From: Pseudomonas graminis
GTDB lineage: Bacteria; Pseudomonadota; Gammaproteobacteria; Pseudomonadales; Pseudomonadaceae
Reading direction: 5' to 3'
Assembly (NCBI RefSeq): GCF_002093745.1
Contig: NZ_MTSB01000003.1
Coordinates: 62,001-126,000 of the forward strand
DNA length: 64,000 bases
The notes below the pieces were generated by a model. That model was not told the DNA's origin. It saw only the letters and a program-made list of their open reading frames with translations, and did not search any database. The stretch's first letter is position 1. Each line of letters begins with the position of its first letter. Made by a program: the position numbers and the translations under genes. Below, piece by piece: positions 1-64,000 of the stretch.

Positions 1-60
1 GCATCCGTTGTTTAACGTAGCGCTGCTCTCAATAAAACCTCAAACAAGAGATAGGCCGTC

Positions 61-1111
61 ATGACAGATCGAGTGCTTGTGACCGGGGGTGGCGGTTTTG
101 TGGCCTGTCACTTGATTCAGCAGCTGCTCGCTAACGGCAGCACAGTGAACACCACTGTTCGCCATCTTGCGCATACGGCGAAAGTGCGCCCGTTATTGAC
201 CTTGCAGAAACAATACCCCGGCCGTCTGCATTTATTTGAAGCCGACTTGCTGGCAGAGGGCACTTTCGATCTTCCCATGCGCGATTGCTCGGTCGTTCAT
301 CATGTGGCATCGCCGTTCCTGCTGCCCGAAAAAATCAAGGACGGCCGCCGTGACATGCTGGAGCCTGCGCTGCAAGGCACCCGGAATGTCTTGCAGAGCG
401 TCGGTAAAACGCCGAGCGTAACGCGGGTGATCATGACCTCGACGGTCGGCGCCATTTTTTGGCGATTACATTGATGTCATGCACATGAAGAACAAGACCT
501 TGACCGAGGACTACTTCAATACCAGTAGCACCCTGGAATCCAATCCCTATCATTACGCCAAGGTAGAAGCGGAGAAAGAGGCGTGGCGGCTCTGCGAGGC
601 GCAGAACCACTGGCGTTTGGTCACGATCAATCCGGGAATGATCCTCGGCCCCTCGCTTACACCGGCGTCAGACTCCGGCAGCCTGTTCCTTCTGGATGAG
701 ATGTTTCGTGGTTACTTCTTTTACGGCATGCCGGATCTGAGCCTGACGACGGTCGATGTCAGGGACGTGGCAAAAGCCCACATCAATGCAGCACATCACG
801 CTGGGGCTAGCGGGCGTTACATACTCGCTGAACAACAGATGATGTCTTTTGTGGATATCGCGAGGATTGTACGGCGCCTGCATCGACGCCCCTGGCTGTT
901 GCCGCGTTACCAGATCCCGAATGCCATCGTGCGGATGATCGGCCCGTTCTTCGGGCTTACTCAGGATTATCTGAGCAAGCACCTGAGCATTCGTTTTGTG
1001 GTCGATAACCGGCGCAGCGTGGAAGAACTGGGCATCACGTATCGATCCATCAAGGAAACGCTGACGGATCACTACCGCAGTTGGGAGTTGCAACGCCAGC
1101 TTGAAAAGTAG
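61..1111 (+). pseudogene. NAD-dependent epimerase/dehydratase family reductase, frameshifted
   Basis: Extended short-chain dehydrogenase of the dihydroflavonol-reductase/epimerase type. The N-terminal piece carries the Rossmann motif TGGGGFVA (residues 8-15) and stops at about 476. The rest of the domain, with the active-site motif YHYAK, continues in another frame from about 479. The break lies in a run of six T at 455-460. Removing one T reads straight through (VGAIFGDYIDV) and restores one protein of about 349 residues with Y163 and K167. This is either a real frameshift mutation or a homopolymer sequencing error. Both halves are otherwise intact and show no further decay, so inactivation, if real, is recent. 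Substrate cannot be told. It is convergent with the GGDEF/EAL gene, 26 bases away. Confidence 0.8.
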
Positions 1112-1137
1112 CCGTCATTACGCGACGTTTCAAATCG

Positions 1138-2763
1138 CTACGTGTAGGTCATTACAGGCGCCTCGCTCGGCCGGTCCGTTGCCCTGACCGGTCCGTTACG
1201 CTCGCCCATTGCCAGCAGCGCTGTCACTTGGGCCAACGGCAGTGGCCGCCCAAACAGGTAGCCTTGAGCAAAATCGCACTGATGAGCGGTTAACCAGTCT
1301 GCCAGTTGCTCGTGTTCCACGCCTTCGGCGGTGATTTTCATGCGCAAGCTCTTGCCCAAGGCAAGAATCGCCTTGACCATTTCATTCTGATTAGCCAAGG
1401 ACGTGTCAAAAAAAGACCTGTCGATCTTGATTTTGTCGATGGCCAGTTTGGTCAGGTGATAAAGCCCTGAATAGCCTGTACCGAAATCGTCCAGCGCGAC
1501 ACTCACGCCCATCGCGCGCAGACGTTCCAGGTTCAAGCGGGCGCTGTCGACGTTGGCCACAAGGGCATTTTCCGTCACTTCCACTTCCAGTCGGTTCAGC
1601 GGAAATTTGCCTTCGCTGGCCAGGTGCTCCAGCCATTCTGGGAAGTCGAGGCTTTCGATCATCAGCGAGGTGACATTGATCGACAGCGTGAAGTCGCTGG
1701 GCCAGTCGCGCGCTTGCTCAAACGCCTGGAGCAGAAGACATTCAGTCAGTTGTTTGATCAGCCCTAGCTGTTCCGCCACCGGTATGAAGTCCAGCGGCAG
1801 GATGATACCGCGCTCGGGGTGCAACCATCGCGCAAGCAGTTCGAACCCTGCGAGGCGTTGATCGGGAAGACTGACGATAGGCTGATAGAACGGCTGGATA
1901 TGTTTCTCTTCAATCGCGTGCTTCAGTTCCTGCGCGAACAATTCCTGCAGGCGCTGTTCACGCTCAAAACCGACTTCGTAGAAATGAAACGTGGCCCGGC
2001 CGCTGCTTTTACCGCGGTACATGGCGTTGTCAGCACGTTGCAGCAGGATGTCGGCATCGGAACCGTCCAATGGGAAAACGGCAACGCCCAGGGACGCACT
2101 GAGGGTGACACGCGGTAAACCGGCGTTGGACGCTGCAATTTTTGCCAGCACGCTTTCAGCCAGTGTGGCCAGCTCGGCATGATTGAAGTCACCGCTGACC
2201 GCCAGGCCAAACTCGTCACCGCCCAGCCGCGCCACCGAAGCCTGCAAGCCTGCAGTCGCCTCTCGCAGGCTTTCCGCAACGGCGCATATGGCCGCATCTC
2301 CCACCGCATGCCCGTGGGTATCGTTGATCAGTTTGAATTTATCCAGGTCGATCAGGAAGACAGCCGTCTGCATAGAAGTTTGCTGCAAGCGAACAACCAG
2401 TTGATCGTGAAATACACGGCGATTGAGCAGGCCAGACAGTGGATCGTGGCGTGCCAAAGAGTCGCTGAGCGCCTGTGCCGCCAGCAAATCGTTGTAGCTG
2501 CCTTGCAGCCGTTGCATCAGGCGTGTCAACAGTATGAGCGGCACGATCATCAACAGCAGCGCAAACGCGGTCGACGTCAATACAAAACGCCAACGCTCAG
2601 CGTTTTCGAAGTCCGCGTCATAAGGTAAATCCAAGACGTACATGGCGAAGGATTCAAGCTTGAACTCCCACGCCACTGCCAACAGAAAGATGGAAAACAA
2701 ATAAAACCACAACACGGCGTAAAGGTATTTACGGACCATTTGCGGGTCGCGGATGAATGACAT
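1138..2763 (-). CDS. membrane-anchored GGDEF/EAL cyclic-di-GMP protein
   Basis: 541-residue protein for cyclic-di-GMP turnover. Two hydrophobic segments (about residues 12-32 and 59-80) enclose a short periplasmic loop and place the enzyme on the inner membrane. A GGDEF domain follows with an intact GGDEF signature at 181-185. Next is an EAL domain whose signature reads ELL (E308) in FELLARW. Other EAL landmarks are present: SINVTS, EVTENA, DDFGTGYSG, IKIDRSF and AEGVE. The Glu, Asn, Asp and Lys positions expected for metal binding and catalysis are therefore kept, and phosphodiesterase activity is plausible. No separate sensor domain is visible. Which activity dominates cannot be read from sequence. 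It appears to be a single-gene unit. Confidence 0.9.
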   Translation of the reverse strand: MSFIRDPQMVRKYLYAVLWFYLFSIFLLAVAWEFKLESFAMYVLDLPYDADFENAERWRFVLTSTAFALLLMIVPLILLTRLMQRLQGSYNDLLAAQALSDSLARHDPLSGLLNRRVFHDQLVVRLQQTSMQTAVFLIDLDKFKLINDTHGHAVGDAAICAVAESLREATAGLQASVARLGGDEFGLAVSGDFNHAELATLAESVLAKIAASNAGLPRVTLSASLGVAVFPLDGSDADILLQRADNAMYRGKSSGRATFHFYEVGFEREQRLQELFAQELKHAIEEKHIQPFYQPIVSLPDQRLAGFELLARWLHPERGIILPLDFIPVAEQLGLIKQLTECLLLQAFEQARDWPSDFTLSINVTSLMIESLDFPEWLEHLASEGKFPLNRLEVEVTENALVANVDSARLNLERLRAMGVSVALDDFGTGYSGLYHLTKLAIDKIKIDRSFFDTSLANQNEMVKAILALGKSLRMKITAEGVEHEQLADWLTAHQCDFAQGYLFGRPLPLAQVTALLAMGERNGPVRATDRPSEAPVMTYT

Positions 2764-2928
2764 AAGGGCTGCGCTCGAAAGACGACTGGGGTGACGGCTA
2801 TAGACAGGTTATCGGTTGCCAGGCGTCAGTCTTGAAGACACACCGCACTCCACGCGCTACCTGCTGAAGGGCAACGGCTCCGGGCAACACGGTTGACGTG
2901 GAGCCGGAGCCGATCAGTCAGCGAGAAA

Positions 2929-4245
2929 CTAACTCGAGCGCTGATTGACAAAACGACTGACGGCCTTGACCACGGTGTTCGCGCCTTGCTGGATTTCCTG
3001 AATGACGCGATCTGCGTCATTCGCCAATACCAGTGCCTCGGAAGCCTGCTCGGTGCTGCGTACGATGACGCCTACTGCCTCTGAAGCCAGGTTTTGATTC
3101 GTCTTCACGACGTTTACGATTTCCTCTGCGGCTTTGCTCGTGCGAGAGGCCAACTGCCGCACCTCATCGGCGACCACAGCGAACCCCCTGCCCTGTTCGC
3201 CCGCCCGTGCAGCTTCGATAGCTGCGTTCAACGCGAGCAGATTGGTTTGCTCGGCGATACCGCTGATGGTTTTGATGATCGTTCCAATCACCTGGCTTTG
3301 AGAGTCAAGTGCCTCGATCCCTCGCGTCGCCTCTTCCATCGATACCGTCAATTGGCCCAGCATCTGAAGCGTATCGTTAATTACTTTCCGCCCCTGCTGT
3401 GCGCTGCTGTCCGTATCGATGGATGTTTGATAGGCCATCTCCGAGGCTTCGGCAACGGCTTTCTCACGTTCGACCTGCTCAGTAATAACCGTCGCAAACT
3501 TTGCAATTTTATAGAGTTTGCCGTTGGCGTCGGTAATAGGGTTATAAGACGCTTCAAGCCATACATCGCGGCCCGCTTTGTCTACCCGTCGAAAACGGTC
3601 GACGATGAACTCGACACGGCGCAGTCTTTCCCAAAAACGGGCGTAGGCCTCAGAGGCAGATTCTTCAGGCAAACAGAACAGCTTGTGATGTTTCCCCTTT
3701 ATCTGATTCAACTCGTACCCCATCGCTTTCTGGAAGTTGTCATTGGCGCTAATGACAATGCCATCCAGGGTGAAGTCGATCACGGCCGTGGACCGTTGCA
3801 ACGCATTGACGAGTGCTTCATTTTCACGCGAGGCCTCGATGGTTCGCGTCAAAACGCTTGAGTACAAGGTGATCTGCTCGACGCCACCCGTCTCGTTTTT
3901 GAAGGGCACGACCACCGTCCTCAACCACACCCTGGCCCCAGTCTTGCTGATCAGCCGCAACGTGCCGCTGAAATGCTTGCCGTCCCGAATCGCAGCCAGC
4001 GCACGCTGCTGATGAACATCACCGCTCAGCTCTGGCGGGCTCAGCTCGGAAAGACTGCGTCCGGCGATCTCGCCTTGAGAATAGCTCATCTCCGTCTCGA
4101 ACAAGGCATTGGCAGACTGCACCTTGCCCGCCGCATCCAGAACGACGGCAACGGTCTCCAGATTCAGAATTTGCCCTGCTTGTTCAAGCATGGCGAGGCG
4201 GCGCTCCAATGCCTTGTTGGTACTTTTCAAACGCGAGTTAAACAT
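2929..4245 (-). CDS. soluble methyl-accepting chemotaxis protein with two PAS domains (Aer/BdlA type)
   Basis: Cytoplasmic chemoreceptor of about 438 residues without transmembrane segments. A short coiled N-terminus ([17 protein letters not shown]) is followed by two PAS/PAC domains (about 20-125 and 140-255), then a short MCP signalling domain with the hairpin tip [17 protein letters not shown] that contacts CheA and CheW. This layout matches the Pseudomonas BdlA and Aer-like transducers that sense redox or energy state and link to biofilm dispersal. I chose the ATG at 4245 because related proteins begin MFN; an in-frame GTG at 4290 would add 15 residues that look unlike the family. It ends right after the signalling domain without a clear C-terminal CheR-binding pentapeptide. 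Same strand as the GGDEF/EAL gene, 165 bases upstream of it, so a joint cyclic-di-GMP/motility role is possible but unproven. Confidence 0.85.
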
Positions 4246-4385
4246 TGCGACTATCCGGGGCAGTTTGGGCTTGCAACCTTCATCGGTCACCGGGGTAAAA
4301 CCTTGAGTGCGTATTCAAACTAAACATTGAAAAAAAGCCGAGTATTTATTCTAAAAACTAGTTTAGGATCCCACCTGCCAATTTA

Positions 4386-4397
4386 CGTATATATACG
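4386..4397. repeat. 12-bp perfect palindrome in the MCP/Nudix intergenic region
   Basis: The divergent spacer 4246-4544 separates the MCP gene (minus) from the Nudix gene (plus). It is AT-rich and contains the perfect palindrome CGTATATATACG. Such a site could bind a dimeric regulator or simply be a melting region. Nothing else is recognisable in the spacer apart from the Nudix ribosome binding site at 4531-4536. Confidence 0.35.
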
Positions 4398-4544
4398 AAC
4401 TTACGGCATGACGAGCGGTTGTAAGGGGGTGATGAACGAAGTTGCAAATGAGCGGTCATTCATTGCCCAGCTGAACAATAGCTGAACAAAAAGCCTGCTA
4501 CGACGGCCTGTCATCAGACAGAACGTTACAAAGGAGTTTTACTC

Positions 4545-4991
4545 GTGTCAGAACCCTGCATTCGTCCTCTCGCGCTTTGCGTTTTCCACCATCACGGAAA
4601 AATACTGGTTAACCCCTTTTACGACGCGGTCGAAAAGCGAAGCTTTTTTCGCCCTGTTGGAGGTGGCATCGAGTTTGGCGAACGGAGCATTGATGCCATC
4701 GTTCGCGAGGTGCATGAAGAATTGAGCCTCTCGATCAGCAACATTCGCTTGATTGGCACGTTAGAAAGTATTTTCACCTATGCGGGCAAGCGAGGGCACG
4801 AGATAGTCCAAGTCTACGATGCAAGCTTTGATGATGCAGCAGTCTACGAAAAACCCTGGCTGGCGGGCATTGAAAGCGATGGCGCAACGTTCAAAGCCAC
4901 ATGGCATTCTGGTTCCAGCTTCACCGACGCAGCTGCGCTGGTGCCTGAAGGACTGTCCGACCTGCTCAGGAAAGCATGTCTGCTGGATTGA
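4545..4991 (+). CDS. Nudix hydrolase
   Basis: 148-residue hydrolase of nucleoside-diphosphate-linked substrates. The Nudix box occupies about residues 40-62 (G-x5-E46, R54-E55, E58-E59). The metal-binding Glu residues are all present, but the Gly that normally follows EEx is Ser61. The start is a GTG supported by a strong AAGGAG at 4531-4536, eight bases upstream. The next in-frame ATG would remove part of the fold. Substrate specificity cannot be assigned; family members act on ADP-ribose, NADH, dinucleoside polyphosphates or oxidised nucleotides. It stands alone, convergent with the achromobactin locus. Confidence 0.85.
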   Translation: MSEPCIRPLALCVFHHHGKILVNPFYDAVEKRSFFRPVGGGIEFGERSIDAIVREVHEELSLSISNIRLIGTLESIFTYAGKRGHEIVQVYDASFDDAAVYEKPWLAGIESDGATFKATWHSGSSFTDAAALVPEGLSDLLRKACLLD

Positions 4992-5100
4992 GTGTCCAGG
5001 CTGGAGACAGCGCTTTCTGATCGGCACCCTCGGTGCAAACAGCGTCAACGTAAAAACGTAAGGCAATCGCGTCAGCCCGTTTAAATGCTTTCAAGAACGC

Positions 5101-5724
5101 CTACTGCCCCTCATTCAACCGCTCCAAAAACTCCTCACGCCGTTCTCTGTCAGCCCCCTCCTTCGCCAACAACCCGGGCAACAGCTCGTTCGCTTGCTGC
5201 GGACTCAGGATAAATACTCCGTCGTCATCGCCAATCGCAATATCGCCCGGGTTCACAACCACCCCACCGATGTTGATCGGCCCGTTAAGCTCACCGCTCT
5301 CTCCAAGGCTTCGGGTGGTGACGGCGCTGATACCACGGCTGAATACCGGCAGGCGATGTTCGCGCAGGGCGGCGACGTCTGTGACGGCGCCGTCGACCAC
5401 CACGCCGGCCACCCCTTTGATCAGACCGGCCAAGGTGCGCAGTTCGCCCCAGCAGGCGCAATGCGCGTCGCCGATGCATTCGATCACCAGCACATCGCCG
5501 GGCAGGCTGTTCAGCAGTGCGTCGCGAAGGATGCTGCCGTCGGGCAGGTGGACTTTGACGGTGACAACATTGCCAACCATCCGGGCGCCGTCGAACAACG
5601 GCCTGAGCCCGTGCAGATAACCGCGGTCGGTCAAGTGGCCGATAGTGGACGCCGCGATGCCGCGAAACTGCTCAATGACGGCGTCGCTGAGCTGTTGCTG
5701 ACGGTGTGCAATTTGTGTGTTCAT
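5101..5724 (-). CDS. RraA-family protein (HMG/CHA aldolase-like)
   Basis: 207-residue member of the RraA / 4-hydroxy-4-methyl-2-oxoglutarate aldolase family. Enzymes of this family cleave HMG-type acids or decarboxylate oxaloacetate with a divalent metal; E. coli RraA itself is an RNase E regulator. The family loop is recognisable (WGELRTLAG at 92-100, VVVDGAVTD at 108-116) with the metal-site Asp116. The Arg that normally precedes it in aldolases is Thr115, which may alter or abolish the classical activity. The ATG at 5724 overlaps the stop of the upstream reductase (ATGA) and has AGGA at good spacing; an ATG two codons earlier (5730) sits too close to that site. It is the last gene of the achromobactin transcription unit, so a role in supplying or recycling citrate or 2-oxoglutarate is a guess only. 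Confidence 0.75.
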   Translation of the reverse strand: MNTQIAHRQQQLSDAVIEQFRGIAASTIGHLTDRGYLHGLRPLFDGARMVGNVVTVKVHLPDGSILRDALLNSLPGDVLVIECIGDAHCACWGELRTLAGLIKGVAGVVVDGAVTDVAALREHRLPVFSRGISAVTTRSLGESGELNGPINIGGVVVNPGDIAIGDDDGVFILSPQQANELLPGLLAKEGADRERREEFLERLNEGQ

Positions 5725-6500
5725 CGACATTTCCTGGGCCTCAGCAGCGGGCAGGTTGAGCAGTATTCGACAGGCTGGCTGGCGTCGTAATAAAAGCAGC
5801 AGGTGCGGCGGAAGCGGATGCTTTTGCCCTCCGACTCAAGCAGCGTCGGCGGCCGTCGGAAGTGTTTCAGCGGGTTGTAGCTCAGCCCGAACAACGCGGG
5901 GTCGGCCTGATTCAGCAGCCAGTCGAAGTCGTCCTCGCAGCGCTGTCGTATCGTCGGGTCTTCGACCTTGTCCATGCGTTTGTCGTACAGCGAATAGACG
6001 CGCACGGCCGTGTTTTCCCAGAGAATGCGCCGGGAAATACCGGTCACACGGTTGAACGTTTCCCACAGCGGCTGGAGCAAATCCCGAAACAGGGTGCCGG
6101 CGATCATTTCACGCCACGCCTCGCGGGCGTCCGGCTCATGCCCCGCTGGCGTCACGTCGACCAAGGGCATTGAAGAGGTCCAGAGGCCATCATCGTGTGC
6201 GTACTCGATCACGCTGTTGTCCAGCGACAGAATCAAACCTTTGTCGTAGACCGACAGGGCGTACAGGCAAGCGCCCGTGCTCAGAAAGGAGAAACGCTTG
6301 GCCAGCAATGACGCAGTGATCGCCAACGTCGGAGAGCCGATGATCGGCCCCAGTGTTGTCAGTAACTGTTCGCAGACCTGATCGTCCAGCAATGCCCTTG
6401 CGGGCAACGAACGTGGGTCACACGTATCTGCCTGTTTGAGCCGCAGCGCTGTGGACAGCAGCGCCCACTCGGATTGACTGAAGTCGCACGTCAGGCTCAT
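5721..6500 (-). CDS. FhuF-like ferric-siderophore reductase
   Basis: 259-residue protein of the FhuF family, cytoplasmic [2Fe-2S] enzymes that release iron from imported ferric siderophores by reduction. The C-terminal cysteine cluster is C234-C235-x11-C247-x2-C250; E. coli FhuF has x10 in the first spacer. A further Cys258 lies at the tail. The rest is weakly conserved, as usual for the family. The ATG at 6500 overlaps the cbrD stop by four bases (ATGA). Upstream in-frame sequence to 6680 lies wholly inside cbrD and is not used. Its place directly after the ferric-achromobactin importer supports a role in intracellular iron release from achromobactin. Confidence 0.82.
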
Positions 6501-7288
6501 TTCGGCAATTCCCGGCCAAAGGGAATGCACAGCGGCGTGCCAAAAAACGGGTCGGCAATGATCCGGCAATTGAGACCGAAGACCTGTTTGACCAGCGCTT
6601 CGCTGAGGATGTCGGCGGGCCGACCTTGGGCAAATGCGCGGCGTTCGTGAACGGCCACCATGTGATCGGCGTATCGGCAAGCCAGGTTCAGGTCGTGCAA
6701 AACCATGACGATGGTTTTGCCTTCCTGACGATTGAGGTCGCGCAACAGGTCGAGCACTTCGATCTGGTGGGCCAGGTCGAGAAAGGTCGTCGGCTCGTCC
6801 AGCAACACAATGTCGGTGTCCTGCGCCAGGGTCATGGCGATCCAGGCGCGCTGACGCTGGCCGCCTGACAAAGCATCGACCGGCCGTTCGGCCAACGCCT
6901 GCATGCCGGTCTGTGCCAGGGCGCGTTCGACCATCGCCTCATCCTGCTCGGACCATTGCTGCATCCAGTTCTGATAGGGATAACGCCCCAACGCCACCAG
7001 TTGACGCACGCTGATGCCTTCCGGAGCGCTGGGCATCTGCGGCAGAATCGCGAGTTCACGCGCCACGGTGGCAGTGGATTTCTGGTGGATGTCCGCACCA
7101 TTGAGCACCACGGTGCCCTGCTGCGGCTTGAGCAGGCGCGCCAACGACTTGAGCAAGGTGCTTTTGCCGCAGCCGTTGCTGCCGATCAACACGGTGACCT
7201 GGTTTTCGGGCAATTGCAGATCGAGGCTGTCGATGATCACCTGGCGCTGGTAACTCAGGGTCAGGTCGTGGGTTGCGATGGACGCCAT
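6497..7288 (-). CDS. cbrD: CbrD, ATPase of the ferric-achromobactin ABC importer
   Basis: 263-residue ATP-binding subunit of the FecE/FepC family that powers uptake of ferric achromobactin across the inner membrane. Walker A is GSNGCGKST (36-44), the ABC signature LSGGQ is at 140-144 and Walker B VLLDEP at 161-166. The start has AAGGAA seven bases upstream. It follows the permease gene cbrC by ten bases and overlaps the downstream reductase gene by four. The assignment to cbrD rests on family membership plus the conserved acs-cbr gene order. Confidence 0.92.
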
Positions 7289-7298
7289 CCGTAATTCC

Positions 7299-8330
7299 TT
7301 AATGCCGCTGGTTGATCAATAGATACAGAAAAAACGGTGTGCCCAGCACCGCGACAAAAATGCCTGCGGGCAAATCCAGCGGCAGGAACAGCGTACGCCC
7401 GGCCAGATCGGCAAGCATGACCAGATTGGCACCGATCAGCGCGGCCATCAGTGCCTGACCGGTAAAGCCCGGTGGCATCAGCCGTTTGGCAATGTGCGGC
7501 GCGATCAGCCCGACAAAAGCAATGGCCCCGCCCCAGGCGACCGCAAGCCCCGCCAGCGCAACACTCACCAGCAACAGCCCGGCGCGCAACCATTGCACGC
7601 GCACGCCGATGCCTTGGGCCAGGTCGTCATCCAGTTGTTGCATCCGCACCTGACGGGCGAGCAACACCAGCAGCGGCAGGGTCGCCAGTAACCAGCCGGC
7701 CAGGGCACGCGGCTCGGGCCAACTGGCACCATACACGCTCCCGGTCAGCCAGACGTAGGCCGACAAGGTGGTGGTCAGCGGGCTGAACACCAGAGTGAAG
7801 GTGGTCACCGCCGCCAGCAGGGCCGACACCCCTACCCCGATCAACACCATGCGCAAGGGCGAAGCGCCTTGATTCCAGGCCAGTAGGTAGATGACCAGCG
7901 CAGCGAGGCCTGCCCCGCAGACGGCCGCCAGCGGCAGAAATTGCGCGCCCAGTGCGGCCGAGAAAAACGACAGATACAGCACCGCCGCGGCGCTGGCACC
8001 GCTGGTGATGCCCAGCAGGTCCGGCGAGGCCAGCGGGTTGCGAATGATGCTTTGCAGGATCAGACCGGACACAGCCAGGGCTGCGCCCACCAGAGCCGCC
8101 AGCACCAGACGCGGCAGGCGCAATTGCTCGACGATGAACACCAGGCTGGCGTCCGCATGGCCGGAAAGCACGTTCAGCAGGGTCGCAGGCGACAGATTGA
8201 TCTTGCCCACGGCCAGCGAACACAGCACTACCAGCAACGTCAGCGCCACTGCACCCGCCAGACGCGTCAGCACGGTCAGGCTGAACTGCCGGGAGAAGCC
8301 GCGATAACGCAGCGTCAGGTGCTTATCCAT
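7299..8330 (-). CDS. cbrC: CbrC, permease of the ferric-achromobactin ABC importer
   Basis: About 343-residue FecCD-family permease with the usual ladder of roughly ten hydrophobic helices. It contains the typical segments [11 protein letters not shown] and [11 protein letters not shown], the latter in the loop that couples to the ATPase. It forms the inner-membrane channel with CbrB. I place the start at the ATG at 8330 ([10 protein letters not shown]), which has GAGGAG seven bases upstream and overlaps the end of cbrB by eight bases. A longer reading would need a TTG start at 8357. Confidence 0.9.
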
Positions 8331-9312
8331 AACGCGCTCCTCGCCGGACCAGCGCAATGAAGAATGGCGCGCCGAACAGCGCGGTCATGACCCCTACCGG
8401 GACTTCCTGAGGCAGAATCACCACGCGCGCCAGCGTATCGGCGAGCAGCAAAAGCGTTGCACCCAGCACCGCGCAGCCGGGCAGCAGCCAGCGATGGTCG
8501 ATGGACAGCGTCTTGCGCACCATGTGCGGCACCAGCAACCCGATGAAACCGATGCTGCCGGCCAGGGCCACGGCGCTACCGGCCAGAACAATGATCACCA
8601 GGCTCATCAGCACACGAATCAACCCCGTCCGCTGGCCGAGCGCCGTGGCGATGGCTTCGCCGGTATTGAGCACATTCACCTGCCCGGCCAGCACCAGCGA
8701 CCCGCACAAGGCGAGCACCACGCACATCAGCAGCGGCGCAGCGGTCGTCAGATCGCGCTCCGACAATGAACCGGCCAGCCAGAACAGCACGGTGTCCAGG
8801 CCGTCCTGATTGACCACCAGCAATGCCTGGCTGAAGGCCGTGAACAGCGCCGTGATCGCGGCACCGGCCAGCACGATGCGTAACGGATTGAGACTGCCCT
8901 GCCCGCGGTTGCCGATCACCCAGACAAGGGTCCCGGCCACCGCCGCACCTATAAAGGCACACCACAGCCATTGGCTCATTGACGTCAGGGTAAGCAACGA
9001 CGAACAGGCGATGATTGCAAACGTCGCCCCCGCATTGATGCCGAACAAACCCGGCGAAGCCAGCGGGTTGCGCGTCAGCGCCTGCATGAGTGCCCCGGCA
9101 ACCGCCAGACTCGACCCCACGGCGACGGCCATCAACGTGCGCGTCAGCCGGGTATCGAGCAACACATGCTGGAGCGGGTTCAGCGTGTCTGGCTGCCACA
9201 GGCTTGCAACGATGGCCGGTGGCGAGATCCAGACGGCTCCGGTCGCCAGACTCAACCCCATGCATGCCACCAGCATCAACAACCCAAGACCCAGTTTCAT
9301 GGCGACCGTCAT
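8323..9312 (-). CDS. cbrB: CbrB, permease of the ferric-achromobactin ABC importer
   Basis: 329-residue FecCD-family permease, paralogous to CbrC, with the same landmarks ([21 protein letters not shown]) and about ten predicted membrane helices. The two permeases are expected to form a heterodimer with two CbrD ATPases. The ATG at 9312 overlaps the cbrA stop (ATGA), indicating translational coupling. An ATG four codons later (9300) is also possible. Gene order and family place it in ferric-achromobactin uptake. Confidence 0.9.
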
Positions 9313-10229
9313 GTGGGGCGGGCCGCCATCACCACCTGGGCGATTTCATCGAGCATGCGATTGGCACCGAGAATGCCACCGGACAGGCTCCAGGCGACGG
9401 CATCGACGCGCCACACCTGATTGTCCTGAGGGGCACGCAGTTGTTGCCAGAACGGGTGCTGGACCAGCTTGTCGTAGTTTTGCTGCGCGGCTTTGCTGTC
9501 CGCGCGCTGGAAGATGAAGAACAGGTCGGCATCGACCACAGGCAAACTCTCTTTGCTGCTGAGTTTAAGGGAGACGCCGCGAGCCTCGCGGGCGGCAGGT
9601 GTCCAGTCAAAGCCCAGTTCGGTGAGTACCGAACCGGCAAAACTGGCGGGCAGATAGCTGCGGATGTGATCTTCGCGAATATCGAGCACCGAGACAGTGA
9701 TGGGCCAGCGACCGGCGAATTTCGCCTGCAACTGACCTCGCAATTCGGTCACACGCCGCTGCCATTCGCCGAGCAGTTGCATGGCTTGCGGCTGGCGATT
9801 CAGTGCCGCGCCCATCATGGCCAGCGTGCGCTTGAATTCGAACACCTCTTCAAGCATCAGCACCGGACAGATCTGCTCCAGCAACGGCGCAATGCGCTGA
9901 TGGCGAAAGCGTGATGCAACGATCAGGTCTGGCTTGAGCAAGACAATGTCTTCCAGGCTCGGCTGGGTTTCCAGACCCACGTGCGGCACTGCGGCCAGCG
10001 CAGGGCGCAAGTAGCGGTACATCGGTTTTTCGCTCCAGGAGTCCACGACACCGCATGGCGTGACACCCAGCGCCACGGCGCTGTCGGAAGCGCCTTGAAA
10101 CAGGGTGACGACCCTTGACGGCGCAGCACGCAAAGACGCTGCCCGGGCAAACCCGGGCAGCGCCAATAACCCCAGCGAGAGGCGCAACACTGTGCGCCGC
10201 GAAGGATGCAGGGTTCGGTCAGGTGTCAC
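9309..10229 (-). CDS. cbrA: CbrA, periplasmic ferric-achromobactin binding protein
   Basis: 306-residue solute-binding protein of the FecB/FhuD (type III) family, which delivers ferric siderophore from the outer-membrane receptor to CbrBC. The N-terminus has twin arginines before a hydrophobic stretch ending in ALA-type residues ([21 protein letters not shown]), which suggests Tat-dependent export; there is no lipobox cysteine. The mature part begins with the family segment on gating and metal complexes ([17 protein letters not shown]). The start overlaps the acsA stop by eleven bases. It is encoded at the junction between the biosynthetic and the transport genes. Confidence 0.9.
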
Positions 10230-12102
10230 GGCGCAACCTGTGGAACGGGTTGACCACCTGACCTTTGCCGAACGGCATGCTGCCGGGGCCGCCAGCGCGT
10301 TCGATCATCGGTGTGAGCAGCAGTTTTTGTGGCCAGTTCGGTGCTTCGAACAGTTGATGCCTGATCATTGCACGTGCCTCGTCGTCGAATTCGATGGTTG
10401 TGATCAGATTATCCAGAACATCGCGCAGCACAGTCCACAACGCCGTGACCGGCACTTCGTAAACCTGGGCCAGCGTGTCCATGATTGCCCGCACGTTGAC
10501 CTGAATGCCAAGGGTCTGCAACCAGAACAGCAGGTCCTCAGGGCGGTCATGATAAAGGGTATTGGCATGACCTTTCTTGATTCTGTATTCCGGGTCGTGC
10601 ATGCCGTTGCGTTCCAGCCACGGCACAAAGATACGCAATGAGTCGTGATCCCGCAGCAGCAGCCCTTGCGCCTCACCGGCTTTCCAGACCATGACCGCAT
10701 TCTGGCCGTGTACCTCACCGAGCATCCCGAGGCGGAACATGCGCAGGTTGATGTCGAAGAAACTGTGGCTCAGTTCGCGGAACAGCGTCAGCACCGAGGC
10801 CTGATTGTGCGGCAGGCTGCGGTAGTCCATCCATTCATCGAAGAAATGCCGGTTGCTGCCCGGCAACGGCGTGCCCAGCGCGGCCATCGGCAGCAGGCGG
10901 CACTCAGGGTCGTTCAGCAAGGCCGAAGGGTACTGTCGCACCATCGCCGACAGGTGCCGTGGCGCTTCGTCGAACAGCGTGGCTTGCGGCGGCATGAACG
11001 CCCACCATTTGCCCTCGTCGCACAGGTGCAGCGAGCGACTCAGGGTTTCGTCCTTGCCCACGACCTCACGCAGCAGTTTCTCGCTCAGTTCACCGTTGAT
11101 CATCTTGACGGCTGGCAGGTAACGGGAAGCGCCCAGGGAATAGATCGCCATCGGCAGCTTGAGGTAATCGGCGCTGTCGAAGCACGGCGTCATCGAACGC
11201 AGTGACGACGTGGCATGCACCGTGGCCGCGTTGAACGTCAGGCGCTGGCAATCGCCCTTGGCGAACACGTCGCCCAATTGCACGTCCAGCACATGTTCGA
11301 ACTGCCAGGGATGGACCGGCAGCGCCACGTGACTGTGCGCAATGCCACGCTGCTGCAGCTCCTGTTCGAGATCGGCCTGCAGGTTTTTCGGCAGCAGATA
11401 ACCTGCGGGGAACGAGGTCTTCAGATCCCCTACGCCGCCCCCGCATTGCAGCAGGGTCTTGTCGACGGCGACCCAGTTCAGCGCCACCGGCTGGGCAAAC
11501 TCGGCCTGATACTGTTTGTATTCCTGCTCGCTCAGGCCCTGCTTGGCCTTGGCCAGCGGGTGATAAGGCCGATCACGCAGCGACGCCCACTGTTCCATCG
11601 TGCGGAAGAACGTGGCACCGTCCTGCGCCATCAGGTCTTGAAGGTCGACCTTGTGGTCCAGCGACAGCGCGGTTTGCCACACGCTGATGCGCAGGACATC
11701 AAGAAACAGCGCAATGCCTTTTTCGTTTTCCTGGCGCTCGCTGCCCTGTAGCTGGGTGGCCTTGCCGGCAAACACCCACTTCATGAAGTCTTCCGGCGAC
11801 AACTGCGTCCAGCGCTCGTCCTGGCGGCCCAATACCGGCGTGCCGGGCACTTTCTCCCATTGCTGGGTGATGCCGGGGCGCAACGCGATACTGATGAAAC
11901 GCTGCTCGGCTGCATCGCAGCACCATTCCCAGATTTGCTGGGTGGCGCTCTGCTCTGCCAGTGTCGGGGCCTGCGGGTGACGCGATTGCCAGTGAGCGGT
12001 GTCCTGCAGGTTCAATGGCTCACGGCCAAAGAAATCTTCGGCCAGCAGGCAATCAACCAGGTCCTGCATGACCAGGTCAGCGGCGAGTGAAGTGAAGTTC
12101 AT
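10219..12102 (-). CDS. acsA: AcsA, NRPS-independent siderophore (IucA/IucC) synthetase
   Basis: 627-residue synthetase of the IucA/IucC superfamily, which adenylates a carboxylate and couples it to an amine or alcohol. Family features include LPVHPWQFEHV, ATSSLRSMTPC (the nucleotide-binding region) and HGQNAVMVW followed by the FhuF-like C-terminal part. It is one of three such enzymes in the locus that join citrate, 2-oxoglutarate, diaminobutyrate and ethanolamine into achromobactin. Which condensation each later enzyme performs cannot be read from the sequence alone. It starts four bases after the acsB stop, and its own stop lies within cbrA. Confidence 0.92.
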   Translation of the reverse strand: MNFTSLAADLVMQDLVDCLLAEDFFGREPLNLQDTAHWQSRHPQAPTLAEQSATQQIWEWCCDAAEQRFISIALRPGITQQWEKVPGTPVLGRQDERWTQLSPEDFMKWVFAGKATQLQGSERQENEKGIALFLDVLRISVWQTALSLDHKVDLQDLMAQDGATFFRTMEQWASLRDRPYHPLAKAKQGLSEQEYKQYQAEFAQPVALNWVAVDKTLLQCGGGVGDLKTSFPAGYLLPKNLQADLEQELQQRGIAHSHVALPVHPWQFEHVLDVQLGDVFAKGDCQRLTFNAATVHATSSLRSMTPCFDSADYLKLPMAIYSLGASRYLPAVKMINGELSEKLLREVVGKDETLSRSLHLCDEGKWWAFMPPQATLFDEAPRHLSAMVRQYPSALLNDPECRLLPMAALGTPLPGSNRHFFDEWMDYRSLPHNQASVLTLFRELSHSFFDINLRMFRLGMLGEVHGQNAVMVWKAGEAQGLLLRDHDSLRIFVPWLERNGMHDPEYRIKKGHANTLYHDRPEDLLFWLQTLGIQVNVRAIMDTLAQVYEVPVTALWTVLRDVLDNLITTIEFDDEARAMIRHQLFEAPNWPQKLLLTPMIERAGGPGSMPFGKGQVVNPFHRLRRDT

Positions 12103-12106
12103 CGGA

Positions 12107-12883
12107 TTATTTTCCTTCTGCTGAAATATGGGTCAGACGGGCCTGCAGCGCACGAAAGGCGATACCGCGCTCATCCCCGAGAACAAAGGCGTTGACCCCG
12201 CGAGCCTGCCAGCGGGCGGCGTCGCCGGGCTGACGAGGAATGGTGCAGTAGGCAACGCCTGCGGCCTGAGCGGCCTGCCAGGTGTCGGACAAAGCTTGTT
12301 GCACCTCGGGCTGATCGATCTGCCACGGCATGCCCAGTGATTGCGACAGATCGGCGGCACCTTCGAGAATCATGTCCAGCCCCGCGACAGCGGCAATATC
12401 GGCCGCGCGACGCACGCCTTCGGCGCTTTCGATCATCGCCACGACCATGATTTGCCGGTTGGCGGCTTCGACGTACTGCGCCAGGCTGTGTTTGCCGAAT
12501 GAACCGGGACGCCCGGCATTGAGGCTGCGGCGGCCCAGCGGGTGGTATTTGCAAGCCGCAATCGCGGCTGCCAGTTGCTCGGGGCACTCGATCATCGGCA
12601 GCACGATGCCCTGAGCGCCGCCATCAAGCAGGCGCAGCAGGGTTTTCGGGTTGAGATCGGCAACCCGCACCAGCGGCGTCAAGTCATAGCTTTCTGCCAC
12701 GCGGATCATGTTTTCCACGGTTTCCGGGTTGATCAGCACGTGTTCCATGTCGATGATCACGAAATCGAACCCGGCCTCGGCGATCAGCTCGATGGCTGCC
12801 GGGGCCGGGATCGAACTGATCAGCCCGTACACCGGCTGCCCGCCGTCGAGTTTGCCCTTGAGTGTGTTGGTCCTCAGCATCAT
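12107..12883 (-). CDS. acsB: AcsB, HpcH/HpaI-family aldolase of achromobactin synthesis
   Basis: 258-residue (beta/alpha)8 enzyme of the HpcH/HpaI aldolase family that acts on oxo-acids such as oxaloacetate or 2-oxoglutarate derivatives. Metal-site landmarks are FVIIDMEHVLINPE (residues about 41-54) and the later MIESAEGVRRA. The exact step in achromobactin synthesis is not firmly established; it may supply a citrate-like building block. The ATG at 12883 overlaps the acsC stop (ATGA). Together with the RraA-family gene at the operon end, the locus carries two enzymes of oxo-acid aldolase type. Confidence 0.88.
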   Translation of the reverse strand: MMLRTNTLKGKLDGGQPVYGLISSIPAPAAIELIAEAGFDFVIIDMEHVLINPETVENMIRVAESYDLTPLVRVADLNPKTLLRLLDGGAQGIVLPMIECPEQLAAAIAACKYHPLGRRSLNAGRPGSFGKHSLAQYVEAANRQIMVVAMIESAEGVRRAADIAAVAGLDMILEGAADLSQSLGMPWQIDQPEVQQALSDTWQAAQAAGVAYCTIPRQPGDAARWQARGVNAFVLGDERGIAFRALQARLTHISAEGK

Positions 12884-14733
12884 TGCGGCCTGTAGGCATG
12901 CAGCGGGTTGGGCACCGAACGGAAACGCCGCTCGCCGTCGCCAAGCAGCCGGCGCTTGGTCAGCTCTTCCACTTCATAGGTCGGTGCAAACACGTCGAAC
13001 AACCCGAAACGGTCACGGTGCTGCGGATGCGCCTGCTGATAGCCGAGGATCACGTCTGCGGTCATCTGCCAGAACAGCGCCTCGTCCAGTTGATAGCGCT
13101 GACGCAGGAAAATCGCCATTTCCGCCAGACAGATGAAGAAGAAGCAGTCGCAGGAGAAATCACGTACTGCGTTCACGTCATCGGTGATGATGAACGAGTT
13201 GCGGTTGAGTTTCGCGTGGCTGTCAGGCAGCGGAACCAGCTCCGGGCACAGTTCCGGACGCCCCAGGTGCGCGGGCGAGTAACGCACGCCATCGTGGAAG
13301 TCCTTGAGGGCGATGCGCTGCGGCCAGCCCTGTTTGACGATCAGCACAATGTTCTGGCCGTGAGACTCCATGCCGATGCCTTCGGCGTAGAGCATGTGGA
13401 TGATGGGTGGCACGGTGACCTGCAACAGTTGACGGGTCCAGTCCTCAAGACCGTACTGGCGGATCCAGGCGTCTATGAACGGTGCCTGTTCGCCGTCGCC
13501 ATAGCGGTTTTCCACGTGGCTCAGGCCGTTGAACGGTACGGCTTGCTCATCGTCCCTGAGGTACTGATGCAGGCTTTCGCGCCAGATCGCGCCCAGCGTG
13601 CCGTAAGTCTGTGCCGAGCGTGATTCGGGCAAGTGGCGGTAGTCGTAACTGACCCCGGCGATTTCGCCGAGAATCACGAAGTCCAGTTTCCGGGCGGTGC
13701 TGTCGGTGGCGATGAGGTTGTGCAGCCAATCGGTGATGATCGGACCGTTGAGCACCGTATGCCGCGCCAGAATCCGCGTGCTGGAGGTGTTGGTCATGCT
13801 CATCGCCAGCTTCACGTAAGGTCGCTTGGGCTGGCTGGCGTTGGCCAGCGTGCGAATCGATTGCTGGGCCTTGTAGACGTCGGCTGAGGTGCCCAGATAA
13901 ACCAGCTCGCCACTGGCCAGTTCCGGGTAAAAAGTCGACACCGTCACGTTGTCCCACTGCCACGGGTGTACCGGCATCAACTGATAGTCATCGATTGATC
14001 GGCTTCGTGCCGCCAGGTCACTGGCAAACGCCTGCCAGCGCTGTTCGCCGAGTTCTTCACGAATGAACGCCTGCCAATCCATGCTGCGGGAATGGCCGAC
14101 TGAAGCGCTCGGCCTGGCAACCGCCAGCCAGACCACCGCGAACGGCGTGGCGAACTCAGGCCCGTAGTGGCGGTTATCGGCCAGGGAAAAACCGATTCGC
14201 GATTTGTAGCACGGGTGGTAACTGTGGGCGTCCATGAAATGCTGTTCCAGCGCATCCACGTCCAGCTCGTGGGCCGGCATGGCAGGCTGATAACCCTGAT
14301 TGCGCGCTTGCAGGTCCTTGAGCTGGGTCTGCTCGATTTCCTGAATGAAGCGTGCCAGGTGCGGGCTGTCCTTGAACGGCGCAAGCAGTTCGCTCAAGGC
14401 CAGGTGCAGGTCTGGCGTCGAGCGCTGACCCGCGCTGTCAACGCGTTCAATGCTGGCGTGATCCAAGCGGATCAGCTCGAAACTGGTGCTGAGCAGACCG
14501 TTGCAGCGGTACTCCACGCCATCACCGAGCGGCACGCTGAAACGATGTTGATGCTCACCCAATGGCTCGCAACGGTAAGGCAGCGCCGCTTCGTACAGCA
14601 GGGTTTGCAGCAACTGTCCGATCACCCGGCGCTGTACTTTTTCGTAACGCGCGGTGTCGATATCGGCCAGCCACGCGCCGGTGGCCGTTGTCGGTGATGC
14701 AGTGTGGCGTTGCAGCGGTAAAGGAGTAGCCAT
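12880..14733 (-). CDS. acsC: AcsC, NRPS-independent siderophore (IucA/IucC) synthetase
   Basis: About 617-residue IucA/IucC-family synthetase with LMPVHPWQWDNV, NTSSTRILARHTV (ATP site) and GMESHGQNIVLIV. It is expected to catalyse one of the later condensations of achromobactin assembly. The ATG at 14733 (MATPLPLQ) is preferred because GAGG lies seven bases upstream; the ATG two codons earlier at 14739 would leave only one base. Twenty-one bases separate this start from the exporter gene upstream, and the stop is coupled to acsB. Confidence 0.92.
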   Translation of the reverse strand: MATPLPLQRHTASPTTATGAWLADIDTARYEKVQRRVIGQLLQTLLYEAALPYRCEPLGEHQHRFSVPLGDGVEYRCNGLLSTSFELIRLDHASIERVDSAGQRSTPDLHLALSELLAPFKDSPHLARFIQEIEQTQLKDLQARNQGYQPAMPAHELDVDALEQHFMDAHSYHPCYKSRIGFSLADNRHYGPEFATPFAVVWLAVARPSASVGHSRSMDWQAFIREELGEQRWQAFASDLAARSRSIDDYQLMPVHPWQWDNVTVSTFYPELASGELVYLGTSADVYKAQQSIRTLANASQPKRPYVKLAMSMTNTSSTRILARHTVLNGPIITDWLHNLIATDSTARKLDFVILGEIAGVSYDYRHLPESRSAQTYGTLGAIWRESLHQYLRDDEQAVPFNGLSHVENRYGDGEQAPFIDAWIRQYGLEDWTRQLLQVTVPPIIHMLYAEGIGMESHGQNIVLIVKQGWPQRIALKDFHDGVRYSPAHLGRPELCPELVPLPDSHAKLNRNSFIITDDVNAVRDFSCDCFFFICLAEMAIFLRQRYQLDEALFWQMTADVILGYQQAHPQHRDRFGLFDVFAPTYEVEELTKRRLLGDGERRFRSVPNPLHAYRPQ

Positions 14734-14754
14734 GTTCATACCTCGAAGGAAAAA

Positions 14755-16161
14755 TTATCGGGGTTCGACCGCGTCGGGCTGAGCCTCGGCGCGCTCGTCA
14801 TTGAGGGGGAAACGCCAGGCGCAGGGCAGCGCCAGCAGAATCAGCAGGCCGGTAACCATGAACACCTCGCTGATGGCCGACGGCGTGGCGAGCGTCCCGG
14901 CGGTATTCAGGCGAAACTCCAGCCACAGCGAGGCGATGACAATCGCCAGCGACGCGACAAGACGGCGGGAAATGTTGTTCATCGCGGCGCCCTGAGTGAC
15001 CATCGGTTCGGGCAGGGCATTAAGCCCCGCCGTTGTCACGGGCATATAGGACAGCCCCAGGCCCGCGCCGCGAAGCATCATCAGCACAAACACCACGCCA
15101 ATCGACGCATTCGCATTGAGCATGCCCAGCGCCAGCGTCGAGAGACCGGTCAGCAGCAAGCCGATGGCGACCACGGTGCGCGGACCGTGGCGGTCCAGCG
15201 CCTTGCCGCCCCACTGCCCGAACAGGCTGGCGAACGCAGCGGTACACAGCAGCGCCAGCCCGGTCCAGATGGGGTTGTAACCGAGCACGGTCTGAACCAG
15301 CAGCGGCAGCAGCACCAGGCACTCGAACATGCCCACCGACTGAACCACGGCGATGATCACGCTCAGCCGGTAGCCGCGCAGGTTGAACAGGCGCAGATTG
15401 AGCAACGGTGCTTCACGACGCAGTTCCACGCGCACAAAGGCGATCAGGCAAGCCACGGCGACCAGCACCATGCCCTGATTGAACGGGTCGAACAGCGCTT
15501 CGGCGTGGTGCATGCGGCTGATGGCGATCATCAGCAGGCCGATACCTGATGCGATCAACAGGTAGCCGACCAGGTCGAACGGTTTGCGCTCGACTGGCTC
15601 CGAATCCGGCAGCACGCCGATGCCCAGCAGCAAGGCCAGCAAGCCGATGGGCACATTCATCAGGAACAGCGAGCGCCAGCTGAACCACTCCAGCAACAGG
15701 CTGCCGCACAGCGGCCCCAGCGCCGGAGCAAGCATTACCGCTGCGCTCCATAGCCCGGTCACCCTGCCCCGTTCGTGCTTTTCGTACACCGAAAAGATGA
15801 TCGCCAGCGACAACGGAATCATCAGCCCGCTGGCCACGCCCTGCACAACACGCGCCGTGATGACCAACGCGATGGAGCTGGCCAGAGCGCCCAGCAACGA
15901 GCCACCGACGAACAGCGCCACGCCCCACAGGTACAAGCGTTTACGCCCGATTCGCTGACTGAGAAAACTGGTCAGCGGCATGGTCATGCCCATGCTGGTC
16001 ATGAAGCCTGCGACGATCCAGGTGGCCAGCAACGGGCCGATCCGGAACGCCTCCATGAACGTGGGCAGCGCCGGGTTGAGCGAGCTGTTGCTCAGGCTGA
16101 CCGTGAGCGTACCGAGCAACACGTTGATCACTACCCAACTGCGTGGGACGCTCACGCTCAT
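14755..16161 (-). CDS. yhcA: MFS exporter of the achromobactin locus (YhcA-like, DHA2 family)
   Basis: 468-residue major facilitator of the EmrB/QacA (14-helix) drug:H+ antiporter type, with MTMPLTSFLSQRIGRKRLY after helix 2 and many hydrophobic spans. Its counterpart lies at the same place between acsE and acsC in the Dickeya locus and is presumed to export achromobactin across the inner membrane. The ATG at 16161 overlaps the acsE stop (ATGA). Substrate is inferred only from position. Confidence 0.85.
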   Translation of the reverse strand: MSVSVPRSWVVINVLLGTLTVSLSNSSLNPALPTFMEAFRIGPLLATWIVAGFMTSMGMTMPLTSFLSQRIGRKRLYLWGVALFVGGSLLGALASSIALVITARVVQGVASGLMIPLSLAIIFSVYEKHERGRVTGLWSAAVMLAPALGPLCGSLLLEWFSWRSLFLMNVPIGLLALLLGIGVLPDSEPVERKPFDLVGYLLIASGIGLLMIAISRMHHAEALFDPFNQGMVLVAVACLIAFVRVELRREAPLLNLRLFNLRGYRLSVIIAVVQSVGMFECLVLLPLLVQTVLGYNPIWTGLALLCTAAFASLFGQWGGKALDRHGPRTVVAIGLLLTGLSTLALGMLNANASIGVVFVLMMLRGAGLGLSYMPVTTAGLNALPEPMVTQGAAMNNISRRLVASLAIVIASLWLEFRLNTAGTLATPSAISEVFMVTGLLILLALPCAWRFPLNDERAEAQPDAVEPR

Positions 16162-17366
16162 TTTCTAACCCGTTCGCCATTACGCACGAAGTGCTGGGGC
16201 GGTCTGGGGTGGCACAGAAAATCGGCGTGCGAGATGTTGTAGCCATAGGCACCCGCCATCGGCAAGACCAGCAGGTCGCCGATATTCACGCCTTTCAAGG
16301 GCTGGCGGCGGCTCAGTACATCCTTGGGTGTACACAACTGCCCGACAACGGTGTACGCCTGTTCTACCGATGCCGACGTTTCAGGTACGGCTGGCAAGTG
16401 GATGACCGGATGATCGTGGCTTTGCGCAACCGGCAGGCGGAACTGGTGGGTACCGCCCCGACAGACCAGAAAGTGCTCGCCGTGGCTGGTTTTGCTGTCC
16501 AGTACCTCGATGACGTAATAACCGCAGTAGGCGCTGATGAAGCGTCCTGGCTCAAAGCGCAGGATCGGCGCATCAGGCTGCTCGCCCAAGCGCTTTTCCA
16601 GATAACGGCACAGGCGCTGCCAGTCAAATTGCTGACTGTTCAGGTAATCGACGCCAATACCACCGCCAACGTTGAAATGGGTCAGTTGCTCGGGATGGCG
16701 AGCCAGCGCTTTCCATTCCTGCCAGCGTTGCAGGTAAAAATCCAGTAACTGCTCATGGCGCTCCACCGACATCTGGTGCGACATGGCATGTACATGGAAA
16801 CCCTTGAGCGTCAGATGGCTGGCATCATCGACCTTGCGCACGGCGTCGGCCAGGTCCGCCTCGTCGATGCCGAACGGGGTGGCTGTTCCGGCCATCGCCA
16901 GTTTGCTCGACTGCTGCGCCGGCAGTTGCGGGTTGATACGAATAAACACCGGCTGCACGCGCCCGGTCTCTTCGGCCAGGTGCTGCAAACGCTGGATTTC
17001 GTTGAGGCTTTCCACGTGGACGGCTTCGACCTTGTTCAGCAGCGCTGAGCGCAGGTCCGAATCGAGTTTGCCCGGGCCGGAAAACACGTAGGGTTTGCGC
17101 GTCGGGCAGGCCATGACCCGCTCGATCTCACCGCCTGACGATATTTCGAAACCGCTGACCAAGGGTGCCAGGGTGTCCAGCATCAGGGCTTCGCTGTTGG
17201 CCTTGATCGCGTAATACAACTCCACGCCAGCCGGCAGCGCCGCCATGACCTCACTGACGTGCTGTTGCAGAGCGTCCAGGTCATAGATGAACGCGGCCAG
17301 CGGGTCGCTTTCGAGCGCGCGAGCCTCATGGATGGCCCCCAGTACGGTTTCCGGCACCTTATGCAT
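16158..17366 (-). CDS. acsE: AcsE, PLP-dependent decarboxylase
   Basis: About 402-residue fold-type III decarboxylase of the ornithine/diaminopimelate decarboxylase family. K55 in YYAIKANSE is the expected PLP lysine and HFNVGGGIG is the phosphate-binding glycine loop. In achromobactin synthesis it is thought to decarboxylate the serine moiety to give the ethanolamine unit. The start at 17366 (MHKVPETV) has a near-perfect AAGGAGG seven bases upstream and overlaps the acsD end by eight bases. An in-frame upstream extension lies inside acsD and is not used. Confidence 0.9.
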   Translation of the reverse strand: MHKVPETVLGAIHEARALESDPLAAFIYDLDALQQHVSEVMAALPAGVELYYAIKANSEALMLDTLAPLVSGFEISSGGEIERVMACPTRKPYVFSGPGKLDSDLRSALLNKVEAVHVESLNEIQRLQHLAEETGRVQPVFIRINPQLPAQQSSKLAMAGTATPFGIDEADLADAVRKVDDASHLTLKGFHVHAMSHQMSVERHEQLLDFYLQRWQEWKALARHPEQLTHFNVGGGIGVDYLNSQQFDWQRLCRYLEKRLGEQPDAPILRFEPGRFISAYCGYYVIEVLDSKTSHGEHFLVCRGGTHQFRLPVAQSHDHPVIHLPAVPETSASVEQAYTVVGQLCTPKDVLSRRQPLKGVNIGDLLVLPMAGAYGYNISHADFLCHPRPPQHFVRNGERVRK

Positions 17367-19143
17367 AACGAGCCTCCTTGCTCCAGGGTGAGGCAAGGCG
17401 CACGTAATTGGCCTCACGGTCGGCTTTGGCGGCCAGGCGAACCTTGAGATTGGTCTTGCAGGCAATCGACTGACCGGCGATCAGTGCGTCAAGCTCCGGC
17501 GCAGGCAGCACCAGTTCGTCGCGGATGCGCTGCAATTGCTGCTCGACTTTTTGCCACATCAACGGCGCCAGATGCGGTCGCTCCCAGCTCAAGGCCAGCA
17601 CGGCCTCGGACAGGTTGTTGATCAGCAGGCAATACGTGATGCGGTTCCAGCCTTGTTCGCGGGTATAAAGCAGCGACTGACGAATGCGCGGATGCAAGCC
17701 GACCTGAATCGCCTTGATGCCCAGCTCTTCGGTCAGCTTGACGCCTTCGAAGTCGCGCAACAACAATTGTTGCGGCTGGCCGTTATCGTGGATCAGCACC
17801 GCGTTCTGCAAATGCGGCTCCATCACCACACCATGATTGAAGAACAGCGCCATGACCGGGCGCAGCAGCAAGGCCTGGTAGGCGTCGAACCAGCTCAGCA
17901 GATGCTCGTCTTCAAGCTCGCCACCGCTGAACGTCTGGAGGAAGTCATGCACCAGCGGGCGTGAACGCAAATCGCGCGCGAACAATGTGCCTGCCATCAC
18001 GCTGCAGTCAGCGCCGGAGCGACGGCAGAAGTTCTCTCGCAGGATCGCCCCGGTCTGCTCGCGAAACCAGTGGCCGTCTGTCTCGCTGGCCCCTTTTGGC
18101 GCCCAGCTCATCGAGCCGGGCTCGGCGACCGTGGACAGTCCGCCAAGTGTTTGCGGGGAGCCTTGCTGCAGACGCTGGAACAAATCGTCGATGATCAGAG
18201 TGCTTTCCAGTTCGTACCAGGCGTTCTTCCTGACACAGTTGGTGATGCGCACGTTCAACGAACCCTTGATGAAGTAATCGTGGTCTTCGATGTACCAGGT
18301 GCGCATCGACGCGGTCGGGCTGGCCAGCAGGCCGCTGGCGCCAAGGTCCGATATCTCCCCCAGTTCGAGCAGGCGCTGCACGCGGCGGTCCTGCATGAAC
18401 AGTTGAGCCTGTACCGGGTGCATGCAGATCAATGCATGTCCGGGTCTGGCCCGTGACTGATCGGCGAAGCCGGACATGACCTGCGCCTCGCTCAGGCCAT
18501 TGGCGGTGACTCGCAAGCCGTCCATCGGTACTTCGAACAGGTGCAGCGCAGTCTGCGCCTGGAATTCCGGCGCGTAGGTTTCTTGCGCCAGATGGGCAGG
18601 CCACAACCGCGCCTTGGGCGCCGGGTGATTGGGATGGCCGAACCACAGGCCCTGCTCACTGGCCAGATAACCGCTCAGCGGTGCCGGGTGCTGGCCTGTC
18701 ATGTTGTGCGCCACGATGGCAGCGGTCAGGTGCTGGCTTTGCAGCACCTGATCCATCAACTCGTCGTTACTGGCCCGGGTCATGTGTTCACACGCGGTCA
18801 GCAATTGCTGCACGAACTCGGGAAACGCCAGGCTGCGCCAGGTGCTGTTGCCGTTGCGCGCATAGACATCGGAAAGGTAGCGGTGACTGCCCAGACGGTC
18901 GCGGCGGTCCACCAGCACGAAGAATTGCTGTTGATTGGGCAGGCTGATGGTCAATGGAATGCCTTTCCATTGCCCCCCGTCTACAAAACTGCCCGGGGCA
19001 ATTCCCTGCATGCCTTCGGGCCACGTGTAATGCAGGCAGTTCTCCGGCAATGCGAACTCTTTGATCAGGCAGTTGAGTAACGCGCGAGTGGTTGCCAGCT
19101 CGCTCACCATTGTTGATAAAACGGTGCGATCGGTATTAGTCAT
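17359..19143 (-). CDS. acsD: AcsD, citrate-activating siderophore synthetase
   Basis: 594-residue IucA/IucC-family (type A) synthetase. The characterised AcsD adenylates one prochiral carboxyl of citrate and esterifies it with L-serine, the first committed step to achromobactin. Visible landmarks are CMHPVQAQLFMQD, LLASPTASMRTWYI (ATP-binding region), NVRITNCVRKNAWYELE and MEPHLQNAVLI. A 174-base spacer separates it from acsF, the widest gap inside the biosynthetic block, so an extra promoter is possible; I could not recognise a convincing one. Assignment as acsD rather than acsA or acsC rests on position next to acsF and acsE and on its distinct sequence. Confidence 0.92.
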   Translation of the reverse strand: MTNTDRTVLSTMVSELATTRALLNCLIKEFALPENCLHYTWPEGMQGIAPGSFVDGGQWKGIPLTISLPNQQQFFVLVDRRDRLGSHRYLSDVYARNGNSTWRSLAFPEFVQQLLTACEHMTRASNDELMDQVLQSQHLTAAIVAHNMTGQHPAPLSGYLASEQGLWFGHPNHPAPKARLWPAHLAQETYAPEFQAQTALHLFEVPMDGLRVTANGLSEAQVMSGFADQSRARPGHALICMHPVQAQLFMQDRRVQRLLELGEISDLGASGLLASPTASMRTWYIEDHDYFIKGSLNVRITNCVRKNAWYELESTLIIDDLFQRLQQGSPQTLGGLSTVAEPGSMSWAPKGASETDGHWFREQTGAILRENFCRRSGADCSVMAGTLFARDLRSRPLVHDFLQTFSGGELEDEHLLSWFDAYQALLLRPVMALFFNHGVVMEPHLQNAVLIHDNGQPQQLLLRDFEGVKLTEELGIKAIQVGLHPRIRQSLLYTREQGWNRITYCLLINNLSEAVLALSWERPHLAPLMWQKVEQQLQRIRDELVLPAPELDALIAGQSIACKTNLKVRLAAKADREANYVRLASPWSKEARYA

Positions 19144-19317
19144 GTCTGCTCCACAGTCGCATTACGCTGACTGTTTAAGTGACGTCGAAACACGTGATGA
19201 TGTACGCGTGCAGCACAAGGGTCTGACGGTCGGCACGGGCATAGAAACTGGCAGTAGCCCGTTATAATCTGATGCAGTTATCCGTTCAGTCAGACAGTGC
19301 CTGCCGCCCTGTTTAAT

Positions 19318-20694
19318 TTAGTGGCGCAGTTGATGAAGTGCAGCCTTGAGTGCCTCTTCGAATCGGCGGATCACCAACTGGCATTGATCTTCGGTAATGA
19401 TCAGCGGCGGTAATAACCGGATCACGTTGCCATTACGCCCGCCGCGTTCAAGTAGCAGTCCCTGTTTGAAACAGTGCTGCTGAATGGAGACCGCCAGTGC
19501 AGGGTCCATCGGGTAACTGCCGAGCCGGTCTGCCGGTTTACGCTCATCGACAATCTCGATGCCCAGCATCAGCCCGCGTCCGCGCACCTGGCCCATGGCC
19601 GGATAACGCTGCTGCAAAAGGCCCAGCTGTTCCTTGAGCCACTGACCACGCTTTGCAGCCTGGGCGGCGAGGTTCTGGCGTTGCAGCACTTCCAGGGTTG
19701 CAAGCCCGGTGGCCATCGCCATCTGGTTGCCACGGAAGGTGCCCGCGTGATTGCCCGGCGACCAGGCGTCGAACTCGCGCTTGATGCCGAGCACCGCTAG
19801 TGGCAGACCGCCACCGACCGCCTTGGACATGACGATGATGTCTGGCTCGATCCCGGCGTGCTGGAAGGCAAACATCTTGCCGGTGCGGCCAAAACCGGCC
19901 TGCACTTCATCCAGAATCAGCAGGATGCCGTGCTTGCGAGTGACCTCGCGGACCTGCCGTAACCACGCGTCTGGCGCAGGGTTGACACCTCCCTCGCCCT
20001 GTACGGCTTCCAGAATCACTGCGGCAGGAAGCGACACGCCGCTTTCGACGTCTTCGATGAACTGGGTGAAGTAGTAACTCAGCGCCTCGGTGCCAGCCTC
20101 GCCACCGATGCCCAACGGGCAGCGGTATTCGTGGGGATAAGGCAGGAACTGCACGCCCGGCATCAGGCTGGCAATGGCGTTTTTCGGTCCGGTATTGCCG
20201 GTCAGCGCCAGAGCGCCGTGGGTCATGCCGTGGTAGGCACCGGAAAAGCTGATGACGTTGTTGCGACCGGTGGCGGTCTTGGCCAGCTTGATGGCGGCTT
20301 CGACCGCATCGGCACCCGACGGCCCGCAGAACTGCAGGCAGTAGTCGCGCCCCTGCCCCGGCAACAGTTCCAGCAAAGCCTCGCTGAATGCGTCTTTGAC
20401 GACCGTTGTCAGGTCGAGCGTATGCATTGGCATACCGGATGTCAGGAAGCTGTCGAGGCTGGCCATGATTGCTTCATGGTTATGCCCCAATGCCAGCGTT
20501 CCGGCACCGGCCAGACAGTCCAGGTACGTAGTGCCTTCAACATCGGTGACCCACACGCCCTGCGCCTTGGCAATGGCCAGCGGCAACTTGCGCGGGTAAC
20601 TTCTTACATTGGATTCAAACTTGCTTTGCCTGTCCAGATAATTGGCATTGGTTTTATGCGACGTAGTAGAGTGCAATAAGCCATCATTCAACAT
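19318..20694 (-). CDS. acsF: AcsF, diaminobutyrate-2-oxoglutarate aminotransferase
   Basis: 458-residue class III PLP aminotransferase. K291 in VMSKAVGGG is the PLP lysine and [14 protein letters not shown] carries the PLP-ring Asp. It converts aspartate semialdehyde and glutamate to L-2,4-diaminobutyrate, a building block of achromobactin. The start has GAGGG eight bases upstream. It is the first gene of the biosynthetic unit and lies behind a well-matched Fur box 27-45 bases upstream of its start codon, so it should be derepressed under iron starvation. Confidence 0.9.
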
Positions 20695-20720
20695 CTGTTA
20701 ACCCTCGCTAAATTCTGGAT

Positions 20721-20739
20721 GCAAATTATTATCATTTCC
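20721..20739 (-). promoter_or_regulatory. Fur box upstream of acsF
   Basis: Read on the minus strand, the site GGAAATGATAATAATTTGC matches 14 of 19 positions of the classical Fur consensus, with the core AATGATAAT intact. It lies 27-45 bases upstream of the acsF ATG, as expected for iron-dependent repression of a siderophore operon. Confidence 0.7.
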
Positions 20740-20828
20740 GCAAAAGTGCAACCCGTTGTTTCAAAAAAAAGATGAAATTTAAATGAACGTAATAAAGCGA
20801 ATGTATAAAACAATCAGGCACGCCGTGA

Positions 20829-20853
20829 CACCGAGATAACATCGGTGCTTTTT
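20829..20853 (+). repeat. hairpin CACCGA/TCGGTG followed by T5
   Basis: Perfect 6-bp inverted repeat with a seven-base loop, followed on the plus strand by CTTTTT. The shape is that of an intrinsic terminator for plus-strand transcription, yet no plus-strand gene lies upstream. It could instead stop antisense transcripts or act as an operator for acsF. Confidence 0.45.
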
Positions 20854-21016
20854 ACAGGCCACTCATTAAAAGGGCTGCTTGTTATTCATTATCACGCTAC
20901 TCAAAGACGTTATTGGAATAACGAATACACCCGCCGTACCGGAGTAATGACCATGAACTTACACGCCTTGATTGTTTCTCATCAGGTCAGGCCCTTCCCT
21001 GGGCCGTTTGTTTGAA

Positions 21017-23419
21017 TCAGAACCCGATGGTCGCCGAGAGCAGGTAGGTTCTCGGCGTTGAAAGGGTCAGGCCTGGCTCGCTGTCATCCGAGGCACCGGC
21101 CGAACTCCAGTAGTACTTGTTCATCACGTTCTCGACATTGGCCCGCAGCGTGATGTCCTTCTGATCGACCTTGAAGGCATAACGCGCGCCCACATCGAAA
21201 CGCTCGGAAGAATCAATGCTTTTGCTGTTGGCCTGATCCAGGTACTGCGAACTGGTGTAGATGCCCCGTCCGGTCAGGGTCAGGCCCTGAACGCTCGGCA
21301 CATCCCACTCGGCGCCCAGATTGACGTTGTACTCGGGGGTGGCCGGTGCCCGGTTGCCATCAAACGTGCCGTTGACGGTGTTGGTCAGCTCGCTGTCGAT
21401 GTACATCACCCCACCCAGCAGGCGGAAGCCTTTGAGCGGTTCGCCAAACATGGTCAGCTCGACACCATCGTTGCGGCGCTTGCCATTCGGGCCAAAGACC
21501 CGCGACGCAGCATTGGTCTCGTAGGCTGGCTGCTTGATACGGAAGACGCTGGCGGTGAAGGCGTACGACCCCAGGTCATATTTGGCCCCGACTTCAACCT
21601 GGCGGCTGACGAACGGCGGGAATATCTGGTCCTCGTTCACCGAGGTCGACGGTGCGATCTTGCCCTGGCTCAAACCTTCCATGTAGTTGGCGTACACCGA
21701 CAGATCGTCGGTCACCTTGTACAGAATGCCGCCCGACGGTGAAACCTTTTCCTCATCGTATGACGTATCGCCCTTCACGCCATTGGTCCAGTCGTCGACC
21801 TTGACCCGCTGCCAGCGGGCACCGAGGGTCAGCAGCAGACGGTCATCGAAAAAGCCCAGAGTGTCGGTCAGGGCTAAGCCGCTGAAGCGGTTTTCGGTGT
21901 AGACCTTATCGTCGATGCGCGTCGGGTTGCCGGGTGTGGGGGTGTCGATCGGGTTGTACAGATTGCTGGGCGACGCCGCATAGCGGGCGCCGCCGTTCTC
22001 GAAGTCCATGTAGAAATAGCTGGCCGCCAGATTGACTTCGTGGCTGACCGACCCGGTATTGAACCAGCTACGAACCCCGGCGTTGGCCGTGCGGACGTTT
22101 TCGTCGCGGGTGAAATCGCGTGGCTGGACGCTGAAATCGCCCGCATCATTGGTCACTGATACTGCGTGACGAAGAAAATCATGGTTACTTTTGCGCGCGC
22201 CGACACCGCCATACAGCATGACCGAGTCGCTGACATCGTATTCGGCGTTCACGGCGCCAAACGTGTCCTTGGTGCGGGCCTTGCTCCAGGACTGCGCGTA
22301 GTTGTCACGTACATCGTTGGCGTTGGGCACCTTCGCGTTGGCGCCGACCTGCACGCGCTCCTGCGGGGCGTCGGTGTCGCGCTCGGTGTGCCCGATGTCT
22401 GTCGACAAGCGCAGACGCTCGCCGCGGAAGTCCAGGCCCAGCACGGCCATGTCGCGATCAACGCTCTGGTGGTCCCATTCCGTGTCGCCGGACTGCTTCA
22501 CGCCGTTGAAGCGAATCCCAAACTTGTCGTCTTCGCCAAATCGGCGACCCACGTCCACTGCGGCACCCACCTGCCCTTTGGAGGCGTAGCTGGTGGTGAT
22601 TTCGGTGATGGGCTTGTCCGTGGCACGCTTGGGGACCACATTAATGCCGCCACCGACGCTGCCGCGCGGGGATATGCCGTTGATCATCTGGCTCGGCCCC
22701 TTGAGGATGTCCACCCGTTCGGCCATTTCCATGTCGATCGTGTAAGTCGGCAAGATGCCGTACAAGCCGTTATAGGACACGTCACTGTTGAACAGGCTGA
22801 AGCCGCGAATGGTGAACTGCTCATAACGTCCGCCTGCCGGGTTGGTGGAGCGCACCGACGGATCGCTGGCAATCAGGTCGCCCAGCGTGCGCGCCTGCTG
22901 GTTCTTGACCGCGTCCTTGGTGTAAGTGGTCATGCTGAACGGGGTTTCCATGAAATCCCGAGAACCCAGCATCCCTTGCGAACCTTTGCGGGCCACCTGG
23001 CCGCCAGCGTATTCCTGACCGTCCGTAGCGCTGCTGGCCCCGACAATCGACGTGGGCGCAAGCTGCAAACCGGCGCCCTCGGGTGCAGGGATCAAGGTGT
23101 AGGCCTGTTCGCCCACCGCCACCAGTTGCAGGCCGGAACCCTGCAGCAGACGCGCGAAACCTTCCTCGACCGCGAAATCTCCGGACAGACCGCTGCTGTT
23201 GCGGCCGTTCACCAGCACGGGATCTACCGACAGGTTGACCCCGGCCTGCCCGGCGAAACGGGTCAGCGCAGCACTCAGGCTACCGGCAGGAACTTCATAG
23301 GCACGCTTGCCCGACGTTTCGGCCCAACTGGTCGAGATGAACAGTGGGCTGGAACTCAATGTCAGCAAAAGGCTGAAATGCAACAGCGGACGCAAACGGT
23401 AGGGAGAAACTGCGGGCAT
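21017..23419 (-). CDS. acr: TonB-dependent ferric-achromobactin receptor with signalling domain
   Basis: 800-residue outer-membrane transducer. A signal peptide ends near residue 33 (SWA). An STN signalling domain follows (about 40-115), which would contact the FecR-type protein in the periplasm. Next come the plug (about 140-270, with RYEQFTIRGFSLFNSD and ERVDILKGPSQMI) and a beta-barrel ending in the canonical terminal Phe (LLSATIGF). The STN domain and the adjacent sigma/regulator genes indicate cell-surface signalling, in which ligand binding induces receptor expression. Its place beside acsF-cbrD points to ferric achromobactin as ligand; the name acr follows the Dickeya locus. Confidence 0.88.
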   Translation of the reverse strand: MPAVSPYRLRPLLHFSLLLTLSSSPLFISTSWAETSGKRAYEVPAGSLSAALTRFAGQAGVNLSVDPVLVNGRNSSGLSGDFAVEEGFARLLQGSGLQLVAVGEQAYTLIPAPEGAGLQLAPTSIVGASSATDGQEYAGGQVARKGSQGMLGSRDFMETPFSMTTYTKDAVKNQQARTLGDLIASDPSVRSTNPAGGRYEQFTIRGFSLFNSDVSYNGLYGILPTYTIDMEMAERVDILKGPSQMINGISPRGSVGGGINVVPKRATDKPITEITTSYASKGQVGAAVDVGRRFGEDDKFGIRFNGVKQSGDTEWDHQSVDRDMAVLGLDFRGERLRLSTDIGHTERDTDAPQERVQVGANAKVPNANDVRDNYAQSWSKARTKDTFGAVNAEYDVSDSVMLYGGVGARKSNHDFLRHAVSVTNDAGDFSVQPRDFTRDENVRTANAGVRSWFNTGSVSHEVNLAASYFYMDFENGGARYAASPSNLYNPIDTPTPGNPTRIDDKVYTENRFSGLALTDTLGFFDDRLLLTLGARWQRVKVDDWTNGVKGDTSYDEEKVSPSGGILYKVTDDLSVYANYMEGLSQGKIAPSTSVNEDQIFPPFVSRQVEVGAKYDLGSYAFTASVFRIKQPAYETNAASRVFGPNGKRRNDGVELTMFGEPLKGFRLLGGVMYIDSELTNTVNGTFDGNRAPATPEYNVNLGAEWDVPSVQGLTLTGRGIYTSSQYLDQANSKSIDSSERFDVGARYAFKVDQKDITLRANVENVMNKYYWSSAGASDDSEPGLTLSTPRTYLLSATIGF

Positions 23420-23449
23420 AGAAGGAAGCTCTCATATTTTGTTCACTTA

Positions 23450-23463
23450 CCTGACATGACAGG
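23450..23463. promoter_or_regulatory. imperfect palindrome upstream of the receptor gene
   Basis: CCTGACATGACAGG is palindromic at 12 of 14 positions and lies 31-44 bases upstream of the receptor ATG, just after a run of eight T read on the minus strand that follows the fecR-like gene. It may be part of the FecI-dependent promoter or a small hairpin in the leader. This is positional inference. Confidence 0.35.
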
Positions 23464-23487
23464 CGAGACAAAAAAAAGGGACAGGCT

Positions 23488-24453
23488 TCACGCATTATTT
23501 TTCAGGGAAGTGCTTGTTCGAGGGACCAGCGTGATCCAGTAACGGGTGCGCATCTGCACCTCGACCGGCAGGCTGGCGGCCAGCAATGACAGTACACGGT
23601 CGGTATTGTCTACCCGGAAACTGCCGGTCACCCGCAAGGTTTCAAGCGCCGGTTCCCAGCGCAGCAAGCCCGGACGGTAGCGGCCAAGCTCGCGCAGGAA
23701 GTCGCCCAGTGGCTGGTTTTGAGCGGTCAGTACGCCCTCGCGCCAGCCTGGCAGCATGGCATCGAAAGCGCTGACAGGTCCTGCGCCACTCCGCTGCAGG
23801 CTCATCTGTTGCAAGGCGCGCAAGGTCAGTGCAGGCCCCTGGACGGGATGAATCTGTACCGCACCGCTGACCACTGACACCCGGCAGTCATTCTCGTTGA
23901 GACGGACGCAGACTTCGCTCTGACTGACGACGACACGGCCATAAGGCCCTTCGACAGTCAACGCCGCCCTGCCCGGCACGTTGAGTGACATCTCCCCACG
24001 TACCAACGTAATACGCCGAGTGGTCAGATCAACGTTCACAGCGCTATCGGTGTTCAACTGCAAGCTGCTGCCGTCGGCCAGCGAAACCCGCTTGTGCTCA
24101 CCCACGGAGGTTTGCAGATCGGCACGCCAGACATCCAGCGGCACCTGTCGCCCCAGCAACCAGGCAGCCGGAACCAGCGTCACGGCACCCAGCGCTCTTT
24201 TCAGTGCCGCTCGCCGCGCCTTGTCAGGTCGATCAAGCGTGGCCATGGCCAGATGGCTCGGCAGGCCCAAAAAGCGTTGTCGCAACTGCTGCGCCCTTTG
24301 CCAGGCGCGCTCGTTGCTGGCGGAACTGTCGCGCCAGTGTTGCAGCATCGCGTGATCTTCTTCACTGGCACCGCCGGACTCCAGCAAGGCCAGCCATTGC
24401 GCTGCCCGGCGTACGACCTCGCGCTCTTCGTTCGACGGTGCCGAGCGAATCAC
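23488..24453 (-). CDS. FecR-type sigma-factor regulator
   Basis: 321-residue inner-membrane regulator of cell-surface signalling. The cytoplasmic N-terminal FecR_N region (about 10-60, with the WLALLESG and HWRDSSASNERAW segments) would bind the sigma factor. One membrane helix (about 88-105) is followed by a periplasmic FecR domain (TSVGEHKRVSLADGSSLQLN, VRGEMSLNV) that would contact the STN domain of the receptor. The start overlaps the sigma gene stop (ATGA). It is expected to control expression of the neighbouring receptor gene; the anti-sigma or pro-sigma direction cannot be told from sequence. Confidence 0.88.
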   Translation of the reverse strand: MIRSAPSNEEREVVRRAAQWLALLESGGASEEDHAMLQHWRDSSASNERAWQRAQQLRQRFLGLPSHLAMATLDRPDKARRAALKRALGAVTLVPAAWLLGRQVPLDVWRADLQTSVGEHKRVSLADGSSLQLNTDSAVNVDLTTRRITLVRGEMSLNVPGRAALTVEGPYGRVVVSQSEVCVRLNENDCRVSVVSGAVQIHPVQGPALTLRALQQMSLQRSGAGPVSAFDAMLPGWREGVLTAQNQPLGDFLRELGRYRPGLLRWEPALETLRVTGSFRVDNTDRVLSLLAASLPVEVQMRTRYWITLVPRTSTSLKNNA

Positions 24454-24959
24454 CAGTCCACCAGCAGGCAGTGCTCGTAGGCTTGTGCCATGTAACGTTT
24501 GACGGTGCGTTCGGACACCTGCAAGCGCTCGGCGATCTCGCGATAACCCAGGCCTTCAAGCTGGCTCCAGAGAAACGCGCGGCGCACCACGGCCGACAGA
24601 CCATCCAGCAACTCGTCCAGCGCTTGCAGGGTTTCGAGCAACAGCCAGCGCTGCTCGGGAGACGGCACACTCTGTTCAGGCAACTGCGCCAGCGCCTCCA
24701 GATACGCCTGTTCGAGGCTGCGGCGCGTGTAGAAATTGCTGAGCAGACGCTTGCCCACGGTCAGCAGATACGCTCGCGGCTCTTGCATGTCGGCGATCTG
24801 TTGAGAGCTGGACAACACCCGCAGAAACGTATCCTGACTCAGGTCCGCAGCATCCCAGGCATTGCCCATGCGCTTGCGCAGCCAGTTTTCGAGCCAGCCG
24901 TGGTGGTCGCGGTACAGGGCATGCAGGGTCTGCGGAGGTAGGGTCGCTGTGTCAATCAT
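24450..24959 (-). CDS. FecI-type iron-starvation ECF sigma factor
   Basis: About 169-residue ECF sigma factor. Region 2 includes NAWDAADLSQDTFLRVL and region 4 has the helix-turn-helix GLGYREIAERLQVSERTVKRYMAQA. It should direct transcription of the TonB receptor gene in response to ferric achromobactin at the cell surface. The ATG at 24959 (MIDTATLPP) has AAGG at workable spacing; an upstream in-frame TTG at 24989 is less likely. A Fur-like site lies 32-46 bases upstream, fitting iron control. It is translationally coupled to the FecR-type gene. Confidence 0.88.
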   Translation of the reverse strand: MIDTATLPPQTLHALYRDHHGWLENWLRKRMGNAWDAADLSQDTFLRVLSSSQQIADMQEPRAYLLTVGKRLLSNFYTRRSLEQAYLEALAQLPEQSVPSPEQRWLLLETLQALDELLDGLSAVVRRAFLWSQLEGLGYREIAERLQVSERTVKRYMAQAYEHCLLVDW

Positions 24960-24990
24960 GACAAGAGCCTTGAGCGGTGGGTGCGCCAAA

Positions 24991-25005
24991 TGAGACTGAT
25001 TCTAA
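24991..25005 (-). promoter_or_regulatory. possible Fur box upstream of the FecI-type gene
   Basis: TGAGACTGATTCTAA matches about 10 of 14 scored positions of the 7-1-7 Fur motif TGATAATnATTATCA and sits 32-46 bases upstream of the sigma factor start. FecI-type sigma genes in Pseudomonas are usually Fur-repressed. The match is moderate. Confidence 0.45.
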
Positions 25006-25043
25006 TTAGTGTTATATCCCGAGTCCATGCTCTTTTTTTCGAA

Positions 25044-25102
25044 ACGCCCGTTTTCGTTGCGCAAAACAGGCGTCATTGAACCGCAACGCATTGATTTGCG
25101 GT
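25044..25102. repeat. two inverted repeats between the two sigma-factor systems
   Basis: The first hairpin (25044-25073) pairs ACGCC-c-GTTTT with AAAAC-a-GGCGT around an eight-base loop. The second (25080-25102) pairs ACCGCA with TGCGGT. Neither is followed by a T tract in the direction of the minus-strand anti-sigma transcript that ends at 25206, so they are not textbook terminators. Confidence 0.35.
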
Positions 25103-25205
25103 GCGTGCGGAGGAACTGCCGAGTCAAAAAAATGAGTACAACACGCTCACTTTTGTGCCTGCGACGTTTCGCTCATGACACACAAGCACGTGACAGTGTC
25201 GGGAC

Positions 25206-25994
25206 TCAGGTCAGGGCAAGTTGCTGCTGGTGGACCTGTAAATCGGCCATCGGGCTGCGACCGGCCAACATCCATGCATGTCGACCGTCGCGCCAGTGGA
25301 CCACGTTCAGGCCGTGCCGCACTTCTTGAGCCGGAGGGCGGGCCTGTTGGGACGATTTTACAAAACACAGCGCCAGCGGTTGCTGCCGATCGTCCAGGTA
25401 AACCAGTTGGGCAATCAGGTCATGGTCATAACGCAGCACCTGCGCACGTCGCAGGGTCGCCCCCTGAATCGCGACGCCCTGAGGCGTCAGGGCAATGCCC
25501 AGCTGCTCACCAACCCGCGCCAATTGTGCGGCCTGACCAGACGCGCCCTGTTCCAGGCCGTCCAGTGTCTGCGCGGTATAGAGCGCCATGTACTGAGCCA
25601 CCGAGCCTCGCCAACTGCCGTCGTCCACCCGGCGCGACGCTTGCCAGCCGTGCCAGACACGATCCCCCAGCACGCCGGCGACCAGACAGGCTGCGGCCCC
25701 TGCCAGCAAACGTCGGCGTGACCATTGCGGGCTTGCCGGCCCGAGCGCCGCAGGCGGCGGCAATGCGCCAAGCATGGTCTGCAGGTGCGCGGTGGGAGCT
25801 GCGTCCAGCAACGGCGCAAACCCCTCGGGCAAACCCGCGCAGCCCTGCTCGAGAAAAGCCAGCCGCTCGGCGATGACCGGTTCGCGCTCGCGCAACGCTT
25901 CGATGCGCGCGGCATCAGTGGCACTCAATTCGCCGTCGATAAACGCCACCAGCGTGACGTCGGACGGTATTTCGAAGGGTGAATGCGGGCTCAT
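25206..25994 (-). CDS. membrane-anchored anti-sigma factor
   Basis: 262-residue protein with a short cytoplasmic N-terminal sigma-binding segment (SDVTLVAFIDGELSATDAAR), a single hydrophobic helix preceded by arginines (about 96-117) and a periplasmic C-terminal domain with no recognised ligand motif. No zinc-finger HxxxCxxC is present, so it is not the ZAS type. It overlaps the sigma gene stop (ATGA) and is presumed to hold that sigma factor inactive. The signal is unknown. It is distinct from the FecR-type regulator of the adjacent receptor system. Confidence 0.8.
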   Translation of the reverse strand: MSPHSPFEIPSDVTLVAFIDGELSATDAARIEALREREPVIAERLAFLEQGCAGLPEGFAPLLDAAPTAHLQTMLGALPPPAALGPASPQWSRRRLLAGAAACLVAGVLGDRVWHGWQASRRVDDGSWRGSVAQYMALYTAQTLDGLEQGASGQAAQLARVGEQLGIALTPQGVAIQGATLRRAQVLRYDHDLIAQLVYLDDRQQPLALCFVKSSQQARPPAQEVRHGLNVVHWRDGRHAWMLAGRSPMADLQVHQQQLALT

Positions 25995-26530
25995 CGTTGA
26001 CCACCTGACTGCCGGGTCTCTGGATTCATGGTTTGCGCCAGACGGATTCGAGCGGCGGCCAGACGGCTCATCACCGTGCCCATGGGGATTTGCTGAATGT
26101 CCGAGATTTCGCGATAGCTGAGGCCTTCTACGTAGGCGAGAAAAACGCTTTCGCGCAGTGCTTCTGGCAAATCCTGTACTCGGCGCATGACCTGGCTGGC
26201 GAGAATCTGGCTTTCGAGTGCCTGACTTTCATCGGTAGACGCAAGGTCGTCGCTGTTGACAAACCCTTGGCCCCTGCGCACCTGCTGTGAACGGACTTCA
26301 TTGAGCCAGATGGAATGCAGAATCGAAAACAGCCAGCGATCCAGTCGGGTGCCCGGTTGATAATGCCCCGCCCGTTCCAGCGCTCTCACGCAGGTGGCCT
26401 GCACCAGATCGTCAGCAACATGCCGTTGCCGCGACAACACCCAGGCATAGCGCCAAAGCCTGGCCAGGCAGGGGCTCAGACCCTGCCGTACAGTGTCGAG
26501 GCTATAAGGCTCAGGAGGTTCGGTCGGCAC
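25991..26530 (-). CDS. ECF sigma factor (second system)
   Basis: 179-residue ECF sigma factor. Region 2 carries RHVADDLVQATCVRALERA and region 4 the helix-turn-helix GLSYREISDIQQIPMGTVMSRL. The MGTVMSRL form of the recognition helix is typical of stress-type ECF factors and unlike the FecI type next door. It is coupled to the anti-sigma gene downstream and lies 87 bases after the TPR protein gene on the same strand, so it may be co-transcribed with the TPR protein and the cytochrome b561. The regulon is unknown. Confidence 0.85.
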   Translation of the reverse strand: MPTEPPEPYSLDTVRQGLSPCLARLWRYAWVLSRQRHVADDLVQATCVRALERAGHYQPGTRLDRWLFSILHSIWLNEVRSQQVRRGQGFVNSDDLASTDESQALESQILASQVMRRVQDLPEALRESVFLAYVEGLSYREISDIQQIPMGTVMSRLAAARIRLAQTMNPETRQSGGQR

Positions 26531-26617
26531 GAAGGTAAATCCTCAGAGGCACGTCATGCCGGGCAGCCCTCTGGCTGGCAAATCTGCGGCGGCATGCTGT
26601 GTCACAGCCATTCTTCT

Positions 26618-27151
26618 TTACAGTTTTTCAGAATGCCTGATGGCACCTGACAAATCGCGGTATTCCTCACACCCGCGCCCGCACAACCCTTCGATCGCTT
26701 GCAGTTGCTGCTGCGCCAGATCCAGCCGGCCCTGAATCACATACGCTTCGCCCAGGTACTCACGCACTAGCGAGTAACGCGGATCCAGATCGACCGCACG
26801 CAGATAATAACCGATCCCTTCTTCAGTACGCCCCAGCTTGCGCGTGGCATAACCTCGATAGTTGAGGGCCTCGGCGGTGTCGGGGTTTTTCAGCAGATCG
26901 AGAACGGTGAGCGCTTCATCGTAGCGTTTTGCCTTGGCCAGCGCATAGGCGTAATGCGCAAGGTCTGGATCGCTCAACTGACTCTGCTGGGACACGCAAC
27001 TTTTGGCTTTCGAATCCCATGCCTGACCTTTGGGACAAGTGGGCGTTTTCGTCGTGCTGTCGCCCATTGCCAATGCCTGCCCGCAGACCGCGAGGCTCAC
27101 ACAGCAGACCAGCCAACAGGTGCTTGCGGTTTTTGAGATAGAACGTTTCAT
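26618..27151 (-). CDS. exported TPR-repeat protein
   Basis: About 177-residue protein with a signal peptide (MKRSISKTASTCWLVCCVSL..., cleavage near residue 28 after ALA). A short cysteine motif (CPKGQAWDSKAKSC) follows, then TPR-like helices (ALTVLDLLKNPDTAEALNYRGYATRKLG, GYYLRAVDLDPRYSLVREYLGEAY). It is probably periplasmic and acts by protein binding. I chose the ATG at 27151 because GGAG precedes it; upstream in-frame sequence reads into the cytochrome gene. It lies 40 bases after cytochrome b561 and upstream of the second ECF system, which suggests one functional unit. No function can be named. Confidence 0.75.
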   Translation of the reverse strand: MKRSISKTASTCWLVCCVSLAVCGQALAMGDSTTKTPTCPKGQAWDSKAKSCVSQQSQLSDPDLAHYAYALAKAKRYDEALTVLDLLKNPDTAEALNYRGYATRKLGRTEEGIGYYLRAVDLDPRYSLVREYLGEAYVIQGRLDLAQQQLQAIEGLCGRGCEEYRDLSGAIRHSEKL

Positions 27152-27191
27152 GGCTATTTCTCCAGGCTCGGGAAGCGTGACGTGGGTACAA

Positions 27192-27749
27192 CTAACGGTT
27201 TTCAGGAAGCATACGAAGCAAAACACCGTCCTTGAGCCACCAGTGGTGCGCCAGCACCACACAGGCGTGCAACCCGGAAAGAATGATCAGCGCCCAGGCG
27301 ACATTTTCATGCAGGCCACCGAGCGTGTGTTTCCAGTCAGGGTTTGGTGCCATGAGGGCAGGCACTGCAAACAGCCCGAAAAAGTCGAAAGACTCGCCCT
27401 GTGCCCAGCGAAACATGAAGCCCAACACGATCTGGGCCAACAGCAGCCCGTACAGCAAGCCGTGCCCGGCTTTGGCCACGAAGCCAGCCATGCCTTGGTG
27501 ACTGGCCAGACGGCGGCCACGGGTCAGACGCCAGAGCAAGCGACCGACGATGGCGACGCTGAGCAAGATGCCCAAAGAGATATGCAGGCCCTGAAGGCTG
27601 TGCCGAAGCGGTGTGCCTTTGGCCAGAAAGGACCACGTTTGCGCCGTGGCGAACAATGTGACGACCAGTACCGCAGTCGCCCAGTGAAAAAACAGGGTCG
27701 TGAGGTCATAGCGCGGGACATTGCTGGCAGCAGGTTCGATGGCGTTCAT
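27192..27749 (-). CDS. cytochrome b561 family protein
   Basis: 185-residue integral membrane cytochrome b of the bacterial b561 (YodB/CybB-like) type. Four hydrophobic helices are visible, with candidate haem-ligand histidines in FFHWATA, RHSLQGLHISLG and LHACVVLAHHWW. Such proteins pass electrons between quinol and periplasmic acceptors. It is the first gene of a minus-strand group with the TPR protein and the second sigma/anti-sigma pair, so membrane redox sensing or oxidant defence is a plausible context, though inferred. Confidence 0.85.
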   Translation of the reverse strand: MNAIEPAASNVPRYDLTTLFFHWATAVLVVTLFATAQTWSFLAKGTPLRHSLQGLHISLGILLSVAIVGRLLWRLTRGRRLASHQGMAGFVAKAGHGLLYGLLLAQIVLGFMFRWAQGESFDFFGLFAVPALMAPNPDWKHTLGGLHENVAWALIILSGLHACVVLAHHWWLKDGVLLRMLPENR

Positions 27750-27904
27750 CAGGTGTTTCTCTCGACAGGACGGTGTAGGAACTGTCAGTGAACACCCGAG
27801 CCTCAGGCTTTATTCGCGCTGCCTGAAAATAATGATGCGGCACAACCAACGATTGGCGAGCTTTTAGGGCTTGGATTGCCTTCAGCCTGTCTGACTCCGG
27901 CGCA

Positions 27905-29080
27905 TCAAGCCCTGCTTACAGCGCCGACTTTCCTGCCCGCCGAACACTTGCGCAATATCCCCACCAACAGCAGCGCTATCACCGAGAACCAGGTACTGAC
28001 CAGCAGAACCGGCTGCGCGTTTTCGCCTGCGATCCATTGCGACGCCAGCAAAGGGCCAAACGCGCAGCCCAGCAATTGCATGCCCGGGATAAGCCCGGCG
28101 ATCCTGCCCGAGGGATCAATTTGCAGTGCAATGCGCACCTGAAAAGGCGTCAGCATCAGGTAGACCAGCGCAAAGAAGCTGCACAGCCCAAGGAATACCG
28201 TTATGCCCTGATCAGCCGCCACGTACATGCCCAGTGCAATACTGGCCAGCAGCAGCGCGGCCACCGCCAGCATCGAATAGTCGGGCACCCTGCGCACCAG
28301 CAAGATCCCCAGGCATCCGCCCACGACCTGCATGAACAGCATGGCCGATACCAGCAACTGCGCCGCTTGGGAAGTGAGGCCGGCGTGGGTACCCAAGGGT
28401 TCCAGATAGGCCCACAGCGCGCCGATGGCCGAGAGTTGCAGGAATACCAGAATCAGCAGCCCTGCGTGCTTGAAGTTCCATCTGAAACCGGATACGTCGG
28501 GCTGCTTGTCAGGTTGGCACGCCAGTCGTATGGGCAACCAGGCGACGCACACCACCGAAACGGCCGTCAGCACGCCCAGAAACACAAAACCGGCATAGAC
28601 GCTCTGGCCAGGCAATATCCAGAAAGCAAGTACCGCCGCTATCAGTGCCTGCGCCAGTGTCTGGACCACCATGAACACGCCTGCCACCCGGTCCGGAGCC
28701 GGCCCTTGTACGATCAGGCTGACGGCCCCCCATAACAGCAACCCTTCGGCCAGCCCTGCCACCGCACGTGCGGCGGTCAACGGACCATCGCCGGTGACAT
28801 TGGCGGTCACCAGGTCCATTCCGGCAGCGAAAAAAAGGGCGATGACCGTGAGCAGGCGCAGGTTCAGCCTTGACCGCAGCAAGTCGCCCAGCACCACGCC
28901 CAGCCCCAGCGCGACGATTTCCCCCATGGCGACCAGCCCGACGCCCTCCAGTGACACGTGGTTCTGCGCGAGCAACTCACCCAGCAATAGCGGTTGCAGC
29001 CCCACCATCAGCACAGCGACTGAGCCCAGAGCCAACGCGGCACTCAGTTGCCTGCGCGTTACAGCGGACGACGTTTGCAT
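27905..29080 (-). CDS. MFS transporter of the sugar-kinase/aldolase operon
   Basis: 391-residue major facilitator with about twelve hydrophobic segments and an arginine-containing loop (GDLLRSRLNLRLLT) after the second or third helix. It is the last gene of a minus-strand operon of kinase, aldolases and aminotransferase, 21 bases after the degenerate aldolase gene. The start has GAGG about nine bases upstream. Most likely it imports the operon's substrate or exports a product or toxic intermediate. The family gives no substrate. Confidence 0.8.
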   Translation of the reverse strand: MQTSSAVTRRQLSAALALGSVAVLMVGLQPLLLGELLAQNHVSLEGVGLVAMGEIVALGLGVVLGDLLRSRLNLRLLTVIALFFAAGMDLVTANVTGDGPLTAARAVAGLAEGLLLWGAVSLIVQGPAPDRVAGVFMVVQTLAQALIAAVLAFWILPGQSVYAGFVFLGVLTAVSVVCVAWLPIRLACQPDKQPDVSGFRWNFKHAGLLILVFLQLSAIGALWAYLEPLGTHAGLTSQAAQLLVSAMLFMQVVGGCLGILLVRRVPDYSMLAVAALLLASIALGMYVAADQGITVFLGLCSFFALVYLMLTPFQVRIALQIDPSGRIAGLIPGMQLLGCAFGPLLASQWIAGENAQPVLLVSTWFSVIALLLVGILRKCSAGRKVGAVSRA

Positions 29081-29101
29081 GGCATGCGCCTCTTCGGAGT
29101 T

Positions 29102-29722
29102 TCAATAACCGCGGGTTTCCGGCGGAATCTTGCCATCGGCAAAATGCTGCGCCGCGCGCTTTTCGTCTTTCATCAGCCTTCCGTTGGCCACCAGCACCAC
29201 CCACCAAGGCAGAAGCGTGAGCTGCGTGCCGCACGCTTTGGCCAGGGTGAAGGCCTTGGCGCACTTTTCAAACAGTTCGGCATTGAGTGCCATACGAGCG
29301 CCCGTGGTACCCATGACCACCGGCGTGCCCCCGATCAACGCGCCGTTCCCGCCTCGCTTCAATGTGTTCGCCAAGGGTTGATCCTGTCGGGCAGGCTCGC
29401 CCATATGGCCGATGTGACGCGCTTGCTCATCAAATAGAATCGGCATGACACCGCCAAAATCCACCAGACTTTTTGCGAACGTCCCGCCGCCGATCAGAAT
29501 CGCGCCGACATCCGCCCGGGTTCGGTAAATAGCCGCGTGGGTATGGCTGGCGGGTACTGCGCAAGCGGACCAGTCGATGACCTGTGGCGCCAGGTCATCG
29601 AGTGTTCCCAGCCACATGCCCTGCTCGCCCGGCAACCGCAGGGACATGCTGCTGTGCGAATCCACCTGGCCCATCAGGCGCTCACGCAGGTCAAACCATT
29701 GCTGTCGAAGTGACTCTCGCAT
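29102..29722 (-). CDS. degenerate class II aldolase/adducin-family protein
   Basis: About 206 residues with the class II aldolase fold (SHTHAAIYRTRADVGAIL). Aligned by eye with the aldolase encoded two genes upstream, the zinc ligands are replaced: the catalytic Glu becomes Ala58, the HxH pair becomes Ile77 and Gly79, and the last His becomes Asn126. Zinc-dependent aldol cleavage is therefore unlikely; a binding, isomerase-like or partner role is possible. The start at 29722 has GAGGTGAG upstream and follows the aminotransferase gene by ten bases. The gene is intact, so this looks like repurposing and not decay. Confidence 0.75.
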   Translation of the reverse strand: MRESLRQQWFDLRERLMGQVDSHSSMSLRLPGEQGMWLGTLDDLAPQVIDWSACAVPASHTHAAIYRTRADVGAILIGGGTFAKSLVDFGGVMPILFDEQARHIGHMGEPARQDQPLANTLKRGGNGALIGGTPVVMGTTGARMALNAELFEKCAKAFTLAKACGTQLTLLPWWVVLVANGRLMKDEKRAAQHFADGKIPPETRGY

Positions 29723-29732
29723 GATGCTCACC

Positions 29733-31214
29733 TCACACCAGCTGAAAGACAGTGTCGAAACGCTCGAGCGCGTCATCAATGACGTCGTCGGTGTCCGCCA
29801 GGCTGGTGTATATACGGCTGCCCGCCAGGGTGATCAGGCCATGCGCGGTGTAAGCGGCCCCCATCTCCTCCATCATGTGCTTGCGGGTCTTGGCCTCGTT
29901 ACGCGCCTTTAACAACTTGAGCGGGTTGCTGGTGTCGAGCAGCAGCACACCGGATGTCTGCAAATGCACGATGGAGCCCATGTTGTATGCCACGTAGGGC
30001 AAACCGCGCCGCTGGATGATCTCTTCGAGCCCGGCCCGCATACGGTCGCCTGCCCGTCCCGCCAGTGCCGGCGCATCAAGACGGCGCGCCTCGAGCAAGG
30101 CGTAGTAACCCGCCACACAGGACAGCGGGTTGGCCGACAGCGTCCCGCCGACGAACGCCCGTCGGGACGATGTGCCAATACCACCCGCCAGCAGTTGCAT
30201 CACGTCACGGCGCCCGCCAATGGCACCGGCCATCGGGTATCCGCCGGTCAGGCATTTACCCAGTACGGTGATGTCCGGCAAGACATTGAAATACGCCTGG
30301 GCGCCGCCCAGACCGGCCCTAAACCCGGTGACCACTTCATCGAAAATCAGCAGCGTGTCGAACTCGTTGCACAGCGCACGCAATTGACGGTTGAAGTCAG
30401 CATGCACCGGTCGTGTCCCGCTTTCCGGTCCAAAGGGTTCGACCATCACCGCGGCAGTGCCACCCCGCAGCCGATTGATTTGCAGCCTGCGGCGCAAGGC
30501 GTCCAGGTTGTTGGGCGGACTTTCCTGAGTGTTTGCCGTGGCGCCTCGCGGAATACCCACAGCCTCCATCCGCCCCGTACCCGGCAGGCGCATGCCGTAA
30601 ACCAGTTGGTCGCTCCAGCCGTGATAGGCCCCGCCGATCTTGATCACCCACTTTTTGCGGGTATACGCCCGCGCCAGGCGCACAGCCGCCATCACGGCCT
30701 CGGTGCCCGAACCCAGCAAGCGGACCATGTCGACGCCCGGCATCATCTCGCAGACCAGTTCGGCCAGCTTGACCTCGTATTCGTGCAGCAGACCGGTGAC
30801 CGGACCGCACTCGTCCAGTATCCGGTTGACCTGCTCGCGAATGGCCGGATGATTCGAACCTAGCAAGGTCGGGCCGCCCGCCTGTAGAAAGTCGGTGTAA
30901 CGATTGCCATCGATGTCCGTCAGGTGCGCACCTTTGGCCTGAGAGAAGGCCAGCGGAAACGGATAGTTGAAGGCCAGGTTGTGCTGCACGCCTCCCGGTA
31001 TGACTTTTTTTGCGGCCTCGGACAGGCGCTTTGAGCCTTGGCAACGTTCATCGAAATAACCCATGACCTTATTCATCGCGTCCCGCTTGATCGGGCGAAT
31101 GGGCTGCTTCACCAGCGCATCGAAACGACGATAGAGCGAATCGACATCAGGCCATTGCGATACCGCTGAAGCCGGGGCCTTGGGAATGCTGGCAGGATCA
31201 AGAGGTTTGTTCAT
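29733..31214 (-). CDS. class III PLP-dependent aminotransferase (GSA-aminotransferase-like)
   Basis: 493-residue PLP enzyme resembling glutamate-1-semialdehyde aminomutase and omega-transaminases. Landmarks are VIPGGVQHNL near the N-terminus, LLGSGTEAVMAAVRLARA, GGAYHGWSD, LLIFDEVVTGFRAGLGG (PLP-ring Asp) and LGKCLTGGYPMAGAIGG with K320 as PLP lysine. It has about 40-60 more N-terminal residues than typical GSA aminomutase. It is not likely to be hemL, because it sits in a catabolic operon with a sugar kinase and aldolases. The start overlaps the aldolase stop (ATGA). It may transaminate an aldehyde or keto product of the pathway or act as an amino-sugar or phospho-lyase enzyme. Confidence 0.82.
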   Translation of the reverse strand: MNKPLDPASIPKAPASAVSQWPDVDSLYRRFDALVKQPIRPIKRDAMNKVMGYFDERCQGSKRLSEAAKKVIPGGVQHNLAFNYPFPLAFSQAKGAHLTDIDGNRYTDFLQAGGPTLLGSNHPAIREQVNRILDECGPVTGLLHEYEVKLAELVCEMMPGVDMVRLLGSGTEAVMAAVRLARAYTRKKWVIKIGGAYHGWSDQLVYGMRLPGTGRMEAVGIPRGATANTQESPPNNLDALRRRLQINRLRGGTAAVMVEPFGPESGTRPVHADFNRQLRALCNEFDTLLIFDEVVTGFRAGLGGAQAYFNVLPDITVLGKCLTGGYPMAGAIGGRRDVMQLLAGGIGTSSRRAFVGGTLSANPLSCVAGYYALLEARRLDAPALAGRAGDRMRAGLEEIIQRRGLPYVAYNMGSIVHLQTSGVLLLDTSNPLKLLKARNEAKTRKHMMEEMGAAYTAHGLITLAGSRIYTSLADTDDVIDDALERFDTVFQLV

Positions 31215-31888
31215 GATTGAGTCTCTGAGAAAGTCTGAGGGCTGATGGCATGCGCACTGGCCAGGGCGCTGACCAGACGGGCGATGGCGGCACGTGACTC
31301 GGGCTCTCCCCCGGCATTGACCTTGATCCGGTTGAGCAGATGGTCACGGCAAAATGTTTCCAGGTCTTCCAGACGTGCCAGGGTGGTTTCGATGTCCGGG
31401 CCGCAGCACAGCACGCCGTGATTGCGCATCAGATAAGCGTTGTGGTCAGCGCGGACCGCCTTGCTCAGTTTGCCGGCCAGCCAGCTGGAGCCGGACGGTG
31501 CATAACCGACCAGCGGAATGCGTTTTCCCAGCGACTTCCACAGCTGCGGGTATGGCACGTCCAGCGCTTCGCCAAACAGTGTGCAGGCGCTGCCCAGTGG
31601 TTGATGGGTATGGATGCTGCAATTGACATCCGGTCGGCTGCGCAGGACTTTCGCGTGTAACGAGCTTTCCACCGAGGGTGAACGCTCTCCCGACAACTGT
31701 TTCAGGTCCTTGAGCCGCAGCACACAGACGTCCTCCGGTCGCATGCTGAAATAGTCCGTGGCCGACGGCGTGACAGCGATGTGCAGCGCATCTACACGCA
31801 ACGCGAGGTTGCCGCCGGTTGCGGCGAAGAAGCCGCGGCGAGACAGATGCCGCGACAGTGCGACGATCTGCTGTTGAACAGAACTCAT
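31211..31888 (-). CDS. class II aldolase (fuculose-1-phosphate aldolase family)
   Basis: 225-residue class II aldolase with the zinc site complete: E74, H93, H95 (SIHTHQP) and H157 (RNHGVLCCG). Family members cleave or epimerise phosphorylated sugars such as L-fuculose-1-phosphate, L-rhamnulose-1-phosphate or L-ribulose-5-phosphate. It directly follows an FGGY kinase with a four-base overlap, so it probably acts on that kinase's phosphorylated product. Exact substrate is unknown. Confidence 0.85.
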   Translation of the reverse strand: MSSVQQQIVALSRHLSRRGFFAATGGNLALRVDALHIAVTPSATDYFSMRPEDVCVLRLKDLKQLSGERSPSVESSLHAKVLRSRPDVNCSIHTHQPLGSACTLFGEALDVPYPQLWKSLGKRIPLVGYAPSGSSWLAGKLSKAVRADHNAYLMRNHGVLCCGPDIETTLARLEDLETFCRDHLLNRIKVNAGGEPESRAAIARLVSALASAHAISPQTFSETQS

Positions 31889-33513
31889 AATGCCGTCTCC
31901 TGCGATGGGTTCAGCCTGCGATAGAGCGGTGCCAGGCGCTTGCGCACTTCTTTGAACGTGGCGAAGCGGTCGTCATACAGGCTGCGGGTTGACGTGGAAG
32001 GCTCGTAAAGCCGATGGGGTCGTTGCAGCGAGGGCAAATCGTGGAACTGGAGTTTTTCCAGCGCCACGGCAGCGATGAAAGCGGCTCCGCGGGCATTGGT
32101 CTGGATGGGGTTGTGCGGCTGCTGGATCACTCGCCCGCAGACATCGGCCATGATCTGGCACCACACGTCCGATTGCGCGCCGCCGCCGGTGGCCACGATG
32201 ACGCCCCCGGGCTGGCCGATGAACCGCGAGAACGGCTCCAGCATCCAGCGCGTGTTGTGTGCCACGCCCTCCATGAAGGCACGGATGATGTCTTCCCTGG
32301 AATGTTCGAGCTTCAGGTTGAACAACCCGGCACGCAGACTCGGGTCGCCGGTGGGCGAACGTTCGCCGCACAGCCAGGGCGTGTAGATCAGCCCTCGCGA
32401 GCCGGGCGGCACCCGGGCTGCGATCCGGTCAAGAAGCGCATACACATCCGGCTGTTGCTCGTCGCTCAGCAGCTCATCCGGGTGATAAAGCACCTTGTCC
32501 CGCAAAAACGACAGGTTGGCCCCCGCCGCAGACTGCATGGCCATCGCCAGGTAGCGCCCTCTGACCGCGCTGGGAACCGCCGCGATGTGATGACGGACGC
32601 TGGATTTCTTGAACGGCACATGCGCACCGACCCATGACGAAGTGCCCAGATAAAGGTGCGGCGCAAAGTCACTCACGGTGGCGCCTACCGCCACGGCCGA
32701 GGTGTCCACGGCCCCGGCCACCACTGGCGTCGAGCGTGGCAGCCCCAGTGCATCGGCCAGTTCGGGCTGCAACGTGCCGATAATGTCTGTAGACCACACC
32801 AGTTCCGGCAATTTGCCGGCGTCGATGCCAAGCGCCTTGATCAGCCCTGTGTCGTAACGAATGCGATGAGGGTCGCGGTTATCGGTGATCCAGGCGGTCA
32901 GCATCGAGTCGCTGGTGGCGCAATAACGACCCGACAACCGCAGGTTCATGTAATCGAGCACATTGAGGAACTTGTAGGTCTTTTCATACCTGGCAGGGTC
33001 ATGATCAAGGATGTAGGCCATGTGCCCGGCCGAATCCATGCCGGACAGTGACGCCACCCCGCCCGTCAGGCGCAACGAGCGCCAGAGTTTCAGCGGGCCG
33101 TAGCCACCCAGATTGCACCAGCCACCGCCCATGCGTTGCTTGATGGAGTCGGCGCCGCGCTTGTCCAGCCATAACAAGGCACGGCCAAGCGCAGCGCCAT
33201 TGCGGTCGACACACACCGTGCCTTCGCTTTGGGTGGAACAACACACGGCCACTACCTGGCGACGCCTGAGCGAATCGGCCCCCAGCAACTCGCTGGCACC
33301 GCGCAAAAAAGCATTCCACCAGTCTTCCGGGTCCTGTTCGGCACTCAAACCGCTGACGTGAAGCGGTACGCCGTGGAACGCCCAGGCCCGGATGTCGCCT
33401 TCCATGGAAACCAGTGCGCACTTGCAGCCGGACGTTCCCAGGTCGATGGCCAGGACGAGTTGCTCCAGGCCGGTGGCCGCCTCAGGCGTCCGGGAAATGA
33501 AAAGCGATGTCAT
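31885..33513 (-). CDS. FGGY-family carbohydrate kinase (xylulokinase-like)
   Basis: 542-residue sugar kinase. The N-terminal domain opens with LAIDLGTSGCKCALV (phosphate-1 motif at about 24-30) and the C-terminal domain has GGGAQSDVWCQIMADV and RGAAFIAAVA in the ATP site. It phosphorylates a ketose or polyol in the cytoplasm; sequence resembles xylulokinases, but this group covers many substrates. It starts ten bases after the porin gene and is coupled to the aldolase gene downstream, pointing to a kinase-aldolase catabolic sequence. Confidence 0.85.
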   Translation of the reverse strand: MTSLFISRTPEAATGLEQLVLAIDLGTSGCKCALVSMEGDIRAWAFHGVPLHVSGLSAEQDPEDWWNAFLRGASELLGADSLRRRQVVAVCCSTQSEGTVCVDRNGAALGRALLWLDKRGADSIKQRMGGGWCNLGGYGPLKLWRSLRLTGGVASLSGMDSAGHMAYILDHDPARYEKTYKFLNVLDYMNLRLSGRYCATSDSMLTAWITDNRDPHRIRYDTGLIKALGIDAGKLPELVWSTDIIGTLQPELADALGLPRSTPVVAGAVDTSAVAVGATVSDFAPHLYLGTSSWVGAHVPFKKSSVRHHIAAVPSAVRGRYLAMAMQSAAGANLSFLRDKVLYHPDELLSDEQQPDVYALLDRIAARVPPGSRGLIYTPWLCGERSPTGDPSLRAGLFNLKLEHSREDIIRAFMEGVAHNTRWMLEPFSRFIGQPGGVIVATGGGAQSDVWCQIMADVCGRVIQQPHNPIQTNARGAAFIAAVALEKLQFHDLPSLQRPHRLYEPSTSTRSLYDDRFATFKEVRKRLAPLYRRLNPSQETAL

Positions 33514-33523
33514 AAAGGTCTAC

Positions 33524-34405
33524 TCAGAATGTGCGGGAAATCGACGCCACCCAGCGACTGCCGTCCGTGGTACGCACATGCCCGTCGTCCTCGGCCATAT
33601 ACAGCTCGCGCGCCCTGGTTTTGGTGGTCACCCAGTCGAGTCCCCAATCGAAACCCCACCAGTGATGAACCAGCCCCACGCCGTAATCAGCAAAGTCGGC
33701 CTCCGAGAAGTTCTCGATCTGCTGATAACCGGCATGCACTTTCAGGTTGGTATTGATGCCCAGCGCGTACTTGTAGTCCAGGTCATACAGCATGCTGCCC
33801 CGTGAGTTGTGATCGCCCCTGGCGTAGCAGTCCAGGCCTTTGGTCGGGTCTTCACGGAACTGCAATTGCGCGCCGCAAACACCGCCGCTGTTGGCACCTC
33901 GATAGTTTTTCGAGAGCACCCGTGCGACTCGCCCTTCGAGCGCGCCATAGCCGATTTCAAGCACTGCAAACTGGCTGTTGTAATGGGTCGAGTGTTCTTC
34001 GCCAGGCGTGAAGGTCTCGAAATCGAATCGATTGGGCGCCTTGAATTGAGCCCCTGGAAACATCTCGGCGGCGAGGCCCACGCCATAGTGCCAGGCATCC
34101 GGATCGCCGAAGCGGTAGCCACCGGCGAACAGAACTCCGGCTCCATCGCCGTCGAGAAACTGCTTCTTGCTGACCGTGGTAAATTCGGCGAGCGCCACAA
34201 GGCCCGATTCATGAGCGACCTGAAGGGTCACTTTGGCGCCCGGCTTATTCAACGAATCGGAGATGCCCCGGGTGCGAATATCCGAACTGACCTTGGCGGT
34301 GACGTCCACCGCGTAACTCGACATTTCATCGGCCAGCGCCAAGGTCGGACAGGCCGCCGAGCACAGTGCTACCGCCATTGCATAACGGGTTGTATGAGTG
34401 CGCAT
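33524..34405 (-). CDS. TorF-type putative porin
   Basis: About 293-residue outer-membrane beta-barrel. A signal peptide ends at LALA before residue 26. The start of the mature protein has the TorF/Gcw_chp hallmark (VSSDIRTRGISDSLNKPG), alternating amphipathic strands follow, and the chain ends in Phe (WVASISRTF). Such proteins are presumed channels. The start at 34405 has GGGAGAG upstream. It lies between the DUF2147 gene and the sugar kinase gene with tight spacing, so it probably admits the operon's substrate through the outer membrane. Confidence 0.78.
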   Translation of the reverse strand: MRTHTTRYAMAVALCSAACPTLALADEMSSYAVDVTAKVSSDIRTRGISDSLNKPGAKVTLQVAHESGLVALAEFTTVSKKQFLDGDGAGVLFAGGYRFGDPDAWHYGVGLAAEMFPGAQFKAPNRFDFETFTPGEEHSTHYNSQFAVLEIGYGALEGRVARVLSKNYRGANSGGVCGAQLQFREDPTKGLDCYARGDHNSRGSMLYDLDYKYALGINTNLKVHAGYQQIENFSEADFADYGVGLVHHWWGFDWGLDWVTTKTRARELYMAEDDGHVRTTDGSRWVASISRTF

Positions 34406-34433
34406 GATTCTCTCCCACGCTAAAGGACCGGAC

Positions 34434-34859
34434 TTACAATGTGCAAACCGGGGCAGGAGGCAGTGTGTCGATACGTTCGAATTGCTCTGTCTTGCCGAGG
34501 ACCTCGGTGCCGACAAAAGCCCTTACATTGAGGCGACCGTCCTTGACCCGGACAGCGCCCTTGTATTTTTTATGGTCACGGGGGTCATACACCCAGCCGT
34601 CGCGCCAGGCATCCTGGTCATAACGGGTCAGTTGCAGGATTTGTACGCCGCAATCGCTGGACGTCGACGCGGTATCCTTGACCCAGACAACCTGTCCGCA
34701 GAGAGCACCTGCCGTATCCTTGCAATCGTCCAGCCTGACCACGGCGTCCTTTTCCGCTGTCAGCCAAAGTCCCTTGGCCTCCAGCGGACCTGTCGCCGCA
34801 TGAATGCCAGTGGAGCACATCAGAACCGAGGAAAAGAAAAGCCATTGCTGTACGTTCAT
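34434..34859 (-). CDS. DUF2147-family exported protein
   Basis: 141 residues with an N-terminal signal peptide ending near IHA-A (residue 21-22). The DUF2147 pattern follows: GLWLTAEKDAVVRLDDC, CGQVVWVKD, GWVYDPRDHKKYKGAVRV and LNVRAFVG. These are small secreted or periplasmic beta-rich proteins of unknown function, often found beside porins or transporters. AAGGTG precedes the start. It is the first gene of the minus-strand operon, directly downstream of the tandem operators shared with the TetR gene. Confidence 0.8.
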   Translation of the reverse strand: MNVQQWLFFSSVLMCSTGIHAATGPLEAKGLWLTAEKDAVVRLDDCKDTAGALCGQVVWVKDTASTSSDCGVQILQLTRYDQDAWRDGWVYDPRDHKKYKGAVRVKDGRLNVRAFVGTEVLGKTEQFERIDTLPPAPVCTL

Positions 34860-34915
34860 AGCGGCACCTTTTTATTTTTTTTAACAGACCGTCACAATAG
34901 CGACGCCTCAGTTAT

Positions 34916-34948
34916 GATAGTCATCGCTACACGATAGTTATAGCTATC
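34916..34948. promoter_or_regulatory. tandem inverted-repeat operators, probable TetR sites
   Basis: Between the DUF2147 gene and the divergent TetR gene lie two related sites. Copy 2 is the perfect inverted repeat GATAG-ttatag-CTATC (34933-34948). Copy 1 is GATAG-tcatcg-CTAc (34916-34930), with the same spacing and starting 17 bases earlier. Placement in a 156-base divergent promoter region suggests that the TetR protein represses its own gene and the operon. Confidence 0.6.
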
Positions 34949-35015
34949 ATTTTAGGGCGCAGCAACTGTTTTTTTCATTGCGACACAGGCTCCCCATCCT
35001 TTTTGACAGGTACTT

Positions 35016-35690
35016 ATGGCCAGGCTGAAAACCGACACAGATCCTGCGCAGGTCGCGGGAAAAACGGCAGAGCGAAAAAAGATCCCCGCGCAGCAACGGG
35101 CGACTGAAACCTACGAGCGGATTCTGGTGGCCACGGCCCAGACCCTGTGCGACGTCGGCGTGGAGCGCTTGTCGACCAATCTGGTCTGCGAGCGCGCCGG
35201 TCTGACTCCGCCTGCGCTGTATCGCTATTTCCCCAACAAATACGCGCTGTTGACGGTTCTTGGTGAACGTCTGCTGGAGAAGCAGAACGAGCGGATCGAT
35301 CACTGGATCACGCCTGAACTCTTGACTGGCACGCCGCAAGCCCTTGAGCAGGCGCTTGCCGAGCTGATTCTGGACACTTATCGGGTGACGGACGCCACGC
35401 TGGGCGGCATGTGGACCCTCAAGGCATTGAGGGCGGTTCCGGCACTTGAACACGTGCGGCTCGACTCGCACCGTCGGGTTTCCACCGCTCAGGCTGCAAT
35501 CCTGGCCGGCGTTTTCCCGGACGCGGACCCTGAACGTATTGCGATGGCTGCTCGAGTGGCGGTAGAAATGATTCACGCCACCATCGAGTTGCTGTTCGAT
35601 GAACCGCTGAACCCAGGGCACGTTTGCGCAATGGTGGCGGCGATGATCGTCAGTCACCTGGATCGTTTGGGTCCCGAAACAGGCAACTGA
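35016..35690 (+). CDS. TetR-family transcriptional regulator
   Basis: 224-residue regulator with an N-terminal TetR DNA-binding domain preceded by a basic tail of about 35 residues. The helix-turn-helix region is RLSTNLVCERAGLTPPALYRYFPNKYAL. The C-terminal ligand domain is not diagnostic. It is divergent from the porin-kinase-aldolase operon and 49 bases upstream of an aldehyde dehydrogenase gene on the same strand. It is inferred to control both through the inverted repeats at 34916-34948, with a pathway metabolite as inducer. Confidence 0.88.
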   Translation: MARLKTDTDPAQVAGKTAERKKIPAQQRATETYERILVATAQTLCDVGVERLSTNLVCERAGLTPPALYRYFPNKYALLTVLGERLLEKQNERIDHWITPELLTGTPQALEQALAELILDTYRVTDATLGGMWTLKALRAVPALEHVRLDSHRRVSTAQAAILAGVFPDADPERIAMAARVAVEMIHATIELLFDEPLNPGHVCAMVAAMIVSHLDRLGPETGN

Positions 35691-35739
35691 ACTGAACACG
35701 CCTCCAGTTATTACAATAAACAGCACCAGGAGCACCGGC

Positions 35740-37176
35740 ATGAACCAGCCTGCACAGATCCCCCCTACCACACCGTATTCTGTTGCGGCGCTTGCCGAAC
35801 TGCTGGAGGCGCAGCAGGCTGCGAATCGCGCTCAGGGAGCGCCTTCCTACGCGCAACGAATGGCAGACCTGGAAGCCGTTTCCCGGCTGGTCAGGGACAA
35901 TCAGGACCGGTTGCTCGAAGCGGTCAGCGCAGATTTCGGCAACCGCTCTTTTGCCGAAACCAGACTCGGCGAGCTGATGCCTGTCATCAACGGCATCAAG
36001 CATATTCGCGCGCACCTCAAAGCCTGGATGCGCCCGGCCCGGCGCAAAGTGGGGATTATCTTCCGGCCGGCCTCTGCCAACGTCATTTATCAGCCTCTGG
36101 GCGTGGTGGGCATTCTTGCGCCCTGGAACTACCCACTGACCCTCACCCTGATCCCGTTGATCGAAGCGCTGGCTGCCGGCAATCGCGTGATGATCAAACC
36201 GTCAGAGCTGACCCCGAGAACCTCTGAACTGCTCAGGCAATTGCTGAGCGAAACGTTTCCCGCCGATCAGGTTGCCGTGGTCACCGGCGATGCCATGCTG
36301 GCCAGCCAGTTCAGTGAGCTGCCGTTCGACCATCTGCTGTTCACCGGATCGACCCGCATCGGGCGGCAGGTCATGGCGGCGGCGGCGCACAACCTGACGC
36401 CCGTGACCCTGGAGCTGGGCGGCAAATCGCCGGTCGTGATCTGCGCCGACTTTTCGATCAGAAAGGCCGCCCGCATGATCGCGATCGGTAAATTGTTCAA
36501 TGCCGGTCAGACCTGCGTAGCACCCGATTACGTTCTGGTTCCACGCGACCTGGCAGATAGCTTCGCCAGCGAATGGCTGGCGGCGGCCAAAAAGCTTTAC
36601 CCCACCCTTGAAAGCAACCCGGACTACACCTCGATCATCTCGCCTCGGCATTACGAGCGATTGCTGGGCATGGCCAGTCAAGCCGTTGCTGCAGGCGCTA
36701 AAGCCTGGCAACACGATGCGCCCGCCGCGGCCGACGAACGCAAGATCCCGCCTACGGCGTTCACCCACGTGCCATTGAACTCAGACCTGATGCAGGAAGA
36801 GATCTTTGGTCCGCTGCTGCCAGTTCTTGTCTACGACACGCTGGATGAGGCGATTGCCTTTATCAACGCCCGGCCCTCGCCCTTGGCCCTTTATTGCTTT
36901 TCCAGTGATCAGGCATTCGTGGATAAGGTGCTGAACCGCACCCGCTCTGGCGGTGTGACCCTCAACGGCACCATGCTGCACGCCACGCAGGATGACCTGC
37001 CGTTCGGCGGTGTCGGAGAAAGTGGCACCGGGGCCTATCACGGCTATGAAGGCTTTGTCCGCCTGTCGCATGCGCGTGGTGTTCTCAAGTTGAGCCGCTT
37101 CAACCTGTCGGACAAGGTCTCTGCGCCTTATGGACGCCTGACGCGCCTGGTCACCCGGTTCATGCTCGGCAAATAG
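35740..37176 (+). CDS. aldehyde dehydrogenase (coniferyl-aldehyde dehydrogenase-like)
   Basis: 478-residue NAD(P)-dependent aldehyde dehydrogenase. Catalytic residues are E225 (LELGGKSPV) and C259 (NAGQTCVAP), with the cofactor-loop motif FTGSTRIGRQ. The overall sequence, lacking the N-terminal arm of classical ALDHs, resembles the coniferyl-aldehyde/fatty-aldehyde subgroup. AGGAG lies about eight bases upstream. Placed after the TetR gene, it may oxidise an aldehyde released by the aldolase or made by the aminotransferase of the divergent operon; an unrelated aldehyde-detoxifying role is the alternative. Confidence 0.88.
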   Translation: MNQPAQIPPTTPYSVAALAELLEAQQAANRAQGAPSYAQRMADLEAVSRLVRDNQDRLLEAVSADFGNRSFAETRLGELMPVINGIKHIRAHLKAWMRPARRKVGIIFRPASANVIYQPLGVVGILAPWNYPLTLTLIPLIEALAAGNRVMIKPSELTPRTSELLRQLLSETFPADQVAVVTGDAMLASQFSELPFDHLLFTGSTRIGRQVMAAAAHNLTPVTLELGGKSPVVICADFSIRKAARMIAIGKLFNAGQTCVAPDYVLVPRDLADSFASEWLAAAKKLYPTLESNPDYTSIISPRHYERLLGMASQAVAAGAKAWQHDAPAAADERKIPPTAFTHVPLNSDLMQEEIFGPLLPVLVYDTLDEAIAFINARPSPLALYCFSSDQAFVDKVLNRTRSGGVTLNGTMLHATQDDLPFGGVGESGTGAYHGYEGFVRLSHARGVLKLSRFNLSDKVSAPYGRLTRLVTRFMLGK

Positions 37177-37522
37177 GTCGGCACGGGCTGGCTAACCCCC
37201 TGTCGGTTTCCTGAAACGGCTAAACCGAGCAGCCGGTCGGTTTGGCCCGCCCGCCATCTTTTTACACTGGAAACAACGCGTCGCCACGTCTACAGGCTGG
37301 CGCGATACTCCCTGATTGCCAAGTGCTTATCACTGTTTGTGACCGTGACGCATTTAGGTAACATCCCGACGGTAGTCTTTGCGCTATTCCACTATCACCG
37401 AGATCTAACGGCCATCTAACGCAGCCGTGAGTCGCAGTAGCGCTCGTGATTAAGTTGATGTGACCGCAATGTCTTTCTGGCGTCTATACCTTTGTCAGCA
37501 GTTCTAAATCATGGATGACTAA
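37177..37522. other. intergenic region upstream of the LuxR-type gene
   Basis: 346 bases without a gene. It contains a hairpin after the aldehyde dehydrogenase (37222-37243), a pair of 8-bp direct repeats ATCTAACG with an 11-base period (37403-37410 and 37414-37421), and a three-codon frame ATGGATGACTAA (37511-37522) that abuts the luxR-type start codon. No clear sigma-54 or sigma-70 promoter was recognised. Confidence 0.5.
37222..37243 (+). terminator. possible terminator after the aldehyde dehydrogenase gene
   Basis: Perfect 7-bp stem AAACCGA/TCGGTTT with an eight-base loop, 46 bases after the stop codon. There is no long T tract beyond the TTT in the stem, so efficiency is doubtful. Confidence 0.4.
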
Positions 37523-38191
37523 ATGCCTCATACCCTACTCCCGCAGATTGGCAGGGCCATCGCCAGCATCGGCAATGGTAATTTCTCCAGCATGTTCCAC
37601 AAACTGATCGACACCCAGCTTGCGGTCGATGCCACGCACCTTTCATCACTTCCGCAGCCCTGGCAGGCCCCGGCAGATTCGGCACCTACGGTCTTCAACG
37701 AGACGGTGACGTCGTCGCGGGGCACGTTACTGCTCAACGACTCTATTCATCTGTATCCCGATCAGGCTTCGGAGAGCTTCAGTTGCAAGATTTCGGTGTT
37801 TCGCGCGCTTCCGGCGCATGCGTTTTCCGACAGAGAACGCCGCCAGCTGGACGACATATCACCGCTTCTGTTCTCGATACTCGAACGGCATGTGAATGCC
37901 TTGCAACTGGCGATGCCCAGCCTCGAATACGGCAAGACAGAGAGTTTCGAAGAGCGTTTCCACGAACGCCTGCGCGAGACAGGCCTGACACTGTCCGAGC
38001 GTGAAACGCAGGTCTGCCTCGGCCTGCTGGCCGGTCACACCGCACTCGAACAGGCCGAACGCCTGACGCTCAAGGTCAATACGGTCGGCAGCTACCAACG
38101 CCGTGCCGCCATCAAACTGGGTATCAGCGGTCGGCACTCTCTGATGCGCTGGATGTACGCATCGTCCGAAAGCAACTGCCCGGCCTACTGA
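37523..38191 (+). CDS. LuxR-type transcriptional regulator flanking the syringafactin genes
   Basis: 222-residue regulator with a C-terminal LuxR/FixJ helix-turn-helix (about 155-213; LTLSERETQVCLGLLAGHT, then LKVNTVGSYQRRAAIKLGISG). The N-terminal half does not show the conserved residues of an acyl-homoserine-lactone domain, so it is an orphan LuxR of the kind that flanks lipopeptide synthetase clusters in Pseudomonas. It is convergent with syfB and sits at the 3' end of the synthetase operon. Whether it is the syringafactin activator SyfR or a second regulator cannot be decided, because the region upstream of syfA is outside the window. Confidence 0.82.
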   Translation: MPHTLLPQIGRAIASIGNGNFSSMFHKLIDTQLAVDATHLSSLPQPWQAPADSAPTVFNETVTSSRGTLLLNDSIHLYPDQASESFSCKISVFRALPAHAFSDRERRQLDDISPLLFSILERHVNALQLAMPSLEYGKTESFEERFHERLRETGLTLSERETQVCLGLLAGHTALEQAERLTLKVNTVGSYQRRAAIKLGISGRHSLMRWMYASSESNCPAY

Positions 38192-38228
38192 GCCGCCTCT
38201 ACTCATCAGAACCCGGTATAGCCCGACA

Positions 38229-38272
38229 GTACCGTGGTACGGCGTGCAGGCCCGATGCCGGACCGCACGCCG
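38229..38272. terminator. hairpins between the convergent luxR and syfB genes
   Basis: The 97-base convergent spacer holds an 8-bp perfect stem CGGCGTGC/GCACGCCG (38240-38272, 17-base loop) preceded by GTACC/GGTAC (38229-38240). No T tract follows on either strand, but the position between two converging genes suggests a bidirectional transcription barrier. Confidence 0.45.
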
Positions 38273-38288
38273 ATCACGCCCTACCGGA

Positions 38289-64000
<25,712 letters not shown>

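Follow-up and report, generated by a model that had tools for sequence, protein, structure and literature searches.

A conserved set of genes in the plant-associated bacterium Pseudomonas graminis probably serves to degrade sphingoid bases, with phytosphingosine as the likeliest substrate. The set was studied in a window of 64,000 nucleotides (contig NZ_MTSB01000003.1), the whole stretch of DNA that was analyzed, where it spans positions 27905 to 37176. That sphingoid bases are the class of substrate is very likely. The fuller reading, in which the island is a sphingoid-base detoxification and catabolic operon, likeliest for 4-hydroxylated bases such as phytosphingosine and working by the steps set out below, is one that we hold as reasonably likely.

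Seven packed genes lie on the minus strand and diverge from a tetR-aldh pair on the plus strand, an arrangement that the first-pass annotation had described correctly, and all nine genes are intact frames as judged from their open reading frames and from Pfam and NCBIfam profiles. Read in the direction of transcription, the minus-strand genes encode a DUF2147 protein (34434..34859, Pfam PF09917); a TorF-family outer-membrane porin (Gcw_chp, 33524..~34405) that scores above cut-off with both PF09694 and TIGR02001; an FGGY kinase, KIN (31885..33513); a class II aldolase, ALD (31211..31888); a class III (HemL-like) aminotransferase, AT3 (29733..31214); a protein with the class II aldolase fold that is devoid of the HxH metal motif, DA (29102..29779, probable start 29722); and an MFS transporter (27905..29080, Pfam MFS_1). 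KIN overlaps ALD by 4 bp, as does ALD with AT3, and the remaining gaps on this strand are about 10-30 bp. The porin is listed as a 330-aa frame with a TTG start, which is over-long; an ATG at residue 38 precedes a stretch that, by eye, resembles a signal peptide. For DA, a start near 29722 is likelier than the frame start at 29779, as distant relatives begin near residue 20 of the frame. In the P. fluorescens-group loci L020-L023, the MFS frame continues into a short-chain dehydrogenase (655-658 aa), and Pfam detects both domains in L020 and L023. The plus strand carries a TetR-family regulator (35016..35690, PF00440), the proposed repressor of the operon, and an aldehyde dehydrogenase, ALDH (35740..37176, PF00171). 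Between the two transcription units, at 34917..34948, lies a tandem palindromic motif of two ATAGTNATNNCTA boxes 17 bp apart, which is presumably the TetR operator.

The enzymes retain the hallmarks of their superfamilies and fall short of every curated function with which they were compared. KIN has both FGGY domains (PF00370/PF02782) and the catalytic Asp, with D24 and D270 present in 88 of 88 sequences. It comes closest to xylulokinase, scoring 231.5 bits with XylB against an equivalog cut-off of 380.25, and it fails the equivalogs for FucK (70 vs 470.9) and ribulokinase (120.4 vs 428 bits). ALD (PF00596, 139 bits) is equipped like the metal-dependent class II aldolases: its catalytic Glu (E74) and three metal-binding His (H93, H95, and H157) occur in 92/92 aligned sequences. 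Its nearest relatives are the ribulose- and fuculose-phosphate aldolases, again below the cut-offs (fuculose-phosphate aldolase, 264; ribulose-1-P aldolase, 300). AT3 (PF00202) carries the PLP-binding lysine of class III aminotransferases, K320, in all 86 sequences; its top scores are to HemL-type models and structures, and it is not a HemL (glutamate-1-semialdehyde aminomutase) equivalog, at 281.2 vs 527.3 bits. The best NCBIfam model for ALDH is MdlD (329.9 bits, cut-off 550), and the catalytic Cys is present in 25 of 25 aligned sequences. The resemblance of KIN to xylulokinase and of ALD to the sugar-phosphate aldolases favors a ketose or polyol pathway resembling those of fuculose, xylulose, ribulose, or erythrulose, to which the aminotransferase would be accessory, much as the first-pass annotation had proposed; however, these scores all lie far under the XylB, fuculose-phosphate aldolase, and ribulose-1-P aldolase cut-offs, and such a pathway is improbable.

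The earlier call of a degenerate aldolase is borne out for DA by profile comparison, by the fold of its model, and by the loss of its metal motif. Pfam gives DA no match at E<=0.001, and its relatives match Aldolase_II only below the cut-off of that family. A profile comparison of DA with ALD (hhalign) returns a probability of 86 and an E-value of 5e-6. In the PDB, the AlphaFold2 model (pLDDT 78, pTM 0.80) finds matches within the class II aldolase superfamily, with a target-normalized TM-score of about 0.7 to the L-fuculose-1-phosphate aldolases 1fua, 4c24, and 7x78; the best E-values go to pyruvic oxime dioxygenase and TqaM, which also belong to this superfamily. Both histidines of the HxH motif are missing in 93/93 sequences, and the third metal His is missing in 90 and present in 3. 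In 75 sequences another residue stands in for the catalytic Glu (Ala in the window protein), while 18 keep it. By its sequence, DA is thus a class II aldolase in fold only, without the metal ligands and Glu of the active enzymes. We propose that it is a non-catalytic partner of ALD in a heteromer; a natural ALD-DA fusion occurs in locus L105.

The first-pass annotation had made its reading depend on whether these genes keep company in other genomes, and in a neighborhood comparison they are strongly conserved together. KIN, ALD, AT3, and DA are collinear in 73 of 80 loci, distantly related bacteria included (loci L017-L023 and L032-L042 share some genomes, L017 and L032 for example, such that neither count is independent of the other). 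The four genes therefore form an old, collinear cassette, one that is far from a chance assembly given the distance between the bacteria that carry it. A relative of the TetR regulator accompanies the cassette in 69 of the 80 loci. Three loci carry ALD-DA without KIN and AT3. In L105 and L109, an APH-kinase and a GlpD-like protein stand alongside ALD/DA instead of KIN and AT3, and L024 has ALD-DA with neither KIN and AT3 nor the APH/DAO pair. The APH-kinase and GlpD-like variant also supplies a phosphorylation followed by a C2 ketone ahead of ALD/DA, which supports this order of events in the cassette.

The genes around the cassette point to sphingolipids. In P. aeruginosa, the sphR-sphA-sphBCD genes are described as serving sphingosine response and metabolism, where sphB encodes a cytochrome c, sphC an oxidoreductase, and sphD a PLP-dependent aldolase-like protein, with SphB and SphC described as periplasmic (PMC3900636, PMC11893366). 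An SphC-like flavin oxidase of the ALO family was found in the fetched flanks of 11 of the 80 cassette loci; a PLP gene of the alanine racemase fold adjoins it in 10 of these 11, and a cytochrome c gene precedes it in five. We call these genes SphBCD-like from their families and gene order rather than from comparison with PAO1 sequences, and a twin-arginine-like motif is seen in only 5/11 of the SphC-like proteins. In three Pseudomonas genomes (G013, G028, and G194), no more than 4 kb separates the oxidase from DA, and an AraC/Arabinose_bd gene occupies the interval. Among 16 DA-positive Pseudomonas genomes, five have SphC (three near DA and two far from it) and 11 do not; the flanks of the other 69 loci, some of them short, show no SphC-like oxidase. 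The window genome itself has no SphC match at E<=1e-30 or 1e-10, and therefore the window operon is not SphBCD.

Ceramidase (PF04734) was detected in 4 of 248 Pseudomonas genomes, with three full-length copies. Two of the three full-length neutral ceramidases lie about 8 kb from DA, and the third adjoins sphBCD-like genes, DUF1302, and DUF1329; the ceramidase frame in L185 is 667 aa with PF04734. The family is absent from the window genome and from 46 of 49 genomes behind the cassette loci, the three matches all lying outside the fetched loci. A general linkage to ceramidase outside Pseudomonas was accordingly dropped, with 3/49 genomes positive, yet one of the three copies sits behind the cassette's motif. 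In Albitalea terrae, the tandem motif occurs exactly twice, once at the cassette and once some 75-105 bp upstream of a ceramidase-endoglycoceramidase pair, where a divergent ORF also lies opposite it at a distance of 157 bp; the motif is absent from 398 of the 399 genomes of this order, Albitalea being the exception. This specificity belongs to the tandem pattern only. Taken singly, the operator box lacks specificity within its own genome, giving 17 matches at <=2 mismatches vs 8 for a reversed control. At <=2 mismatches, 17 of 56 cassette genomes, including all four of Xanthomonas, lack the tandem motif.

A further link comes from Myxococcota, where three genomes that match DA strongly have a sphingosine-1-phosphate (S1P) lyase gene adjoining KIN; the lyase of L111 matches 3mad with an E-value of 2.6e-205. 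No AT3 orthologue was found in these three genomes (best 36-37%), so ALD/DA there must use another substrate or another enzyme. The S1P lyase family (Pyridoxal_deC) is absent from the ten window proteins scanned. Among the annotated recurrent neighbor clusters, which are a part of the whole, there is no sugar transporter or glycosidase; the telling neighbors are instead ceramidase, endoglycoceramidase, S1P lyase, and SphBCD-like genes. Since the equivalog scores fail and the informative neighbors are sphingolipid genes, the sugar or polyol pathway was rejected as the lead, and the uptake and cleavage of a sugar gives way to those of a sphingoid base. The rest of the earlier interpretation holds up: the genes look like one catabolic operon, kinase and aldolase would act as successive steps, and the aminotransferase and altered aldolase fit no known sugar pathway. 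Its claim of novelty agrees with our literature search, which found no published description of this chemical route or of a pathway with this gene set.

Another amphipathic amino-polyol or alkyl-glycerol lipid, such as an ether lipid or a hopanoid side chain, might be the true substrate, with sphingoid bases merely related to it. A comparable design is known from the PA3027-PA3024 operon of P. aeruginosa (GliR regulon), described as encoding an FGGY kinase together with a GlpD homologue, an oxidoreductase, and an AraC regulator, for which a role in lipid metabolism, on glycerolipids, has been proposed (PMC8151288); the APH/GlpD variant of ALD-DA also fits this possibility. Unlike the cassette, that operon as described has neither a class II aldolase pair nor an aminotransferase, and the associations with ceramidase, endoglycoceramidase, and S1P lyase point to sphingolipids, which makes the substitution of another lipid very improbable.

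Sphingoid-base breakdown is accordingly the reading developed here. Phytosphingosine is a 2-amino-1,3,4-trihydroxyalkane. A sphingoid base is an amphipathic amino-polyol, and the presence of an aminotransferase and an aldehyde dehydrogenase would thereby be explained; within this class, a 2-amino-1,3,4-triol would be the compound on which KIN, AT3, and a DHAP-type aldolase could all act. We infer the substrate, the step order, the products, the heteromer, the binding of TetR, and the inducer in the scheme that follows. The base, whether already free or liberated by other organisms, would enter through the porin and the MFS transporter and would relieve TetR at the tandem motif (34917-34948). 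KIN, as a sphingoid-base 1-kinase, would phosphorylate the C1 hydroxyl to yield phytosphingosine-1-phosphate. AT3 would then transaminate the C2 amine to a 2-ketone, giving an analogue of a ketose-1-phosphate with a long alkyl tail. Retro-aldol cleavage between C3 and C4 by the ALD/DA heteromer would release dihydroxyacetone phosphate and pentadecanal, the latter being oxidized by ALDH to a C15 acid for beta-oxidation. This exact mechanism, with KIN, AT3, ALD/DA, and ALDH acting on phytosphingosine, is moderately likely.

An alternative possibility is that sphingoid bases are broken down by other chemistry, for which the substrate would not have to bear a 4-hydroxyl. KIN would again make the 1-phosphate, AT3 would work as a phospho-lyase or deaminase, and ALD/DA would serve as an MtnB/AraD-type dehydratase or epimerase; in one variant, a short-chain dehydrogenase would first make the 3-keto base. 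The sphingolipid context suits such a scheme equally. Relatives of class II aldolases include epimerases and the MtnB dehydratase, whose model scores 84 bits with ALD. In the ALD alignment, V73 and A43 are invariant, in place of Ser72 and Gly44 of FucA, which we take to lie near the FucA phosphate site, so that phosphate binding, if kept, must differ. The Myxococcota genomes, moreover, have KIN, ALD, DA, and S1P lyase without AT3. On the other hand, ALD retains every metal ligand and the catalytic Glu, AT3 scores best against HemL-type proteins, and the GlpD-like protein that replaces AT3 in L105 and L109 fits a C2 ketone, all of which makes this chemistry rather unlikely.

The proposed transamination and C3-C4 cleavage would, with somewhat less assurance than the mechanism itself, make a third sphingoid-base route beside S1P lyase and SphBCD, defined by an FGGY-family kinase of long-chain bases, a 2-aminotransferase, and a class II aldolase heteromer made of one catalytic and one metal-less subunit. 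The sphR-sphA-sphBCD system shares the substrate class by context, and such genes share a locus with the cassette in several relatives; the cassette differs in its kinase, aminotransferase, and class II aldolase pair. The eukaryotic-type S1P lyase (SPL) route likewise begins with C1 phosphorylation. SPL cleaves between C2 and C3 to give phosphoethanolamine and an aldehyde, whereas the aminotransferase and aldolase pair of the cassette are proposed to cleave between C3 and C4. The FGGY fold of KIN is presumably unlike that of eukaryotic sphingosine kinases. FucK-FucA and XylB-type ketose pathways also pass from an FGGY kinase to a class II aldolase, but the cassette departs from them in its sub-cut-off scores, its extra aminotransferase, its metal-less aldolase paralogue, and its lipid context.

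LuxR and NRPS genes adjoin the cassette within the P. syringae group, which would suit a biosynthetic role, the product being either a lipid of the amino or keto kind or a unit for the neighboring lipopeptide (window NRPS at 38289-56066). Outside the P. syringae-group species (L032-L035), nothing in the fetched flanks matches that NRPS or the LuxR, and the porin and co-regulated hydrolases fit catabolism; lipopeptide biosynthesis is highly improbable and was rejected. Genome G020, labeled as the same species, has no DA and no LuxR, and its best match to the cytochrome b561 neighbor is 34%, which leaves it without an empty site to set against the window.

Phytosphingosine, an antibacterial lipid found in plants and fungi, is the major long-chain base in plants. 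It is reported to kill P. syringae pv. tomato, while its 1-phosphate left growth unreduced (PMC8776846), and an account of sphingosine metabolism in P. aeruginosa states the product as unknown (PMC11893366). If the proposed route is correct, a conserved kinase-aminotransferase-aldolase pathway would let plant-associated Pseudomonas, Xanthomonas, Acidovorax relatives, Paraburkholderia, and Dyella disarm phytosphingosine, the chief antimicrobial long-chain base in plants and fungi, and use it as food. The FGGY family would gain a lipid kinase, the metal-less aldolase paralogue a role, and odd-chain C15 acids a predicted direct source.

Pfam annotation of 88 of 132 dereplicated long neighbor ORFs yielded 194 families; the 25 listed include no additional sphingolipid family, and among them SMP-30/gluconolactonase appears in 2 of the 88 proteins. 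The DUF2147 protein, a relative of which is present in 56 of the 80 loci, and the short-chain dehydrogenase both stand outside the proposed reaction sequence.

The nine genes and the packing that the first-pass annotation had read in the window were confirmed, with the start of the porin gene corrected to near 34405 and that of the degenerate, metal-site-less aldolase (DA) to near 29722. The order FGGY kinase (KIN), class II aldolase (ALD), class III aminotransferase (AT3) and DA, here called the cassette, is kept in 14 of 15 Pseudomonas relatives, and L024 holds ALD-DA only; of 249 Pseudomonas genomes, 16 have DA itself, that of the window counted. Searching the genome collection with a DA alignment gave 107 relatives, and among the best 80 of these the four core genes are single frames in 73 loci. 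The set is incomplete at contig edges in L047 and L096, the KIN and AT3 frames are split in one Xanthomonas locus (L088, where ALD was detected by tblastn), AT3 is missing from L110 and L111 (Myxococcota), and in L105 and L109 an APH-type kinase and a GlpD-like flavoprotein replace KIN and AT3. Among the papers listed by full-text searches of an open-access library, none describes the gene set or route, as judged by titles and the openings of abstracts. In place of the sugar or polyol suggested earlier, the observations below point to sphingoid bases, most likely phytosphingosine, as the substrate.

Two palindromic boxes 17 bp apart lie in the DUF2147/TetR intergenic region and are kept from Pseudomonas to Comamonadaceae. 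The box pattern has three matches in the window (in two places) vs 0.05 expected. Of the 56 cassette genomes searched, 39 have the tandem pattern with up to two mismatches; it was not found in the other 17, the four Xanthomonas genomes included, and its reversed control gave no match. A cassette-type gene is no more than 1.5 kb away from each of the 30 tandem sites retrieved as loci; in L234 it is the SDR alone. In Albitalea terrae (G456), there are exactly two copies of the motif, one at the cassette and the other about 75-105 bp upstream of the likely start of a neutral ceramidase gene (product E 1.5e-133 to 2zws); a divergent ORF starts 157 bp on the other side. The gene after the ceramidase encodes a GH5 protein whose nearest matches are endoglycoceramidases (E 3e-20). 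In a sample of 399 genomes from the order of A. terrae, the tandem pattern with no more than one mismatch turned up in G456 alone, and the others may or may not carry the cassette. Because endoglycoceramidase and ceramidase free sphingoid bases from complex sphingolipids, the cassette's regulator, presumably TetR binding at the motif, most likely controls sphingolipid breakdown. In this ceramidase-GH5 pair (L241:4949-9033), the endoglycoceramidase-like enzyme also has a ricin-type lectin domain.

A ceramidase is linked to the cassette in Pseudomonas as well. Of 248 Pseudomonas genomes, four gave a PF04734 match: three have a full-length copy, and the match in G123 is weak and split. In G013 and G118, the ceramidase lies about 8 kb from DA, directly 3' of TetR-DUF1302-DUF1329 and divergent from the cassette. 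With the samples of 249 and 248 genomes treated as a single set, Fisher's test gave p 0.02 for co-occurrence of ceramidase and DA (0.01 for full-length copies), and such closeness for the pair (10 kb either side) is expected by chance at about 2e-5. The third ceramidase, in G054, adjoins sphBCD-like genes, AraC, DUF1302 and DUF1329 (L191:1793-11913); no DA match was found in this genome. The locus is without the cassette and suggests that DUF1302/DUF1329 serve sphingolipid use there.

Genes like these sphBCD relatives also occur beside the cassette. Of the 80 cassette loci, 11 hold a flavin oxidase from the D-arabinono-lactone oxidase family, adjoined by an Ala-racemase-fold PLP gene in 10 and with a small cytochrome c gene upstream in 5; both neighbours are of a different subtype in L070. 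Five of the 11 oxidases have a twin-arginine-like motif, and Pfam gives a TAT signal in those of L047 and L059. Named by families and gene order, these genes have the same make-up as P. aeruginosa sphB, sphC and sphD, an operon that two papers describe as sphingosine-responsive, with sphB and sphC mattering for growth with sphingosine and sphD dispensable (PMC3900636, PMC11893366). At E<=1e-10, the L047 oxidase has matches in 43 genomes out of 149 from Pseudomonas; 33 of these matches span nearly the full length, with 43-49% identity. Of 12 further regions around such matches, 8 have an AraC gene sharing 31-37% identity with the one in G013, and L165 has one sharing 74%. Pfam confirmed a Phenol_MetA_deg channel, the family to which SphA is assigned (PMC4493636), in L154, and in five other regions an ORF has a similar start; this arrangement resembles the neighbourhood published for sphR-sphA-sphBCD. 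In G013, G028 and G194, this AraC gene and the sphDCB-like genes follow the cassette, all within 4 kb. The flavin oxidase is present in 5 of 16 DA-positive Pseudomonas genomes (in two far from DA) and was not found in 11, the window's included.

In Myxococcota, DA matches at E<=0.001 occur in 11 of 188 genomes, strongly (E<1e-80) in G249, G423 and G433 and weakly in the other eight. All three strong genomes have a sphingosine-1-phosphate lyase adjoining KIN (split in two at the end of a contig in G433), and the gene after KIN in L111 (Myxococcales) matches 3mad at phmmer E 2.6e-205; the adjacency is readable neither in L110, which ends within KIN, nor in L096, which is too short. Since the lyase acts on sphingoid-base 1-phosphates, this is the best sign, and a hint, that KIN phosphorylates the sphingoid base itself.

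The catalytic residues were counted in single-frame copies of near-normal length, some sharing genomes, for ALD, AT3 and KIN: ALD E74, H93, H95 and H157 are invariant (92/92), as are the PLP lysine of AT3 (86/86) and the catalytic Asp of KIN (88/88). Judged by these residues, ALD is an intact metal-dependent aldolase. DA has a class II aldolase fold by profile comparison and by structure model with PDB search, and it lacks the HxH metal motif in 93/93 sequences and the third His in 90/93; the Glu position is Glu in 18/93 and Ala in the window. Their fusion in one 446-aa frame in L105 (9353-10690, Thalassolituus sp. UBA1087) argues that ALD and DA may form one complex. Val73 and Ala43 are invariant in ALD; at these positions, close to its phosphate site, FucA has Ser and Gly.

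FGGY kinases phosphorylate a CH2OH adjacent to a carbonyl or hydroxyl, and class II aldolases of the ALD type cleave ketose-1-phosphates bearing hydroxyls at C3 and C4. An aminotransferase would be needed because C2 of a sphingoid base carries an amine, which AT3 would convert to a ketone; ALD/DA would then cleave C3-C4, possible only for a 4-hydroxy base. Phytosphingosine would suit every step of this route, whose reactions are each proposed. The GlpD-like oxidase of L105 and L109 would likewise yield a C2 ketone in a phosphorylated substrate, possibly in a sister pathway that acts on an alkyl polyol lacking the amine. Phosphorylation as the first step would also explain detoxification, since, in one study, 25-50 uM phytosphingosine killed P. 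syringae pv. tomato, and growth stopped with the base at 100 uM but not with its 1-phosphate (PMC8776846). The weak points are the window genome, in which ceramidase and SphC were not found and which would therefore depend on free bases, the Myxococcota genomes searched, from which AT3 is missing, Val73/Ala43 of ALD, the lack of a step for SDR and DUF2147, and the naming of the sphBCD-like neighbours by family and gene order.

Beside the island, the window holds (37523-56066) a LuxR gene and a 5,925-aa NRPS frame with, by eye, two thioesterase-like stretches at its end, and LuxR and NRPS-end matches adjoin the cassette in L032-L034 (P. syringae group). In G020, labelled the same species, neither DA nor LuxR was found, nor a closely similar copy of the cytochrome b561 neighbour; thus either the variability extends over a larger region around the island, or the label is loose. 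Counted anywhere in the locus at E<=1e-6, relatives of TetR occur in 69, MFS in 66, DUF2147 in 56, porin in 54, ALDH in 44 and SDR in 27 of the 80 loci, the last two figures taking in distant family members. In L020 (7204-9177), L021, L022 and L023, of the P. fluorescens group, the MFS frame continues into a short-chain dehydrogenase (~655 aa), an unusual pairing of transporter and enzyme.
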